This document shows positions 1 to 64,000 of a DNA stretch of 64,000 nucleotides, one piece after another (within the stretch, counting starts at the first letter, position 1; each line of letters opens with the position of its first letter). The notes below the pieces were generated by a model. The model did not search any database. It saw only the letters and a list, made by a program, of their open reading frames with translations, and was not told the DNA's origin. This DNA comes from Arthrobacter sp. NIO-1057. GTDB taxonomy: Bacteria > Actinomycetota > Actinomycetes > Actinomycetales > Micrococcaceae. The stretch is from assembly GCF_900094805.1 (NCBI RefSeq), contig NZ_FMAT01000001.1, forward strand, positions 1,126,196-1,190,195, given 5' to 3'. The position numbers and the translations under genes are program-made.

Positions 1-524
1 TCGCTTCAGGAGTGCTATTGCTTGCTTGGATTCCCGTTGGGGTTTGATCACTCGACGCCATTGTCGTTCGCTGCATAGATTTCTTCACAGGTGCCATGGA
101 ACACCAAAGGCGACTCAAATGCGACCTGAGTCACTTCAGTTTTTCTTAGCGAACTCACCTCGACCTAGGCAAAGCAAGTATGACCAGCACTTGAGCAAAC
201 GAATCGAGTGGCAGACTCTAAAACAGTGGCACCTTTACTCACCAGCAAGTTTTGAAGGTTTCCGAAAAGGATTACGCTTTCTAAACAATTGCTACCCCAT
301 GAAACAGCATTGCTAACTCAAGGGGTGTGCTCGCTTCATGCTTACTTCTCGCCCACAGCTACATTTACGCTCCCCATATAGCGACGCGTCCGTGCAACGC
401 CACTATTCATGACGATCAAAAGAATCTGAATGTGACGCAGATCTGTCACATAGGTCACACCACTTGGCTAACGTCGAGACCTTGAGCGATCAACCGCGCA
501 ATCGATCAACGATAGGCTTGAATC
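1..524. other. Intergenic region without a supported gene
   Basis: I see no gene here that I can support. A 96-codon open frame at 26-316 has no clear ribosome binding site, no recognisable motif and a composition typical of chance reading. The right part (about 420-520) is the likely promoter region of the methyltransferase gene that starts at 525 and contains a CRP-like palindrome. The left end may be the tail of an intergenic region belonging to a gene outside the window. Confidence 0.5.
444..459. promoter_or_regulatory. CRP/GlxR-like binding site candidate
   Basis: TGTCACATAGGTCACA fits the actinobacterial CRP/GlxR consensus TGTGA-N2-TA-N2-TCACA with one mismatch in the left half. It lies about 65 bases before the methyltransferase start. 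A further TGTGAC sits at 431-436. Assignment is by motif only. Confidence 0.3.
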
Positions 525-1766
525 ATGGCTCAGGCTTCTAACGACTCAACGCTCAACGAACAATTCGCGGCTCTACTCTCTACTGAGGGCTGGCAATTGC
601 TTTCCACCATTGACCCATCCATGGTTTCTTCCAAAGATGCGGCGTGGACGCTGAACGAGAAACTCCGCAAAGAAGGACACGATCCTCAGGTCGTCCGCGC
701 CGTCATTGCGCAATCAGAGCTTCGTTACAAGGCACGAGTGAAGTTTGGTCCTTTCGCTGATTCGCTGGTCTTCACCCCGGCCGGTCTGGAACAGGCAACC
801 CGGTTAACCATTGCGGGGTTGCATGCTCAGCGCTTTACTAAGGCCGGCGCGACGCACGTGGCAGACCTCGGTTGCGGTATCGGCACCGACTCCATCGCGC
901 TAGCCAGTGCCGGTCTGCAAGTCACCGCGGTAGAGAAGGACGAGACCACCGCGGCAGCCACCACCTTGAACCTCATGCCCTTTGAGAATGCCACCGTAGT
1001 TCATGGGGGTGCAGAAGATGCCGATCTCACCGGAGTGGATGGTGTCTGGCTTGATCCAGCACGTCGCACGGATATTTCAGGCAGCACGCGCCGACTCTTT
1101 GACCCAGAAGCCTTCTCCCCTCCCCTGTCTTTTGTTGAGAAGCTCGTGGACTCAGGGCTCGATGTGGGTGTGAAGCTCGGCCCGGGTCTGCCGCATGAAG
1201 CTATTCCTGCTAATGCAGAGTCCGTGTGGATTTCAGATCATGGCTCGGTGATTGAAGCATGCCTATGGTTTGGCAAGCTCAAGCGTCAGGACATAGTCCG
1301 GGCAGCACTGGTTATCGATAAGGATGGTGCGCACGAACTGACAAGCCCGGTAGCAGCCAAGGAAGATTCCGCAGCCAAGGTAGGGGAACTCGAAGCGCAT
1401 ATCTACGAGCCCGATGGAGCGGTCATCCGCTCACACCTGATTTCTACGCTCTTGGAATCCACTGGAGGACATTTATTAGATGACCACATCGCGTACTTTA
1501 CTCACGCGGAGCAAATCTCAACTCCCTTCGCCCGTGGATACAAGGTTCTAGCGGTTCATGATTACAACGTGAAGAAGCTTCGTAGCTGGGTCAAGGCCAA
1601 TGGCATCGGTACTCTCGACATCAAGAAACGTGGAGTCGATGCGACTCCAGAAGAACTCCGAAAAATCTTGCTGGCCGGTGTTCCAAAGAGTGCCAAGAAT
1701 CGAGCCACTTTGATGTTGGCCCGTATTGGAGAAAAACGAGTGGCATTCGAGGTATCTCCTCACTAA
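525..1766 (+). CDS. Class I SAM-dependent methyltransferase, THUMP-like domain family
   Basis: The 413-residue cytosolic protein has a Rossmann methyltransferase core. Motif I is ADLGCGIG at about 113-120, the acidic end of strand 2 is VEKDE at about 136-140, and WLDPARR at about 175-181 resembles the substrate-binding motif of nucleic-acid methyltransferases. The C-terminal part (about 330-413, with LDIKKRGVD) matches the THUMP-like domain seen in a family of uncharacterised actinobacterial methyltransferases. A nucleic-acid substrate is therefore plausible, but the exact target is unknown. The gene stands alone ahead of the GCS2 gene with a 154-base gap. The start is the ATG at 525. Confidence 0.8.
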   Translation: MAQASNDSTLNEQFAALLSTEGWQLLSTIDPSMVSSKDAAWTLNEKLRKEGHDPQVVRAVIAQSELRYKARVKFGPFADSLVFTPAGLEQATRLTIAGLHAQRFTKAGATHVADLGCGIGTDSIALASAGLQVTAVEKDETTAAATTLNLMPFENATVVHGGAEDADLTGVDGVWLDPARRTDISGSTRRLFDPEAFSPPLSFVEKLVDSGLDVGVKLGPGLPHEAIPANAESVWISDHGSVIEACLWFGKLKRQDIVRAALVIDKDGAHELTSPVAAKEDSAAKVGELEAHIYEPDGAVIRSHLISTLLESTGGHLLDDHIAYFTHAEQISTPFARGYKVLAVHDYNVKKLRSWVKANGIGTLDIKKRGVDATPEELRKILLAGVPKSAKNRATLMLARIGEKRVAFEVSPH

Positions 1767-1920
1767 TCTATGGTGATACACCTCCTATGAGTTCGGTATC
1801 CCCACCGCAGTTTTCTCATATATAGAATAGGGATGGAGAAACATCTTATTCGGTGCGTCTTCATCCGCTGTTTGTTCGGCTCCGGAGCCCTCCGTCCGAG
1901 ACGTCATCATTAGGAGCCCA

Positions 1921-3063
1921 GTGCAAAAAATCGAGTTCGCCCAATCTCCCCAATCCACCATTGGTGTCGAATGGGAAATCGCTTTGGTCAATCGCGAAAG
2001 TGCGGACTTGTGCTCGGTTGCCGAAAAAGTACTTGATCAACTCAAGGATGACGCAGGCCTCGGCCACGAGGATGAGCATCCAACGGTAAAACCTGAACTA
2101 CTTATGAATACCGTTGAAGTTGTCACTGGAGTGCACAACACTGTTGCCAACGCTGCGGATGAACTGCGTAGCAATGTGCGCATGCTCAACGATGTCGCCG
2201 GTGATCATGGAGTAGACCTTTACTCAGCAGGGTCCCACCCATTTGCGGCGCCGACTCTGCAACCGGTAACTGATAAAGACCGTTACGCAAAGCTGATTGA
2301 CCGCACCCAGTGGTGGGGTCGCCAAATGGTGATTTACGGTGTGCATGTTCACGTTGGCTTGGATAGCCGCGACAAAGCGCTACCGATCACCGATGGACTG
2401 ATCAACTACCAACCACACTTTCAGGCGCTAAGCGCTTCAAGCCCTTACTGGGGCGGCGAAGACACCGGTTATGCCTCGCAACGCTCGTTGATGTTCCAGC
2501 AACTGCCAGCTGCTGGTATTCCCTTCCATTTTGGCTCCTGGTCTGAATACGAAGCACACGTGGCAGACATGATGCACACCGGGGTGATTGATGATGTTTC
2601 GGAAATTCGTTGGGATGTCCGCCCGGTTCCACGCTTGGGCACCGTAGAGATGCGCATTTGTGATGGTCTCAGTTCTCTAGAGGACATCGCTGCGATTACC
2701 GCATTGACCCAGTGCTTGGTTCACGACATGTCGATGTCTATCGAAGCTGGTTACAAGATTCCAGTGATGCCGGCCTGGTTCCGTGTTGAAAACAAGTGGC
2801 GTGCTGCCCGCTACGGATTAGATGCCATTATCATCCTGAACGCTCAAGGCGATGAAATGCTCGTCACTGATCACTTACGCGATGAGGTCAAGCGACTTGC
2901 CCCTGTAGCAGAACAGTTGGGCTGCTCCGAAGAACTTCAGGGCATTATTCGTCTTATTGAATCCGGCGCCGAATACCAGCGCCAGCGTAAAGTCTTCGCT
3001 TCCTCAGGTGGAGACTTCCAAGCTGTAGTTCGCGATAACGTAGCGCGCATGAAGGCTGTCTAA
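1921..3063 (+). CDS. Carboxylate-amine ligase, glutamate-cysteine ligase GCS2 (YbdK) family
   Basis: At 380 residues the length fits the YbdK/GCS2 family of ATP-dependent ligases, which join the gamma-carboxyl of glutamate to an amine. Visible features are the N-terminal TIGVEWEIALV strand with its metal/glutamate-binding glutamates, a HVHVGL segment near residue 140, and VEMRICD near 240. Family members have weak glutamate-cysteine ligase activity. Because actinobacteria normally use mycothiol, the physiological substrate is uncertain. The start is a GTG at 1921 with AGGAG six bases upstream. The gene is monocistronic and ends at a strong hairpin shared with the convergent marR gene. Confidence 0.85.
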   Translation: MQKIEFAQSPQSTIGVEWEIALVNRESADLCSVAEKVLDQLKDDAGLGHEDEHPTVKPELLMNTVEVVTGVHNTVANAADELRSNVRMLNDVAGDHGVDLYSAGSHPFAAPTLQPVTDKDRYAKLIDRTQWWGRQMVIYGVHVHVGLDSRDKALPITDGLINYQPHFQALSASSPYWGGEDTGYASQRSLMFQQLPAAGIPFHFGSWSEYEAHVADMMHTGVIDDVSEIRWDVRPVPRLGTVEMRICDGLSSLEDIAAITALTQCLVHDMSMSIEAGYKIPVMPAWFRVENKWRAARYGLDAIIILNAQGDEMLVTDHLRDEVKRLAPVAEQLGCSEELQGIIRLIESGAEYQRQRKVFASSGGDFQAVVRDNVARMKAV

Positions 3064-3094
3064 ACGGCGAAAAGACACGTCAATCCAGATAGTA

Positions 3095-3148
3095 AAAAGT
3101 TGGTGGGCGGTAACTGATCAAAAGATCAGTTACCGCCCACCGACTTTT
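3095..3148. terminator. Bidirectional intrinsic terminator
   Basis: A long near-perfect stem reads TGGGCGGTAACTGATC, loop AAAA, then its complement. It is flanked by AAAAA on the left and TTTT on the right, so it can stop transcription from both the GCS2 gene (plus) and the marR gene (minus). Confidence 0.9.
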
Positions 3149-3166
3149 CTTCTGCCCTGTCAATGC

Positions 3167-3640
3167 TCAGTCTCGGAAGCGTTCCTCGACTTGCTCCGAA
3201 AAGCGTAAGAGCAGTGAAGCTAATTCAGAGACATCCTTTGGATCCCACTCGGCGAACAAATCCCAATACTCCTCACGAGCGCTCTTTTTAATTTCCCGAA
3301 ACCGCTGCATGGCGATTTCAGTAGGACTCACCAAATAGACTCGCGCATCGTGTTCCGAGCGCTCCACCTGAATCAGCCCCCACTGCTTCAGGTCCTTGAG
3401 CTGACGAGAAACAACCGACTTATCCATGTGGCAGCCAGCGCCCAATTCAGTAACCGTCAGTTCCTGATCTGGACGGCGCACCGCACTGAGTATCACCGCT
3501 CTTAATATCGAGAACCCAGCTCCGCGCAGTTCGGGATGGAACGACCTGGCGTTCGCCGCCATGCGCCCTTTGACCGCCGGAGCCAACCGAGCAAAGGCAG
3601 CCTCGATGTCATCAAGCGCCGAGCCATTGATGTTACTCAC
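3167..3640 (-). CDS. MarR-family transcriptional regulator
   Basis: This 157-residue protein has the MarR winged helix-turn-helix layout. Residues about 55-110 hold LTVTELGAGCHMDKSVVSR (recognition helix region) followed by the wing with DARVYLV, and dimerisation helices flank it. The GTG start overlaps the stop of the upstream MFS gene by four bases (GTGA), so the two are translationally coupled. This suggests that it represses the efflux operon it belongs to. Palindromic sites at the MFS start region are the likely target. The ligand cannot be told from sequence. Confidence 0.85.
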   Translation of the reverse strand: MSNINGSALDDIEAAFARLAPAVKGRMAANARSFHPELRGAGFSILRAVILSAVRRPDQELTVTELGAGCHMDKSVVSRQLKDLKQWGLIQVERSEHDARVYLVSPTEIAMQRFREIKKSAREEYWDLFAEWDPKDVSELASLLLRFSEQVEERFRD

Positions 3641-5910
3641 GACCCTTCGCTCCGGGATTGCTTTGTTGCACCACCCGTTGATTCCTCGTCGGCAGATGAC
3701 TGTATTGGCGCACTTTCGGTAACCTCCGGCTCACTGGAACTTACCTGAGCCGCATGACGGCCCTGTGCACGACTCACTGCCTTGCGATCTTCACGAGCTT
3801 GGTCTCGCAGTTCACGCTGCGCACGCTCAGTCTCATCGACTCGCTCCCCCAGAACGTTCAAACGGTTATCGTAGGTCTTCAAAGCATTGACGGTATTTGC
3901 GACTTGATCCTCAATCTGGGCGTGAGCAGCACGTGCACATTCCAAACTGGACTGCAATTCCTCCACCATGGCACCAACTCGTGCTGATTCATGGTGGGCA
4001 TCCGCTTCTGCGGCTTCCATTCGTTGCTTCAGTGGAAGTTTTGGATCTAAGGCAGCGTTGGCCTGTGCTGAACGGTTGCGCATCACTTGCTCAACTAACC
4101 CACGCTCATCCATTCGTCGAGCCTCACGGTTTTGACGACGCGCTTCTTCCAGCTCTTCGTCCGTTGGCAAGGTAATGGCACCGGTAGCAACGAGTTCTTC
4201 GTATCCACGGCCGCCACGTTCTGCAGGCTCCAACGAGGAAAGCTCAGCGCCCAGTTCTTCTTCAATCTGTTCCGAAGCAGACTTCTTGGACAATGGTTTA
4301 TTTGGCAGGAAGATGGCGCAGATCAAGGTCACGATAGCTAGTGGCACAACCAGCAAGAACAGGAAGGCGATGGATTGACCATAGGAACTTTCCACGACGG
4401 CACGTACTGGTTCACACAGATCATTGATCGCTGGGACTTTGCCGCTGGTCAAAGACTCCAGGCTGTCTGCACAGTCGGGGTGATCAACCAAGAGCTGTGG
4501 GACACCAGCAGCCTTATTGATCTCTGCTACGACGTTGGACATTCCGTCCTTCATCTTGTCGGCTACCTGAGTTCCCAGCACCGAGCCCAGAACGGACACA
4601 CCGATGGTGCCGCCCAAGCTGCGGAAGAAGGCAATAGCACCGGAACCGGCACCAATCATGCGCGGTGGCAGGGAGTTCTGGGTGACGAGTACCAAGTTCT
4701 GCATCAGCACACCCGAACCCAAACCGAGCAGGAACATGCCAAGATCTACGAACCACAGCGGGGTGTCATAATCGATGAGCGACATCAGGTACAAACCAGC
4801 GGTCAGTACCACGGCGCCACCAACGACGTACATCTTCCAACGTCCGGTACGAGAGATCAGCTGACCGACAACTATGGCACCGAACATGGAGCCAAGAACC
4901 ATCGGCAGTGTTTGTAGACCTGCGTGGGTAGGGGTGAAACCGCGGGCCAGTTGCAGGTACTGACTCAGGAAGACTGCAGTACCGAACATGGTGACACCAA
5001 CGGCCACCGAAGCAATGGATGCCAGTGCGAAGGTGCGCTGGGCGAAAAGACGAATCGGGATGATGGGTTCTTTGACGTGTAGTTCCCAGAACACGGTGGC
5101 GATGATCAGCACACCGGCAACTACAGCCATGGTGATGCTCTGCGAGGAGTCCCAAGCAAATCCACCGGAGTCCGGGGTCTTACCGCCCAGGCTGATCCAA
5201 ATCAGCAGCAAGCTGATGCCTGCGATGATCAGTGCAGAGCCGAGGAAGTCAATCTTCGCATTGCCACGTACATGTTTGATGTGCAGGGTCGACTGAATCA
5301 AGATCAATGCGCCTACGGCGAATGGGACACAGACGAAGAAGCACCATTCCCAGCCCCAGCTATCGGCAATAACGCCACCGAGCAAAGGGCCGCCAATCTG
5401 TCCCACGGCCATGACCGCACCCATAATGCCCATGTACTTGCCACGTTCACGAGGCGAGATGATGTCGGCGATAACCACCTGTACCAGTGCCATCAGGCCA
5501 CCAGTACCTACCGACTGAACCAGACGCCAGCCGATGAGCCATGACATGGCACCTTCATGAGTGTCGCCACCGATCTGGCTGGAGAAACCAGCCGCAACGG
5601 TACCAACAACGAAGATGATCAAGCCGAGTTGTAGCATCAGCTTGCGGTTGAAGATGTCTGAGAGCTTGCCCCAGATCGGGGTGGAGACGGTCATGGAAAG
5701 GAAGGCCGCAACCAGTACCCAAGTGTATTGGGTGTTCGTGCCGTGGAGGTCGGCAACGATAATTGGCATCGGGGTCGCGATAACTGTCGATGACACCAAC
5801 ACGGTAAACATCGCAGCCATCAGACCTGAAATGGAGAGCATGACCTGCGACGGCTTCATAGCCGTTTTAGGTTTTGCCTCGGATTCTAAAGGCGGGGCAG
5901 AAGTTGACAT
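3637..5910 (-). CDS. MFS multidrug efflux transporter, DHA2 (14-helix) type, with long C-terminal extension
   Basis: Residues about 20-520 form a 14-helix drug:proton antiporter of the EmrB/QacA (DHA2) type. Motif A is visible as GKLSDIFNRKLM and motif C as GQIGGPLLGG. The large periplasmic-side loop between the last helices (about 440-510) is typical. The remaining 240 or so residues are unusual: a hydrophilic tail rich in Glu, Arg and Ala with heptad-like stretches (a predicted coiled coil around 600-740). Normal family members are about 500 residues. The first gene of a two-gene operon with marR, it is preceded by GTTGA/TCAAC palindromes. Drug specificity is unknown. Confidence 0.85.
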   Translation of the reverse strand: MSTSAPPLESEAKPKTAMKPSQVMLSISGLMAAMFTVLVSSTVIATPMPIIVADLHGTNTQYTWVLVAAFLSMTVSTPIWGKLSDIFNRKLMLQLGLIIFVVGTVAAGFSSQIGGDTHEGAMSWLIGWRLVQSVGTGGLMALVQVVIADIISPRERGKYMGIMGAVMAVGQIGGPLLGGVIADSWGWEWCFFVCVPFAVGALILIQSTLHIKHVRGNAKIDFLGSALIIAGISLLLIWISLGGKTPDSGGFAWDSSQSITMAVVAGVLIIATVFWELHVKEPIIPIRLFAQRTFALASIASVAVGVTMFGTAVFLSQYLQLARGFTPTHAGLQTLPMVLGSMFGAIVVGQLISRTGRWKMYVVGGAVVLTAGLYLMSLIDYDTPLWFVDLGMFLLGLGSGVLMQNLVLVTQNSLPPRMIGAGSGAIAFFRSLGGTIGVSVLGSVLGTQVADKMKDGMSNVVAEINKAAGVPQLLVDHPDCADSLESLTSGKVPAINDLCEPVRAVVESSYGQSIAFLFLLVVPLAIVTLICAIFLPNKPLSKKSASEQIEEELGAELSSLEPAERGGRGYEELVATGAITLPTDEELEEARRQNREARRMDERGLVEQVMRNRSAQANAALDPKLPLKQRMEAAEADAHHESARVGAMVEELQSSLECARAAHAQIEDQVANTVNALKTYDNRLNVLGERVDETERAQRELRDQAREDRKAVSRAQGRHAAQVSSSEPEVTESAPIQSSADEESTGGATKQSRSEGS

Positions 5911-5950
5911 TACTCAACCATCTCGAAAACAGTTGAGAACTGTCAACTTC
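5900..5950 (-). promoter_or_regulatory. MarR operator candidate at the efflux operon start
   Basis: Two nested inverted repeats surround the MFS start codon (ATG at 5910 on minus). GAAGTTGACA at 5900-5909 pairs with TGTCAACTTC at 5941-5950. Inside lies CTCAAC (5913-5918) versus GTTGAG (5932-5937). The 16-base unit GTTGAGAACTGTCAAC at 5932-5947 has MarR-box geometry and contains a TTGACA -35-like hexamer on minus. Repression by the MarR protein encoded in this operon is inferred. Confidence 0.5.
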
Positions 5951-6630
5951 TTTTTTGGCGGACAATCCGGTCGCCAAATTGCATCATCCAGCTATGCATC
6001 GGCGTGATTCGGGGCTTCGATAGCGTCCGCACCATTGCTTACTGAGTAGTAATAATCGCCGATTTGTTCCCAAGATCACACTGGATCTCCTGGGCGCGGA
6101 ACACCGCGCGCCAAATTGAAGTGGCTGCTCGGTGATCCCCAAATCCACCAAGCAGCCACACCCGTCCCCCGACTGATTACACCGGCGACTATTCGCTGAT
6201 GCGAACGTGCCCTTTGCGCTTCCATTCGAGGAGGTTATCTCGCAATTGAACTTCGACTTGCGCCACAAGATCAACTGGCAACGGGCAGTACCCGCCCATG
6301 CTCGGCCCATCGTGCTCCCCGAAGGCTGGTGTACACCTCAAATCACGCGGCACTTCTCGTGAAATGGACAAGCACAAAGACTGTTCATGTCGAAAACGAC
6401 AAAAGAACACAAGGCTAACTCGATGGTTTTTCGCGCGCATTCTAATCCCCAATCAATATCAAGTTATTTCCCCAATTCCATCAACCTACAACCGAGGTCC
6501 GACAAAATATAAATTGCCAAATTTCTTCTGGAGAACTTTGACTCTTAATATATGAATCAGCTTTTTCTGTCTTGGCGTAACTTCGCGAAATCCCGCAGTT
6601 CACTTCATGTTTCAAAGGTAGGATGACCTC
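5951..6630. other. Intergenic region, possible remnant sequence
   Basis: This 680-base AT-richer stretch lies between divergent genes. It contains an imperfect hairpin at 6121-6158 (GTGGCTGCT against AGCAGCCAC) and, between 6177 and 6350, two protein-like open stretches on opposite strands. One is a 36-codon minus frame from ATG 6299 to a stop at 6189. Neither has convincing start signals or a family I recognise, so I read this as a decayed gene or chance. The last 100 bases should hold the promoter of the FAH-family gene; an AAGGTAGGA ribosome binding site precedes its ATG. Confidence 0.4.
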
Positions 6631-7464
6631 ATGCCAGCAGCTACATACAGAATCGCTCGTGTACAGCCCCTCGACGCCGAACCTTCACAAATTGAAGAAC
6701 AGTTTTTCGTGCGCAATGACGCCGTAGATTTTGAATCGCCCGACGGAAAAGCTTGGCGGGTAATCGACTCGCCTTTTACTACGTCGCGGGCAAATCAAAA
6801 TAGTCCCGCACGTAATGGTTGGAATATCAACGACGTTGTCACCCAAGAGGAATTCACTTTCCTAGCGCCAAGCAACCCACTCAATGTTTTCGGCATGGCG
6901 CATAACACCGGCGCTCCGGGACGCGCTTTACCACCGCAGGCTTTCCACAAAGCGGCAAGTTCCGTAATTGGCCCAGCTGCACCAATCAAGTTGACGGATA
7001 ACGGTGCACGCGTAGATCCGGAAGCCGAGCTGACCATCGTTATCAGCCAGGCGGCCAAGAACCTGACTTTGGAAAACGCCCGTAAGGCAGTTCTGGGCAT
7101 GACCATTGGCAACGACGTGACGGACCGAGATGCTCAAAAATCAGATGACCTGTGGATCAGCGCCAAAAGTCCCGACACTTTCACCCCCGCAGGTCCCTGG
7201 ATTGTTGTCGGCCTCGACGATAGCGAATTAGAAGTCGGCATCGTGCACAATGGCGAGGCGCTGGAAACCTCGACCACTCAGAATCTGGGGTGGGGTGTTG
7301 AAGAGATCTTGGTTTATCTCAGCGGCTTCATGACCTTGCAGCCTGGAGACCTCATCCTGACTGGTTTCCCCGCCAAGTCACGGCCAATCGCGGTGGGCGA
7401 CGAGGTCATTTGCAAGATAGAAGGCATCGGGGAGCTGAAAAACCCCGTCATTCAGGCCAGCTAG
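6631..7464 (+). CDS. Fumarylacetoacetate hydrolase (FAH) family protein
   Basis: The 277-residue cytosolic enzyme belongs to the FAH superfamily of metal-dependent C-C hydrolases, decarboxylases and isomerases. Metal-binding acidic residues appear in EAELTIVI (about 129-136) and in the signature GMTIGNDVTDRD (about 156-167), followed by KSPDTFTPAGPWIV. The C-terminal LILTGFPAK...VGDEV segment is the family's closing motif. The substrate cannot be predicted; family members act on acylpyruvates, oxaloacetate or homoprotocatechuate intermediates. No catabolic partner genes flank it. Translation starts at ATG 6631 after AAGGTAGGA. Confidence 0.85.
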   Translation: MPAATYRIARVQPLDAEPSQIEEQFFVRNDAVDFESPDGKAWRVIDSPFTTSRANQNSPARNGWNINDVVTQEEFTFLAPSNPLNVFGMAHNTGAPGRALPPQAFHKAASSVIGPAAPIKLTDNGARVDPEAELTIVISQAAKNLTLENARKAVLGMTIGNDVTDRDAQKSDDLWISAKSPDTFTPAGPWIVVGLDDSELEVGIVHNGEALETSTTQNLGWGVEEILVYLSGFMTLQPGDLILTGFPAKSRPIAVGDEVICKIEGIGELKNPVIQAS

Positions 7465-7486
7465 ACAATTATTTGAAAACCTAAAT

Positions 7487-7526
7487 AGGGATGGGCTGAG
7501 GAATTGGTTTCCTTCGGCCCATCCCT
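7487..7526. terminator. Hairpin between convergent FAH and GH32 genes
   Basis: AGGGATGGGC at 7487-7496 pairs with GCCCATCCCT at 7517-7526 around a GAGGAA/TTCC inner stem. It lies just after the FAH stop and only a few bases from the GH32 stop at 7533, so it probably terminates both. There is no clear T-tract. Confidence 0.6.
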
Positions 7527-7532
7527 GCGCTG

Positions 7533-9131
7533 CTAGGCGAAGCTCAGGTTGCGCACCGTGAGATTCTTATAAGTTGCCGTACCGCCGGACACGAACAACT
7601 TTATCCCTGAATCCGACGCCAGCGGGAACACACGATGCGAATGAACTATGCGCCCATCCCCGAAGAACACTTCAACGCTGGATCGGTCAACCAGGATGCG
7701 CATCCTGATCTTGCCGCTCGGCACATCCAGTGGGCTCTTCGTCTCGCTCTTGTCCCCCGGGTGAAAACTTGGCTTGCGATTTACATAAGCGAATCCCCCA
7801 GCCAAGAAGAGTCCCGTGGCAACGTGGCGCGTTCCGGTTTTGGCCCTGCACAGCTCAAATCCAACATTCTCCGGAGGATTGGCAGCATCCCAGGTCAGCT
7901 CGCACTCCAACTCATACGCGCTGCTGGAGAAATCCAGTATCTGCTCTCCGGAAACGGTTGGGCTGCCGAGCAGCTTGCTTGGCCCCGCCAGTTGTTCCAG
8001 TTCTGCCACAGGAACTGAAGCAAAGTAGTAACCTTCTTCGCCGGCAATCAAACGGATTTCACGCACAATCATGTCATCGCCGTTATAGCCATCGGTAGCC
8101 ATACTCGGAGCGTTGTGCGGATAGTCCCAGAAGTTATTCCAGCCAATGGCACGACGCAAGGCGGGATTGACGCTCCCGTCCTCATCGTGGTCTGGATAAG
8201 TCACGGCCCCGTAGAAGTCGAAACCCCAGTCCAGCCATTGCGGGTCGTCTTCCGCGGTCGTGAAAGTCTTACCGTCAAACTCACCTAGCCAATACGCGTA
8301 CGTGGCCGGCAAGTCGCGAGGCTTTCCATTGGCGCTGGTGCCCAGCACCCATTGCTTGGTCCCATCCGCGGCTTGCATCTGGAACAAATCCGGACACTCG
8401 AGAATGCCTAAGGTAGTCCGCACGAATTCACTGGTGTGCTTCCACTGTTTCAGGTTCCGGGAAACGTAGATTCCAATACGGTCGCCTTCAGCATTGAGCA
8501 TGACCCAGCGTGAGGTTGGCTCGTGCCAGATGACCTTCGGATCGCGGAATGCTTCTTGACCTGGGTTGGGAAGCACCGGCTTCGTGCCGCCGGGTTTGAA
8601 TGTGCGTCCCTTGTCCGTTGAGTACCAAAGGAACTGTGCTTGCTCGTTATTCGGGGCCTGGGTTACCAGCGCGATTAGAGCGTTCTTCCCGTAGCCCGCC
8701 GTGTTGTTCTCATCAATGACAATTGATCCGGACCAGCAGTCGCCATTTGGGCTATCGTGCTTGCTGATGGCGACCCCGTGATCAGTGAAATTCACATGAT
8801 CGGTTGTTGTGGTCAATCGCCAGCTCGTGCCGGTGCCACCGCGAATGTAGTCCTCGTTGTACAGGTAGTAATACAGGTATTCTCCATCCAAATAGATGGG
8901 ACGCTGCGGATCATTTTTCCAGTTGTCCGGAACACTGAAGTGGTAGCTAGGACGGTAACTCATCGCGCTGGACCCACTGTTCTCGGTTTCTGTTCGTGGC
9001 CTCAGCGGTACCGCGTTGGCTGCGCTTGCGCTAAGACCGGTCAAGCCTAAGGCTGTCGCCGAGGCCGTAGTAGCAACAATGCTTCGACGTGACGGGCCGG
9101 CATTGGCCACGTTTTTTGTATTCAGACTCAA
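7533..9131 (-). CDS. Secreted GH32 fructan hydrolase, levanase-like
   Basis: This is a 532-residue exported glycoside hydrolase of family 32. The N-terminus is a Tat signal (SRRSIV at 14-19, hydrophobic core, predicted cleavage after ANA at about 40). The five-bladed propeller carries the three catalytic motifs: WKNDPQRP with nucleophile Asp74, FRDPK with transition-state stabiliser Asp197, and ECPDLF with acid/base Glu245. A beta-sandwich domain ending at VEVFFGDG...TVRNLSF follows. The WxNDPQRP variant, also seen in the LFT-like protein of this island, points to levan-type beta-2,6 fructans. An exo-levanase or levanbiohydrolase is likely, but the product is not decided. It is the last gene of the lacI-ABC operon; its ATG overlaps the preceding stop by four bases. 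Confidence 0.88.
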   Translation of the reverse strand: MSLNTKNVANAGPSRRSIVATTASATALGLTGLSASAANAVPLRPRTETENSGSSAMSYRPSYHFSVPDNWKNDPQRPIYLDGEYLYYYLYNEDYIRGGTGTSWRLTTTTDHVNFTDHGVAISKHDSPNGDCWSGSIVIDENNTAGYGKNALIALVTQAPNNEQAQFLWYSTDKGRTFKPGGTKPVLPNPGQEAFRDPKVIWHEPTSRWVMLNAEGDRIGIYVSRNLKQWKHTSEFVRTTLGILECPDLFQMQAADGTKQWVLGTSANGKPRDLPATYAYWLGEFDGKTFTTAEDDPQWLDWGFDFYGAVTYPDHDEDGSVNPALRRAIGWNNFWDYPHNAPSMATDGYNGDDMIVREIRLIAGEEGYYFASVPVAELEQLAGPSKLLGSPTVSGEQILDFSSSAYELECELTWDAANPPENVGFELCRAKTGTRHVATGLFLAGGFAYVNRKPSFHPGDKSETKSPLDVPSGKIRMRILVDRSSVEVFFGDGRIVHSHRVFPLASDSGIKLFVSGGTATYKNLTVRNLSFA

Positions 9132-10075
9132 ATCATTTCACTTTCGTCAGCCAATACCCAGTGCTGGTTGGCTTCGTCGATGACGTGTTTTTGCAGGTTG
9201 GTGCTGGTTGACCAGCGCGCGATTTGCTCACGTAGAGTCGAGCGCTTGGACGCGTCGAGGCTGTTGTCGCGTTCCGGATTGGGCACGGCGCCCACGAGAA
9301 GCTGCGTGTAGGGATGCACGGGGTTATCCAGCAACTGAACGGATTCCCCGGATTCAACGATTCGTCCTTCGTTGAGCACGGCGATACGATCCGACAGGTA
9401 ACGTGCTGAAGCCAAGTCGTGCGTCACGTACAGGATGGTGATCCCGTGTTCGTCGCGAAGCTTATGGAGCAGATTCAGCACGCCAATACGCACGGATACG
9501 TCCAACATGGAGGTTGGTTCATCGGCCAAGATTACGCTCGGCTTGGCGGCCAGCACTCGGGCGATAGCAATACGCTGGCGTTGTCCGCCGGAGAGCTCAT
9601 GCGGGAAGGAGGAAAGCACTTCAGGGCTCAGCCCCACGGTGCTGACCAGCCGAGCCATCTCGCTGCGCTTGGACTTGATCTGCGGCTGGTGAATAGCCAA
9701 AGCCCGTTCCAAAATGTGCTCCACGCGAAAGGTCGGATTCAACGATCCAAAAGGATCCTGGAAGACCATCTGCACTTCGCTGCGGTATTCGCGTACTGCT
9801 GCACCCTTGAGTCCAGCGATGTCCTGCCCATTAACCAGGACTTCACCGGCATCTGGCGTCTCAAGCAGGGCCAAGCATCGTGCCAGCGTGGATTTGCCGG
9901 ATCCAGATTCACCCACGAGCGCAACGATTTCACCGCGCTGAATCTCCAGATCAATATTCTTCAACGCAGGAACCGTCTTGCGATTGAAGAGCGAAGAGCT
10001 CTTGTACGACTTGCTCAGTGAACGAATGCTCACCGCCGGGCTAAGAGCGGTCTTCTCTGCTGTCCTTGAAGTCAT
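9128..10075 (-). CDS. ABC transporter ATP-binding protein, Dpp/Opp F type
   Basis: The 315-residue ATPase of an oligopeptide-family (PepT) importer has Walker A GESGSGKST (about 55-63), Q-loop MVFQDPFGSLNP, signature LSGGQRQR and Walker B VILADEPTSMLD. The C-terminal NPVHPYTQLLVGAVPNP segment is the characteristic Opp/Dpp ATPase tail. It sits between the DppD-like gene (four-base ATGA overlap) and the GH32 gene (four-base overlap). In this operon the cargo is more likely a fructo-oligosaccharide than a peptide. Confidence 0.88.
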   Translation of the reverse strand: MTSRTAEKTALSPAVSIRSLSKSYKSSSLFNRKTVPALKNIDLEIQRGEIVALVGESGSGKSTLARCLALLETPDAGEVLVNGQDIAGLKGAAVREYRSEVQMVFQDPFGSLNPTFRVEHILERALAIHQPQIKSKRSEMARLVSTVGLSPEVLSSFPHELSGGQRQRIAIARVLAAKPSVILADEPTSMLDVSVRIGVLNLLHKLRDEHGITILYVTHDLASARYLSDRIAVLNEGRIVESGESVQLLDNPVHPYTQLLVGAVPNPERDNSLDASKRSTLREQIARWSTSTNLQKHVIDEANQHWVLADESEMI

Positions 10076-10989
10076 AACGCTTCTCCTTGCGACAGTACGG
10101 GCTGATCAGTCGGTGCAACCCAATGGCCGTCTCCGTGGTCTTCCAGGTCCTGAACATTGGTGAATTTGACGCCCTCGGCCAGCCCTGTGAGCTTGACCTT
10201 GGGGCCGTGCAGCGGTGGGAACGCACCGAGAAGAGCTTGCGTGTACGGGTGGCGGGAGTCGTGGTGGAGGATCCGTGATGGCGCAAGCTCCACAATGCGG
10301 CCGCCATACATGATGCCAATACGGTTGGAGAGTTCAAGCATCAGTGACATGTCGTGAGTGATGAACAAGATGGCAAAGCCCAATTCATTTTGCAGATCGC
10401 GGATCTGCTCCAGAATTTCTTGCTGTACCACTACGTCCAGTGCCGTGGTTGGTTCATCAAGGATCAACAACCTCGGGTTCAACGCACAGGCCATGGCGAT
10501 AACAATGCGCTGGCGCTGCCCGCCAGATAACTGATGCGGATAGGCGCGCAAACGTGCAGGATCAATCCTGACCATCTTGAGAAGCTCTTCAGCACGCTGC
10601 ATGGCTGTGGCACGGGTGCCGCCACGATGGGTGCGGATCACGTCAACAAATTGCTCGCCGATTCTGGTGACCGGATTCAAAGAATTCATCGCCGATTGGA
10701 ACACCATGGCGACGTTGTTCCAACGCCACGCACGCAGTTCCGCCTCGTCCATCCCCAAAACATCCTTGCCATCAAAAAGAATCTTGCCGTGCGTGATCCG
10801 GGCAGGATCCTTCAACAAACGCATGATCGAGTTGGCGATGGTTGACTTGCCGCAGCCCGACTCCCCCGCCAGGCCAAAAATCTCACCGGCGTGGATGGTG
10901 AAGCTGACGCGGTCGGCGCCGCGCACTGCGCGTTCATCGCTGACGTATTCGACCGTCAGTTCCTGGACTTCCAGTACCGGGACGCTCAT
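10072..10989 (-). CDS. ABC transporter ATP-binding protein, Dpp/Opp D type
   Basis: The second ATPase subunit (305 residues) of the same importer has Walker A GESGCGKST, Q-loop MVFQSAMNSLNP, signature LSGGQRQR and Walker B LLILDEPTTALD. The tail HPYTQALLGAFPPLHGP is typical of DppD/OppD, although the usual cysteine-rich Fe-S-like tail is absent. Its start overlaps the permease stop and its stop overlaps the next ATPase start, both by four bases, giving strict translational coupling and stoichiometric production of the heterodimeric ATPase. Confidence 0.88.
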   Translation of the reverse strand: MSVPVLEVQELTVEYVSDERAVRGADRVSFTIHAGEIFGLAGESGCGKSTIANSIMRLLKDPARITHGKILFDGKDVLGMDEAELRAWRWNNVAMVFQSAMNSLNPVTRIGEQFVDVIRTHRGGTRATAMQRAEELLKMVRIDPARLRAYPHQLSGGQRQRIVIAMACALNPRLLILDEPTTALDVVVQQEILEQIRDLQNELGFAILFITHDMSLMLELSNRIGIMYGGRIVELAPSRILHHDSRHPYTQALLGAFPPLHGPKVKLTGLAEGVKFTNVQDLEDHGDGHWVAPTDQPVLSQGEAL

Positions 10990-11960
10990 TTTTCTTCCTT
11001 TCGCGCCACGGTGGTCGCCGCGGTGCTCTTCGTTGCGTGCTTTGGACGGCGCAGGCGCGGGTTGGTGATTTCATCTACCGCGTAGTTGCACAGTGCCAAC
11101 GCGAATGCGACCAAGGCGATGGCCAGACCCGATGGCACAAAAATCCACCATTGGCCGAGCATGAGAGAACCATCGCTGGTAGCCCAGAAGAGATTGGTTC
11201 CCCAAGAGATCGTGTTCACGTCGCCCAGGCCCAGGAATTCGAGGCCAGCTTGAGCGCCGATGGATCCGATGATGCAGCCCAAGAGCGTGGTCATGACGAC
11301 CGAGGCCATGTTGGGCAGGATCTCGCGAATCATGATGCGCAGCGGGCGTTCTCCGGACACCAGCGCTGCGGCCACATAGTCCTTGCCCCGAATGGACATT
11401 GCCTGGGAACGCATGACGCGCGCGCTGCCAGCCCAACCGGTAATCACCAAGACGACAATGACCGTGCCAAGTCCCGGAGGCATGAAGGCCGCCAAGATCA
11501 CCAGCAACGGCAGACCCGGTACCAGTAGAAAGACGTTGGTCACCAGGGAAAGCACCTCGTCCAGGCCACGTCCGAAGTAGGCTCCGCTCAGACCGACGAG
11601 GACGCCTATAACGGTAGAAAAAATGCCGGCGGCAAAACCGACGAAGAGCGAGGAGCGGGCTCCCCACAGTGTCAGTCCCAGGACGTCTTGCCCTTTAGTC
11701 GTGGTCCCCAGCAGGTGCTGCAAGCTCGGGGTGCTAGCGCCGGCCGAAGTGATACGTGCCGGGTCCCCCGGGAACAGCAATGGAGCTAACAAGGCCAAGA
11801 TGATGAAGACAAGGATAATGCTCAGTCCGGCCATTGCCTTGCCATTGCGAAGCAAAGTGCGCAACAGGCGCGTTGCGCTTACTCGCGCACGATTGACCGT
11901 GCTTTCGTCGAGTGGCTCTTCAGCCATGAGTGTCTGGGGATCAATTGCATTCTGGCTCAT
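10986..11960 (-). CDS. ABC transporter permease, DppC type
   Basis: This 324-residue inner-membrane subunit has an N-terminal cytoplasmic segment, a first helix (about 42-65), an OppC-type extracytoplasmic insert with LLGTTTKGQDVL, and about five further helices. The EAA loop that docks the ATPases is AAALVSGERPLRIMIREILPN. It pairs with the DppB-type subunit encoded five bases upstream. The motif TTKGQDVLGLTLWGARSSL is diagnostic of the DppC/OppC family. The tail is rich in Lys, Arg and Thr. Confidence 0.87.
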   Translation of the reverse strand: MSQNAIDPQTLMAEEPLDESTVNRARVSATRLLRTLLRNGKAMAGLSIILVFIILALLAPLLFPGDPARITSAGASTPSLQHLLGTTTKGQDVLGLTLWGARSSLFVGFAAGIFSTVIGVLVGLSGAYFGRGLDEVLSLVTNVFLLVPGLPLLVILAAFMPPGLGTVIVVLVITGWAGSARVMRSQAMSIRGKDYVAAALVSGERPLRIMIREILPNMASVVMTTLLGCIIGSIGAQAGLEFLGLGDVNTISWGTNLFWATSDGSLMLGQWWIFVPSGLAIALVAFALALCNYAVDEITNPRLRRPKHATKSTAATTVARKEEK

Positions 11961-11965
11961 TTGAT

Positions 11966-12943
11966 TCAGCCCTTCCGCACGCGAGGGTCAAGTCGTACGT
12001 AGACCAGGTCTACGAGGAAGTTGGCAATCAGCACTGCCGCGGTAATGGTCAAGAACATGCCCTGCATCAGCGGGTAGTCGAGACCTTGAACCGCACCGAG
12101 CAGCTGGTAGCCAACGCCCGGGTAGGCGAACACTACTTCGGTCAGCAGCGCGCCGCCGACTATGAACCCGATGCTCATGCCCATGCTGGTGACCGATGGC
12201 AGCATGGCGTTGCGTGCTGCATAGTTCAGCATGATGCGGTGAGGTCGAAGCCCCTTGGCTTCTGCCATCAAGATGTAGTCTTCCGAGTTGGTGGCAATCA
12301 TGGTGTTACGCATGCCCAGCATCCAACCGCCCAATGAAACCAGGACGATGGTCAATGCCGGCAGGATCAGGTGCGCTGCCACATCCAGAATGAAAACAAG
12401 GTTGAATCCAGGAACCAACCCTACGGAGAAAGCGTGGCGCATCGGGGCTACGCCCATGCTGATGCCAAAGATATACAACGCGCCCATGGCAAGCCAGAAG
12501 TACGGGAAGGACCCGATAAATACCAGCAACGGCGGAGCAATGGAGTCCAGGAAACCTCCGCGGCGCCATGCGGCCAGGATGCCGAGCAGGTTGCCGAGAA
12601 TCACTGCGATGATCAGTGAAGTTAATCCGAGCAGCAAAGTCCACGGAAGCTGCGAGGCGATAACTTCGGAGACCGGGGTGGGGAAACGGGAAATCGACAT
12701 CCCAAAATCACCGGTCAAGATCCGACCGAGATAGGCAAAGTATTCGGGGATGATGGGGCCGCCATCAACACCCATCAGCGTACGCAGTGCCTCGACCTGT
12801 TGAGGTTCAAGGCGTTGCTGCGAACGTGAAAGCATGCGGGTGACAGGATCACCTGGCATCAGCCGCGGCAGCAGGAAATTCAGTGTGATGGACGCCCAGA
12901 AGGCCAAGAGATAAAAGCCCAAGCGTCGTAAGAGGAAACTCAT
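11966..12943 (-). CDS. ABC transporter permease, DppB type
   Basis: The 325-residue membrane subunit has the classic DppB start: an N-terminal helix (about 7-27), then PRLMPGDPVTRML. About six helices are predicted in all. The docking loop is MAEAKGLRPHRIMLNYAARNAMLPSVT, and the C-terminus EVVFAYPGVGYQLLGAVQGLDYPLMQG is strongly conserved in DppB/OppB. It follows the substrate-binding protein gene with a 72-base gap. AAGGA precedes the ATG. Confidence 0.88.
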   Translation of the reverse strand: MSFLLRRLGFYLLAFWASITLNFLLPRLMPGDPVTRMLSRSQQRLEPQQVEALRTLMGVDGGPIIPEYFAYLGRILTGDFGMSISRFPTPVSEVIASQLPWTLLLGLTSLIIAVILGNLLGILAAWRRGGFLDSIAPPLLVFIGSFPYFWLAMGALYIFGISMGVAPMRHAFSVGLVPGFNLVFILDVAAHLILPALTIVLVSLGGWMLGMRNTMIATNSEDYILMAEAKGLRPHRIMLNYAARNAMLPSVTSMGMSIGFIVGGALLTEVVFAYPGVGYQLLGAVQGLDYPLMQGMFLTITAAVLIANFLVDLVYVRLDPRVRKG

Positions 12944-13015
12944 GGTGTGTGTCCTTGACTAAGGATCGCAACGTAGTGGGCGGATGTAATCCGCCCACTA
13001 CGGGGGAAAATATTG

Positions 13016-14692
13016 CTAGTTTGCAGGCTCTAGGCTGGTGAGAACCAAAACCGTGGTCGGTGCTCGGTTGCTCAGAGTCGCGTAGGGGTTCTCTTCGGTA
13101 GGCCAGCCAACGAAGTTCTCGGTGGTGTAGGCGCCCCACTCTGGGCCGGCAAATAGCGGCACTACTGGTGCCAGTTCGCTGTACCGTGCCTGCAGGTCAT
13201 TAGCAATCTGCTTCTGTTCGCCTTCATCACTGGTGGAAACAAACTTGTTCAGCAGCTCATCGGCTTTCTTGTCGCTGAAGCGGTGGTAGTTATCGAAGGT
13301 CTGCTTGCCCACTGGCTTCACGTTCTGGCTGCCCATGAGGTTCAGGTAGTACTGGTACGGGGTTGGCGCATTGGCAGTCCACACGATGCCGGTATCAAAT
13401 TCTCCGGTCTCGTATCCTGCGGTAACCGAAGCCCAGTCAGGTGAATCGACAGTGGCTTTGATGCCTACGTCTTGGAGATTCTGGGCAATGATGTTCGCCA
13501 CCGACAGCCAGTCGGTGGAGCTGGAACCGACGGAGATATCAAAGGTGAATGGCTTGCCCGCAGGCGTGGTGCGCTGGCCCTGGGCATTTTCCTTGTAGCC
13601 GGCTTCGTCCAGAAGCTTCTTGGCGCCTTCAACATCGCGCTTGGTCCAGTCGCACTTCTCTACTACCGCAGTATCGCGCCACTTGTCGTAGTTGTTGGAC
13701 AGGCCGGTGCAGTCAGCTGGTTTGGCGTAGCCGGACATGCCGACCTTGGTGACCTGGTCACGATCAACGGCCATGCTCAGCGCCTTGCGCACGCGCACAT
13801 CCGAGAAGTCCTTCTTGGTGGTGTTAAGCTGCCAGTTGATTTCTGCACCGGTGGTCGGGAACCAGAAGTGGCGGTGCTCAGGATCCTTGTCCACGTAGGT
13901 GGTCTGGATATCCGGCATGTAGGTCTGGGTCCAGTCGACATCACCGGAGATAGCTGCCAAGTTGGCGCCGTCGTTGCCTGCGAATGCGAGCATACGGATG
14001 CCGCCAAGCTTTTGCTTGTCTGCTTGCCAGTAGTTCGGGTTCTTGCCCAATTCGAAGGACTGCGCTTGGAAGTTGCCGACCTCGGTGTAAGGGCCGGTGC
14101 CAACAGGCTTAGGGTTCTCTTCGTTACCTGGCTTCTTGAACTTGGACCAGATATGAGCAGGAACGATTACTTGCTGGCCCAGTTCATACAAGGCAGGGGT
14201 GAAAGCTTTCTTGAAGGTGAACTCCACGGTCAAGTCGTCCGGGGTTTTGATGGACTTCACGTAGTCGAATCCGCCGAGCAGTTTCTTCTGCAGTTCAACC
14301 GAAAGCTTGACGTCCTTGGAAGTCAGCGGTGTGCCATCCGAGAATTTCACGTTTTTACGAAGGTTGAAGGTCAAGGACTTGCCGTCTTTGCCTGCGCTCC
14401 ATTCGGTGGCAAGCCAAGGAACTGTGTCACCGTTTGCCGGGTTGTAAACCAGCATGGATTCATAGATGGACTGGCCGGTCATTGGCGCGGCGTTTGGTGA
14501 GAATGGGTTGAAGTTTCGGGAGAAAGTGCCCATATCTTCACGTGGGATGGTGAGGAACGCAGCGCTTGCTGATCCGTTGCCATTTTCAGTTACGCCAGGA
14601 TTAGATGCAACGCATCCACTCAAGGCGAGAGCACCCACCACTGCGGTGGCAGCCGCAGCAAGGTGCGCACGACGTAGGTATTTGATTATCAT
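13016..14692 (-). CDS. ABC transporter substrate-binding lipoprotein, family 5 (DppA/OppA type)
   Basis: The 558-residue extracytoplasmic binding protein has an N-terminal lipoprotein signal with lipobox ALSGC; Cys27 is the predicted lipid anchor. The SBP_bac_5 signature is visible in LVYNPANGDTVPWLATEWSAGKDGKSL and KFSDGTPLTSKDVKLSVEL, followed by VRKALSMAVDRDQV. Family 5 proteins mostly bind peptides or nickel, but several bind oligosaccharides. With a LacI regulator before it and a GH32 gene after the permeases and ATPases, levan-derived oligofructosides are the inferred ligand. The ribosome binding site is GAGGAA, five bases before the ATG. Confidence 0.87.
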   Translation of the reverse strand: MIIKYLRRAHLAAAATAVVGALALSGCVASNPGVTENGNGSASAAFLTIPREDMGTFSRNFNPFSPNAAPMTGQSIYESMLVYNPANGDTVPWLATEWSAGKDGKSLTFNLRKNVKFSDGTPLTSKDVKLSVELQKKLLGGFDYVKSIKTPDDLTVEFTFKKAFTPALYELGQQVIVPAHIWSKFKKPGNEENPKPVGTGPYTEVGNFQAQSFELGKNPNYWQADKQKLGGIRMLAFAGNDGANLAAISGDVDWTQTYMPDIQTTYVDKDPEHRHFWFPTTGAEINWQLNTTKKDFSDVRVRKALSMAVDRDQVTKVGMSGYAKPADCTGLSNNYDKWRDTAVVEKCDWTKRDVEGAKKLLDEAGYKENAQGQRTTPAGKPFTFDISVGSSSTDWLSVANIIAQNLQDVGIKATVDSPDWASVTAGYETGEFDTGIVWTANAPTPYQYYLNLMGSQNVKPVGKQTFDNYHRFSDKKADELLNKFVSTSDEGEQKQIANDLQARYSELAPVVPLFAGPEWGAYTTENFVGWPTEENPYATLSNRAPTTVLVLTSLEPAN

Positions 14693-14736
14693 TGAAGTTC
14701 CTCATCCATTCATGTGATGTGTAGCGGAGGGGAAGC

Positions 14737-15762
14737 TCATCTACGGCCGTGCATGGCCACAGATGAACGAATGCGTGGAGGGCAGCCGATGGTAATTTGG
14801 CGATTCTCAATCGGTGAGCCCTCTACCATTTGGTTGAGTAGAGCTACTCCTGCCATACCCAATTCTTCAAAGGGCAGGGCAATCGTTGTCAGTTTTGGTC
14901 GCATATGCGGAGCCAGGATTTCTTGATCGTCAAATCCGACGATTGAAATGTCTTCTCCTACACGCAAACCACGTTCTTTGATTGCGTCATAGGCGCCCAT
15001 GGCGATCCGGTCATTACCGCAAAAAATTGCGGTCGGCGGATCTGATTGGCTTAGCAACGTTTGCGTCCCGTGATAGCCGCTGTCCGCGGTTCCATCGCCA
15101 GGGACGATTTTTGAATCGTCCGGCTCGATCCCATGATCCAACAAGGCCTGCTTCATACCGGTTTGGCGCCCGATTTGTGCAGGGATTCCTGTTTTGAGGG
15201 TAATGTGCCCGATGTTGGTATGTCCCGCCTCTGCGAGAATTTCGGCCGCGGCGTAACCGCCACCGATCTCATCAGGAACAATTGAGGGGAATTCTCTCTC
15301 AGCGTCAAAGCAATTGACCAAAACGCAGGGAACCGATTTCGCGTTCTCCGGCACTGTGATTTCACGGTGCCACGTGGTTGCGATGATCAGTCCGCCGACT
15401 TGTTGCTCCAGTAGCTTTTCCACGGCGAGTTGTTCCATGCCCGGATCATCTTCGCTTGGCGCGACGAGCAGAAAATTGCCGTCTTTCCATGCTGCCTGCT
15501 GTGCTCCTTTGATCACGTCGGTAGCAAAGGGAGAAGTGGCAATTTCGGTAACCAGGCCGAACCATGAGCTGCGTTTGCTAGCCAGGGTACGTGCAGCCGC
15601 GTTGGGGCGGTAGCCCAGCTCGCGAGCTGCCTGGTTGATTCTCTCTCGCGTGGACTCGGGGATGCTCGATTCCATCCGTCCGTTGAGTACAAACGAAACC
15701 GTTGTTCGGCTGACGCCGGCCGCTTTGGCAACGTCTGCCATGGTCACAGATTGTGGTGGCAT
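14737..15762 (-). CDS. LacI-family transcriptional regulator (first gene of the Dpp/GH32 operon)
   Basis: The 341-residue repressor has an N-terminal LacI helix-turn-helix (TMADVAKAAGVSRTTVSFVL, about 7-26), hinge helix ELGYRPNAAARTLAS and a periplasmic-binding-protein-like sugar domain (FGLVTEIATSPFATDVIKGA to the C-terminus). It is the promoter-proximal gene of a seven-gene unit with the Dpp-type importer and secreted GH32, 44 bases before the binding-protein gene. It probably autoregulates the unit by binding the palindromes just upstream. A strong GGGAGGAGG precedes the ATG. The effector is probably fructose or an oligofructoside. Confidence 0.87.
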   Translation of the reverse strand: MPPQSVTMADVAKAAGVSRTTVSFVLNGRMESSIPESTRERINQAARELGYRPNAAARTLASKRSSWFGLVTEIATSPFATDVIKGAQQAAWKDGNFLLVAPSEDDPGMEQLAVEKLLEQQVGGLIIATTWHREITVPENAKSVPCVLVNCFDAEREFPSIVPDEIGGGYAAAEILAEAGHTNIGHITLKTGIPAQIGRQTGMKQALLDHGIEPDDSKIVPGDGTADSGYHGTQTLLSQSDPPTAIFCGNDRIAMGAYDAIKERGLRVGEDISIVGFDDQEILAPHMRPKLTTIALPFEELGMAGVALLNQMVEGSPIENRQITIGCPPRIRSSVAMHGRR

Positions 15763-15802
15763 GCCCCCTCCTCCCCTTTGAGATCAGTGCGTGTACTGAC
15801 GT

Positions 15803-15884
15803 GCAAACGTTTTGCTAACACGATTCAGTAACGCGCGTTACTACGCTGAGAAATAATGTAACTCACATCACTTGCGAGTGTCAA
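15803..15884 (-). promoter_or_regulatory. Promoter and LacI-type operators of the lacI-Dpp-GH32 operon
   Basis: On minus, TTGACA (15884-15879) and TACATT (15860-15855) are 18 bases apart and form a good promoter. About 12 bases further lies the perfect 16-base palindrome AGTAACGCGCGTTACT (15827-15842). A second LacI-like palindrome, GCAAACGTTTTGC, lies at 15803-15815, about 40 bases before the ATG. Both would block transcription when occupied. A weak CRP-like GTGATGTGAGTTACA lies inside the promoter spacer. Confidence 0.6.
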
Positions 15885-15976
15885 GAAAGAATTTTTCGGG
15901 AGGTCGTGAGAGCGCGCCACAAGGAAAGCACGTGAGTAAAAAGCGGTAGGCGTGCCGGCATTCCGAGCGTTATTTG

Positions 15977-16011
15977 CCCTTGATGCGGTCATTTGCCGCA
16001 TGGCCCAAGGG
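15977..16011 (-). terminator. Candidate terminator hairpin of the second lacI gene
   Basis: CCCTTG-ATGCGG at 15977-15988 pairs with CCGCAT and CAAGGG ending at 16011, around a TCATTT loop. It lies downstream of the lacI gene that stops at 16124. No T-tract follows on minus, so termination is uncertain. The rest of 15885-16123 shows no gene. Confidence 0.35.
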
Positions 16012-16123
16012 ACCACGGCAAGTCAAGAACAGGAGCGGCCTGGCGGAACAGCTCACGAACCCACTAGTGGGACTTTCTGGGAGATCAAGAGTCTAATTCC
16101 CGCCAGTTTCCAAGTAGATCCGG

Positions 16124-17152
16124 CTAATGAGCCATCATTGAGTCGCGCTCGATAAGCGGCATATCAATCTGGTGCTCGCCAGGCTTTAGATTTCCATCCA
16201 GCAGCAGATCAACAGCGAGCGAACCCATTTCTTCATAAGGAAGACGAATCGAGCTCAGCTGGGGTCGAAGATAACTGGCAATGATTTCATCATCGAAAGA
16301 CAGCACAGATAGATCCTTGCCCGGGGTCAGCCCTTGTTCGGCGAGCGCCTGGAAGACACCCATGGCTACACGGTCATTGGCGCAAATGATGGCATCCGGG
16401 CTGTGTCCTTCAGCAAGTAACTGCGTGGTGGCTTCATAACCATCAGTAGGGTTCCAGTCATCTAGCACCCAGTGGCCAAGGACTTCGAGTTTCGTTTCGG
16501 CCAGGGTGCCGCGCAATGAACTGAACCGACGGGAAATACTGGGGTACGTCCGTGGATCTTTTTCAGCGTTCGCCAGTTCACCGATGACTGCGACACTGCG
16601 TGCCCCGGATTCAATCACACGCTGCACCGCCTTGGCACCTGATTCCCATTCGTTGGGTAGTACCGCAGTACAGGGACTGTCATCAATGCCATTGACCAGC
16701 ACAGTAGGCAATCCGGTATGTGGAATCTTCAAGTCGCGTTGACGAGAATCCATGAATCCAAGAATGAGGCCGTCTACATCGCGGTCCGTCATCTGGGTAA
16801 TGGCTTCAGCAATCTGGTCTGGCTTGCCGAAGGTTTCAGCGATGAGCACTGTATGGTCGCGCGCCTCAGCCGCGCGAAGGATGCCGGTGATCATTTCGGA
16901 GGCAAAGCGAGTCACTGTGACTTGATCAGAGATGAAGCCGAGGGTGCGCGTCTTGCCGCTTCGCAAAGACTGGGCGGCAGCGTTGGGGCGGTAGCCCAAT
17001 TCCTTGGCGACTTCACGAACGCGTTCTTTCGCTTCCGCCGATAGCCGGGCTCCTTCTTTGTTATTCAAGATGAGACTGACTGCCGCTTTAGACATTCCCG
17101 AGGCCTTTGCCACGTCAGCTAGTGTTACCCGCTTTGCTTTGTGCGTTTCCAC
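16124..17152 (-). CDS. LacI-family transcriptional regulator (divergent from the cytosolic GH32 operon)
   Basis: The 342-residue LacI repressor has DNA-binding region VTLADVAKASGMSKAAVSLIL, hinge ELGYRPNAAAQSLRSG, and a sugar-binding domain starting LGFISDQVTVTRFASEMITG. The frame stays open to an ATG at 17182. I prefer the GTG at 17152 because GAGGGA lies five to six bases before it and because it begins near the usual LacI N-terminus. It is monocistronic and divergent from the GH32-fructokinase-MFS operon, whose start carries a perfect 20-base palindrome. It is therefore the likely repressor of that operon. Confidence 0.85.
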   Translation of the reverse strand: METHKAKRVTLADVAKASGMSKAAVSLILNNKEGARLSAEAKERVREVAKELGYRPNAAAQSLRSGKTRTLGFISDQVTVTRFASEMITGILRAAEARDHTVLIAETFGKPDQIAEAITQMTDRDVDGLILGFMDSRQRDLKIPHTGLPTVLVNGIDDSPCTAVLPNEWESGAKAVQRVIESGARSVAVIGELANAEKDPRTYPSISRRFSSLRGTLAETKLEVLGHWVLDDWNPTDGYEATTQLLAEGHSPDAIICANDRVAMGVFQALAEQGLTPGKDLSVLSFDDEIIASYLRPQLSSIRLPYEEMGSLAVDLLLDGNLKPGEHQIDMPLIERDSMMAH

Positions 17153-17200
17153 GATTCCCTCTTGCGACAGTCTTACATGCAATTATTCGAGCCTAGCCTA

Positions 17201-17252
17201 TTGCAGGGATCGATTCACGCTGTTAGAGTCTTGTGCTAAATGGATTTAGCAC
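17201..17252 (+). promoter_or_regulatory. Promoter and LacI-type operator of the GH32-fructokinase-MFS operon
   Basis: TTGCAG (17201-17206) and TAGAGT (17224-17229) are 17 bases apart. The perfect inverted repeat GTGCTAAATGGATTTAGCAC (17233-17252) starts three bases after the -10 and so covers the expected transcription start, the classical position for a LacI operator. The divergently encoded LacI protein is the natural candidate to bind it. Confidence 0.65.
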
Positions 17253-17266
17253 TTTCTTATTGAAGG

Positions 17267-18748
17267 ATGGCAGCGTTGCCCGAAGCACAGCAGGTCGCGG
17301 TGAAGCGACCACAGTTACATTTCACTGCAAAGAAAAACTGGATCAATGATCCCAACGGTTTGTTCTTTGACGGGAAGCAGTACCATCTCTATTTCCAGTA
17401 CAACCCCAACGGCGTTGGCCATGGCTACATGTCATGGGGCCATGCAGTCAGCACCGACCTGGTGAGCTGGGAAGAACTGCCTGTCGCGATTCTGCACGGC
17501 GATGTCGCTGACATCTTCTCCGGCTCCATCGTGGTGGATCACGAAAACACCACTGGCTTCGGCGACGGCACAGTCGCACCGGTCATTGCCATCTACACGG
17601 CGGCAGCCAAGGACGACACCAATCAGTCCCAGGCCATCGCCTACTCGCTGGATGGCGGCACCACCTTCGCCAAGTACGAACAGAACCCGGTACTGGACCG
17701 AGGCTCCAAGAACTTCCGTGACCCCAAGGTTTTCCGCTACGAATCCGAGCAGGGTTCCTACTGGGTCATGGTGGCAGTTGAAGCCATTGAACGCCGGGTG
17801 CTGATCTACCGCTCGGAGAACCTCAAGGACTGGACCGAGCTATCCAGCTTCGGCCCGCAGGCCGCCATCGCCGGAATCTGGGAATGCCCAGACCTATTCC
17901 AGCTGCCAGTAGCCGGCACCGACCAGCTCAAGTGGATTCTGATTGTTTCATTGAATCCAGGCGGCGTGGCTGGAGGCTCCGGCACCCAGTACTTCATTGG
18001 TGAATTCGATGGCACGACTTTCAGCCCTGACGAAGTTCAGGAAGGTTGGGATAGCCTCGAGTACGAGTCCTTGAAGCAGGGCAGATGGCTGGATTGGGGC
18101 CGGGACTTCTATGCTGGCGTCAGCTTCCATAGCCTGCCAGTTGGGCAGCAAACCATCATCGCCTGGATGAGCAACTGGGATTATGCACGCGAACTTCCAG
18201 AGGACGGATGGCGCGGTTCCATGAGCACCGCTCGTCGCCTCGACCTGGTGAAGAATCTAGACGGCAAGTTCGAGATCCGCCATCGCATTCTCGGTTTGCC
18301 AGCAGCCGCCGTAGCCCAAACCGCCGTCCCTGCTGGCGAGAGCCGTATTGAGCTGGGCTCCCCCGCACTGCTTGAACTGACTGTCGATGCAGAGGCTACC
18401 GCCCCAGCAGTTCTTTCCCTGTTCCGCGCTGATGGAACCCTCATCAGTGAACTCACCGCTGAAGCGGGATTGATTCAGCACCGCCGCGAAGCAGGCAAGG
18501 TGGATCACGAGCTCTACGCGTCCAACCAGCGCATGCCGCTGCCAGCTGGTTCAAGTGGGCTGGACGTCAAAGTTCTCGTAGACCACGGCTCTATCGAAAT
18601 CCTTGCAGCCAATGGCCTGCGTTCCCTCACGGACCAGCTTACCGGCGAATCAGCCCCTGCCTACGCCACCTTGCGGGTAGCTGCGGGCGCAAACGTGTCT
18701 GTCAAAGTTCAGGCTTTCTCGGATAACGCATTGGAGCTCAACGCATGA
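17267..18748 (+). CDS. Cytosolic GH32 beta-fructosidase (sucrose/levan-oligosaccharide hydrolase type)
   Basis: The 493-residue GH32 enzyme has no signal peptide, so it acts in the cytosol on imported fructosides. The catalytic triad is canonical: NWINDPNG with nucleophile Asp28, NFRDPK with Asp152, and ECPDLF with acid/base Glu206. A C-terminal beta-sandwich with VDHGSIEIL follows. The WxNDPNG form matches the invertase/fructan exo-hydrolase branch. Its product, fructose, would be phosphorylated by the overlapping kinase gene. The start is not certain: the ATG at 17267 has AAGG directly against it. A TTG at 17276, eight bases after AAGGA, is a better-spaced alternative. Confidence 0.88.
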   Translation: MAALPEAQQVAVKRPQLHFTAKKNWINDPNGLFFDGKQYHLYFQYNPNGVGHGYMSWGHAVSTDLVSWEELPVAILHGDVADIFSGSIVVDHENTTGFGDGTVAPVIAIYTAAAKDDTNQSQAIAYSLDGGTTFAKYEQNPVLDRGSKNFRDPKVFRYESEQGSYWVMVAVEAIERRVLIYRSENLKDWTELSSFGPQAAIAGIWECPDLFQLPVAGTDQLKWILIVSLNPGGVAGGSGTQYFIGEFDGTTFSPDEVQEGWDSLEYESLKQGRWLDWGRDFYAGVSFHSLPVGQQTIIAWMSNWDYARELPEDGWRGSMSTARRLDLVKNLDGKFEIRHRILGLPAAAVAQTAVPAGESRIELGSPALLELTVDAEATAPAVLSLFRADGTLISELTAEAGLIQHRREAGKVDHELYASNQRMPLPAGSSGLDVKVLVDHGSIEILAANGLRSLTDQLTGESAPAYATLRVAAGANVSVKVQAFSDNALELNA

Positions 18749-19665
18749 GCCGCATCAGTGTAATGGGTGAATCCCTCGTCGACGTTGTCGGAGAAACGGC
18801 GCATCCTGGCGGATCGCCGTTGAATGTCGCCGTGGGCCTGGCCCGGTTGGGCCATGACGTCCAGTTCTACACGGAATTCGGACAAGACACCTACGGCACC
18901 CAAATCGCAGAACACCTCGATCAGGCAGGCGTGCACGTTGTCGAAGGCTCAGTAACTGAACGCTCTACGTCGGTGGCACAGGTAGAGATGGATGAGCATT
19001 CAAATGCTCACTACACCTTCGACATCCACCAGCAGATTCCTGCTGTTCCAGCCGATGATTCCAGCGAATTGCACCATACCGGTTCCATTGCCGCCTGGAT
19101 TGAACCCTCTGGCCGAGGAATCGTTGATGCATTCCAGAATGCTTCAGAGAGTTCACTGCGCAGCTACGACCCGAACCTCCGTCCAGACCTGGTCGAGGAC
19201 AGGAACTCAGCCTTGCAGCGCATTGAGCTGCTCATGACCCTGAGTCACGTTGTGAAGCTCAGCGACGTTGATGGTCAATGGCTCTACCCAGGAATGGAGC
19301 CGTGGGAAGTGCTGGAGCATGTAGCCAGCCTCGGCCCAGCGTTGGCAGTGATGACCCAAGGCGGAGACGGTTGCCTGGCGCTGTCCTCAGGACGCCGTTT
19401 CGACGTCGCCGCTTCCCCCACCAAGCTGGTTGACACCATTGGCGCCGGGGACGCATTCATGTCCGGTCTGCTCTTTGGCGTGCTTGCCAAGCCAGAATTG
19501 GCACAAGCGCTGCGTAATGGAGTCACCGCCGAGTCAGAGGATGTTGAAGAAGCACTTCGTCATGCGTTAACCTCGGCAGCACTGACAGTGGCACAAGCCG
19601 GAGCCAATCCCCCTTGGATTGAAGACTTCTCCCTCGCTATCAATAACTACGCTTCACAGCATTAA
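18745..19665 (+). CDS. Fructokinase, PfkB carbohydrate kinase family
   Basis: The 306-residue ribokinase-fold kinase has N-terminal GGSPLNVAVGLARLG as the sugar-binding signature and C-terminal DTIGAGDAFMSGLL with catalytic base Asp236 and the anion hole. It should convert fructose released by the cytosolic GH32 enzymes into fructose 6-phosphate using ATP. Its ATG overlaps the GH32 stop by four bases (ATGA), giving translational coupling. The context supports fructose over other sugars, although PfkB substrate calls from sequence alone are not firm. Confidence 0.85.
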   Translation: MSRISVMGESLVDVVGETAHPGGSPLNVAVGLARLGHDVQFYTEFGQDTYGTQIAEHLDQAGVHVVEGSVTERSTSVAQVEMDEHSNAHYTFDIHQQIPAVPADDSSELHHTGSIAAWIEPSGRGIVDAFQNASESSLRSYDPNLRPDLVEDRNSALQRIELLMTLSHVVKLSDVDGQWLYPGMEPWEVLEHVASLGPALAVMTQGGDGCLALSSGRRFDVAASPTKLVDTIGAGDAFMSGLLFGVLAKPELAQALRNGVTAESEDVEEALRHALTSAALTVAQAGANPPWIEDFSLAINNYASQH

Positions 19666-19685
19666 CGAAAGAATCCAGGACAAAG

Positions 19686-20984
19686 ATGGCTGGCTTTACG
19701 ACTTCTCTGAAAAATCCTACCTACCTCCAAAGCTCTTTCTCGATGCTCTTATTCTTCGCATCGTGGGGCATTTGGTGGTCCTTCTTCCAAATCTGGCTCA
19801 CCAGCGAATCCGCTGGACTAGCTTTGAGCGGTGCCCAGGTGGGCACGGTCTACTCGGTGAACTCGCTGGCTACATTGGTGCTGATGTTTGCCTACGGTGC
19901 CATCCAGGATCGACTCGGCATCAGAAAACATCTGGCAATAGTTCTCGCAGCTGTGACCGCCTTGATTGGCCCATTCTGTACTTGGGTCTACCAGCCACTG
20001 CTACAGTCGCACTTCATGACCGGCGTCGTTTTGGGTGCCATCGTGCTGTCTGTCGGTTTCCTTGCAGGAGTTGGCCTTTTTGAAGCCCTCACCGAACGCT
20101 TCAGCCGTCGATTCAACTTTGAATACGGGCAGGCACGTATGTGGGGATCCTTCGGCTACGCCATTGTTGCGCTGGCTGCCGGCTTCCTATTCACCATCAA
20201 CCCTGCACTGAACTTCTGGATTGGATCCGCACTTGGTCTGATCCATCTCCTGTTGCTGATTTTCTCCCGCAACGGTGAGCCACCAGTCATCAAGAAAGCT
20301 CCGGTTGACGGAATCTTGTCGCCAGCTTCCACCCCAACCTTGCGCGATATGTTCAGGCTATTCCGCTTGCCAAGCCTCTGGCTGATCATTCTCTTCGTCA
20401 TGTTGTCTTGGACTTTCTACACTGTCTTTGACCAGCAGATGTTCCCTGACTACTACACCGGGCTTTTTGAAACACCAGAGATTGGCCAGCAAGTCTACGG
20501 CATCTTGAACTCGGTTCAGGTCTTCGTAGAAGCAGCCATGTTGGGCATCGTTCCTATCGTCATGCGTCGTGTTGGCGTGCGTACGTCGTTGCTCATTGGT
20601 GTCTCGATCATGTTCATTCGTATTCTTGGATGCGCGTTGGTGGATGATCCGCTGTGGGTATCAGCGATCAAGATGCTCCACGCCATTGAAACTCCGCTGT
20701 TTATTTTGCCGGTGTTCCGTTACTTCACCTTGCACTTCAACCCAGCTTTGTCGGCCACCTTGTACATGGTTGGTTTCCAGGTCTCGGCACAGATTGGCAA
20801 CGTTATTCTTTCCACTCCCCTGGGTGCACTCCACGACCGTCTGGGCTACCAGCAAACATTCATCACTATTTCAGCGGTGGTATTGGTTGCCGGTATCTAC
20901 GGCTTCTTTGCCCTGAAGAAAGATGATCAGCAAGTAGATGGTGATCCGTTCCTACGCCATTCGAAGTTGTCTGTCGACGCATAG
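19686..20984 (+). CDS. MFS sugar transporter, oligosaccharide:H+ symporter (LacY-like) family
   Basis: The 432-residue protein has 12 predicted helices and the look of the LacY/oligosaccharide:proton symporter family. The N-terminus SSFSMLLFFASWGIWWSFF forms the first helix. The YGAIQDRLGIRKHL loop is motif A. GQARMWGSFGYAI lies in the helix 4-5 region. Residues 215-230 form the central cytoplasmic loop. Sucrose or a short fructoside is the inferred cargo, since it is the third gene of the GH32-fructokinase unit, 20 bases after the kinase stop. CCAGGA precedes the ATG. A hairpin after the gene ends the operon. Confidence 0.85.
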   Translation: MAGFTTSLKNPTYLQSSFSMLLFFASWGIWWSFFQIWLTSESAGLALSGAQVGTVYSVNSLATLVLMFAYGAIQDRLGIRKHLAIVLAAVTALIGPFCTWVYQPLLQSHFMTGVVLGAIVLSVGFLAGVGLFEALTERFSRRFNFEYGQARMWGSFGYAIVALAAGFLFTINPALNFWIGSALGLIHLLLLIFSRNGEPPVIKKAPVDGILSPASTPTLRDMFRLFRLPSLWLIILFVMLSWTFYTVFDQQMFPDYYTGLFETPEIGQQVYGILNSVQVFVEAAMLGIVPIVMRRVGVRTSLLIGVSIMFIRILGCALVDDPLWVSAIKMLHAIETPLFILPVFRYFTLHFNPALSATLYMVGFQVSAQIGNVILSTPLGALHDRLGYQQTFITISAVVLVAGIYGFFALKKDDQQVDGDPFLRHSKLSVDA

Positions 20985-21015
20985 GACCATAGTTCGAAAG
21001 TCCTTGTTGACGTAT

Positions 21016-21053
21016 GGAAAGCTCGACCTTGATGCCCTAAGGTCGAGCTTTCC
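21016..21053 (+). terminator. Terminator of the GH32-fructokinase-MFS operon
   Basis: A perfect 15-base stem, GGAAAGCTCGACCTT (21016-21030) with its complement at 21039-21053, has an eight-base loop and lies 30 bases after the MFS stop. The T-tract after it is short. Confidence 0.7.
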
Positions 21054-21094
21054 CGGATTTAATGTGAAATCGAATTCTCACTGTCTAATTTTCG

Positions 21095-21134
21095 GAGTCT
21101 CCAGCCCGAAATGTTTCATTCGGACCGGAGACTC
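21095..21134 (-). terminator. Terminator of the levan fructotransferase operon
   Basis: GAGTCTCC (21095-21102) pairs with GGAGACTC (21127-21134), with an inner CCGAA/TTCGG stem. It lies 40 bases after the stop of the levan fructotransferase-like gene on minus. No T-run follows, so efficiency is uncertain. Confidence 0.5.
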
Positions 21135-21174
21135 TATCCATGTATCTCAAACAGCAGCAAGCAGTATCTGCATC

Positions 21175-22734
21175 TCAGATCCGCTCAGCAAACTCCTTGA
21201 TGCTGATCCCTGAGAATGTTGCCGGGCCACCGTCAGTGTAGAAAGAGATACCGGTATCTCCTTCCGTGAAGTGCACCTGCTGCGAAATCACAGTGTGACC
21301 ATCATTGACGAACACTTCGACGCTTTGCATATCTACAAAGATTCTTATGTGCACCGACCGTGCACCAGCATCGATAGGCGCGGCAGCCCTTGAATAGGGG
21401 CTCAATGAATAGCCGTCCAGATCTGATGGCCCACGATCCACATAGAGATCGCTTCCATATTTGCCGATATTTGTATGCCGCTTCCCGTCCGCCGAACGTC
21501 CTACAGAAACACCGACATTCGCTGCAGAGTCCCAACTAATGTCGAGTTCAAGTTCGTAGGCGCGTCCATTCCAAGGAAGGACGAAACTGCCGTCAACATT
21601 CTGATCCTCAAAGGGGACCGTCGACGTGGCATACGAAGACAGCGCCCTCACCGGACTACTAAGCAAGGAGTACTTCCCATCTGCTTGTGCCGCTAGTTGT
21701 AGTTCGCGCACGATGGAATTTTGCCCGTTGTAGTTATCTGTGGCGTCGGTAGGGACATCACGATTCGCGTATTTCCAGTTATTCATCCAACCGATCGCCA
21801 GTCGCCGAGTTTCTGGGTTCTGGGCAGAAGGCCAGGAGACAGCTCCATACCAATCCCACCCCCAGTCAAGCCACTGCGGTTCTAGGTCATCAGCGTTAAA
21901 CTGTTCGCCGTCCCACTCCCCTGTCCAATACGCGTAGGTCATTGGCAGGTCAACACTGTAGGCATCCATGCTGGCGCCAAGGACCCAGTGCTTAGTCCCG
22001 TCATCCGCGGTCATTTCGAAGAGATCTGGGCATTCGATGCCCCCCAGGTCATGATTCGGAAAATCGAAGTTCCGCTTCAGCTGCCAGTCACGCAGATTGG
22101 TTGAGGTGTAAAACGCTGCGTACCTGGCTCGCCCTATGACACAAACCCATTCATTGCGAGCCGAGTCCCAGTGAATTTTCGGATCACGGCACCATTCAGC
22201 GTTTTCAATCTCAGCCTGCGTTGTGGCACTACGGCCATCGGTGTTGACGATTACCGGGTCTGGCAGGCCCTGGAAGGTATAGCCACCATCGGTTGACCAA
22301 TACAGGTATTGCTCCTGGTATTTGCGGATGCCATCGGTGGGCTGGGTAGCCAATGCGATGAGGGTTCCTGGCCCAAACCCTGCCGTATCATCTTCATCAA
22401 TTACCGTTGATCCGGTCCACACGGGAAAGTCTGGTTTTTGTGCAATTGCGACTCCGTGATGAGTGAATGAAACCCCATCCGCAGTTGTCGCGTGGTCCCA
22501 GTCGCCGTTGCCGTTGTTCACCCCGGAATGAAGATAGTAAAGATGGTAAGTGCCGTTGAGATATACCGGACGTTGCGGGTCACACAGCCAGCCTTTGGGT
22601 GGCGTCATGTGATAAAAAGCCCGTTGCGAGCTTTGCGCTCGGGCTGTTGCCGGTAGGGCACCAGCGGCATACAGTCCGAGTGCACCAACACCAGCAATTT
22701 GAAACAAACTACGTCGAGAAATTTCGTGCATCAT
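21175..22734 (-). CDS. lftA: Secreted levan fructotransferase-like GH32 enzyme (DFA IV-forming type)
   Basis: The 519-residue Tat-exported GH32 protein resembles Arthrobacter levan fructotransferase along its length as far as I recall that sequence (YHMTPPKGWLCDPQRP, ENAEWCRDPKIHWD, GGIECPDLFEMT, LDWGWDWYGAVSWPS, VDMQSVEVFVNDGHTV). Such enzymes cleave levan and cyclise the two terminal fructoses into difructose anhydride IV. Catalytic residues by motif are Asp52, Asp184 and Glu234. The Tat motif is SRRSLF at 6-11, with cleavage near ARA at about 33. I prefer the ATG at 22734, six bases after AGGAAGGAA, over the upstream ATG at 22776. It is the last gene of the operon with the CUT1 importer. 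Confidence 0.85.
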   Translation of the reverse strand: MMHEISRRSLFQIAGVGALGLYAAGALPATARAQSSQRAFYHMTPPKGWLCDPQRPVYLNGTYHLYYLHSGVNNGNGDWDHATTADGVSFTHHGVAIAQKPDFPVWTGSTVIDEDDTAGFGPGTLIALATQPTDGIRKYQEQYLYWSTDGGYTFQGLPDPVIVNTDGRSATTQAEIENAEWCRDPKIHWDSARNEWVCVIGRARYAAFYTSTNLRDWQLKRNFDFPNHDLGGIECPDLFEMTADDGTKHWVLGASMDAYSVDLPMTYAYWTGEWDGEQFNADDLEPQWLDWGWDWYGAVSWPSAQNPETRRLAIGWMNNWKYANRDVPTDATDNYNGQNSIVRELQLAAQADGKYSLLSSPVRALSSYATSTVPFEDQNVDGSFVLPWNGRAYELELDISWDSAANVGVSVGRSADGKRHTNIGKYGSDLYVDRGPSDLDGYSLSPYSRAAAPIDAGARSVHIRIFVDMQSVEVFVNDGHTVISQQVHFTEGDTGISFYTDGGPATFSGISIKEFAERI

Positions 22735-22803
22735 TGCGCGTTCCTTCCTGTTATCCCCCCGTGTGCGTCTATGCATAGTTGGGAGAGGAATAGTTTGAGA
22801 AAT

Positions 22804-22857
22804 CCGGCAGCACTGCCGGTAGAAAATTATGGAGAATCAGGCTTCTGAATGTGCCTG
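22804..22857 (-). promoter_or_regulatory. Two hairpins between lacI and the levan fructotransferase gene
   Basis: CCGGCA (22804-22809) pairs with TGCCGG (22814-22819), and TCAGGC (22837-22842) pairs with GCCTGA (22852-22857). They sit in the 139-base gap between the lacI stop and the lftA-like start. They may partially terminate or protect mRNA so that the secreted enzyme is set at a different level from the importer. The function is inferred only. Confidence 0.35.
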
Positions 22858-22873
22858 AAGAATTATGTAGCTA

Positions 22874-23893
22874 CTAAACGGACTGGCGTTTAATAGCCGG
22901 ACAATTGATCAGATATAACGCATTGTCTTGTTCACGTTCCAGACCTAAGAGAACTCGTATTCCGGCGGCTCCAATCTCGTAGTGTGGCAAGGCCACCGTG
23001 GTCAGTGGTGGCCTTAGGTGGGCCGCGATGACTTCCTGATTATCAAATCCCACCACGGCAATGTCTTTAGGGACATCTAGACCTCGAACCCTCAGTCCGT
23101 CATAGAGGCCCATAGCCACTCGGTCGTTGTGACAGAAGACAGCGCTCGCACCAGAAGCGATAATCGCGCTAGTTACCTCATAGCCTCCCTCTTGTTCAGG
23201 TACGGCCGAGATGACAAGGGACTCATCGAATTCGAGCCCTGAGGATTCAAGTGCTGAGCGATAGCCAGCTAAGCGGCCGGTCAATGCCGGTGAAGGGGTA
23301 GTTGTATTAATAAACGCTATTCGTCGGTGGCCTGCATCAATGAGTTCTTGCGTTGCTGCCTTACCTCCTTGCACTTCATCAGGAACCACCGCTGGAAGGC
23401 CGCTTCCGGTGGAGAAACAGTCAACCAATACGGTGTCGGTTTGGTGTAATGATTCCGGGACTTCAATTTCGCGGTGGTACCAGGTGGAGTACAGGATGCC
23501 GCGCACTTGATGTTCAAGCATCATGGCGATGGCATCATTTTCAGCGGCTTTATTGCCATCGGTGTTGGCCACCAACAACACATAGCCGTGTTTCCATGCC
23601 TCATCTTGAGCACCGTGAATGATCTGACCTGCGAAGGGCGTGGTTGCGATGGCGTCAGCAACTAATCCAATAAACCGTGAGGATCCAACCGAGAGGGTTT
23701 TCGCCAAAGCGTTGGTTCGATAGCCCAGAAGATCGATGGCCTCGTGCACGCGTTGGCGAGTCTCCTCACCAATGCGTGCACCCTGTTTGTTGTTGACTAC
23801 ATGCGAGACAGTTGCCACCGATACGCCGGCTTCCTTGGCAATGTCTCGCATGGTGACAGGAGCACCGTGTTTACTGTGTCTCTCTGTCCTCAT
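22874..23893 (-). CDS. LacI-family transcriptional regulator (within the levan fructotransferase operon)
   Basis: The 339-residue repressor has helix-turn-helix TMRDIAKEAGVSVATVSHVV (about 14-33), hinge LLGYRTNALAKTLSVG, and a sugar domain beginning FIGLVADAIATTPFAGQIIHGAQDEAW. That domain is close in style to the LacI of the Dpp operon. It is the fifth gene of the unit; its ATG overlaps the upstream permease stop by four bases. This placement suggests autoregulation through the two palindromes at the operon promoter (28643-28702). The inducer is probably a levan breakdown product such as difructose anhydride or fructose. Confidence 0.87.
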   Translation of the reverse strand: MRTERHSKHGAPVTMRDIAKEAGVSVATVSHVVNNKQGARIGEETRQRVHEAIDLLGYRTNALAKTLSVGSSRFIGLVADAIATTPFAGQIIHGAQDEAWKHGYVLLVANTDGNKAAENDAIAMMLEHQVRGILYSTWYHREIEVPESLHQTDTVLVDCFSTGSGLPAVVPDEVQGGKAATQELIDAGHRRIAFINTTTPSPALTGRLAGYRSALESSGLEFDESLVISAVPEQEGGYEVTSAIIASGASAVFCHNDRVAMGLYDGLRVRGLDVPKDIAVVGFDNQEVIAAHLRPPLTTVALPHYEIGAAGIRVLLGLEREQDNALYLINCPAIKRQSV

Positions 23894-24807
23894 CCCTTAG
23901 TTGCTCCGCTCTCCAAGCCTTGAATCATCGCCTTGTTCAGCACGAGGAATACCAAGAGTAGTGGCGTGACCGAAACACACACAGCTGCAAAGGTGGCTGT
24001 CCAGTCCGTATTTCCCATGGCGCCAATGTAGTTCTGCAGGCCAAGTGGAATGGTTTTCAGCCCATCAGAAAGCACAAAGGTATTGGCGAAGATGAAATCA
24101 TTCCAAATGAAAATGCTGTTAACCAGCACCACCGTGACGATGGTATTCAACGACAGCGGAAGAGTGATCTGGGCAAAGATGCGGTACGGTCCGGCGCCAT
24201 CAAGAGAAGCTGCTTCGTAAGTCTCTCGCGGAATGAATCCGTAGAACGACGAGAACAGATAAATGGACATCGGTAGCGAGAAGGCAGCCAACGGAACGAT
24301 CATCGACAGGTGGGTATCGAGCAACCCGACTTTCGAATAGTCAATGAACAACGGCACCAGGGCAATCTGCACTGGAACGATGATGCCCAGCATGAACAGC
24401 GCTCTGACCAGCGGACTGAGTCGAAAACCTAGGACTTCCAATGCGTAGGCTGCCATCATGCCTGCGACAACGATCAGTGCGCTGGCTCCAAGAGTGACAA
24501 TCAAACTATTGACGATATTGAGGCCGAGATTTCCGGTCTCAAATGCTCGCGAATAATTCTCCAAGGTGAATTCGCTGGGCCAGGAGAAGGCATTGCCACC
24601 AGCAAAATCAGCTGCTGTGCGGAAACTGGTCAAGAACAGCCACAACAGTGGGTAGACCTGCACGATGACGATGAGCACGATGGTCACGGTCAGTAGAGTG
24701 CGCTGTATTTTGAGCTTTCGTGGCCTCCCCTGCGAAGGTTGTGGCTTCTTGGTGACACGCGGCTCAATCATGGCTTCCTCAGGCTTAGCTTCAACTGTCG
24801 TGCTCAC
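23890..24807 (-). CDS. Sugar ABC transporter permease, CUT1 family (MalG type)
   Basis: This 305-residue inner-membrane subunit has a cytoplasmic N-terminus followed by a first helix near VTIVLIVIVQVYPLLWLFLTS and about six helices in all. The ATPase-docking EAA loop is YEAASLDGAGPYRIFAQITLPLS. The MalG-type C-terminus QGLESGATKG ends at the membrane face. I start it at the GTG at 24807, which overlaps the other permease's stop as GTGA and has GAAAGGAAG upstream. A longer frame reaching 24861 would overlap by 58 bases and lacks a ribosome binding site. Confidence 0.87.
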   Translation of the reverse strand: MSTTVEAKPEEAMIEPRVTKKPQPSQGRPRKLKIQRTLLTVTIVLIVIVQVYPLLWLFLTSFRTAADFAGGNAFSWPSEFTLENYSRAFETGNLGLNIVNSLIVTLGASALIVVAGMMAAYALEVLGFRLSPLVRALFMLGIIVPVQIALVPLFIDYSKVGLLDTHLSMIVPLAAFSLPMSIYLFSSFYGFIPRETYEAASLDGAGPYRIFAQITLPLSLNTIVTVVLVNSIFIWNDFIFANTFVLSDGLKTIPLGLQNYIGAMGNTDWTATFAAVCVSVTPLLLVFLVLNKAMIQGLESGATKG

Positions 24808-25763
24808 GAGTCTTCCTTTCGTCGCAGCATTAGAAGGATCAGGCCAACGGCTACGAGGCACTCGATCACAATGAAGACCGAGATTGCACTGGCATAGCCA
24901 TAGTCTGTGTGCACAAAGGCCGTCTTATACATGTAGGTGGTGAGCAGTTCCGAGGATTGCCCTGGGCCACCGTTGGTCAGCAGGTACGGGATATCGAATC
25001 CACGCAAGGCAAAGGTGGTTGCCATGATGGTTGTCGTGGTCCACACCGGACGAATATGTGGGAAGCGTACGTTCCAGAAAACTTGCCACCACGAGGCGCC
25101 ATCCAAACGGGCGGCTTCTTCAAGTTCGCGAGGAACCGAGATCAGCGCTGCGTAGATGATCAGCATGTATAGGCCGGTGTAGCGCCATCCTTCAGGAATG
25201 GATACTGCTGCAAGGACGGTCTGAACATTGGACAGCCAAGCAGTTTGCAATTGACCAAGGCCAACCCATTCAAGTAGCTGGTTCAACATACCTACTGGCT
25301 CCAGCGAGTACACCCGCAGGAACAAGAAGGCGATGGCCACAGTGGAGATCACTGCAGGCAACAAGTACAGGGTCTTGACCAGTTCGCGCGCCTTAGGCAA
25401 AGCCGTGAGCAAGCTGGAAACTATTAGAGCTCCCCCAAGTTGGAGGACCAAGCAGATGATGAGGTATCCCACCGCATTGATAAACGCGGTCCAAAAGACA
25501 TCATCACGAGAGAGCATTTTTACGTAGTTATCAAGACCGACAAAGTCCATGTCGGTAATGCCGTCCCAGCTAAAGAAGCTCAGGACCAGGGACTGAATGA
25601 TAGGAAGTAGTACGGCAACGCCGTAGATAACCAGCGGTGGCAGAAGAAATACCGCCACCGATAGCTTGGAACGACGAGGCAACATTGATGTTGGTGCCTT
25701 CCGTCTCAGCCGGCGAGCGCGCGCCGGCTGAGCTGCTGGGGCAGTGTCTAGAACGCTAGTCAC
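24804..25763 (-). CDS. Sugar ABC transporter permease, CUT1 family (MalF type)
   Basis: The 319-residue partner permease has a basic N-terminus (ARRLRRKAP), six predicted helices starting with VAVFLLPPLVIYGVAVLLP, and docking loop LEEAARLDGASWWQVFWNVRFPHIRP. LTNGGPGQSSELLTTYMYKTAF is the characteristic CUT1 MalF-type signature. It starts at GTG 25763 inside the end of the binding-protein gene (eight-base overlap), with AAGGAG upstream. No ATPase gene is present in the operon; such importers in actinobacteria often share one MsiK-type ATPase encoded elsewhere. Confidence 0.88.
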   Translation of the reverse strand: MTSVLDTAPAAQPARARRLRRKAPTSMLPRRSKLSVAVFLLPPLVIYGVAVLLPIIQSLVLSFFSWDGITDMDFVGLDNYVKMLSRDDVFWTAFINAVGYLIICLVLQLGGALIVSSLLTALPKARELVKTLYLLPAVISTVAIAFLFLRVYSLEPVGMLNQLLEWVGLGQLQTAWLSNVQTVLAAVSIPEGWRYTGLYMLIIYAALISVPRELEEAARLDGASWWQVFWNVRFPHIRPVWTTTTIMATTFALRGFDIPYLLTNGGPGQSSELLTTYMYKTAFVHTDYGYASAISVFIVIECLVAVGLILLMLRRKEDS

Positions 25764-27090
25764 CGACGTTCTCCTTCAGAGCGGCGTCCATGGTGGTGAC
25801 GAACTCATCTGGAGTGATATCACCTTGGACCAGCAGGGTCAGTTCCTGCTGCAGTCGGGTATTGGTTGCTGGATCTAGCTGGGTGTCCCAAGGCATCGCT
25901 ATGGCGCTGCCAACTTCATCAGCTTGCTTGATGGCCTGGTCGTATAGCTTGGTGGCGGTCTTAGGCACGGTGGTCTTCGCTCCGGTGGTTGGTGATAGTG
26001 CACCGGTGGAAGCGTAGAGCTCTGGGTAGCGTTCCAGGGCGAAGGCCAGGAAGTCGCGTACTAGCGGGTCATAGGTTTGAGCGTTCACGGCCATACCGAT
26101 GCCTGAAGGGGTGACGTATTCGTTCTCCGCGGTGGCAGAACCATCAATGGTTGGCAGGGTGAAGTAGTCAACGTCGTCGCGGACCTTAGCGTCCAAGGTA
26201 TCGGTAGCCAAGTTGCCTAGCTCCCAAGTACCAATGTTGTAGACGCCGGCCTTGCCACTGGTGAATAGTCCCTGTGCATCCGAGTAGCCAGCGGAAGAGA
26301 AGCCCTTCTGGAAGCATCCTGCCTTACCCAGATCTGAGAGCCACTGGGCTGCAGCCTTGCCTTCTGGATCTGAGAAACTCGCTTCACCGGTCTTCAACTT
26401 TTGTACGTACTCCGGCCCGGACATGCGGAATGGGTAGTAAGACATGTAGCGTTCCAGCGGCCACTGGTCTTTGCCATCCAGTGCGATCGGAGTGACGCCT
26501 TCGTCTTTTAATGCCTCGCACATAGCTGGGAAATCATCGAGCGAAGCTGGGACTTCAACGCCTGCTTTCTTGAAGACATCTTTGTTGTACCAGAAGAATT
26601 CCAGCTGGAACTCGAAGGGAACCATGTACAGAGAGCCGTCATCGAAGCGCTGGTAGTTCAGTGCCGCCTCACGGTATTCATCGCTCAAGCCAAGATCTGT
26701 GAGCAGCTTGTCAACATCAATCATCTGCCCCTTGCTGGCCAACTTCTGAGCGAAAGGGGTGGCATCAGTGTCGAAGAGCTCTGGAAGCTTGTTCGCGGCG
26801 GCTAGGGTTTCGTACTTCTGAATGTAAGAAGGACGGTCTGGTGTGGTGACGAGGTTCAGGGAGAATCCTGGGTGAGTTTCCGCGTATTCGTCAGCGATCT
26901 GTTCCATCGTCTTGATCACTCCGCCGTCAGCGGGTCGTGAGAGCAACCAAGAAATTTCGCGGGGCTTGATCTCCCCTTCTGGGTTCACGTTGGATGGGTC
27001 TGCTCCCGCTCCTCCTCCACAGCTAGAGAGCGCGAGGGCTGCTGCTGCGAGGATGGGCAGGAATTTGGTGCGGCGAGTTGTCTTAGACAT
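25756..27090 (-). CDS. Sugar ABC transporter substrate-binding lipoprotein, CUT1 family (SBP family 1)
   Basis: The 444-residue family 1 solute-binding protein has lipobox ALSSC with Cys24 as predicted lipid anchor. The mature fold shows LLSRPADGGVIKTMEQIADEYAETHPG at the N-terminal lobe, KLPELFDTD, and ALDGKDQWPLERYM in the sugar-contact region. It should capture an oligofructoside, or the difructose anhydride made by the co-transcribed levan fructotransferase. I chose the ATG at 27090, nine bases after GGAG; the upstream ATG at 27105 lacks a ribosome binding site. It follows the cytosolic GH32-like gene by 56 bases. Confidence 0.87.
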   Translation of the reverse strand: MSKTTRRTKFLPILAAAALALSSCGGGAGADPSNVNPEGEIKPREISWLLSRPADGGVIKTMEQIADEYAETHPGFSLNLVTTPDRPSYIQKYETLAAANKLPELFDTDATPFAQKLASKGQMIDVDKLLTDLGLSDEYREAALNYQRFDDGSLYMVPFEFQLEFFWYNKDVFKKAGVEVPASLDDFPAMCEALKDEGVTPIALDGKDQWPLERYMSYYPFRMSGPEYVQKLKTGEASFSDPEGKAAAQWLSDLGKAGCFQKGFSSAGYSDAQGLFTSGKAGVYNIGTWELGNLATDTLDAKVRDDVDYFTLPTIDGSATAENEYVTPSGIGMAVNAQTYDPLVRDFLAFALERYPELYASTGALSPTTGAKTTVPKTATKLYDQAIKQADEVGSAIAMPWDTQLDPATNTRLQQELTLLVQGDITPDEFVTTMDAALKENVGD

Positions 27091-27146
27091 GATGAGTTTC
27101 TCCATTGAAGTCGAAGTGCAAGTGGAATTCTGAAAACGAAGGTCGG

Positions 27147-28622
27147 TTATACCGATGGAGTGAAAGCCAGGCTTTCCTGAGGTGCTTCAGTAGTGGTTTC
27201 GATATCGCGTGTTGCTATGGTGAATTGTGAGATGGTGACTGCTCCCTCACCGACAAAGGCACCGGCACGACCGGTCGGCCTGTCATAAAGTCGGGTGCTC
27301 AGCACCGTTGCATCATCCAGGGTGGCAACGCACAAATCACCGTCGACAATGATGTCTAGCTCGTGAGGACCTGCTCCAATGACTGCTGGTCGCTCAAGTT
27401 CAATCGCAAAGGGCACGTCTCCATCGATGTGCCATTGTTCGGTACCTGGAACTCTGCGTGGCCACCGGTCCAAAACGAGGCGATTGCGTTGTGGTTCGAG
27501 GCGCAATGCATAGCCCTCATCCCCGTCAGCGCTAGCCCGCAACAGGACGCCTACCTCACGGGTTCCTTCTTCAATCTCAAAGTGAGCACGCAGTCGGAAG
27601 GAAGTTGGGGTGTCTTCTTCGGTGAGCAGATCGGCATAACCGTCGTTAGCTACCAAACGGGTTTGAGCAGGTAGTACATCTTCTGACTCTTGGAAGGTTG
27701 ATCGGAACTCGGCTGGTGGGTGGAACGCTAGGGTTCCGTCCTCACGTTGCTCCGCTTCAAGAACCGAGAGGGTTCCTGCCCATTGCCAGGCACCGGCATC
27801 GCATGAGTTTTCTTTAGAAGCAATCCAACCAAAGAAGAACCTGCGTCCGTCTCGTTCTGCCGATTTGGAGGCGTAGTATGCTCGCCCGTCGAAGGTGTCG
27901 AATTCTGGAACAATCCATGGTCCGTTGAGGCTGCGCGACATGCGATATCTGGTGGTGAAGGCATCGCTGAATTCCGAGTAGACCAGGTACCACCAGTCTC
28001 CCCATTGGAAAACTTCGGGGCATTCGTGGGCGATGTAGCGGCGTGGATCCCAGAAAGGTTCTACCGGTTCCCACGTGGTTAGGTCAGCGGAGGTGCACTG
28101 AGCCATGACGCCGCGGCGTCGTTCTGCACCAGTATTGTGGCGAGCGGTAATGAGCATGCGCCACAGTTTTGATTCCGCATCCCAGAAGACGTATGGGTCT
28201 CGCCAGTCACCGGTCTCAAAACCTGCACTGGCACCGAAGGTGTCTTCGGGGTGGCGTTGCCAGGTTTCCATGCCGTCGTGGCTCGTTGCGTGCATGACCA
28301 GCTGTAGTGCACGCCCGTCTGCTCCGAGATGGTTTGGATTCTGGCCGGTGTAGAACGCGTGGTGCGTACCTTCAGCGTCCACCACGATGCTTCCGGTGTA
28401 GATGTTGTAGTCATCTGCCGTGGCCCCGCCGGAAGCAATTGCTTCCCCGGTTTCTTCGAAGTTCACTACGTCTTTGGTCACGATGCGATGCCATGGCATT
28501 CCGCCTCCGGAGACTCCGCGGTCTTCGTGAAGGTAGAAGAGATGGAAGACTCCATCCTCCTGCCAGGGAATGACATCGCCTACCCACGCACCGTTGGGTT
28601 GGTAGAAACCTTGTGCAGTCAT
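27147..28622 (-). CDS. Cytosolic divergent GH32-family enzyme, candidate difructose anhydride or levan-oligomer hydrolase
   Basis: The 491-residue protein has no signal peptide and a GH32 two-domain layout. Its active-site motifs are non-standard. The nucleophile block is NGAWVGDVIPW (Asp16) instead of WxNDPNG. The stabiliser is DWRDPYVFWD (Asp142). The acid/base block is HECPEVF (Glu200) instead of ECPDLF. The C-terminal beta-sandwich spans about 330-480. As the promoter-proximal gene of the unit with a CUT1 importer and the secreted levan fructotransferase, it probably opens the imported product inside the cell. The precise substrate is inferred from context. The ATG lies 20 bases after a LacI-type palindrome. 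Confidence 0.78.
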   Translation of the reverse strand: MTAQGFYQPNGAWVGDVIPWQEDGVFHLFYLHEDRGVSGGGMPWHRIVTKDVVNFEETGEAIASGGATADDYNIYTGSIVVDAEGTHHAFYTGQNPNHLGADGRALQLVMHATSHDGMETWQRHPEDTFGASAGFETGDWRDPYVFWDAESKLWRMLITARHNTGAERRRGVMAQCTSADLTTWEPVEPFWDPRRYIAHECPEVFQWGDWWYLVYSEFSDAFTTRYRMSRSLNGPWIVPEFDTFDGRAYYASKSAERDGRRFFFGWIASKENSCDAGAWQWAGTLSVLEAEQREDGTLAFHPPAEFRSTFQESEDVLPAQTRLVANDGYADLLTEEDTPTSFRLRAHFEIEEGTREVGVLLRASADGDEGYALRLEPQRNRLVLDRWPRRVPGTEQWHIDGDVPFAIELERPAVIGAGPHELDIIVDGDLCVATLDDATVLSTRLYDRPTGRAGAFVGEGAVTISQFTIATRDIETTTEAPQESLAFTPSV

Positions 28623-28642
28623 TGCTTGCCCGTTCTATGAGG

Positions 28643-28702
28643 TTAACCGGTTTAGCAACAACCTTAGTGGCGCGAATCACATACGGTCAATCGGTTAAGC
28701 AA
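28643..28702 (-). promoter_or_regulatory. Promoter with two LacI-type operators, levan fructotransferase operon
   Basis: On minus, TTGACC (28690-28685) and TAAGGT (28666-28661) are 18 bases apart. Operator-like sites flank them: TTGCTTAACCGATTGA (28702-28687) overlaps the -35, and TTGCTAAACCGGTTAA (28658-28643) follows the -10. The two copies share 13 of 16 bases and are offset by 44 bases. Double occupancy by the LacI protein encoded in the same operon would block the promoter; this is inferred. Confidence 0.6.
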
Positions 28703-28898
28703 ACTTTTCTTGAGAATTTTTTTGAAGGTCAAAAAAGCGCTAGGCAGCCCAACAAGAGGGCCAACATTCCAACGACAAGTTGTCGTTTCGTGGACACTCG
28801 CGGCGGGTAAACGCTGTACCGATCACCGGGACGAGGAGGTAGGAATGATGGTCATCCGATAAATTCGTATCGATTCCCTAGAACTTAGACAAGACGCA
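28703..28898. other. Intergenic spacer with an unexplained palindrome
   Basis: No gene is seen between the levan operon promoter and the tsaD terminator. The region contains a perfect 17-base palindrome, AACGACAAGTTGTCGTT (28771-28787, eight-base arms around one base), which could be a regulator site of unknown identity. Homopolymer A/T runs near 28716-28737 may act as an upstream promoter element. Confidence 0.4.
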
Positions 28899-28943
28899 AA
28901 AATGCCACCTGGCTTGTATCTAAGGACGCAAGCCAGGTGGCAA
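28899..28943 (-). terminator. Terminator of the alr-tsa-rimI operon
   Basis: A perfect 14-base stem, TGCCACCTGGCTTG (28904-28917) with its complement at 28930-28943, is followed on minus by TTTTTGCG. It lies about 60 bases after the tsaD stop. Confidence 0.9.
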
Positions 28944-29001
28944 TGATGATTATTTTCGTGGGTAAACCACGAACTTCGCGAGACGAAAGAAGCGAAGAGG
29001 T

Positions 29002-30072
29002 TTAGCTCAGAACAATGTTGGTTACTGGCTGCGACGAATCTGTCGCGAAGTCCAACCCAGAGGGAGCCACGCCGTCAGCAACGAGCTGTGCACCTAGGGC
29101 AGCAACCATGCCACCGTTGTCAGTGCACAAGCTAAATGGTGGAACGACCACTGAGATTCCCGCCGAAGCGCATCGTGCAGCGAGGAGTTCACGCAGTCGA
29201 GTATTAGCTGCGACTCCCCCACCAAGCAGCACGGTCTTCAAACCATGCTCCTGCATGGCTCGAACGGCCTTAGAGGTAATGACGTCCACTACAGCTTCCT
29301 GGAATGAAGCGGCAATATCAGCCACAGGGATTTCTTCCCCATTGGCTTCGAAGTGTTCCACGCAGCGCGCCACGGCGGTCTTCAGCCCGGAGAAGGAGAA
29401 GTTATGACGGTGCTTGCCAGGGTTCTCCTCGTTGCCCACAAATTTAGGCAGGGTCAGTCCACGAGGGAAACGGAAGGCTTTACGGTCACCGTTCTTGGCA
29501 GCCTTATCGATGGCCGGCCCGCCAGGATACCCCAGTCCGAGAAGTCGTGCGGTCTTGTCATAAGCTTCGCCGGCAGCGTCGTCAATGGTGGAGCCCAGCA
29601 GTTGCACGTCGTGGGTCAGTGAAGTGACTTTCAAGATTTCGGTGTGCCCGCCAGAGACCAGCAATGCGCCAAAGGTCGGTGGAAGAATTGTTCCTTCAAG
29701 GACTCCTACACCAACATGAGCCACGAGGTGGTTGATACCGTACAGCGGTTTACCGGTAGCTAGGGCCAGTGCTTTGGCTGCCGAGACGCCGACCATGAGT
29801 GCTCCAGCCAGGCCCGGACCGCTGGTCACTGCTATGGCATCAATATCATCCAGGGTCAGTTCTGCGGTGTCTAGAGCAGATTGCAGGGTTGGGACAAAGG
29901 CCTCAAGGTGTGCACGGGCAGCAATCTCAGGAATGACCCCGCCGAAGCGAACATGCTCATCCATGGAGCTCGATACCGCGTTGGCCAAGAGTCGATTGCC
30001 ACGCACAATGCCCACACCGGTTTCATCGCACGAAGATTCAATGCCGAGAACAATGGGTTCAGTAGTGCTCAT
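29002..30072 (-). CDS. tsaD: tRNA N6-adenosine threonylcarbamoyltransferase TsaD
   Basis: The 356-residue enzyme of the ASKHA/Kae1 family transfers the threonylcarbamoyl group to A37 of ANN-decoding tRNAs. Diagnostic parts are [14 protein letters not shown] at the N-terminus, the metal-binding HLVAH near residue 110, [29 protein letters not shown], and [14 protein letters not shown]. It works with TsaB and TsaE, both encoded just upstream. It is the last gene of a five-gene operon, and its ATG overlaps the rimI stop by four bases. A strong terminator follows. Confidence 0.97.
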
Positions 30073-30548
30073 ACTTTGCGTGCTTCCTCTTGTCCCTGCG
30101 GGGCATCCAATTGCAGTCTCATGATCAAGGCGTCAACGCCGCCTTTGTAGTAACCAACGCGTCGATGGATCGTAATGAAGCCCATCGATTCATACAGGCT
30201 AATGGCCGTAGGATTATCAAAACGGACTTCCAGCATGACATCTAGCGCGTTGCGCTGTTTGGCAGTCTCAACCAAAAGTGTCAGTAGTTTGCGCCCTAGC
30301 CCTTGGCCCTGGAATTCAGGATTAATGGCGATGGTTTGAACATCGCTGATAGGCAAGACGGTGCACAGTCCGGCATAGCCGATGATCTGGCCATCGTTCT
30401 CGTACACCCAGTAATTCCGAGTTTCGTTCTGCGCCAGTTCCGATTCGAAGGCAGCTACAGGCCATGCGTCTTCTGGGAAGAGTTCAGTCTCTAGTTGATG
30501 AACCGCAGGGATATCATCCACGGTCATCTCGCGTAAGGTCACGCTCAT
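30069..30548 (-). CDS. rimI: Ribosomal-protein-alanine N-acetyltransferase RimI
   Basis: This 159-residue GNAT-fold acetyltransferase has acetyl-CoA-binding motif A as [20 protein letters not shown] (R/Q-x2-G-x-G/A type), followed by [18 protein letters not shown]. RimI acetylates the N-terminus of ribosomal protein S18 in enterobacteria. Its position between tsaB and tsaD is conserved in many bacteria, which supports the name. The breadth of protein targets in actinobacteria is not settled. Start and stop each overlap the neighbouring genes by four bases. Confidence 0.9.
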
Positions 30549-31222
30549 GCTTTGGCCTGCTTCATGAATGCTGGAACTTGAGCGTCAGACTCGCGAAGGT
30601 ACTGCGGGGCTGTGTCGGATAGGTCTTTGCCCGCCAACAGATCATCCATTCCACGATCGGCCAGATGCGCTGCGTCCACAACCCAATCGAAAGACCGCGC
30701 CCATGGCTTAGCGCCAACAGATTCTAGTTCTTCGACGTACAGTCCGGCCCCCACGCCATAGACGGGCAAGGCAGGCAGCTCAGTGGCAGACGAGACATGC
30801 GGGCCGTCCAACAGTTTTCCTTCACTGTCATAGCGTGCCCAGTACAGCTCTTTGCGTCGCGCATCCGAAGCAACAACGAATTCCCCTGAGCCCTCCCCAG
30901 AACGAAGTACACGTTCGGCGAGCGCATGAAGGGACATCACCCCATAGACCGGGACATTCCATACAAAACCGAAGGTGCGTGCCGCCACCAGACCAACGCG
31001 CAGACCAGTGAATGGCCCTGGGCCGACACCAACAAAAATGCCAGCGAGGTTTTTACCTTGCTCGTTGTTTTCTTCCAGTAAGTCCCTGACGTAGCTGGCC
31101 AAAGTCTCTGTCTGGTCATTTCCCTTAGGGGATGTCTTTTGGGCGATAACTGAACCAGTGGTGTAGTCGACCAGTGCTACCGAGGCATGTGCCGAAGTGT
31201 CGATGGACAGGTAGTTAGGCAT
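30545..31222 (-). CDS. tsaB: tRNA threonylcarbamoyladenosine biosynthesis protein TsaB
   Basis: The 225-residue ASKHA-fold paralogue of TsaD is without catalytic function but needed as the TsaD dimer partner. Visible features are the N-terminal LSIDTSAHASVALVD, the dimer helix with VGVGPGPFTGLRVGL, and VASDARRKELYWARY. The C-terminal half is shorter and less conserved than in TsaD, as usual. It overlaps tsaE by eight bases and rimI by four, so the operon is translated in coupled fashion. Confidence 0.95.
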   Translation of the reverse strand: MPNYLSIDTSAHASVALVDYTTGSVIAQKTSPKGNDQTETLASYVRDLLEENNEQGKNLAGIFVGVGPGPFTGLRVGLVAARTFGFVWNVPVYGVMSLHALAERVLRSGEGSGEFVVASDARRKELYWARYDSEGKLLDGPHVSSATELPALPVYGVGAGLYVEELESVGAKPWARSFDWVVDAAHLADRGMDDLLAGKDLSDTAPQYLRESDAQVPAFMKQAKA

Positions 31223-31793
31223 GCTTCTCTCCGGTGGGCTGTGCAGTAATGGCAGAGCGCAGGTTGTCTTTCAGCTGAGCAAAGCTCTGTGAGTCCCAGC
31301 GTGGACCAATAGCTTTGAGCGTGAATTCTCTGGGCTCATCCAATTCTTCTTCGGATTCTTCCCAAGGATTTTCTACTGCTATTGCGTTGACCTCACGGTC
31401 TAGGGTGATTTCAAGTCGTGAATCCGAGAGGTGTTCGACCTTCCCTAAACCCCACTCGACCACCGTAACTGATTCAGTCAACGTAGATTCTAGGTCAAGG
31501 GTGTCCACATCATTCTGATCTTTTAGACGGTAGGCGTCGACGTGAATCAGGGTGGGCCCGTCTGCCAGAGATGGGTGCTGGCGAGCCAGAACAAATGTCG
31601 GTGAGATAATCCCTTCTCGCACATTCAGTCCCACGCCCAGTGATTGAGTCATCGTAGTCTTTCCGGCGCCAAGCGCACCGGTGAGAATCACCAGATCCCC
31701 CGCTTCTAGCTGTGCACCCAATGCTTCGCCGAGCGCTTCAGTTTGTGTGAGGTCCGTGAGCTGGCAAGTGAACTCTTGGCTAGCTTCATTCAC
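31215..31793 (-). CDS. tsaE: tRNA threonylcarbamoyladenosine biosynthesis ATPase TsaE
   Basis: The 192-residue P-loop ATPase regulates the TsaB-TsaD complex. Walker A is GALGAGKTT (about 40-48), the switch region is ISPTFVLARQHP, and Walker B is IHVDAYRL with the conserved Asp-Ala-Tyr-Arg. VVEWGLGKVEHL completes the family signature. The protein carries an acidic insert (EESEEELDEP, about 145-155) not seen in minimal TsaE, making it longer than the usual 150 residues. It overlaps alr and tsaB by eight bases each. Confidence 0.95.
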   Translation of the reverse strand: MNEASQEFTCQLTDLTQTEALGEALGAQLEAGDLVILTGALGAGKTTMTQSLGVGLNVREGIISPTFVLARQHPSLADGPTLIHVDAYRLKDQNDVDTLDLESTLTESVTVVEWGLGKVEHLSDSRLEITLDREVNAIAVENPWEESEEELDEPREFTLKAIGPRWDSQSFAQLKDNLRSAITAQPTGEKHA

Positions 31794-32985
31794 CGGCTTC
31801 TCCCCAGCTTCCTTCGACGTAGTGGCGAGGCACTCGTGGCGAAATTCTTGTCACCACTTCATAGTTGATGGTGTTGGCAGCATGTGCCCAGGTATTCACG
31901 GATTGTCCGCCCTCACCAAAGATGATGGCTTCTGCACCCAAATAGTCTTCTGGTGAAATCTCAGGGCCAAGGTCAATGACGCACTGGTCCATTGCAATGC
32001 GTCCACGCACTGGGTAGCTTCGTCCATTCACGGTCACTGGTGCACCGGTAGCGATACGAGGTAGTCCATCTGCATAGCCCATAGGAATGAGCCCCAGGTA
32101 GGTTTCGCCTTCGGTCTTGTAGTTCAAACCGTAGGAAACACCTTGACCGGCGTGCACTTTTTTCACGTTGGCTACCCGGGTCACCAGCTTCATTGCCGGA
32201 CGTAGCCCAAAGCTTTCTGGCGTTTCATTCTCGAAAGGGCTCTGACCGTAGAGTCCGAGGCCTAAGCGAACCATGTCGTGGTGGGCGTCTGGACGCGAGA
32301 GAATTGCTGGGGTGTTGGCAATATGGCGAACTTCCAAATGGAATCCTGCGGCCTCCACCAATTCAATAGCTTTGGAGAACAAGGCCAATTGCTCATCGGT
32401 TTCTGGACGTTCTGGTTCATCCGCCACAGCAAGGTGAGAGAACAAACCAACCACTCGCAGTAGGCCCTCTTCTTGGAAAGCACTGGCACGATTCAGCAAG
32501 TCAGGGAAATCATCCATGGTGGAACCGTTTCGTCCCAGCCCGGTATCAATCTTCAGATGAATACGTGCTGGGGTCTGCACCGCACGAGCAGCAGCGGCAA
32601 CGCGCTCAAGTTCCCATCCGGACACGCCAAGATCAAGGCTGGCGTCAATGGCAGCCTCAAATGGAGTGTCTTCAGTATGGAGCCAAGCCAGCATCGGAGT
32701 CTGGATGCCTGCTTCTCTTAAGGCTAGCGCTTCAGTCACGTGGGCACAGCCGAGCCAGCTGGCGCCACCTTCTACTGCCGCTTTGGCTACTGGGATAGCA
32801 CCATGGCCGTAGGCGTCTGCTTTGACGACGGCCATTACTGCAGCGGGGGCTACCACGTCAGAAATTTGCTTGACGTTGTTGCGGATGGCCGACAGATCGA
32901 TCACTGCACGCCGCTCAAATCCGCTGCCCTGTGCGCCGCTGGTACTAGTTGTCACGTTGCTTTCTTCAAGCGCTTCAGAGTTCAC
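31786..32985 (-). CDS. alr: Alanine racemase
   Basis: The 399-residue fold-III PLP enzyme makes D-alanine for peptidoglycan. The PLP lysine lies in AVMAVVKADAYGHG (about 50-63). The C-terminal beta-domain provides the catalytic tyrosine around GVSYGLNYKTEG and the substrate-binding RGRIAMDQCVIDLG. The GTG start gives a 20-residue N-terminal tail before the conserved AVIDLSAIRNNV; an internal GTG 10 codons later could also serve. It heads the alr-tsaE-tsaB-rimI-tsaD operon, an arrangement common in actinobacteria. Confidence 0.95.
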   Translation of the reverse strand: MNSEALEESNVTTSTSGAQGSGFERRAVIDLSAIRNNVKQISDVVAPAAVMAVVKADAYGHGAIPVAKAAVEGGASWLGCAHVTEALALREAGIQTPMLAWLHTEDTPFEAAIDASLDLGVSGWELERVAAAARAVQTPARIHLKIDTGLGRNGSTMDDFPDLLNRASAFQEEGLLRVVGLFSHLAVADEPERPETDEQLALFSKAIELVEAAGFHLEVRHIANTPAILSRPDAHHDMVRLGLGLYGQSPFENETPESFGLRPAMKLVTRVANVKKVHAGQGVSYGLNYKTEGETYLGLIPMGYADGLPRIATGAPVTVNGRSYPVRGRIAMDQCVIDLGPEISPEDYLGAEAIIFGEGGQSVNTWAHAANTINYEVVTRISPRVPRHYVEGSWGEAGE

Positions 32986-33065
32986 CTAATCATCTTCCCA
33001 CTTTTCCCTAACTCTTGCTGTGTCGCGACTTGCGCTGTATAGCACATCTGCACTTTAACGCTAGA

Positions 33066-33107
33066 AGGGACGGACCAGAACATCTTTCGATGTCTCGGCC
33101 CGCCCCT
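33066..33107 (-). terminator. Hairpin downstream of mscL
   Basis: AGGGACGG at 33066-33073 pairs (with G-U pairs) with CCGCCCCT ending at 33107, and the tip is ACATC-TTTC-GATGT. It lies 25 bases after the mscL stop and likely ends that transcript. Confidence 0.6.
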
Positions 33108-33130
33108 TAGGCGACGGTTGATAGGTGCGT

Positions 33131-33529
33131 CTATCGCAGGTTCTTCAGTTCGTCGCGGATCTGTTCCAGCAGGGCCAGCTGTGGATCTGGCTCTTCCTCA
33201 GCCTCTTCCTCGGTGAGGCCACGGCGAGCTGCAAGGTTTTCGTTCAGCTTCTGCATTGGCAGTACCAGTGCGAAGTAAACAGCTGCAGCGATCAGCAGGA
33301 AGTTAACAAGGGCGGTCAAGAACACACCGAACTTGATGTCTACGCCGTTGATGTTCATCAGCAGGAAGCTGTCGAAGTTTGGGGAACCCACCAATGCGGC
33401 GATCAGTGGCATCAAGATGTTGTCAACAAGGGCGGTAACTACGGCGCCGAAGGCAGCACCGATCACAACGGCAACGGCCAGATCGACAACGTTGCCCTTC
33501 ATAATAAAATCGCGGAAACCTTTAAGCAT
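33131..33529 (-). CDS. mscL: Large-conductance mechanosensitive channel MscL
   Basis: The 132-residue pentameric membrane channel opens under membrane tension to release solutes on osmotic downshock. The first helix begins FIMKGNVVDLAVAVVIGAAFG, the most conserved family segment. The periplasmic loop holds the NFDSFLL region. The second helix is LTALVNFLLIAAAVYFALVLP. The acidic C-terminal helix (LTEEEAEEEPDPQLALLEQIRDEL) forms the cytoplasmic bundle. I start it at ATG 33529 (MLKGF, the family norm). The frame extends five codons further upstream without a better ribosome binding site. Confidence 0.95.
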   Translation of the reverse strand: MLKGFRDFIMKGNVVDLAVAVVIGAAFGAVVTALVDNILMPLIAALVGSPNFDSFLLMNINGVDIKFGVFLTALVNFLLIAAAVYFALVLPMQKLNENLAARRGLTEEEAEEEPDPQLALLEQIRDELKNLR

Positions 33530-33651
33530 GTTTAGAGCATACACAGGCAGATCACAGGATCAAGTACAAATCTCCAAATGAAATCGATAAGTTCGGCAAA
33601 TTATCAGCTTACGTTTCCTTCCTGATCAGTTACCGAACCTTAAATTTCAGG

Positions 33652-34629
33652 TTAGATCTTCCTCAGAAGCATGCGTCGTACCGAGTGATCCGCGGATTTT
33701 CTCAATACCAATTGGGCACGCCCGCGCGTGGGCAACACGTTTTCTTTCAGATTTGGCTCGTTGATTCTCTTCCAGATTCCGTGTGCCGTTTCGCGCGCTT
33801 CTTCATCCGTCAATTGTGAATACCGGTGGAAATAGCTTGCTGGGTCAGCGAAAGCGCCGGAGCGCAATCGCATAAATCGGCTGATGTACCACTCTTCAAT
33901 GTCGCTGGTGCGAGCATCAACATAAACCGAGAAATCAAAGAAATCGCTCAAGGCCAAGCCGACTGTTCCATCGGAACGTGTACGTGCTGGCTGTAGGACG
34001 TTGAGACCTTCCACAATCAATACCTGCGGGCGACGAACCACTGTCCTCTCCCCCGGGACGATGTCATAAGTCAGGTGGGAGTACACCGGGGTACTTACTT
34101 CCGGGGCACCAGATTTCACTGCGGAAACGAAGCGCAACAGTGCGCGTCGATCATATGATTCCGGGAAACCCTTACGGTGCATGATTCCTCGCCGCTCAAG
34201 CTCAGCGTTGGGGTACAAGAAGCCGTCAGTGGTGATCAGCTGAACGTCCGGAGTTTGTGGCCAGCGGCGTAGCATTTCCTGCAACACACGTGCTGTTGTT
34301 GATTTGCCAACAGCAACGGAGCCCGCCACACCAATAACAAATGGCGTTCGAGTGGTTTGTTCCCCCAGGAAGGTGGTGGTTGCCTGATGTGTCGCTCCGG
34401 CGCCTTCGACATAGAGATACAACAGGCGGCTCAGTGGCAGGTAGACGTCCCGGACCTCTTGTAAGTCCAGTCCGTCCCCTAGGCCACGTAGCCGTTCAAT
34501 GTCAGAGATGTTCAGCGGCTGTTCCATTTGATCAGAGAGCCGCGCCCAAGTATCGCGCTCAAGATCAACAAAAGGCGAGATCGGTGTTTCAAGTGTTCCG
34601 TGTGGTTCCACGAGGTCAAATTCTGCCAA
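33652..34629 (-). CDS. coaA: Pantothenate kinase, type I
   Basis: This is the first, feedback-regulated step of coenzyme A synthesis: phosphorylation of pantothenate by ATP. Walker A is [17 protein letters not shown], and [18 protein letters not shown] is the substrate-binding signature of prokaryotic type I CoaA. Further family motifs are [25 protein letters not shown] and [11 protein letters not shown]. The start is uncertain: TTG at 34629 has GGAG seven bases upstream and gives 325 residues; an alternative TTG at 34644 gives 330. It is divergent from glmS with about 150 bases between. Confidence 0.95.
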
Positions 34630-34779
34630 GAATATGCTCCACAACCCAATTAACCTGATCGCGGAAGCATTCCCTCCCCCTCATAGAGGGCCACAGAAGT
34701 GAGCTACTACATAGCAATAATTGAGGGGTGAAGCACGATTATTCCCATCGATGGGGTTTGAGCCGGTAGGATTTTGCAC

Positions 34780-36651
34780 ATGTGCGGAATTGTTGGATAT
34801 GCAGGAACCTCGAGCCGAGTCGCCGACCACGGCGCCCTCGACGTTCTGATTGAAGGTTTGCGCCGGTTGGAATACCGTGGCTACGACTCGGCTGGCGTCG
34901 CTGTTGTTGCTGATGGCGCTGTTCATTCTCGAAAGAAGGCCGGCAAGCTGGTCAATCTCGAAAATGAAATTGCTGACGCTCCATTGCCAGAGTCAATGAC
35001 CGGCATTGGACACACCCGTTGGGCAACCCATGGTGGGCCGAGTGATGGCAACGCCCACCCACACCTAGCCGATGGTGGCAAGCTTGCCATGATCCACAAC
35101 GGAATTATTGAGAACTTCGCTGGCATCAAGGCTGAATTGCTTGCCGATGGCGTTTCTTTCCTTTCAGAAACTGATACCGAAGTAGCTGCTGCCCTGCTGG
35201 GCAGGCTCTACAGCACCGAAGCGAACGGTGACTTGACCGCAGCTATGCAGTTGGCTGTTCAGCGTCTTGAAGGTGCTTTCACCCTGTTGGCTGTTCACCA
35301 GGACCACCCAGGTGTCGTTGTGGCTGCGCGCCGCAACTCCCCATTGGTTCTTGGTTTGGGCGAGGGCGAAAACTTCCTCGGCTCAGATGTTTCCGGCTTC
35401 ATCGACTTCACCCGTCGCGCCGTGGAACTGGGCCAGGACCAGATTGTCACCATTACCCCTGATACTCACTCCATTACTGACTTCAACGGCAATCCTGCTG
35501 AAGGTAAAGAATTCACCGTTGACTGGGATGCAGCAAGTGCTGAAAAGGGCGGCTTCCCGTCCTTCATGGAAAAAGAAATCTTTGACCAGCCGGCAGCTGT
35601 CGCAGATACCCTCTTGGGACGTTCAGACGCTGATGGCCGTCTGACCCTCGATGAACTGCGTATCGCTCCAGAAGAGTTGGCAGAAATTTCCAAGATTGTC
35701 GTTCTTGCTTGCGGCACCAGTGCTTACGCTGGCTCCGTTGCCAAGTACGCCATTGAATCCTGGTGCCGTATTCCGGTTGAGGTTGAGCTGTCCCACGAGT
35801 TCCGTTACCGCGAACCAATCGTGGACGAAAAGACTCTGATCGTTTCTATCTCCCAGTCCGGCGAGACCATGGACACCTTGATGGCTGTGCGTTACGCCAA
35901 GGAGCAGGGCGCAAAGACGATGTCCATCTGCAACACCAATGGGTCCACCATTCCGCGTGAATCAGATGCCGTCCTTTACACCCACGCCGGTCCAGAAATC
36001 GCGGTGGCTTCCACCAAGGCATTCTTGGCTCAGATCACCGCTACCTACCTGCTGGGCCTATACCTGGCTCAGTTGCGTGGCAACCTCTTCCAGGGACAGA
36101 TCAAGGACATCCTTGCTGACCTAGGCAAGATCCCCTCCAAGATTCAGGACGTTCTGGATCGCGCGGGCGAGATCAAGGAGCTGGCTCGCTCGATGGCCGA
36201 TGCTAACTCGGTCTTGTTCTTGGGCCGTCACGTTGGCTACCCAGTAGCTATGGAAGGCGCCTTGAAGCTCAAGGAAATCGCCTACATCCACGCTGAAGGC
36301 TTCGCTGCTGGCGAGCTGAAGCACGGTCCAATCGCTCTGATTGATGATGGCCAGCCGGTCTTCGTTGTTGTCCCATCCCAGCGCGGACGCGACTCGCTGC
36401 ACTCCAAGGTTGTCTCGAACATCCAGGAAGTCCGCGCTCGTGGCGCTAAGACTCTGGTGATCGCTGAAGACGGCGACAACGCAGTGAAGGACTTCGCTGA
36501 GTGGGTTTTCTTCGTTCCTGAAACCCCAACCCTGTTGATGCCACTGCTGGCTACCGTGCCGCTGCAGATCTTCGCTTGCGAATTGGCTTCGGCTAAGGGC
36601 TACGACGTTGACCAGCCTCGTAACCTGGCCAAGTCGGTGACCGTAGAGTAA
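34780..36651 (+). CDS. glmS: Glutamine-fructose-6-phosphate aminotransferase (isomerizing)
   Basis: GlmS makes glucosamine 6-phosphate, the entry to amino-sugar and cell-wall synthesis. The 623-residue protein has an N-terminal class II amidotransferase domain starting MCGIVGYAG, where Cys2 becomes the catalytic N-terminal cysteine, and two SIS isomerase domains ([30 protein letters not shown], and [20 protein letters not shown]). It ends [13 protein letters not shown], as in the family. The requirement for Cys2 fixes the start at ATG 34780, not the in-frame TTG at 34774. A GGTAGGA site lies eight bases upstream. Confidence 0.97.
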
Positions 36652-36668
36652 TCCACTTATCACCATCA

Positions 36669-36719
36669 AGATCGAAGGGCGTCACTCATTTTTGATGAGT
36701 GACGCCCTTCGATCTTTTG
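36669..36719 (+). terminator. Intrinsic terminator of glmS
   Basis: A perfect 21-base stem runs from 36669 to 36689 with its complement at 36695-36715, loop TTTTG, followed by TTTT. It lies 17 bases after the glmS stop. Confidence 0.93.
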
Positions 36720-36817
36720 TGCCGAAAAAACTACCTATTGCGCGGCGTCCATTAAGAATCGCGCAGAAGAACCCATCTAATTTTTTTGCATGCACAAGGC
36801 TCGATAAACTGGAAGGC

Positions 36818-37168
36818 ATGATTGCAGGAATTGGAGTGGACATTGTTGACGTGCCACGATTTGGCCGCCAGCTTGAAAAGACCCCGCGCCTGCGCGAACG
36901 ACTCTTCACAGAGGAAGAGCGCGACCTTCCACTACGCTCATTGGCTGCTCGCTTTGCGGCAAAAGAAGCAATCGCCAAAGCTCTTGGCGGTCCAGTTGGA
37001 ATGAATTGGCAAGACTGCACCATCCGTAAAGATGAGGCCGGAGACCCACAAATTCACAACACTGGTTCCGTGGCAAAGGCCAGTGAACTTCGTGGCATTT
37101 CCTCTTGGCATCTGACCATGTCTCATGATGGTGACATGGCCATCGCAATGGTTGTCGCCGAACGCTAG
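36818..37168 (+). CDS. acpS: Holo-[acyl-carrier-protein] synthase AcpS
   Basis: The 116-residue phosphopantetheinyl transferase converts apo-ACP to its holo form using coenzyme A. The N-terminal [14 protein letters not shown] with the metal-binding Asp and the [13 protein letters not shown] motif are diagnostic, and [15 protein letters not shown] closes the fold. The frame is open upstream to 36692, but the family always begins M-I-x-G-I-G-V-D, so the ATG at 36818 is the start; GGAAGG lies just before it. It precedes nnr by 81 bases, a common actinobacterial neighbour. Confidence 0.95.
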
Positions 37169-37249
37169 TTCTCGCTGTTCAAAAAGAATAAGCGACACGT
37201 TTGGCATTAAATAGGACATCAAACGACAGCGTTGAGTATTGTTTGATTT

Positions 37250-38776
37250 ATGATCCCTGTCTACAGTGTTGCGCAGATTCGTGCGGTTGAGGCCCAGGAG
37301 ATTTCCAAGCGTGGCGAAGCAAGCTTGATGAAGCAAGCCGCCGCAGAATTGGCTTCAGTTGCAGTCACTATGTTGGCTGACAGACCCGGCACGGAACCTG
37401 CCTTTGTTATCGGCCTCATCGGACCCGGCAATAACGGTGGCGATGGCTTGTATGCCCTTGCTCAGCTGCAACAGCAGGGAATCTCTACTCTTGCCTTGCA
37501 ATACGCGGACCAGGTTCATGCTGAGGCTTCTGCAGCTTACCAAAAGGCAGGCGGAACCCTGACCGATTTTGCTGACGGTCAAAATGAACTGCTTGGCGCA
37601 TCATTGATCATCGATGCGCTCTACGGCTTGGGGTACCGCGCAGGTTCCCAATTGCCTTCTGTCCCTGCACAGAGCTATGTTCTGGCCTGCGATGTACCTT
37701 CAGGTCTCAATCCTGAAACCGGTGTCGCTGAAGACAACGTCCTGCGCGCTGATCGCACCGTCACCTTCGGGGCGATGAAGTCCGGACTCCTTACCATTGA
37801 CGCTCCACTGGTCACAGGAGAAATCTCCGTTGCCGATCTTGATTTTGATTTTTCATCAGTTTCACCTGAGACTCTGATGGTCGATGAAGCTGCGGCAGTA
37901 GAGCTTTTGAACCAATACCGTTCGTGGCGAGATGCCGGACGCCACAAGTATCAGCGTGGCGTGTTGGGCCTCATCGCAGGTTCTGACCTCTACCCTGGCG
38001 CAGCACAGCTCACTGCAAAGGCTGCTGTGAACTGCGGTATTGGTTTGCTACGCACCCACGTGCCGGAATCCATTCAGCCGTTGCTTGCGGTTTCAGTTCC
38101 GGAGTCGGTACCGCTGGATGATCAGCAGATCAAGGAAGCCTTGTCTTCCTCGCGTCGTCACCTTCACGGCAAGGGCGCAAAGATTTCGGCATGGGCCATC
38201 GGCCCTGGTCTTGACGGACGTACTCCCCCAACGGGTGTTATCGCGGAAGTCTTCGCTAGCCGTCAGCCGGCCGTCATTGATGCTTCAGGTTTGGAAGTTG
38301 TGCCTACTGGCCCGAGCGAGCAGCCACGAGTCCTCACACCGCATTCCAAAGAACTACGTATGCTCTTGAACCGTGCCGGCGTCAAAGTGACTCCTGATGA
38401 GATTGCTCAGGACCCGATTCGTTGGACCCGTTGGGCAGCTTTGGCCTATAACGCTGTGGTTCTTTTGAAGGGTCCTACCAACTACATTGTTGCTCCGAAC
38501 GGCAGTAGCCTCGTGGTTACCCATTCATCGCCTCAATTGGCTACCGCTGGTAGTGGCGACGTACTCACGGGCATTCTTGGCTACCTGCTCTCGGACGGAT
38601 CACTCACTGGTACTCAAGGCCTACGTCCCGTTCCTAATCGTCGCATTATGGAGCTAACGGCCTGCGCGGCAATCATTCATGGTCGCCTTGGACGCGTCAC
38701 TGCAGAAGAAGGTACGGTCAGCGCTTCGCGTCTGATCGATAACCTGCCAAAGGTGATGAAGCGCTTCGGCTTCTAA
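37250..38776 (+). CDS. nnr: Bifunctional ADP-dependent NAD(P)H-hydrate dehydratase/epimerase
   Basis: The 508-residue fusion repairs hydrated NAD(P)H. The N-terminal YjeF-type epimerase domain (about 1-215) carries GPGNNGGDGLYALAQL and DALYGLGYR. The C-terminal ribokinase-like dehydratase domain (about 225-505) carries GVLGLIAGSDLYPGAAQLTAKAAVNCGIGLLR and the nucleotide-binding ATAGSGDVLTGILGYLL. A GTG-free ATG start at 37250 has no strong ribosome binding site, with only weak purines upstream. A convergent terminator separates it from the UDP-glucose dehydrogenase gene. Confidence 0.95.
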   Translation: MIPVYSVAQIRAVEAQEISKRGEASLMKQAAAELASVAVTMLADRPGTEPAFVIGLIGPGNNGGDGLYALAQLQQQGISTLALQYADQVHAEASAAYQKAGGTLTDFADGQNELLGASLIIDALYGLGYRAGSQLPSVPAQSYVLACDVPSGLNPETGVAEDNVLRADRTVTFGAMKSGLLTIDAPLVTGEISVADLDFDFSSVSPETLMVDEAAAVELLNQYRSWRDAGRHKYQRGVLGLIAGSDLYPGAAQLTAKAAVNCGIGLLRTHVPESIQPLLAVSVPESVPLDDQQIKEALSSSRRHLHGKGAKISAWAIGPGLDGRTPPTGVIAEVFASRQPAVIDASGLEVVPTGPSEQPRVLTPHSKELRMLLNRAGVKVTPDEIAQDPIRWTRWAALAYNAVVLLKGPTNYIVAPNGSSLVVTHSSPQLATAGSGDVLTGILGYLLSDGSLTGTQGLRPVPNRRIMELTACAAIIHGRLGRVTAEEGTVSASRLIDNLPKVMKRFGF

Positions 38777-38785
38777 ACAACTGGA

Positions 38786-38833
38786 GTAAAACGCACAAAC
38801 GCGGTTGTCGAAAGACAACCGCGTTTGTGCGTT
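38786..38833. terminator. Bidirectional terminator between nnr and UDP-glucose dehydrogenase
   Basis: AACGCACAAACGCGGTTGTC (38790-38809), loop GAAA, perfect complement at 38814-38833. A TTTT run follows on the minus side. Confidence 0.9.
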
Positions 38834-38844
38834 AGAGGGTGTTC

Positions 38845-40212
38845 TTACTGAACCGGTACCGGCGCAGTTAGAACATTGTTGTTACCCAGCTCGAAGTACT
38901 CGCCTGGACCGGTCATCACCCAGCCCTGTTCACGCCAGGCCGGACGGTCCAATACGTTGCGGCCATCGATAAGCATCTTGGATGCGACGACTTCGCCCAA
39001 CTCGTTTGGATCTAGGTCGCGGAATTCTTGCCACTCGGTCAGTACCAGCGTCAGGTCTGCGTTACGAGCTGCTTCCTGATAGGTGTCCACGTAGTTCAAA
39101 CGTGGGAAGCGCACGGCCGCATTCGCGTTGCCCTCGGGATCATAAACCGAGACCTCGGCACCCGCGTTGTACAGGCGTACCGCAATGTCCAAGGCTGGTG
39201 AGTCACGCACGTCATCGCTGTCAGGCTTGAAAGTTACACCGAGTACGCTGATATGCTTTCCGGCCAGCTCATTGCCCAGCATGCTGGAGGCCAAAGACAC
39301 CACACGGTCCCGGCGGCGAAGATTGATCTGATCAACTTCTGCCAAGAATCCCATGGTCTGAGACAAGCCAAGCTCGCTTACACGCGCCTGGAGGGCTCTG
39401 ATGTCCTTCGGTAGGCATCCGCCACCGAAACCCACGCCAGCGTTCAGGAAACGGCGTCCAATGCGCTTATCGTGACCGATAGCGTCAGCCAGAGTCTTGA
39501 TGTCACCGCCTACCGTTTCCGTCACCTCTGCGAAGGCATTGATGAAAGAGATCTTGGTGGCAAGGAAAGCATTCGCTGCGACCTTGACCAGTTCTGCGGT
39601 TTCAAGATCCGTAACAATTTCAGGGACATCTTGGGCAAGTACTGGAGCGTACACTTCACGCAACAGTTCCAATCCATGCTCGTTGTCTAGGCCATAAACC
39701 AAACGGTCGGGACGCAGGGTGTCATTCACTGCGAAACCTTCACGTAGGAATTCAGGATTCCATGCCAGGGCGATTGAGCTTCCTAGCTTAGCGTCTTGGG
39801 CAACCTTCTGGCTCAGTCGGCGTGCTGTGCCCACTGGTACGGTCGACTTACCAACAATCAACGCATCGCCGGTGATGTGTTCCAGTAGTGAATCAACGGC
39901 ACCGTCAACGTAGGACATGTCAGCTGACTGTGAGTCCGATCGCTGAGGCGTTCCTACGGTAATAAAGTGAATATCTGCATTGGCGGCTACGTCTGCGTAG
40001 TCGTCAGTGAAGCGTAGGCGTCCGGATGAAACGTGCTTACGTAATAATTCCGGAAGGCCTGGTTCGTGGAACGGCAGGATGCCAGCCGCCAGGGCCTCTA
40101 GCTTTGCCTTGTCCACGTCCACGCCAATGACTTCATAGCCCAGTTCTGCCATGCAGGCGGCATGGGTTGCACCGAGGTAGCCGGTGCCGATCACGCTGAT
40201 GCGTAGAGTCAC
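38845..40212 (-). CDS. UDP-glucose 6-dehydrogenase (UDP-glucose/GDP-mannose dehydrogenase family)
   Basis: The 455-residue NAD-dependent enzyme oxidises a nucleotide sugar to its uronate, probably UDP-glucose to UDP-glucuronate for envelope polysaccharides. The N-terminal Rossmann motif is ISVIGTGYLGATHAA. NPEFLREG and the catalytic-cysteine block GFGGGCLPKD favour the UDP-glucose branch, and the C-terminal domain starts GVTFKPDSDDVRDSPA. The frame runs upstream to 40236. The GTG at 40212 follows AGAAGGA by about six bases and begins right at the conserved strand. It stands alone between two hairpins. Confidence 0.9.
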   Translation of the reverse strand: MTLRISVIGTGYLGATHAACMAELGYEVIGVDVDKAKLEALAAGILPFHEPGLPELLRKHVSSGRLRFTDDYADVAANADIHFITVGTPQRSDSQSADMSYVDGAVDSLLEHITGDALIVGKSTVPVGTARRLSQKVAQDAKLGSSIALAWNPEFLREGFAVNDTLRPDRLVYGLDNEHGLELLREVYAPVLAQDVPEIVTDLETAELVKVAANAFLATKISFINAFAEVTETVGGDIKTLADAIGHDKRIGRRFLNAGVGFGGGCLPKDIRALQARVSELGLSQTMGFLAEVDQINLRRRDRVVSLASSMLGNELAGKHISVLGVTFKPDSDDVRDSPALDIAVRLYNAGAEVSVYDPEGNANAAVRFPRLNYVDTYQEAARNADLTLVLTEWQEFRDLDPNELGEVVASKMLIDGRNVLDRPAWREQGWVMTGPGEYFELGNNNVLTAPVPVQ

Positions 40213-40268
40213 AAAAGTCCTTCTCTCCGAGAACACGAACCGATGTCAGTTTCTACTAGTTAGCATGC

Positions 40269-40320
40269 CACACCCCCATAGGCGGTTCTTGTGCAGAACA
40301 CCGTATGGGGGTGTGAGTTT
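40269..40320. terminator. Hairpin between glmM and UDP-glucose dehydrogenase genes
   Basis: CACACCCCCATA (40269-40280) pairs with TATGGGGGTGTG (40304-40315), with an inner GCGGTTCT/AGAACACCG stem, and TTTT follows on plus. It lies 45 bases after the glmM stop (minus) and probably terminates glmM. Confidence 0.75.
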
Positions 40321-40359
40321 TCTCGATATTTACGTATTAGTTGCTGAACGACTGCTGGG

Positions 40360-41706
40360 TTACAGGGAAAGGTGTTCCTTGACCGAGGCTGCCAGTGCCT
40401 CGGCTTCAGCCTGAGCCTGGTCATGCGTGGCAGCTTCAACCATCACACGGACTACAGGCTCGGTGCCCGATGGACGCAAGAGGACTCGGCCGGTGGAGCC
40501 AAGACGTGCTTCCGCAGCAACGATGTCGTTTAGCAGTGGCTCGCACTCTGGTGCGGCAGCCTTGTCCACGCCACGTACGTTGATCAGTACCTGTGGCAGG
40601 ACCGTGAGCACCGAAGCAAGATCCTTCAACGACTTTCCGGTAGCTTTCACACGGGCTGCGATCATTAGACCGGTAAGTACGCCGTCACCGGTGGTTGCAT
40701 GCTTGGAGAAGATTACGTGGCCTGACTGCTCGCCGCCAAGCGAGTAGTTTCCTTCGTGCATTCCTTCTAGAACGTAACGGTCACCAACACCGGTCTGCTT
40801 CAGGGTAATACCGGCTGCTTCCATGGCCAGCTTCAAGCCAAGGTTGCTCATCACGGTAGCTACGAGGGTGTCATCCTTCAGCTCACCGCGGTCCTTCATG
40901 TCCAGTGCCATGATGGCCATGATCTGGTCACCATCGACGACGGTGCCTTCGTGGTCTACGGCAAGGCAACGGTCTGCGTCACCGTCGTGAGCGATGCCTA
41001 GGTCTGCATTGTGCTCCAGCACGGCAGCCTGCAGCTTCTCCAGGTGGGTAGATCCGTAGCCATCATTGATGTTGATGCCATCTGGATCTGCGCCGATGAC
41101 GATTGCTTCTGCGCCTGCTGCCTTAAATACTTCTGGGGAACAGCCCGAAGCTGCACCGTGGGCGCAGTCCAAGACGACCTTTAGACCGTCGAGGCGGTTA
41201 GGCAGCGCCTGGAGCAGATGCATGATGTAACGGTCTTCGGCGTCAGCGAATCGTGCCACGCGTCCTACTTCGCCACCGGTTGGGCGAGGCTTGGGCATCT
41301 TCAGGCACGCTTCAATGGCGTCTTCCAGAGAGTCATCAAGCTTCTTGCCACCGCGGGCCAAGAACTTAATACCGTTATCTGGAGCTGCGTTGTGCGACGC
41401 GGAGATCATCACGCCAAAGTCGGCGTTCAGGTCCCCAACCAGGAAGGCTGCTGCGGGAGTTGGCAGCGTTCCTGCATCCATGACGTCCACGCCTGAAGCG
41501 GCTAGGCCAGCTTCGATTGCTGCGGACAGGAAGTCGCCACTGATCCGTGGGTCCTTGGCCACCACTGCGACAGGCTTACGCCCATCTTCTGGTTGGCTTA
41601 GACCCAGCACCACAGAAGCTGCCTGCGCCAGTTCCAACGCTAACTCGGGAGTTAACAGTTCGTTTGCTTTTCCTCGGACCCCATCGGTCCCAAATAATCT
41701 TGCCAT
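40360..41706 (-). CDS. glmM: Phosphoglucosamine mutase
   Basis: The 448-residue alpha-D-phosphohexomutase converts glucosamine 6-phosphate, made by GlmS, to glucosamine 1-phosphate. The N-terminus [11 protein letters not shown] is diagnostic. The phosphoserine lies in [15 protein letters not shown] (about 100), the metal loop is [13 protein letters not shown], and the sugar-binding loop is [19 protein letters not shown]. The C-terminal domain carries [15 protein letters not shown]. The family start M-A-R-L-F-G puts the ATG at 41706 instead of the in-frame TTG at 41715. It follows the rpsI terminator on the same strand. Confidence 0.97.
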
Positions 41707-41802
41707 CGCATCCAATCATATGCCCTCTGCTTCGATTTATCCTCGTTGAGGCAATGTAAAGGGTACGGAATGAGAAAAGATTAATAGTGACTTAGGCAAG
41801 TT

Positions 41803-41875
41803 CTTACTTAAAGGCCGAAGGCCCCAACTTCCCTTGCGGGGAGTTGGAGCCTTCGGATAAGACCTTGAAGTAAGG
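41803..41875 (-). terminator. Terminator of the rplM-rpsI operon
   Basis: A compound hairpin lies immediately after the rpsI stop. CCGAAGGC (41815-41822) pairs with GCCTTCGG (41849-41856), the inner stem is CCAACT/AGTTGG, and outer CTTACTT/AAGTAAG can extend it. Confidence 0.8.
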
Positions 41876-41876
41876 T

Positions 41877-42377
41877 TTAGCGCTTCGAGAACTGCGAAGC
41901 CTTACGTGCCTTCTTCAGACCAGCCTTCTTACGCTCGATGACGCGTGCGTCACGGGTCAGGTAACCGGCCTTCTTCAGGGTAGCGCGGTTAGCGTCGCGG
42001 TCGATCTCGTTCAGTGCACGGGCGATGCCCAGGCGCAGTGCGCCAGCCTGACCGGAGATGCCGCCGCCGTTGATGCGTGCGATAACGTCGTATGCGCCTT
42101 CCAGACCCAGAACCTTGAAAGGCTCGTTAACATCCTGCTGGTGCAGCTTGTTTGGGAAGAAGTTGTCCAGCTCGCGACCGTTAACGGTCCACTTGCCGGA
42201 GCCTGGTACCAGGCGAACGCGGGCGATAGCCTGCTTGCGACGGCCAACTGCTGCACCTGGAACGGTCAATGGAGCGCGTTCGGTTTCAGCAACTGCAGCG
42301 GAAGCAGAGGTCTCGGTGGTGTAGGTCGAAGGGGTCTCGCCTTCGAATTCAGTGGTTTCTTCAGCGTTCTGAGCCAC
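41877..42377 (-). CDS. rpsI: 30S ribosomal protein S9
   Basis: The 166-residue small-subunit protein's C-terminal tail reaches the P-site tRNA. The conserved body begins [24 protein letters not shown], with [19 protein letters not shown] and the closing basic tail [20 protein letters not shown] 40-residue acidic N-terminal extension ([20 protein letters not shown]) precedes it, as in other actinobacterial S9. The GTG start has AGGAG seven bases upstream. It is co-transcribed with rplM, 38 bases before it. Confidence 0.98.
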
Positions 42378-42415
42378 GATAATCTCCTATTAAGTATTTC
42401 TTCTCGGGGCCAGGA

Positions 42416-42859
42416 CTACTGAGCGACCTGGGTGATTTCCAGTGCCTTTGGCGACTGAGCAGCGTGTGGGTGCTCGGCGCCGCGGTATACCTTCAGCTTC
42501 GAGAGCTGAGCAGCAGACAGCTTGTTCTTAGGCAGCATGCCCTTGATTGCCTTCTCTACAGCCAAAACTGGGTTCTTCTCCAGCAGGTCTGCATAGTTGA
42601 CGCTCTTCAAGCCACCTGGGAAACCGGAGTGGCGGTAAGCGCGCTTGTTCTCAAGCTTCTTACCGGTCAGTGCAACCTTTTCTGCATTGATGATGATGAC
42701 ATGGTCGCCCATGTCCATGTGTGCAGCGAAGGTTGGCTTGTGCTTGCCGCGCAGCAGGGTTGCGGCCTGGACGGCGAGACGGCCGAGTACTACATCGGTG
42801 GCGTCAATGACATACCACTGACGAGTCTGGTCAGCCGGCTTTGGGGTGTACGTACGCAC
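42416..42859 (-). CDS. rplM: 50S ribosomal protein L13
   Basis: The 147-residue large-subunit assembly protein has the hallmark [26 protein letters not shown] and the [32 protein letters not shown] block, then [30 protein letters not shown]. The GTG start at 42859 has AAGG about 9 bases upstream. It is the first gene of the rplM-rpsI unit. Confidence 0.98.
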
Positions 42860-43184
42860 AGTAATTGCCTTACGTTGATTCGTTTCTGGTCAAACAGTTG
42901 CTTGGCTGAAGGCGGTGAGATCCCTCAGTGTCAGGCACTGTCGTGTTGTTCTTGTGTTTAGACCAGTACGTCAGGTGAGGACTGATGATAACCGGCCGTC
43001 CATATAGTGTTCGCACACCCAGCAGACCAGCGACTATGCAACTAAGCCGTCACGCTTGGGCGTGTAGTGTCGAACGTGGACATACACAACTCATAAAAGT
43101 TTAGCGGATTAAAGTGTTTCCGGCCAAAAAAGCATCACGGTCGTGAGCAATAACACCCTTAAGATCACGGGGATTATTAGGCCT
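42860..43184 (-). promoter_or_regulatory. Leader and promoter region of rplM-rpsI
   Basis: This 325-base stretch without a gene lies between truA (same strand) and rplM. It contains several small inverted repeats, for example GTCACGCTTGGGCGTGTAGTG near 43050-43071, and AT-rich sequence around 43090-43115 where a promoter on minus would fit. A ribosomal-protein leader with autogenous control is possible, but I cannot match a known leader structure by eye. Confidence 0.35.
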
Positions 43185-44120
43185 TCAGCCTTCCGCAGAG
43201 GCGTCTTTGACTTCATCATCGCTGCGTAGCGCGCGAGTCTGCAAGGCCCGGGCTGCTAGCTGTTCAGCTTCAGGATAATAGACTTCCTCAAGCACCAGGG
43301 CGCGAGGGTGTGAAAGCTTGGTCCTGGAGTCGCGCACCATTTCTTCCAGTCGCGCTGCCATGAATCCTGGCTGTTCGCGCCCGTCGCCCACCATCATGGC
43401 GGCACCAATGAGCGCACGGACCATATTGTGGCAGAATGCATCGGCTTTCAGATGCGCGAGGATCAAACCGTCTTCACCGCGGGTGAAGGTGAACTCCTGC
43501 AATGTACGAATAGTTGTCGCATGCGGTCGAGGCTTGCAGTAGGTCAGGAAGTCGTGGCGTCCCAGCACAGTCTGCGCTTCCCGGTTCATGGCTTCAACAT
43601 CGAGCTCTTCTCGGTGCCACGTGGTCAAGTGGCGGGTCAGTGGATCCCAACGATGCTGTCCATCAGCAATTCGGTAGGAGTATCGGCGGGCCAGTGCCGA
43701 GAAACGAGCATCAAACCCTTCGGGTGCGCGGTGAGCTTCGTGAACCCATATGGCTCCGTCGTCTCGGCCAAGAATGCCGTTGATACGACGGACCAATGCT
43801 GGACCTGGATCTAAGGGCGCTTTACGTGGCAGACCATCGTACTCAGCTTCAGTGAGGTCAAAGTGCACCACCTGTCGGCGCGCGTGCACTCCTGCGTCGG
43901 TGCGACCCGCAACAACAACACGGACTCGACGGCGAACCAACATTTCCAATGCGTCTTCAACCAATTGCTGAACACCAATAACATTGGGTTGCCGCGCCCA
44001 GCCACTGTAGGCGGCGCCATCGTAACTGAGCACCATTTGCATCCGGACCCACGCGGGAGTTTCAGTACTTCCTAGTGCGGAAGTCCCCAGTGGATCGATG
44101 ATGTCAGGCTGCGTGCTCAT
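43185..44120 (-). CDS. truA: tRNA pseudouridine(38-40) synthase TruA
   Basis: The 311-residue enzyme isomerises uridines 38-40 in the anticodon stem. The catalytic aspartate lies in VVAGRTDAGVHARRQVVHFD. Family features are LSYDGAAYSGWARQPNVIGVQQ near the N-terminus, FDARFSALARRYSYRIADG, and DAFCHNMVRALIGAAMMVGDG. In related genomes truA directly follows rplQ. Here a 2.8-kb patch with three lipoprotein genes separates them. The C-terminal tail of about 25 residues is acidic and variable. Confidence 0.95.
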   Translation of the reverse strand: MSTQPDIIDPLGTSALGSTETPAWVRMQMVLSYDGAAYSGWARQPNVIGVQQLVEDALEMLVRRRVRVVVAGRTDAGVHARRQVVHFDLTEAEYDGLPRKAPLDPGPALVRRINGILGRDDGAIWVHEAHRAPEGFDARFSALARRYSYRIADGQHRWDPLTRHLTTWHREELDVEAMNREAQTVLGRHDFLTYCKPRPHATTIRTLQEFTFTRGEDGLILAHLKADAFCHNMVRALIGAAMMVGDGREQPGFMAARLEEMVRDSRTKLSHPRALVLEEVYYPEAEQLAARALQTRALRSDDEVKDASAEG

Positions 44121-44359
44121 GTCTTCAATTATGCGTGCTTGCGTACTGCCTAAGCCAATTCTCCTTAGCGCAGGCGAATCTGCACGGCGCTCCCAGAATT
44201 TGCTACTCCATGCCGCCTACCTCATCGAACCTACCGACATAAGTCCAACTCAACAACGCTAATACATACCTCCTTGTTAATTACCGCATGTAGACTAAAG
44301 ATTAGTTACCAACGCAGTCCACATAAGTTGGCCTGAAATCATCGCTACGTGAGGAACAC

Positions 44360-44797
44360 ATGCACAAGAAAATTGTCGTGAGCGCCGCAGTTATTGCACT
44401 TGGACTCTCAATGCTGACCGGTTGTTCATCGGGAAAGCTCTCGACCGAAGAGACATGCACACTGCTGACCGAGAAGGCCAAAGAGCTGGACCTCGCCAAT
44501 AAAACGGAGAGTGCCGTACAGGATATTCTTGCCGGAGATGACGAGAGTTTCACAGCTGCGATAAATGAGGTTACTGCGTTCTTGCAAGAAGCTGCCGATA
44601 AAACGAAAGATCAGAAACTAGCAGAAGCTCTGCAGGTCTCGATTAAGCAAAACAATCAAATGGTTGACCTCTTGTCCGACAAAGATCTGAGTCTGGCTGA
44701 CAAGATCTCCAAGACTCAATCGAACACGGTAGAAGATACCGAGAAAATGGCCTATGTGAGTACGGCTTGTCCAGAGCTAGACGAATTGGGCAACTAG
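44360..44797 (+). CDS. Small lipoprotein, paralogue 1 of a local triplet
   Basis: The 145-residue secreted lipoprotein of unknown function has a signal peptide with lipobox LTGC and Cys22 as lipid anchor. The mature part starts SSGKLSTEETC and is mainly helical and charged. It ends STACPELDELGN. The two conserved cysteines (in the EETC and ACP motifs) recur in both paralogues downstream and may form a disulphide outside the cell. GTGAGGAAC lies just before the ATG. I recognise no family. It opens a three-member paralogue array placed between truA and rplQ. Confidence 0.8.
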   Translation: MHKKIVVSAAVIALGLSMLTGCSSGKLSTEETCTLLTEKAKELDLANKTESAVQDILAGDDESFTAAINEVTAFLQEAADKTKDQKLAEALQVSIKQNNQMVDLLSDKDLSLADKISKTQSNTVEDTEKMAYVSTACPELDELGN

Positions 44798-45213
44798 TCA
44801 CAACCACACTGTTTGCCCTTTGGCCTACGAGGCCGACACCGATCTTCAACCGCTGGCTTATCATCGCTCGTTGAATCAGAACTCTGAAGGTCATGCAGGA
44901 TCATTGAATTCAAATCTGAGCTCCTGCTTGTCCGTGGTCGTCCTCACTGACACCGCAACGTTGGACCGGCCACAAAGTGTAGATCGCATGCGACAAAAGT
45001 ACTAGGCGCCGGAGACATCGTTAGCTCATATCCCGGTTCTAGTCTCAATGACATAGCAGTACAGCAGGTTTCGAATGAGGAACCTAAATACTCCGGAAGC
45101 AAAGTCTTTATTGGGTTCAGGGTGTTTCACATAGACCCGACGCCACCACCGTGATTAGCCCACTGCTTCTCTTCTTCGTAGGGCCAGGAACAAACCAACT
45201 GCGATAGGCACGT
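44798..45213. other. Intergenic region between lipoprotein and membrane-protein genes
   Basis: No supported gene or strong terminator is seen in these 416 bases. A 61-codon frame at 44820-45005 lacks start signals and any motif. The composition resembles that of the surrounding accessory patch. It may contain the promoter of the membrane-protein gene that starts at 45214. Confidence 0.4.
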
Positions 45214-45639
45214 ATGAACAAATTGAAACCATCAGAAAAATTCGGATTCGGACTATACCTAGCGCTCGTCACTCTTTTAGCAGGCGCACCAGTCTTGTTA
45301 GGTTTTTTCGTGCCTCTATGGTCCTCGCAAGTCGGTGAACCGAAAAACGGCATACTGCTCTGGTCGCCATTTCTGACAGTTGTTTTTGTCCTGATCATCC
45401 TTGTTCTAGGGGAAATATCCGACCGACTCGTACTCAGGGTGTTCAACAGCGCAAGCCGAGCCGCCACCCAGACCTTACAGACGCTTCTGTCCTTTGTTGT
45501 CATGCTCGGCTGCTATCGACTGGTCATGACCGATTACCGTGCGGCACTTATCGCGTCCGTTACAGCAACTCTGGGATATCTACTCTTTTCACCGCTGATC
45601 AATATGTTGGCAAAGAAGTCGGCACGAACAGAACCCTAA
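45214..45639 (+). CDS. Small integral membrane protein, unknown function
   Basis: The 141-residue protein has four likely transmembrane helices, at about residues 12-34, 47-67, 84-102 and 108-126. Short charged loops include GEISDRLVLRVFNSASRAATQ between helices 2 and 3. A basic C-terminus (KKSARTEP) suggests both ends are cytoplasmic. I recognise no family. It lies between two members of the lipoprotein triplet, so a joint function at the membrane is possible but unproven. The start has only a weak GATAGGC upstream. Confidence 0.6.
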   Translation: MNKLKPSEKFGFGLYLALVTLLAGAPVLLGFFVPLWSSQVGEPKNGILLWSPFLTVVFVLIILVLGEISDRLVLRVFNSASRAATQTLQTLLSFVVMLGCYRLVMTDYRAALIASVTATLGYLLFSPLINMLAKKSARTEP

Positions 45640-45787
45640 ATCTGCTCAACCGTCGAATCAGGTGCTTCGTCTCACGTACTTTTCCACAAGCTCAAAAACC
45701 GATAGCTTCCATCGCTTGTACTCTGAGTGCATTCCGAGGATTCCCCTCTGAACAAGCGAAGTATCGAGCCTATGTGAAGGAATCAGT

Positions 45788-46286
45788 ATGTTGAGGAAAG
45801 CCGCCACCACAATCGTCCTTCCACTTACTTGCTTGCTTGGCCTGTCTAGTTGCTTGTTCATCAGCAGAAGTTCCTCTCGGCGAGCCGGGAGCGTCTATCG
45901 TCGAGACAAAGTTATCCATCAGTGAGACCTGCGATTTGATCGATGACTTGGCAGTGAAACATAACGTTGAAGAAGAGCGTGCGTTGGCAGACATAGCTCT
46001 CCTGGCAAAAAATACGCAGCCAATGATTGATTTTCAAGCGACGAGCATACTCATATTTGACGAAGTGGCCAGCCGCGCAAGTGATGACAACATGCGAAAT
46101 GCGCTGTACGCGCAGGTCCGTAATTACCAGTTGATCAAAAAAGTCATTGGGGATCACTCAAGTGATGATCCGTCACTGTCAACAGCAGTTCAAGACGTTA
46201 AAAATCGGCTTAACCTCGATGCCATGCCGTACATACAAGAATCGTGTCCTGGTTCAATTGTGAATCCTTCGAGCGACAGTCCATAG
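45788..46286 (+). pseudogene. Frameshifted small lipoprotein, paralogue 2 of the triplet
   Basis: The true start is ATG 45788, five bases after AAGGAA. It encodes MLRKAATTIVLPLTC and then runs out of frame to a stop at 45923. The rest of the protein (SISETC...QESCPGS, to 46286) is in another frame. The shift falls in TTGCTTGCTTG (45829-45839). Removing one TTGC gives a continuous signal peptide ending LVAC, with Cys22 exactly as in both paralogues. The downstream frame alone could start only at a TTG (45837) without most of the signal. It is either a pseudogene, a repeat-length variant or a sequencing error. Confidence 0.8.
45829..45839 (+). repeat. TTGC tandem repeat at the lipoprotein frameshift
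   Basis: TTGCTTGCTTG is two and three-quarter copies of a tetranucleotide within the signal-peptide codons of the middle lipoprotein gene. A change of one unit switches the reading frame. Confidence 0.75.
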
Positions 46287-46434
46287 CATGTTGTGAATGC
46301 CAGAGTCTTCCCGTGAGGAATGGACTCCGTGACGTGTTGGTTCGAAGAGAACACAACTTGTGTAGGCTTAAAACAACGTTGACAAGGGAATCAAAATCTT
46401 CTGATCAACCGAAGATCTCTACGCAAGGAAATTC

Positions 46435-46875
46435 ATGCTCAAAAAGGTTGCGGCCAGTACCGCCGCGCTGGCGCTTCTCACCGTATCTCTGGCAAGTTGC
46501 TCATCGGGGAAGCTAAGTACCCAAGAAACCTGCAACTTCATCAATGGTCAGGTGGCCGAGAAGAATCTTGAGCAGAAGGCCGACGATGTCAGTGAGCAAG
46601 TTTTCGCCGGTGACACCAAAGAATACGCGAAAATCATGCATGAGTTCGAGGCGATCCTTACGGAAGCTGCCTCGAGGAGTAAAGATAAGAAGCTTGTTGC
46701 TGCTCTTAATGAGGCTTCGACGCAGAACCATGAGGTTGCCGAACTGATGGCCCAGGGCACGAGTGAGAACGTCACTGAAATCTCTGAGAAGATCGCCGCG
46801 TTAGAAACTGATGAAGCGTCTGAAGCTACCGCCTATTTGGATGAGTCCTGCCCGGATATGGCCAGCTTCAGCTAA
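46435..46875 (+). CDS. Small lipoprotein, paralogue 3 of the triplet
   Basis: The 146-residue lipoprotein has signal MLKKVAASTAALALL and lipobox LASC, with Cys22 as anchor. The mature N-terminus SSGKLSTQETC is nearly the same as in paralogue 1, and the end DESCPDMASFS keeps the second conserved cysteine. The middle is helical with many Glu, Lys and Ala. AAGGAAATT precedes the ATG. A bidirectional terminator follows, shared with rplQ. The function is unknown; the cysteine pair and lipid anchor indicate a role on the outer face of the membrane. Confidence 0.8.
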   Translation: MLKKVAASTAALALLTVSLASCSSGKLSTQETCNFINGQVAEKNLEQKADDVSEQVFAGDTKEYAKIMHEFEAILTEAASRSKDKKLVAALNEASTQNHEVAELMAQGTSENVTEISEKIAALETDEASEATAYLDESCPDMASFS

Positions 46876-46920
46876 CCCTTGGTTTAGCTTGTAACTCCCC
46901 CGGATGTAGCTGTTTAAAGC

Positions 46921-46967
46921 AAAAAGATTCCCGTTGTCTCCTTTCGGATTCAACGGGAATCTTTTTA
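46921..46967. terminator. Bidirectional terminator between lipoprotein gene and rplQ
   Basis: AAAAAGATTCCCGTTG (46921-46936) pairs with CAACGGGAATCTTTTT (46951-46966), giving a stem with A/T tracts on both sides. Confidence 0.93.
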
Positions 46968-47004
46968 TCACCGCTTAGGGTGAGAGCTTCAGCTCAAAGG
47001 GGAC

Positions 47005-47469
47005 TTACGCCTCTTCGGTAGCCTCTGCCTCAGGTGCTTCAGCAGCCTTCTCGGTAGCCTTGGTGGCTTCCTTGACGACAGCCTGCTTTGGCGAAACTGG
47101 CTCCATCACGAGCTCGATAACTGCCATAGGAGCGTTGTCGCCCTTGCGGTTACCAATCTTGGTGATGCGGGTGTAGCCACCCTCGCGGTTTGCCATTGCT
47201 GGTGCGATGTTCTCGAACAGTTCGTGAACGATCGACTTGTTGGTGCGCGAACGCGAAGCGATGACAGCCTGAACGCGACGACGCGAAGCCAGGTCTCCGC
47301 GCTTTGCGAAGGTGATCAGGCGCTCTGCGTGTGGACGCAGACGCTTTGCGCGGGTCAGGGTGGTGGTGATCTTCTTGTTCTCGAAGAGCTGTGCCGACAT
47401 GTTAGCGAAAATCAGTCGCTCATGTGCTGCACTGCCGCCGAGACGCGGACCCTTGGTAGGGGTAGGCAT
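47005..47469 (-). CDS. rplQ: 50S ribosomal protein L17
   Basis: The 154-residue large-subunit protein has conserved [52 protein letters not shown] and [25 protein letters not shown]. An Ala/Glu-rich C-terminal tail ([16 protein letters not shown]) of about 35 residues extends beyond the enterobacterial form, common in actinobacteria. TAGGAG lies seven bases before the ATG. It is the last gene of the rpoA unit. Confidence 0.98.
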
Positions 47470-47552
47470 GGTGGTTCTCCTAGATGAATAACCCGTCCGG
47501 AACGATCTTCTCGTGCCGGCGGATGAAGTAGTGTGTCGCTAGACGCGGGTCT

Positions 47553-48554
47553 TTACAGACCTTCGTCGTATTCGTCGCCATCTTCGAGGGCGCTACGAGC
47601 GGCCAGATCAAAGCCTGGAGGGGAATCCTTCAGGGCCAGACCCAGTTCAACCAGCTTGGCCTTGACTTCGTCAATGGACTTGGCACCGAAGTTACGGATG
47701 TCCATCAAGTCGGCCTCGGAGCGGGTAACGAGTTCACCCACAGAGTGGATGCCCTCACGCTTCAAGCAGTTGTACGAACGAACGGTCAGTTCCAGATCCT
47801 CGATCGGCAGTGCCATGTCCGCAGCCATAGCTGCGTCCGTTGGCGACGGGCCGATTTCGATACCTTCAGCTGCAGTGTTCAGTTCGCGGAACAAGCCGAA
47901 CAGTTCAACCAGGGTGGTACCTGCGGATGCAACTGCATCACGCGGGGCGATCGATTCCTTGGTCTCCACGTCAACGATCAAACGATCGAAGTCGGTGCGC
48001 TGCTCAACACGGGTAGCCTCCACGCGGAAGGTCACCTTCAGAACTGGGGAGTAGATCGAATCCACAGGGATGCGACCGATCTCGCCGTCAACGTTCTTGT
48101 TCTGAGCTGCCGACACGTAGCCACGGCCGCGCTCAATGGTCAGTTCCATATCGAACTTGCCATTGGCGTTCAAGGTGGCGATGTGCAGATCAGGGTTGTG
48201 GAACTCCACACCGGCTGGCGGGGTGATGTCCGCTGCAGTAACGATGCCTGGGCCCTGCTTGCGCAGGTAGGCAACGACTGGCTCGTCGTGCTCAGAAGAG
48301 ACCGACAGGTTCTTGATGTTCAAGACCAGTTCGGTGACGTCTTCCTTGACACCGGCTACGGTGGTGAACTCGTGCAGTACTCCGTCAATTCGAACACTGG
48401 TAACAGATGCACCAGGGATCGAGGAAAGCAGGGTACGGCGAAGCGAATTACCTAGGGTGTAACCAAAGCCTGGCTCCAGTGGTTCAATGACGAACCGGGA
48501 GCGGTTTTCGGCAACTACTTCTTCGGTCAGGGTTGGGCGCTGCGTAATGAGCAC
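47553..48554 (-). CDS. rpoA: DNA-directed RNA polymerase subunit alpha
   Basis: This 333-residue subunit nucleates RNA polymerase assembly. The N-terminal domain (about 1-230) carries [35 protein letters not shown]. The C-terminal domain (about 250-315) that contacts UP elements and activators carries [23 protein letters not shown] and [20 protein letters not shown]. The GTG start at 48554 follows AAAGGAAA. It lies between rpsK and rplQ, the standard order. Confidence 0.98.
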
Positions 48555-48660
48555 TTACATTTCCTTTCAGCGAGCGTCCGCTATATGACGCTTCACGGGG
48601 GTGGAAACGACGGTAGCCAAAGGTGGCCGTTCGTCTTTTGCAGGCGAATGAGTCCAAGAT

Positions 48661-48696
48661 AGTCACCGGAGCACTCTTGCGAATGCTTCGGTGACT
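48661..48696 (-). terminator. Hairpin between rpsK and rpoA
   Basis: AGTCACCGGAGCA (48661-48673) pairs with TGCTTCGGTGACT (48684-48696) with one G-U pair. It lies in the 167-base spacer and may attenuate transcription into rpoA or stabilise a processed end. No T-tract follows on minus. Confidence 0.45.
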
Positions 48697-48721
48697 TCTT
48701 AGGCCTAGCCTAGCGAATCAA

Positions 48722-49123
48722 TTAGACGCGGCGACGCTTTGATGGGCGGCAACCGTTGTGAGCGCTTGGGGAAACATCCTGGATGGATCCAACCTCAAGG
48801 CCAGCAGCCTGCAGCGAACGGATCGCGGTTTCGCGTCCCGAGCCTGGGCCCTTGACGAAAACGTCAACCTTGCGCATGCCGTGCTCCTGAGCGCGCTTTG
48901 CAGCAGCTTCAGCAGCCATCTGGGCAGCGTATGGGGTCGACTTACGCGAACCCTTCATGCCTACCTCGCCAGCCGAAGCCCACGAGATAACAGCACCAGT
49001 TGGATCGGTGATCGAAACAATGGTGTTGTTGAAGGTGCTCTTGATATGCGCCTGTCCCTGCGCAATATTCTTTTTGTCCTTGCGACGCGGCTTACGTACC
49101 GCTCCACGAGTCTTTGGGGGCAT
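48722..49123 (-). CDS. rpsK: 30S ribosomal protein S11
   Basis: The 133-residue platform protein has conserved [46 protein letters not shown] and the closing [33 protein letters not shown] directly precedes the ATG. It follows rpsM by 43 bases. Confidence 0.98.
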
Positions 49124-49166
49124 TTCTTCTCCTACGAAAAAAGTATTTGAGTTAGATCGCTAAGAT

Positions 49167-49541
49167 TTAGCGAGTCTTCTTCTTACCGGCGACGGTACGC
49201 TTTGGTCCCTTACGGGTACGTGCGTTGGTCTTGGTGCGCTGACCGCGGACCGGCAGGCCCTTACGGTGACGAATACCTTCGTAGGATCCGATCTCGACCT
49301 TACGGCGGATGTCAGCCTGAACCTCACGGCGCAGGTCACCTTCTACCTTGTAAGTGCCTTCGACGAAGTCGCGCAGCTGCACGAGCTGATCATCGGTGAG
49401 ATCCTTAACGCGAGTGTCCGGGTTGATACCGGTCGCTGCGATGGTCTCTTCTGCACGGGTCTTGCCCACGCCGTAGATGTAAGTCAGCGCGATGATTACG
49501 CGCTTCTCGCGTGGAATATCCACGCCTGCTAAACGAGCCAA
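49167..49541 (-). CDS. rpsM: 30S ribosomal protein S13
   Basis: The 124-residue head protein contacts the P-site t[32 protein letters not shown] and [23 protein letters not shown] are diagnostic. The frame extends upstream to 49556, but the family start (M-A-R-L-A-G) corresponds to the TTG at 49541, eight bases after AAAGG. S13 here is therefore read from a TTG codon. Confidence 0.97.
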
Positions 49542-49690
49542 GTGGCTACCTTTCAACGAACGGAGGTCTGGAGCAGTACCATCCGTGATTTCTCACGGCC
49601 CCGGCCTCCGAATCCGGGGGTACACCAGGACTTACGTCCTAGCTGATACTGCCTATTTCGACTACGCGTGGGAATCCCGTAAATACGGAA

Positions 49691-49804
49691 TTAGCCCTGA
49701 CGCTGCTTGTGGCGTGGGTTCTCGCAGATCACCATGACGCGACCATTGCGGCGGATTACCTTGCACTTGTCGCAGATCGGCTTCACGCTAGGGTTAACCT
49801 TCAA
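49691..49804 (-). CDS. rpmJ: 50S ribosomal protein L36
   Basis: The 37-residue zinc-binding protein [14 protein letters not shown]... has the intact Cys11-Cys14-Cys27-His32 metal site (the zinc-containing C+ form) and the closing [10 protein letters not shown]. Translation begins at TTG 49804 with GAGGAG eight bases upstream. It is too short for routine gene lists but unmistakable between infA and rpsM. Confidence 0.96.
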
Positions 49805-49931
49805 GGGTTTACTCCTCTTGCGGTTGCAGTTAATTGTGGAGCAGTAAAAAGCTTGCCCAAGGACAATCATTGAGCGAACAGCTTGATCTTTCGATCAAAT
49901 TGTTCGCACAGAAAGTCTTAGGTCTGCAGAT

Positions 49932-50153
49932 TTACTTGTAGCGGTAAACGATACGACCCCGGTTGAGATCGTATGGGCTCATTTCAACCTGCACTCGGTC
50001 CTCTGGGAGGATTCGAATGTAGTGCTGACGCATCTTACCCGAGATAGTGGCGAGCACTACGTGTCCATTTGGCAGCTCCACGCGGAACATCGCGTTCGGC
50101 AGTGCCTCCGAGACGGTGCCCTCTACCTGGATGACGCCTTCCTTCTTGCCCAT
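49932..50153 (-). CDS. infA: Translation initiation factor IF-1
   Basis: The 73-residue S1/OB-fold protein blocks the ribosomal A site during initiation. The sequence [49 protein letters not shown] is near-universal. It starts at ATG 50153. Since map ends in a terminator upstream, infA probably begins a new transcription unit with rpmJ, rpsM, rpsK, rpoA and rplQ. Confidence 0.98.
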
Positions 50154-50325
50154 TTTCCCCGCTAACTTTTTTTGTTGGTAGTTTTCACCAACAAGTAATT
50201 GGTTCTAGTTCTCGAACAGTGATTTCAAAACATAGAATTTTGGGCACACTTAATTCGGGAACCAACAGTCAACGATACGCTATTCACCCGATGAGTGCCA
50301 ATCGTTCACTGAGCAAAATAATGTT

Positions 50326-50363
50326 AGATCCAGCACGCAACTCGTTCAGTGCGTGCTGGATCT
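50326..50363 (-). terminator. Terminator after map
   Basis: A perfect 13-base stem, AGATCCAGCACGC (50326-50338) with its complement at 50351-50363, lies 20 bases after the map stop. The following minus sequence is AACATTATTTT, a broken T-tract. Confidence 0.8.
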
Positions 50364-50382
50364 ATTGATTTTCAAGTCTAAG

Positions 50383-51216
50383 TTATGCCTTGATCGGTGA
50401 CGGAGTCACGCCGAAGGGAGCCAGACCGGACTCTCCCCCATCGTGTGCCGAGAGCACCCAGATGCCACCGAGGTGGAAAGCTACGGTGTGTTCCCACTGC
50501 GAAGCATTGGACTTATCGTTGGTGACCACAGTCCAGTCATCTTCCAGCACCGAGGTTTCAATCCCGCCACGAACCAGCATTGGCTCAATAGCTAGGGCCA
50601 TGCCCGGCTTGATGCGCGGACCACGGTGACCGGAGTTGTAGTTCAGGACATCCGGCGCCATGTGCATGGCCGAACCGATGCCGTGGCCGCAGTAGTCTTC
50701 TAGGATTCCTAGCTCATCTCCTGGCTGGCTGGTGACGAACTCATCGATGGCCTGACCGATCTGGCCGATGAAGCGGGCATTAGCCGCGGCAGCGATACCT
50801 GCCCACATGGCCTGCTCGGTGATGTCACTGAGGCGTTGGTCAGCTGGGTCGATGTTCTTCCCCACCAGCACGGTGCGTGCTGAGTCGGAATGCCACCCGT
50901 CAACGATGGCTCCACCGTCAATCTTGAGCACGTCACCATCTTTGAGTTCATAATCTGATGGGAAGCCATGTACTACTTCGTGGTTCACCGATGCGCAGAT
51001 GTTCGCTGGGAAGCCGTGGTAGCCCAAGAAGTTGCTGGTGGCATTGTTGCGCTCGAGGACCTTGCCGAAGACCTTGTTAATTGCTTCGGTGGTCACGCCA
51101 GGGCGAGCCATGGCCACTGCTTCGTCCAATGCTTCTGCCAGCACGAGGCCGGCCTGACGCATCTTCAGGATTTCGGAGTTGGATTTGTACTCAATTTTCG
51201 GCTGTCCAAAAGCCAA
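50383..51216 (-). CDS. map: Methionine aminopeptidase, type I
   Basis: The 277-residue di-metal enzyme removes the N-terminal methionine. The metal ligands appear in LKIDGGAIVDGWHSDSARTVLVG (two Asp), CGHGIGSAMHMAPDVLNY (His), LAIEPMLVRGG (Glu) and the final Glu in QWEHTVAF. FPANICASVNHEVVHGFPS provides the substrate-side His. The start is a TTG at 51216, seven bases after GGGG. It lies 121 bases after adk behind a terminator. Confidence 0.96.
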   Translation of the reverse strand: MAFGQPKIEYKSNSEILKMRQAGLVLAEALDEAVAMARPGVTTEAINKVFGKVLERNNATSNFLGYHGFPANICASVNHEVVHGFPSDYELKDGDVLKIDGGAIVDGWHSDSARTVLVGKNIDPADQRLSDITEQAMWAGIAAAANARFIGQIGQAIDEFVTSQPGDELGILEDYCGHGIGSAMHMAPDVLNYNSGHRGPRIKPGMALAIEPMLVRGGIETSVLEDDWTVVTNDKSNASQWEHTVAFHLGGIWVLSAHDGGESGLAPFGVTPSPIKA

Positions 51217-51270
51217 TGTGTTTCCCCTAGCTTGAGAGTGGATCCGTCAAAAGAGCGATCCATGAAAAGT

Positions 51271-51319
51271 ACGCAGGGACCGAGCTGCAACGTTCATTGT
51301 TGCTGCGCGATCCCTGCGT
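51271..51319 (-). terminator. Terminator after adk
   Basis: ACGCAGGGA (51271-51279) pairs with TCCCTGCGT (51311-51319), with an inner GCTGCAAC/GTTGCTGC stem. ACTTTTC follows on minus, 20 bases after the adk stop. Confidence 0.85.
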
Positions 51320-51337
51320 GATGTTCTTCTTTGTACC

Positions 51338-51910
51338 TTAGGCGTTGACGTTCAACGCTGCCAGTACACGCTCGGTTACTTCGTCAATCGCTCCCAGGCC
51401 GTCGACCTTACGCACGATGCCGCGTTCCTCGTAGCGATCCACAACAACGCGAGTCTCCTCGTTGTAGAGGCTCAGGCGGTGACGGATGACCTCTTCGGTA
51501 TCATCTGCACGGCCTTCGATCTCTGCACGCTTGAGCAGACGGGCGACCAGTTCATCATCATCGGCGGTCAGCTGCAGAACAGCGTCTAGGGCGATGCCCT
51601 TGTTTGCCAGCATTGCGTCCAGTGCGTCTACCTGTGCGCTGGTGCGTGGGTAGCCATCGAGCAGGAAGCCGTGAGCGACGTCGTCCTGGTTCAGACGGTC
51701 TTCGACCATGTTGTTGGTTACCGAATCAGGTACAAAGTCACCGTTGTCAATGTACTTGCTTGCTTCGATTCCTAGCGGGGTGCCACCCTTGACGTTGGCA
51801 CGGAAGATGTCACCGGTGGAGATGGCAACAATGTTCAGACGCTCGGAGATCTTTACGGCCTGGGTACCTTTGCCGGCACCGGGAGGTCCAATAATTAGCA
51901 GTCGACTCAT
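51338..51910 (-). CDS. adk: Adenylate kinase
   Basis: The 190-residue kinase equilibrates AMP, ADP and ATP. The P-loop is IIGPPGAGKGTQA (about 6-18), the AMP site is ISTGDIFRANV, and the lid begins at GFLLDGYPRTSAQVDAL. It is the short form without the long zinc lid, usual for actinobacteria. Its ATG overlaps the secY stop by four bases, so it is translationally coupled to SecY. Confidence 0.97.
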   Translation of the reverse strand: MSRLLIIGPPGAGKGTQAVKISERLNIVAISTGDIFRANVKGGTPLGIEASKYIDNGDFVPDSVTNNMVEDRLNQDDVAHGFLLDGYPRTSAQVDALDAMLANKGIALDAVLQLTADDDELVARLLKRAEIEGRADDTEEVIRHRLSLYNEETRVVVDRYEERGIVRKVDGLGAIDEVTERVLAALNVNA

Positions 51911-53211
51911 CGCAGTAGCCCTTCATAGTTTCGTTGCTGCATTTGAGCATTGATTTGTTTGACGGTTTCCAATCCCACACCAACCATAATGAGGATCGAT
52001 GTACCACCAAATGGGAAGCTCTGATCAGCGTTGAACAGCACGAAGGCAATTAGTGGGATCAACGCAACGAACGCCAGGTACAGCGCGCCCGGGAAAGTAA
52101 TTCGAGAAATCACATACTGAAGGTACTCAGCGGTTGGACGTCCAGCACGAATGCCTGGAATGAATCCACCGTACTTCTTCATGTTGTCTGCTACCTCAAC
52201 CGGGTTGAAGGTAATTGCAACATAGAAGTAAGCGAAGCCGATGATCATCAGCGTGTAGACCAGCATGTACCACGGCGAGGAGGTTGAGGAGTGCTCCTGC
52301 AACCACATTGCCCACTGTGGCAGCGTGCCATCATCATTCTGGTTGAACTGCACCAGCATCTGAGGCAGGGCCAAGATGGAGCTGGCGAAGATCACTGGGA
52401 TCACGTTCGCCATGTTCAGCTTCAAAGGAATGTAGGTGGAAGTACCACCCACGGTGCGACGGCCCACGGTGCGCTTGGCGTACTGCACTGGAACACGACG
52501 CTGGGACTGCTCCACAAATACCACCAAGGCCACAATCAGCAAACCAACCAGCAGCACACCGATAAAGGTCATGATGCCCTGTGCCTGCATGATCGAACCC
52601 ATTGCGGATGGGAAGCCTGAAGCAATGGAAATGAAGATCAGGATGGACATGCCGTTACCGATACCGCGTTCGGTGATCAACTCACCCATCCACATGATCA
52701 GGCCAGTGCCCGCAGTGAGAGTGATGACCATCAATAGGATCACGATCAGTGAATCATCTGGAACCAGCGGCAGAGAACAGCTTGGGAACAAGCTACCGGT
52801 ACGAGCCAGAGTCACCAGAGTGGTGCCCTGCAAGAGAGCAAGGGCGATGGTGAGGTAACGCGTGTACTGCGTGAGCTTCGCCTGGCCGGCTTGGCCTTCC
52901 TTATGCAAGGTCTCGAAGTGCGGGATCACCACACGCAGCAACTGGGTGATGATGGACGCCGTAATGTACGGCATGATTCCCATTGCGAAGATGGAGACCT
53001 GCAACAGGGCGCCGCCACTGAACAGGTTCACGAAAGAATAAAGTCCACCGGTGGTTTCACCCATTGCCAGACACTGCTGAACGTTGCTGTAATCAATGCC
53101 CGGAGCGGGAATGAATACACCGACACGATAGATCGCGATGATCCCAAGCGTGAACAGCAACTTGTTGCGCAGATCAGGCGTCCGAAAAACTCGGGCTATG
53201 GCGCTGAACAA
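51907..53211 (-). CDS. secY: Preprotein translocase subunit SecY
   Basis: The 434-residue protein forms the ten-helix channel of the Sec translocon. The start region MFSAIARVFRTPDLRNKLLFTLGIIAIYRVG and the plug-adjacent SGGALLQVSIFAMGIMPYITASIITQLL are diagnostic. The cytoplasmic loop with KRTVGRRTVGG and the C-terminal IGVETVKQINAQ-type tail complete it. The TTG start at 53211 has a perfect AGGAGG five bases upstream. A long hairpin after rplO precedes it, so secY-adk may form its own unit. Confidence 0.97.
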   Translation of the reverse strand: MFSAIARVFRTPDLRNKLLFTLGIIAIYRVGVFIPAPGIDYSNVQQCLAMGETTGGLYSFVNLFSGGALLQVSIFAMGIMPYITASIITQLLRVVIPHFETLHKEGQAGQAKLTQYTRYLTIALALLQGTTLVTLARTGSLFPSCSLPLVPDDSLIVILLMVITLTAGTGLIMWMGELITERGIGNGMSILIFISIASGFPSAMGSIMQAQGIMTFIGVLLVGLLIVALVVFVEQSQRRVPVQYAKRTVGRRTVGGTSTYIPLKLNMANVIPVIFASSILALPQMLVQFNQNDDGTLPQWAMWLQEHSSTSSPWYMLVYTLMIIGFAYFYVAITFNPVEVADNMKKYGGFIPGIRAGRPTAEYLQYVISRITFPGALYLAFVALIPLIAFVLFNADQSFPFGGTSILIMVGVGLETVKQINAQMQQRNYEGLLR

Positions 53212-53402
53212 GCGTCCTCCTGAAGTATGTGCTTGAGCCTAGGAAGAGATTCTTCCTATGACCTAACGATTCTAGCCGTGAACAGTACCATCCTGCCAAA
53301 TACGCCACACGAATTAGACGCAAATATTTACGGATAGGAATGTTTATGACCTAATCAACCAAGCTTTGAATAGGTTCTTGGAAAGTTTTCTCGCCGAGAG
53401 CA

Positions 53403-53450
53403 GAATGGCCCCGGTTCACGTTGATGACTCAACGTGAACCGGGGCCATTC
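53403..53450 (-). terminator. Terminator between rplO and secY
   Basis: A perfect 20-base stem, 53403-53422 with 53431-53450 and loop GATGACTC, lies directly after the rplO stop. It is long and GC-rich, but the T-tract is poor. Confidence 0.85.
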
Positions 53451-53466
53451 AAAGGCTAACCCTGAT

Positions 53467-53919
53467 TTAGAGGGTGTTTGCCGAGCCGCCAGCAGCAGCG
53501 ATCTTCTCGGAAGCGGAAGTCGAGAAGGCGTCAACCTTCACGTCAACCTTAACCGTGATCTCGCCGGTGCCCAGGACCTTAACAGGCTGGTTCTTGCGAA
53601 CAGCGCCCTTGGCAACCAGTGCCTCTACGGTGACTTCGCCACCTTCTGGGAACAATTCCGAGATCTTGTCCAGGTTTACAACCTGGAACTCGACGCGGAA
53701 TGGGTTCTTGAAGCCGCGCAGCTTTGGCAGACGCATGTGCAGCGGAAGCTGTCCACCTGCGAAGCCTGCCTTCACCTGGTAACGAGCCTTGGTACCCTTG
53801 GTACCGCGACCTGCGGTCTTACCCTTAGAACCTTCACCACGACCAACGCGGGTCTTGGCGGTCTTTGCACCTTCTGCTGGGCGCAGGTGGTGAATCTTCA
53901 GTGCTTTTTCTTCAGCCAT
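53467..53919 (-). CDS. rplO: 50S ribosomal protein L15
   Basis: The 150-residue large-subunit protein begins [36 protein letters not shown] and contains [24 protein letters not shown] and the closing [22 protein letters not shown]. It is the last gene of the rplN-to-rplO unit, two bases after rpmD. Confidence 0.98.
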
Positions 53920-53921
53920 CT

Positions 53922-54128
53922 TTACTTCGCCTCCTCAACCTTCAACAGGTGTGGAACCTTGTTGACCATACCAACAGTCACAGGGTCAGCGGAGCGGACA
54001 ACGGTCTGTCCGATGCGCTTCAGGCCCAACGAGCGAACAACGTCGCGCTGGGACTGGTTACCACCGATGATGGACTTGATCTGGGTGATTTCCAGCTTGG
54101 CGTCGCTTGGAACAATGTTCTTAGCCAT
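53922..54128 (-). CDS. rpmD: 50S ribosomal protein L30
   Basis: The 68-residue protein has the L30 body [55 protein letters not shown]. It lies three bases after rpsE, and its stop is two bases before the rplO start. Confidence 0.97.
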
Positions 54129-54131
54129 TGA

Positions 54132-54842
54132 TTAAGCACCTGCCTTCTGGCTCTGGATGTGACGCAGCATTGCTGCTGGTGCAACCTCGTCCAGCGGAAG
54201 ACCGCGGCGAGCTGCAACAGCCTGTGGCTCTTCCAGAGCCTTCAGTGCAGCAATGGTGCCCTGAACGATGTTGATCTGGTTCTGCGAACCCATCGACTTC
54301 GACAGGATGTCGTGGATGCCTGCACATTCCAACACGGCGCGCACTGGACCACCGGCGATAACACCGGTACCAGGAGCAGCTGGGCGGAGCAAGACAACGC
54401 CAGCGGCGGCCTCACCCTTGACCAGGTGTGGGATGGTGGTGCCAACGCGTGGAACGCGGAAGAAGGACTTCTTAGCCTCTTCAACGCCCTTAGCGATAGC
54501 AGCAGGAACTTCCTTGGCCTTACCGTAGCCAACGCCTACCAGACCGTTGCCGTCACCAACAACGACAAGTGCGGTGAAGCTGAAGCGACGACCACCCTTG
54601 ACGACCTTGGAGACGCGGTTGATAGCTACAACGCGCTCAAGGAACTTGTCCTTGTCTTCGTTGCGGTTATCCTTCTGGTCACGGCCACGGCCGCGGCCTT
54701 CGCCACGTCCACGACCTTCACCACGACCGCGGCCTTCGCCGCGACGGGATCCAGCGTTCTCGGTAGCGGGAGCCGATGCAGTCTCGACTGCTTCAGTAGC
54801 TTCAGACACCTGAGTTTCCTTCTTGTTAGTAGCTTCGCTCAC
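54132..54842 (-). CDS. rpsE: 30S ribosomal protein S5
   Basis: The 236-residue decoding-fidelity protein has its conserved body from [47 protein letters not shown] to the S5 C-terminal [25 protein letters not shown]. An N-terminal extension of about 65 residues contains repeated Gly-Arg-Gly-Glu units (residues about 32-55), making it much longer than the 166-residue E. coli form. Low-complexity extensions are known in high-GC actinobacteria. The GTG start overlaps the rplR stop (GTGA). Confidence 0.97.
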
Positions 54843-55210
54843 AGTGCCAGCCCACCTTCACGTGCGCCGTCAGCAACAGCAGCCACGCGACCGTGGTACT
54901 TGTTGCCACCGCGGTCGAAGACAACTGCTTCGATGCCAGCTGCCTTGGCGCGCTCTGCAACGAGCTGACCAATCTGCTTGGACTTTGCGGTCTTGTCGGC
55001 ATCGCTATTGCGAAGATCTGCTTCCATGGTCGACGCGCTGGCCAGGGTGATACCCCGCGAGTCGTCCACAATCTGTACGAAGATGTGGCGAGCCGAGCGG
55101 TTGACAACCAGGCGTGGACGAGCGGCGGTGCCAACGATGTGCTTGCGCACACGCTGGTGACGACGACCGCGCTGAGCGGACTTGCTCTTGCCCTTGATTC
55201 CGATAGCCAT
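54839..55210 (-). CDS. rplR: 50S ribosomal protein L18
   Basis: The 123-residue 5S rRNA-binding protein contains [45 protein letters not shown] and the end [26 protein letters not shown], the L18 signature. It lies two bases after rplF and overlaps rpsE by four bases. Confidence 0.98.
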
Positions 55211-55212
55211 AA

Positions 55213-55749
55213 TTACTTACCAGCCTTTCCGACCTTGCGGCGGATGATCTCGCCAGCGTAACGGATACCCTTGCCCTTATAAGGCTCGGTCTTACGCAGC
55301 TTGCGGATGTTGGCGGCAACTTCACCGACGTGCTGCTTATCAATACCAGCAACGGTGATCTTGTTGTTGCCCTCGACCGTGTAGGTGATGCCTTCTACAG
55401 CTTCAACCTTCACTGGGTGCGAGTAACCCAGAGCAAGCTCCAGGTCAGCGCCCTTGGCCTGTACGCGGTAACCGGTACCGTGGATTTCGAGCTTCTTCTC
55501 GTAGCCCTCGGTGACACCGATGATCATGTTGTTGATCAGGGTGCGGGTCAGACCGTGCAGCGAACGAGCCTCGCGGGAATCGTTCGGACGGGAGACGGTA
55601 ACATCGTTCTCGTTCTTAGCAACGGTGATCGGAGCCGAAACGGTCAGCGAAAGCTCACCCTTTGGGCCCTTTACGGCGACCTGCTGGCCGTCGATGTTCA
55701 GTTCAACGTTGGCAGGAACGGTGATCGGAAGACGTCCAATACGTGACAT
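55213..55749 (-). CDS. rplF: 50S ribosomal protein L6
   Basis: The 178-residue protein has two L6 domains: [34 protein letters not shown] and the C-terminal [57 protein letters not shown] lies upstream of the ATG at 55749. It is 20 bases after rpsH. Confidence 0.98.
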
Positions 55750-55769
55750 TGTCTGTTTCTTCCTTCCTG

Positions 55770-56168
55770 TTACCAGACGTAGGCGAGGACTTCCCCACCC
55801 ACGCCCTTCTTTGCAGCCTGACGGTCAGTAAGCAGACCGGAGGAGGTGGACAGGATCGCGATGCCAAGACCACCGAGCACGTGAGGCAGGTTGGTGGACT
55901 TTGCGTAAACGCGAAGACCTGGCTTGGAGATACGACGTACGCCAGCGATCGAACGCTCGCGAGTTGGGCCGTACTTCAAAGTGATAGTCAGAGTCTTGCC
56001 GACTTCAGCTGCAACTTCCTCGAAGGAGGCAATGTAGCCCTGTTCCTTCAGGATGTTAGCGATGCGTACCTTGAGCTTGCTCGATGGCATCGACACGGTG
56101 TCGTGGTGTGCCGAGTTAGCGTTACGCAGACGAGTCAGCATATCTGCGACTGGATCTGTCATAGACAT
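55770..56168 (-). CDS. rpsH: 30S ribosomal protein S8
   Basis: The 132-residue central-domain 16S rRNA binder has N-terminal [31 protein letters not shown] and the closing [35 protein letters not shown]. It follows rplE after only 57 bases, with no S14 gene between, unlike most bacteria. Confidence 0.98.
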
Positions 56169-56225
56169 GTGGGCTTCAGCCCTTCCTCGTTACGGTTTCC
56201 TTAGCGGACCTGTAACGTAGTGAGA

Positions 56226-56795
56226 TTAGTTGTTGGTCTTGAATGGGAAGCCCAGAGCCTTAAGCAAGGCACGGCCTTCGTCATCAGTCTTGGCGGTGGT
56301 CACCACAGTGATGTCCATACCGCGCACGCGATCGATCTTGTCCTGATCGATTTCATGGAACATCGACTGTTCGGTCAGACCGAAGGTGTAGTTACCATTG
56401 CCATCGAACTGGCGGTCGCTCAGGCCGCGGAAGTCGCGGATACGAGGCAGTGCCAGGGTGATCAGGCGATCAACGAATTCCCACATGCGATCGTTACGCA
56501 GGGTGGTGTGCGTACCGATTGGCATGCCTTCGCGCAGCTTGAACTGTGCGATGGACTTGCGAGCACGGGTGATCACTGGCTTCTGACCGGTAATAGCGGT
56601 CAGGTCCTTGACGGCACCTTCAATGAGCTTCGAGTCCTTGGCGGCTTCGCCGACACCCATGTTCACTACAACCTTGGTCAGGGATGGTACCTGCATTGGG
56701 TTTGCGTAGTTGAACTGCTCCTGCAATGCAGGGCGGATCTCTGCGTTGTACTTTGCCTTCAGACGTGGCTGGATCTTGGTGGCTGCTTCAGTCAT
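56226..56795 (-). CDS. rplE: 50S ribosomal protein L5
   Basis: The 189-residue 5S rRNA-binding protein contains [42 protein letters not shown] and [27 protein letters not shown], then [35 protein letters not shown]. Its ATG overlaps the rplX stop by one base (TAATG). Confidence 0.98.
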
Positions 56796-57139
56796 TACAG
56801 ATCCTTTCCGGAAGCCTTGGCGAAACGAACGCGTACAGTCTTGGACACGCCGTTCTTTTCTACGGTTTCCTCGCGGAAGCCGACGCGGGTTGGCTTCTTG
56901 GTTTCTGGGTCAACCACTGCAACGTTGGAAACGTGCACTGGAGCCTCAACAACCTCGATGCCGCCGGTGGTGGAACCGTTCTCGTTCTGACCAGCCTTGG
57001 TGTGCTTGGTGACGCGGTTTACGCCTTCAACCAGCACGCGGTTGGACTCGGTGATGACCTTCAGGACCTTGCCCTGCAAGCCACGATCCTTGCCTGAGAT
57101 GACCTGAACCAGGTCACCCTTCTTGATCTTTGCGCCCAT
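56795..57139 (-). CDS. rplX: 50S ribosomal protein L24
   Basis: The 114-residue assembly-initiating protein has KOW motif [25 protein letters not shown] at the N-terminus and [26 protein letters not shown]. It lies two bases after rplN. Confidence 0.98.
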
Positions 57140-57141
57140 GG

Positions 57142-57510
57142 TTACAGCACCTCCGGAGCCAGGGAAACGATCTTCATGAACTTCTTGTCACGAAGCTCAC
57201 GACCCACTGGGCCGAAAATACGGGTACCGCGTGGTTCACCTTCGTTCTTCAAGATCACAGCTGCGTTCTCGTCGAACTTGATGTAGGAACCGTCTGCACG
57301 ACGGATTTCCTTCTTAGTGCGAACGACGACTGCCTTTACGACGTCGCCCTTCTTCACGTTGCCGCCAGGAATTGCATCCTTGACGGTAGCGACAATGGTG
57401 TCGCCAATGCTTGCGTAGCGACGCTTCGAGCCACCAAGAACACGAATGGTAAGGATTTCCTTAGCACCGGTGTTATCGGCAACCTTGAGTCGCGACTCCT
57501 GCTGAATCAC
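57142..57510 (-). CDS. rplN: 50S ribosomal protein L14
   Basis: The 122-residue protein [40 protein letters not shown]... ends [25 protein letters not shown]14 sits at the subunit interface. It is the first r-protein gene of this cluster. The usual upstream neighbour rpsQ is not present within the window, so its promoter must lie in the spacer at 57511-58267. Confidence 0.98.
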
Positions 57511-58267
57511 TTCTTACTCCTGTCGTCTCGCTGGTTCTCTAACGAGCCTTGCGGAACGGATATGGTCTCCACGATACGTATCGCTTACCCCCACCGACGC
57601 GGGCGCACCGAATGCTGATCCCAAATGGCGGCAGGGCCGAGGCGTAAAATATCGAGGCTGTACTTGTGCGTCTAAACTGATTTAGGCCGCACTGCATCGC
57701 GCCGAAGGTGGATAGTCCCCGAACACGATGCGCACAGATTCTTAAGTCTAGCGCAGAGTGGCGCAAAACCGAAATGGTGTGGTATGCGCAAATAAGGCGT
57801 TGTTCGTCACATGTACTTCCGTGAACTTCCGCGGAATTACATAGAATCTCTCGGCTCTCTGACGGCTTCTTTTCCGAGAGAAAGTGATGATCTGACAGTT
57901 ATTTCGCCCGTGCAGCTCGAACTTCCAAGTCTCAACGTCGATACAATGTTGACGAATTTACCGAGCAGAAATTTCGCTATTGCAATCCGCGGTCATCAAC
58001 ACCCAGTGATAAAAAATCGTGATGTCGTTCGACTGATGTGCTTTCTAACTGGAGCGGCATCGGCTGTATTCGCGCTCTCTTCGGTTTTTAAAAGAGTTCA
58101 CCGAGGAAACTGCAGAAATTACAACTAGAAAGGCCGACAACGCATGCCATAGGTTCGGGTAGTAACCCGGCGTGAAGGCCTAGTTGACCGCCTCGGCTGA
58201 TCTAGCGCAAAACCCAAGTTCTGCCATTCACTTTGGGATTCGAAGTGAATTTAACCATTAGTCCCAT
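57511..58267. other. Spacer between the AAA+ gene and rplN with no supported gene
   Basis: This 757-base region is AT-richer than the r-protein genes. It should carry the rplN promoter on minus; TAGACT at about 57744-57749 is a possible -10. The 105-codon plus-strand frame at 57811-58128 has no ribosome binding site, no motif and only a short hydrophobic stretch, so I do not call it a gene. No remnant of rpsQ or another S10-operon gene is visible. Confidence 0.5.
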
Positions 58268-58326
58268 ATTTCTGGCGAAGATCCCCGTATAGCCAGAAAT
58301 GCCCGCCTAGTCTCTGGGATTAGGCG
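58268..58326 (-). terminator. Tandem hairpins downstream of the AAA+ gene
   Basis: CGCCTA/TAGGCG (58304-58309 with 58321-58326) and ATTTCTGGC/GCCAGAAAT (58268-58276 with 58292-58300) lie 35-90 bases after the AAA+ gene stop on minus. They probably end its transcript before rplN. T-tracts are weak. Confidence 0.55.
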
Positions 58327-58360
58327 AACATTTCCTAGTTGAAAATCTTGAACAAAAGTA

Positions 58361-61300
58361 CTAGGCACCTGATTCAGTGATTACGTCTTTGGTTGCTAGC
58401 ACACGGCGTACGGAATCAAGGATCGCTCTAGTGAGACTTAGATGCGATTCCTGCCAATCTTGAACTGTCTGTAACGGATATTCCTCAGTCGTTATGATTT
58501 CAGCTTCCGGGGTAACGCTATCACCTCTATAGCCTGAGGTTGCCGGCAAATCCCCATTGCTACCGCCTGCGAAGTAATACATCTTTGACTTGTTTCCAGG
58601 AATGAAACGCAATTGCATGCCCATACTGTGCCCTCCCTGCCAGTAAACTTCTTGGATTCCGAGAGCCATGAGCTCTGGACCTGCAGGCGCACTGGATCCG
58701 CGAACGATCCCTGGAGCCAGTTCTTGGGCTGCATTGCCGACTTGTTCGCGTACAGCCGTACGTCGACGTTCACGTTCTTGACCACTTATTTCTTCGCGGA
58801 ATACTTTGGATGCGGGCAAGGTCGATCTAGGCACAACCGTTAGATTCGAAGTTTCATTCCCCCTTGGAGCAATAAGTTCGGCTCCTTCACAAGCCGCGAC
58901 AAGGTCGACGATAGAAATCCTGTTGAGTTCTTCACGACCAGGCGTAACAAGAAGGTCTGAGAAAATTCGTCCATTCCTATGCTTCTCGGCGGAGGCAAGA
59001 AGATAACCCATATCGTTTGCGTTGGTCTTGCCTGATTCACGCACGTCTCGGCGCTCCATCGCGTAGTCCAAACGTAATGCCAATTCCGGTAATACATCCT
59101 CGTCCAGTATTTCCTGCCTAGACATCGCCATTGCGTGGAAAATCCCGACTAGTTCATTATTGTCGTACGGTTCGAAACTCAGCTTTTTGAATGTGAAGAC
59201 TTCATTGGTGCTTCCGGCTTCAACGAACCGGTTCAAATCATAATCTTCACCAGCAAAAATAATTGCCGAGTACAGCCCGCTCTTGACTAGGATTTCCTTG
59301 GCTTCTGAAGCGAACTCCTTAACGAATGCGTCTGATAGTCGTTGGCCTCTGCTGTCGAGATAAAGAACTCCGCCTGTAGAACTACTTACTATCTCAACAA
59401 CCCATTTTTTGAAACCATCGTTGCTTATGTCCGTTAGCTCATCTAGCGCTGCATACTCGAATTTATTGCTAGGTAGTAGCCCAAGCGCGCAGTAGAGGCG
59501 ACCCAACAGTCGTGCAATGGTCTTCTTACCTGTACCTGCTTCGCCACTGAAGAGCAAGAACTCCGCCACATTTTCTTCCGCACGAAGTCCCAATGCACGT
59601 CTAGTCTGATGCGCTCGTGCTTCAGCTAGCCATTCCGAGATCGTTGCCTTCAGAGGCTCTTGTCCTACGTGGTTTTCTAATTCTTCCACGAGCCGCTCGA
59701 CGGTTTCAGCAGATTCAGCTTCCGTGCTATTTTCGGCGGGCTTCATGACGAATTCGCCAGCGACGAGTTCGTCTACTAAATCCGCTTCACCGGCTTCGAC
59801 TATAGACGGCAGTTCCGATCGACTCATTGGGTGTTCGTCGACTCGGACCTGGGAAATTGCTTGCGAATATCCTGCTACTAAATCGATGCTATCCTGCTCT
59901 GGTTCGAAAGGTTCGGCGAAATCTGGCGAGATATCGCTGTCATAATGCGGTACCTCTCTTGAATCCTGATTTTTTTCAGCAAGTTCTTGAAAAGTTTTCG
60001 GTTCTCTTCCTATCAACTCTTCAAGTGCAGGTTTGAGATCGCAGCTTAGAACCTCCGTGAGCTCCTTAGCCGTTGGTTGATAACCAGAAATCTCGAAGAC
60101 TCGTTGATCGCGGAGCCGAGCAGCATGAGCAACCAGATTGCCTATCGAACCTGCATTTCCCCATGATTTTGACGCGAAGACACCGTTGTTTTCTGCGCAG
60201 GTAAGTCTGTTCTTGAGCAGCACTAACGCATCGTTATCCAGATATCCTCCCTGTGCGGCTAGCATCTGTTCCGCAATCTGAACGAGTTCAAGCGCTGAAT
60301 AAGGGAAGAATTCAATGGTTGTCTCGAAACGGCGTGCCAGGCCGTCGTTCAATGCCAAGAAGTCTTGCATCGGTCCGGCATAGCCCGCAGCGATGACCAA
60401 GAACTTTCCTGCATCGTCACTCATCCTCTTCATTAAAGCTTCGACGGCTTCAACGCCCGGATCGTTTTCCGAACGTCCTTTAAGTGTGTAAGCCTCGTCG
60501 ACAAATAGAACACCGCCCATCGCGCTATCAATAACTTCATTGGTTTTAATCGCAGTTTGGCCAACATAACCTGATACCAACCCGGACCTATCGACTTCGA
60601 CCACGTGTCCGCTAGGAAGCAAACCTAACGCCCGATATAAGCGAGCCAGCAGCCGGGCGATGGTCGTCTTGCCCGTTCCCGGGGGTCCTACAAATAGCAA
60701 ATGTGGAAGCCGTTCGCTAGCTTGTTCGATCCCTAGCTCTGTGCGTCGTAGCTTGGCTTCAACACCAAGGCGTAGCGCTCTAACCTGTGCTTTCAGCTCC
60801 GGTTGTCCAACCTTGGCGTCGAGCTCGGCTAAGACATCTTCGACGCTCTCATCGACTTCGGAGTTCCCACCGAGCAACTCTTTGAGCGCCGGTTCAATGT
60901 CTGCGACTGTCAGAGTATTCAGGTCTTTATCCAGCCGAGGATTCGCAGGATCTTGTAGCACACGCTGATCGCGCAATCGGGATGCGTGGGAAACCAAATT
61001 CTGAATAGAACCAGCGTTTCCCCATTCAGATGAATCAAAAATTCCAGACTTCTCAGCACTGACCAAACGACGTTCGAGGTGCTTTCCCGCTTCAACCTCG
61101 AATCGTCCACCCCGTGCGCCCAGCATCTGTTCTGCAATCTGATGAAGCTCAAGAGCCGAATAGGGAGAGAAACTAATAGTCGTTGGGAAACGACGTTGCA
61201 ATCCAAAATTCATCTTCAAGAAATCCTGCATCGGCCCTGCATAGCCCGCCGCTATAACCAAGAATTTCCCGGCATCATCGCTCATCCTTTTCATGAGTGT

Positions 61301-64000
61301 TTCAACTGCTTCTTGGCCGAAATCAGACTCTGATCGGTTCTTCAACGTATAAGCCTCATCGATAAAGAGCACACCGCCCATCGCCCTATCAACTGCTTCA
61401 TTAGTCTTGATTGCCGTCTGACCGACATAGCCCGCAACCAGCCCTGATCTATCGACCTCGATCACGTGTCCGCTATGTAGAAGACCTAAGGCGCGATACA
61501 ACCGAGCCAGCAATCTGGCAATAGTCGTCTTGCCCGTTCCAGGAGGGCCCGTGAATAGCAAATGCGGCAGATCAATCTCCATTGGACCCTGCCCTAGTTC
61601 GGCCCGACGTTGCATCGCTTCAACGCCAAGACGCAAAGACTTCACCTGTGCCTTCAATTGCGGCTGCCCGACCTTAGCGTCAAGCTCAGCTAGAACATCT
61701 TCAACGCTCTCAGAGCCTTCGGATTGTCCACCGAAAAGCTCATTAAGAGCTGGTTCGATATCTTCGATCTTTAAGGTGTTGAGAACTTCAAGATTTGGTC
61801 GCTGCTCTGAGACTGAAACTACCCGTTGGTCCCGTAGACGCTCGGCATGCGCCACCATATTCTCAATGGACCCTGCGTTTCCCCATGTCTTGCTTTTGAA
61901 TGCACCGGTTTTTTCGGACTTCAATAAGCGTTCTTCCAAATACCCCCGCGCTTCTTCGTCTAAATGTCCGCCTCGCGTAGCGATCATCTGCTCAGCAATC
62001 TGAAGGAGTTCAACAGCCGAATACGGAACAAAATTAATAGTGGTTGGGAAGCGCCGTGGTAAACCCGCATTCATCGTCAAGAAGTCTTGGATCGGTTCAA
62101 CATACCCTGCTGCAATAACGAGGAATCTTCCTTTGTCATCACTCATCCGTTTCATCAACGTATTGACGGCTTCTACGCCAGGATTATTCGATGAATCATC
62201 CTTTAGAGTGTAGGCTTCGTCGATAAATAGAATTCCGCCCATAGCCTTATCAATTTGCTCATTCGTTTTTGGCCCGGTCTGTCCTACATAACCGGAAACA
62301 AGGCCTGACCTGTCCACTTCAATCACGTGGCCGCTAGGTAGAAGACCCAAAGCGCGATACAAGCGAGCCAGCAACCTGGCAATTGTCGTTTTACCTGTGC
62401 CGGGGGGACCCGTGAACAGCAAATGCGGCAAATCAATAGCGATAGGGCCTTGGCCTAGCTCGGCACGGCGTTGCATCGCTTCAACGCTTGCACACAGGGA
62501 GCGTACCTGAGCCTTTAGCTTCGGCTGCCCAACCTTGGCATCAAGCTCAGCCAGAACGTCTTCGACACGCTCAGTTGTCGTTCCGCGGCGTCCGATGCCC
62601 ATATCGTCGCACGCTGCTAAAACGTCTTCTTCAGAAATCGTAGACAGTGAGTCAAGATCTAAAGTTTGAGCATCGCTTACTCTCAAGTCTCGATATTCAG
62701 AAGATTTTGACATTAGATTACGCATAGTGCGGGCATTGCCCCAGTCACTTTTATCAAATCCACCGCGTAGTTCCTCTTCGGTGAGCCGTTGCAGCAGAAG
62801 GACTTCGGCAGTTTCACTCAGACTATTATCGTTCTTCCTAGACATGATTTGCGCAATATCTACAAGTTCTTCGGGAGAATATGATTCAAATTCTATAAAC
62901 GAGGAGAATCTGGATGGGATTCCTGGATTTGATTTCAGGAATCCATCCATTTCGTCCGTATAGCCTGCCGCGATGCAGACGATCTGCCCCTGGTTGTCCT
63001 CAATGCCCTTGAGAAGCGTGTCTATCGCTTGCGGGCCAAAATCATTCTGTCCCCCAGATGCGAGACTATAAGCTTCATCAATGAATAGAACACCACCCAA
63101 CGCTTCTTCAATCGCGGCCTGCGTTTTTTCCTCCGTACCACCGATGTGCGAAGCAACGAGCTTAGTTCGATCCACTTCGATCAGTTTGTCAGTCGGCAGG
63201 ATATCGAGGGCATAAAATAGCTCCGCAAGAAGTCGGGCTACGGATGTTTTTCCCGTGCCTGGAGGGCCGCTAAAAATGAAATTCTTGGTAAGACTACTGC
63301 CTTTTAGCCCAAGCTCAGCACGGTGCTTGGCAAGCTCGACCTGTCGCACTATACGTTCGACTTGGTTCTTAACCGATGCTTGCCCAGTGAACTCTTCTAG
63401 TTTCGCCAAAACGTCGCTCTTCTGTGGCTTCGAACGAGCCAACTTCCGTGCTGATGCAGAGATTCTTTGTTGATAGATGGTAATTGAAGACGAGCTGCCC
63501 CAATATCGGTGACAGTAGCCCACATATCCGTTTTTGCCAGAACTTCGCGTAAGGCGAAGGATCTTGGAGTCTTCCGACACGCCAATACTCGGATTCCCAA
63601 ATTCCTGGTACATAGAGCTTGCCACGAACGCAGCCCCAACGGTCCAGCGGCTGTCTACTGGGATTAGGGCCGGTATGCCAAGAACCTGAGCAGTCAAAGG
63701 ACTACCTAGCTTACCCTTGTCATTTCGGAAGATCACAGAGCTAGGTGTAACCGCAATGAAAAACTCTTCCGTTTCCCCAGTCCGACCAAGGTTCTGCAAG
63801 TCGTCGTTCTGGAGAACAGCCTTTGTGCTCAGTCCTGCAGTCGTGAACTGCTTATAGTTCTCCAGCATCTGCGAGGGATCCCAAAGGTCCAACTCGAAAA
63901 GTGGCTGCTGATTCAATGATTGCACTTCAAGAACAATGGCGTCATCGACGACTCGTTGAATGAAACTTGCTTTTTCTTCAGCTACAAAGAGGTCAAGAGC
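58361..64000 (-). CDS. Giant protein with five tandem CbxX/CfqX-type AAA+ modules (partial, runs off the right edge)
   Basis: The frame is open from the window edge to a stop at 58361, at least 1879 codons. The first in-frame start (GTG 63925) has no ribosome binding site, so the N-terminus is probably outside. Counting from that GTG, an N-terminal region of about 180 residues is unassigned. AAA+ modules follow with Walker A GPPGTGKT near 221, 505, 791 and 1078 and Walker B LFIDEAY or LFVDEAY. A fifth module near 1459 has GEAGTGKK and LYLDSRG, so is probably inactive. An acidic linker (about 1305-1420) and a C-terminal domain of about 200 residues complete it. The modules resemble CbxX/SpoVK/EccA ATPases. 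Function unknown. Confidence 0.85.
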   Translation of the reverse strand, partial: ALDLFVAEEKASFIQRVVDDAIVLEVQSLNQQPLFELDLWDPSQMLENYKQFTTAGLSTKAVLQNDDLQNLGRTGETEEFFIAVTPSSVIFRNDKGKLGSPLTAQVLGIPALIPVDSRWTVGAAFVASSMYQEFGNPSIGVSEDSKILRLTRSSGKNGYVGYCHRYWGSSSSITIYQQRISASARKLARSKPQKSDVLAKLEEFTGQASVKNQVERIVRQVELAKHRAELGLKGSSLTKNFIFSGPPGTGKTSVARLLAELFYALDILPTDKLIEVDRTKLVASHIGGTEEKTQAAIEEALGGVLFIDEAYSLASGGQNDFGPQAIDTLLKGIEDNQGQIVCIAAGYTDEMDGFLKSNPGIPSRFSSFIEFESYSPEELVDIAQIMSRKNDNSLSETAEVLLLQRLTEEELRGGFDKSDWGNARTMRNLMSKSSEYRDLRVSDAQTLDLDSLSTISEEDVLAACDDMGIGRRGTTTERVEDVLAELDAKVGQPKLKAQVRSLCASVEAMQRRAELGQGPIAIDLPHLLFTGPPGTGKTTIARLLARLYRALGLLPSGHVIEVDRSGLVSGYVGQTGPKTNEQIDKAMGGILFIDEAYTLKDDSSNNPGVEAVNTLMKRMSDDKGRFLVIAAGYVEPIQDFLTMNAGLPRRFPTTINFVPYSAVELLQIAEQMIATRGGHLDEEARGYLEERLLKSEKTGAFKSKTWGNAGSIENMVAHAERLRDQRVVSVSEQRPNLEVLNTLKIEDIEPALNELFGGQSEGSESVEDVLAELDAKVGQPQLKAQVKSLRLGVEAMQRRAELGQGPMEIDLPHLLFTGPPGTGKTTIARLLARLYRALGLLHSGHVIEVDRSGLVAGYVGQTAIKTNEAVDRAMGGVLFIDEAYTLKNRSESDFGQEAVETLMKRMSDDAGKFLVIAAGYAGPMQDFLKMNFGLQRRFPTTISFSPYSALELHQIAEQMLGARGGRFEVEAGKHLERRLVSAEKSGIFDSSEWGNAGSIQNLVSHASRLRDQRVLQDPANPRLDKDLNTLTVADIEPALKELLGGNSEVDESVEDVLAELDAKVGQPELKAQVRALRLGVEAKLRRTELGIEQASERLPHLLFVGPPGTGKTTIARLLARLYRALGLLPSGHVVEVDRSGLVSGYVGQTAIKTNEVIDSAMGGVLFVDEAYTLKGRSENDPGVEAVEALMKRMSDDAGKFLVIAAGYAGPMQDFLALNDGLARRFETTIEFFPYSALELVQIAEQMLAAQGGYLDNDALVLLKNRLTCAENNGVFASKSWGNAGSIGNLVAHAARLRDQRVFEISGYQPTAKELTEVLSCDLKPALEELIGREPKTFQELAEKNQDSREVPHYDSDISPDFAEPFEPEQDSIDLVAGYSQAISQVRVDEHPMSRSELPSIVEAGEADLVDELVAGEFVMKPAENSTEAESAETVERLVEELENHVGQEPLKATISEWLAEARAHQTRRALGLRAEENVAEFLLFSGEAGTGKKTIARLLGRLYCALGLLPSNKFEYAALDELTDISNDGFKKWVVEIVSSSTGGVLYLDSRGQRLSDAFVKEFASEAKEILVKSGLYSAIIFAGEDYDLNRFVEAGSTNEVFTFKKLSFEPYDNNELVGIFHAMAMSRQEILDEDVLPELALRLDYAMERRDVRESGKTNANDMGYLLASAEKHRNGRIFSDLLVTPGREELNRISIVDLVAACEGAELIAPRGNETSNLTVVPRSTLPASKVFREEISGQERERRRTAVREQVGNAAQELAPGIVRGSSAPAGPELMALGIQEVYWQGGHSMGMQLRFIPGNKSKMYYFAGGSNGDLPATSGYRGDSVTPEAEIITTEEYPLQTVQDWQESHLSLTRAILDSVRRVLATKDVITESGA
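59900..62600 (-). repeat. Internal direct repeats of about 860 bases (AAA+ modules 2-4)
   Basis: Three consecutive modules are similar at DNA level. The segments around CACGTG at 60604, 61463 and 62324 continue through the Walker A codons with long shared blocks, offset by 859-861 bases (286-287 codons). This indicates tandem duplication of one AAA+ module, more recent than the split from modules 1 and 5. Confidence 0.75.

Follow-up and report, generated by a model that had tools for sequence, protein, structure and literature searches.

A five-module AAA+ array with a sliding-clamp-like N-terminal domain, encoded on an insertion in the genome of Arthrobacter sp. NIO-1057

At the end of the 64,000-nucleotide stretch of the Arthrobacter sp. 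NIO-1057 contig analyzed here (the window), a truncated gene raises the question of what a protein with five AAA+ modules in one chain might do and what its two ends consist of. The first-pass annotation had read this gene as five CbxX/CfqX-type AAA+ cassettes in a single frame, within a polypeptide of more than 1850 residues, and had suggested rubisco-activase-like remodelling, support of type VII secretion, or phage defence as possible roles. Extension of the contig, which it had proposed, located the true start and the upstream neighbours P0002 and P0003. The gene product, P0001, is encoded by a single open frame of 1966 residues without an internal stop, running from an ATG at window-equivalent position 64261 (contig coordinate C3:1190456, in the DNA adjoining the window) to a stop at 58361, with a Shine-Dalgarno-like AAAGGGAG upstream of the ATG. 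The window edge cuts the gene, leaving residues 1–87 outside. The uninterrupted frame, its five Walker A sites, and the length beyond 1850 residues bore out the initial reading. P0001 consists of an N-terminal clamp-like piece, five AAA+ modules with an acidic linker before the fifth, and a C-terminal region, laid out as follows.

58361..64000, minus strand: clamp-AAA+ array gene, residues 88–1966 of 1966 plus the stop codon; single open frame (whole gene at L009:1557-7457, window-equivalent 58361-64261)
63908..64000, minus strand: end (residues 88–118) of D1, a DnaN-like clamp domain (Pfam DNA_pol3_beta_2 below cut-off, and pair profile against DnaN)
63437..63889, minus strand: D2 (residues 125–275), candidate second clamp-like domain (strand/helix order by eye only; sequence tests negative)
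62585..63403, minus strand: AAA+ module 1 (residues 287–559), pore-loop aromatic replaced (SHIGG), GNAR kept; sister of P0004 module 1 (99/96)
61727..62545, minus strand: AAA+ module 2 (residues 573–845), Walker A/B, GY, RRF, and pore Tyr intact, GNAG in place of GNAR (motif reading)
60866..61684, minus strand: AAA+ module 3 (residues 860–1132), motifs like module 2 (motif reading)
60005..60823, minus strand: AAA+ module 4 (residues 1147–1419), motifs like module 2 (motif reading)
59687..59974, minus strand: acidic linker (residues 1430–1525), read from the sequence
58862..59680, minus strand: degenerate AAA+ module 5 (residues 1528–1800) with GEAGTGKK and LYLDS, no GY and no Arg finger; 28–34% identity to the other four
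58364..58861, minus strand: C-terminal region (residues 1801–1966); no Pfam/NCBIfam match for residues 1770–1966

The Walker A motifs lie at residues 332, 618, 905, 1192, and 1573. The proposed spacing of about 286 residues holds for modules 1–4 (286, 287, and 287) but not for module 5, which follows at 381 behind the acidic linker. Pfam AAA matched P0001 in four stretches (249.9 bits, E 8.7e-75), as did AAA_lid_6, and the remaining Pfam families among the best 25 of 72 were P-loop or other NTPase models on the same stretches. Modules 1–4 all contain Walker A, Walker B, the sensor-1 GY, and an N-x-G-x-x-(S/R)-R-F loop, so the Walker motifs originally claimed for four modules are present; the RRF form of the Arg-finger loop occurs only in modules 2–4, while module 1 has SRF. 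The pore-loop aromatic is absent from module 1, being His in P0001 and Asn in P0004 (a homologue described below), whereas modules 2–4 of P0001 keep the pore Tyr. Modules 2–4 carry GNAG, compared with GNAR in module 1 and in all three modules of P0004. On our reading the Arg of GNAR is the sensor-2 arginine; it is Gly in modules 2–4 and Asn in module 5, which makes the ATPase activity of modules 2–4 uncertain. Most motifs have been lost from module 5.

An AAA+ core with Walker A and Walker B was found in four of the five P0001 modules, and GY at sensor 1 together with Asn before the first Arg finger in the same proportion and in all three P0004 modules. The modules score best with CbbX, EccA, and SpoVK models, and judged by these motifs they belong to the SpoVK-CbbX-EccA clade of AAA+ proteins; the earlier description of a covalent CbxX/CfqX-type array was right. 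Modules 2–4 share 71–74% protein identity with one another and 42–45% with module 1, and module 5 is 28–34% identical to the rest. At the DNA level, modules 2–4 are 65–68% identical, with only 38–43% of third codon positions matching. This divergence of third positions, far greater than that of the protein, indicates old duplications kept by selection and not a collapsed assembly. Neither a frameshift nor an assembly collapse, named at the outset as grounds for abandoning the one-gene reading, was found.

The N-terminal domain, which could not be assigned from the window because most of it lies outside, showed similarity to bacterial sliding clamps. With E up to 1, the sole Pfam match of residues 1–289 was DNA_pol3_beta_2 of DnaN (E 0.0036, residues 17–87) and the sole NCBIfam match of the N-terminal piece was DnaN (E 0.0062), both below cut-off. 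The DnaN family model gave 15.5 bits against an equivalog cut-off of 137.65 bits, with one clamp domain detected, not three. When residues 1–286 were searched against 347 genomes of the order (E up to 0.001), nothing was matched apart from P0001 and, in two genomes, dnaN (per-genome E 8.4e-5 and 2.1e-4), with 39–40% identity over 71–72 residues. The N-terminal region of P0004 had DNA_pol3_beta as its sole Pfam match (E 6.7e-4, below cut-off) and 'DNA polymerase processivity factor' as its sole PHROG match (E 1.5e-5), and it matched NCBIfam DnaN at E 0.26; the same PHROG family ranked first for the N-terminus of P0001 (E 0.12).

Profile comparisons gave stronger signals. A two-row profile of the P0001 and P0004 N-termini was searched against PDB (E up to 10), and 13 of the 19 chains found were sliding clamps, including the top three (E 0.038, 0.07, and 0.11); the other six comprised three antibodies and three DHFR-thymidylate synthases. 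For each of the 13 clamps, the best stretch fell in the central domain. Compared with a DnaN profile, the pair profile scored 53.8 (probability 94.5%, 102 columns), whereas none of 46 window ORFs, taken as single sequences, scored above 26.8 and no shuffle among 100 of the pair's columns above 24.3. As single sequences, D1 of P0004 scored 41.2 and that of P0001 33.2. When D1 was aligned end to end with the central DnaN domain, none of 60 shuffles did as well. The first DnaN profile was built from 28 of 32 dnaN loci after filtering; in the later one, on which the scores given here are based, six paralogue ORFs were added and the ORF at L083 was missed.

Profile similarity above that of the controls thus extended over one whole clamp domain, with the single-sequence matches of P0001 alone being weak. 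That residues ~1–118 (D1) represent a divergent relative of the bacterial sliding-clamp (DnaN) domain is well supported by these comparisons. D1 is one clamp domain and a fold relative only; it is not a clamp. Its domain of origin is ambiguous: P0001 and the pair profile matched the central clamp domain, whereas P0004 alone matched the first (in Pfam the model of the N-terminal domain, in PHROG and NCBIfam the beginning of the model). The segment TDRYRL in the DnaN of this genome, which we take to include peptide-pocket residues, is replaced by SDSRGL in P0001 and by TDQILL in P0004, and these residues are therefore partly kept at best.

Candidates for a second clamp piece were considered and rejected. 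The strand-helix order of D2 looked clamp-like by eye, but 73 of 150 shuffles scored at least as high. The upstream gene product P0002 (267 aa) gave the same impression, but 34 of 150 shuffles were as good or better, and its probability against the D1 pair profile was 12%. A clamp split over the two genes, suspected at first, found no support in these tests. Pfam, NCBIfam, and PHROG gave nothing better than E 0.12 for P0002, plasmids and IMG/VR contained no match to it, and 18 genomes yielded only two chance-level matches (E 0.39 and 0.61). AlphaFold2 on residues 100–290 as a single sequence gave no usable model (pLDDT 30.6), and because of this low value the clamp-like strand-helix order of the model carries no weight. 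At the other end of P0001, residues 1770–1966 matched nothing in Pfam or NCBIfam with E up to 1, in keeping with the initial view of an unassignable C-terminal domain; AlphaFold2 on residues 1795–1966 as a single sequence again yielded no usable model (pLDDT 40.3).

Comparison with a sibling genome (G246) revealed that the gene lies on an insertion. Both flanks of the locus aligned by blastn (99.7% and 93.9%) with 167 bp between them in the sibling, where the genome of the window has 11,742 bp (L009:1033-12774). G+C content is 46–50% inside the insertion and 55% outside. Two features locate it within the window.

57142..57510, minus strand: rplN (L14), named by eye, a flank of the insertion and outside the system
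57837..64000, no strand assigned: part of the 11,742-base insertion within the window, between rplN and an endo/exonuclease-phosphatase gene

The insertion carries P0003, P0002, and P0001 in this order and in one direction, with gaps of 34 and 71 bases. P0003 matched NERD (Pfam E 2.5e-6) and has membrane stretches by eye and weak zinc-ribbon matches; its match to EccE was insignificant (E 0.11). A 352-aa protein encoded on the opposite strand of the island weakly resembled an ECF transporter (E 9.8e-5, under the cut-off). At gathering score, L009:700-13000 had no Rfam match.

The rpsQ-rplN junction (L009:706-16880 here) holds accessory genes across the genus, with a gap of ~1.6–5.3 kb in 17 siblings. 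In 12 of these 17 gaps, AraC-, glyoxalase-, and endo/exonuclease-phosphatase-like ORFs were recognized by eye, and these are also present here; the extra 11.7 kb at the junction occurs only in the genome of the window when compared with the 17 siblings. About 1.5 kb inside the insertion (L009:10046-11520) contains no ORF over 72 aa wholly within it. At L009:15688-16134, a PHD-like antitoxin match (Pfam E 6e-8) overlaps a 173-aa ORF, possibly forming a toxin-antitoxin pair. Elsewhere in the window, three small lipoprotein-like ORFs, apparently related by eye, lie in a row at 44360-44797, 45837-46286, and 46435-46875.

To determine the distribution of P0001, we searched the protein, its N-terminus, or alignment A4 against 295 genomes of the family, 347 and 396 of the order, 396 of the phylum, 18 of the genus, and 394 of the class, in overlapping draws. 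In the larger whole-protein searches, scoring was limited to the two or three best candidates of each genome. Among the 396 genomes of the order searched with whole P0001, one (G337), which belongs to another genus of this order, gave a match starting at residue 11. The protein found there, P0004, is 1133 residues long, with the same kind of N-terminal region followed by three AAA+ modules; the Walker A motifs at 336, 622, and 909 match the spacing of P0001, and the two N-terminal regions are 21% identical. P0004 was also searched in 47 genomes of the family of G337. Among the matches listed, the plan of D1 plus array was found only in the genome of the window and in G337. P0001 had no match in 17 sibling species at E up to 1e-10, its N-terminus had none in plasmids, phages, or IMG/VR, and for P0004 none was found in plasmids (N-terminus) or IMG/VR (whole protein).

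Upstream of the P0004 gene in G337 lies an Hsp70 ORF (E 6.5e-120), and a second upstream ORF encodes TPRs (E 1e-17), a membrane stretch by eye, and a region weakly similar to DnaJ (E 1.8e-4, under the cut-off).

L101:10352-13935 (G337): Hsp70 ORF and J-like/TPR ORF, codirectional with the clamp-AAA gene and immediately upstream of it; the listed ORFs overlap

The P0001 and P0004 loci have no recognized partner gene in common.

Phylogenetic analysis of 45 modules, from which module 5 was omitted because of its long branch, placed the first modules of P0001 and P0004 as sisters (99/96). Modules 2–4 of P0001 and modules 2–3 of P0004 formed one clade (98/82), within which the copies of each protein grouped together. 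Including module 5, whose branch is very long, left the first modules as sisters (99/94), and the clade of modules 2–4 and 2–3 was not recovered. The module tree suggests that D1, module 1, and a single additional module were probably present in the common ancestor of the two proteins, and that this additional module was later multiplied independently in each lineage.

Two-module CbxX-type proteins with other N-terminal regions, beta-helix-like or membrane by eye, were found in several genomes of the phylum. They resemble P0001 in having tandem modules of the same clade; those included in the tree fell outside the P0001/P0004 clade. The first-pass statement that CbxX/CfqX-type proteins have one or two domains was consistent with these two-module proteins, but P0004 has three, and a 1111-aa zinc-ribbon-like protein of Bacteroidales bacterium RGIG6710 (L046:8576-11908, plus strand) has about four CbxX-like modules by eye, the first with an altered Walker A. 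This locus was the sole result of one pattern scan of genome contigs with poor patterns, and its neighbours by eye are Ser/Thr-kinase-like, zinc-ribbon/FHA-like, and PP2C-like ORFs.

Comparison with known systems clarified what is shared and what differs. P0001 resembles the SpoVK-CbbX-EccA clade in its AAA core, AAA_lid_6, sensor-1 GY, Asn before the Arg finger, and the presence of a variable N-terminal domain, as described in PMC10659427, but it has five modules per chain and GNAG in place of GNAR in modules 2–4. The examples of N-terminal domains taken from PMC10659427 are TPR, beta-helix, beta-prism, and helicase domains, and a clamp-like N-terminus is not among these examples. The EccA model TIGR03922 reached 948 bits on P0001, a total over five stretches; the best covered positions 273–553 of 557, with the N-terminal half of EccA unmatched. 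CbbX (TIGR02880) is a single-module rubisco activase encoded beside rubisco genes, in contrast to the five modules of P0001. No rubisco gene and no type VII secretion gene was recognized by eye among the neighbouring ORFs, and the two corresponding roles suggested initially found no direct support. Relative to DnaN, D1 aligns end to end with the central domain, but P0001 lacks detectable counterparts of the other two clamp domains and is fused to AAA+ modules. Dynein is a eukaryotic protein with six modules and belongs to a different AAA+ clade from P0001. It is similar in combining many unequal AAA+ modules in one chain (cf. PMC4047620).

Taken as a whole, the explanation we prefer, tentatively and at slightly less than an even chance, is that P0001 is a AAA+ remodeller from the SpoVK-CbbX-EccA clade, accessory to the genome and gained by horizontal transfer, and that its clamp-like end chooses a partner linked to replication; both substrate and mechanism are proposals. 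The modules would sit next to one another, forming a covalent ring or an open spiral, and the pre-formed asymmetric ring or half-ring envisaged at first is a fair proposal. Modules 2–4, with their pore Tyr kept, might grip and pull the substrate, while module 1, having lost the pore aromatic, and the degenerate module 5 would set the asymmetry. The substrate may be chosen by D1, and the simplest candidates are the clamp itself or a replication or repair protein that interacts with it. P0001 would then work at the replication machinery, be it that of the host or that of an invading element, as a chaperone dedicated to assembly or disassembly. PMC10659427 describes characterised chaperones of the clade as having dedicated targets, for which the variable N-terminal domains might be the recruiters; the role of D1 as a selector is proposed by likeness to these domains.

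An anti-phage or anti-plasmid system is unlikely but the most probable of the alternatives. Here, the clamp-like domain would mimic or sense invader clamps or clamp-binding proteins, the array would disable them, and the NERD protein would be the effector. The sporadic, low-GC insertion fits such a system, as does P0003 with its NERD match two genes upstream in the same direction, but a mobile insertion need not mean defence, and a NERD-like gene was not noticed beside P0004. Three of seven inspected plasmid relatives of the NERD gene were likewise without an AAA-annotated neighbour. PADLOC (E up to 0.01) found nothing for P0002, P0003, or the 352-aa island protein and returned matches to the AAA core for P0001 and P0004. 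The IetA model NF042959 of the IetAS defence system also matched the AAA core, at 101.1 bits against an NCBIfam cut-off of 510, leaving the phage-defence role suggested at first without direct support. Clamp genes in mobile surroundings would also suit this alternative: among 58 relatives searched, 7 carried a separate extra dnaN gene, which in five cases (L081-L085) lay in surroundings that looked phage- or plasmid-like by eye, and the copies at L079 and L080 were in surroundings not evidently of this kind. The second dnaN genes at L081, L082, L083, and L085 are divergent, and no AAA array was noticed among the ORF starts at the extra-dnaN loci.

At L084 (contig C9 of G005), two short clamp-like ORFs of 250 and 229 aa were observed (855-1604 and 10859-11545). 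Both align to DnaN domains II and III with no domain I and are possible two-domain bacterial-type clamps.

Rather less probable is a chaperone of EccA type with a general envelope or secretion role, whose N-terminus would be a recycled clamp fold without a link to replication. The functions given for the clade in PMC10659427, namely rubisco, MurG, and type VII secretion chaperones, favour this view, as do partner ORFs with membrane stretches by eye at both loci, the Hsp70 and J-like neighbours in G337, and the insignificant EccE match of P0003. However, no secretion genes were recognized by eye beside the P0001 or P0004 gene, and the N-terminal region specific to EccA is absent.

Relations to the clamp loader were also weighed. 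Bacterial clamp loaders (DnaX/HolA/HolB) comprise delta, three gamma, and delta-prime. P0001 shares with them five AAA+ units of unequal competence and a link to a clamp, but its modules belong to a different AAA+ clade and form one covalent chain. There is a small chance that a single-polypeptide clamp loader or unloader, acting on DNA-bound clamps or their partners, evolved a second time in bacteria from CbxX modules on a mobile insertion. Lower still we place a loader-like machine, convergent with the bacterial loader, in which the five modules would open the clamp-like N-terminal part of their own chain and load it on DNA. The 1+3+1 pattern of a distinct first, three near-equal, and a degenerate fifth module joined to a clamp-like domain recalls such a loader, but the modules score best with CbbX, EccA, and SpoVK models, and the loader model TIGR02397 (DnaX) reached a total of 83.7 bits, far below its cut-off of 250, with a best stretch of 28 positions. 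Furthermore, the homologue P0004 has just three modules, the pore Tyr in modules 2–4 suggests peptide threading, and the sequence tests did not support D2 or P0002 as clamp domains. An assembly or annotation artefact or a decaying repeat gene, as the repeated modules 2–4 and the decayed motifs of module 5 might suggest, is scarcely credible given the intact 1966-codon frame, third positions far more diverged than the protein, and the same module spacing in a second genus.

P0001 combines a sliding-clamp domain with chaperone-type AAA+ modules, two ring-forming machines that usually occur apart, and the combination hints at a new kind of molecular remodelling machine. Among the matches listed from the open-access literature, no member of the SpoVK-CbbX-EccA clade aimed at DNA replication and no title on DnaN fused to CbbX, EccA, or CbxX was found, and searches of this literature returned nothing joining sliding clamp with CbbX and AAA+ or sliding clamp with SpoVK. 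With intact, altered, and degenerate modules in a fixed order, the covalent array offers a tool for studying how unequal AAA+ subunits share work, and its three-module relative P0004 provides a ready comparison. If D1 reads out clamps or clamp partners, as our preferred explanation supposes, P0001 would be a SpoVK-CbbX-EccA protein that has DNA replication as its target.
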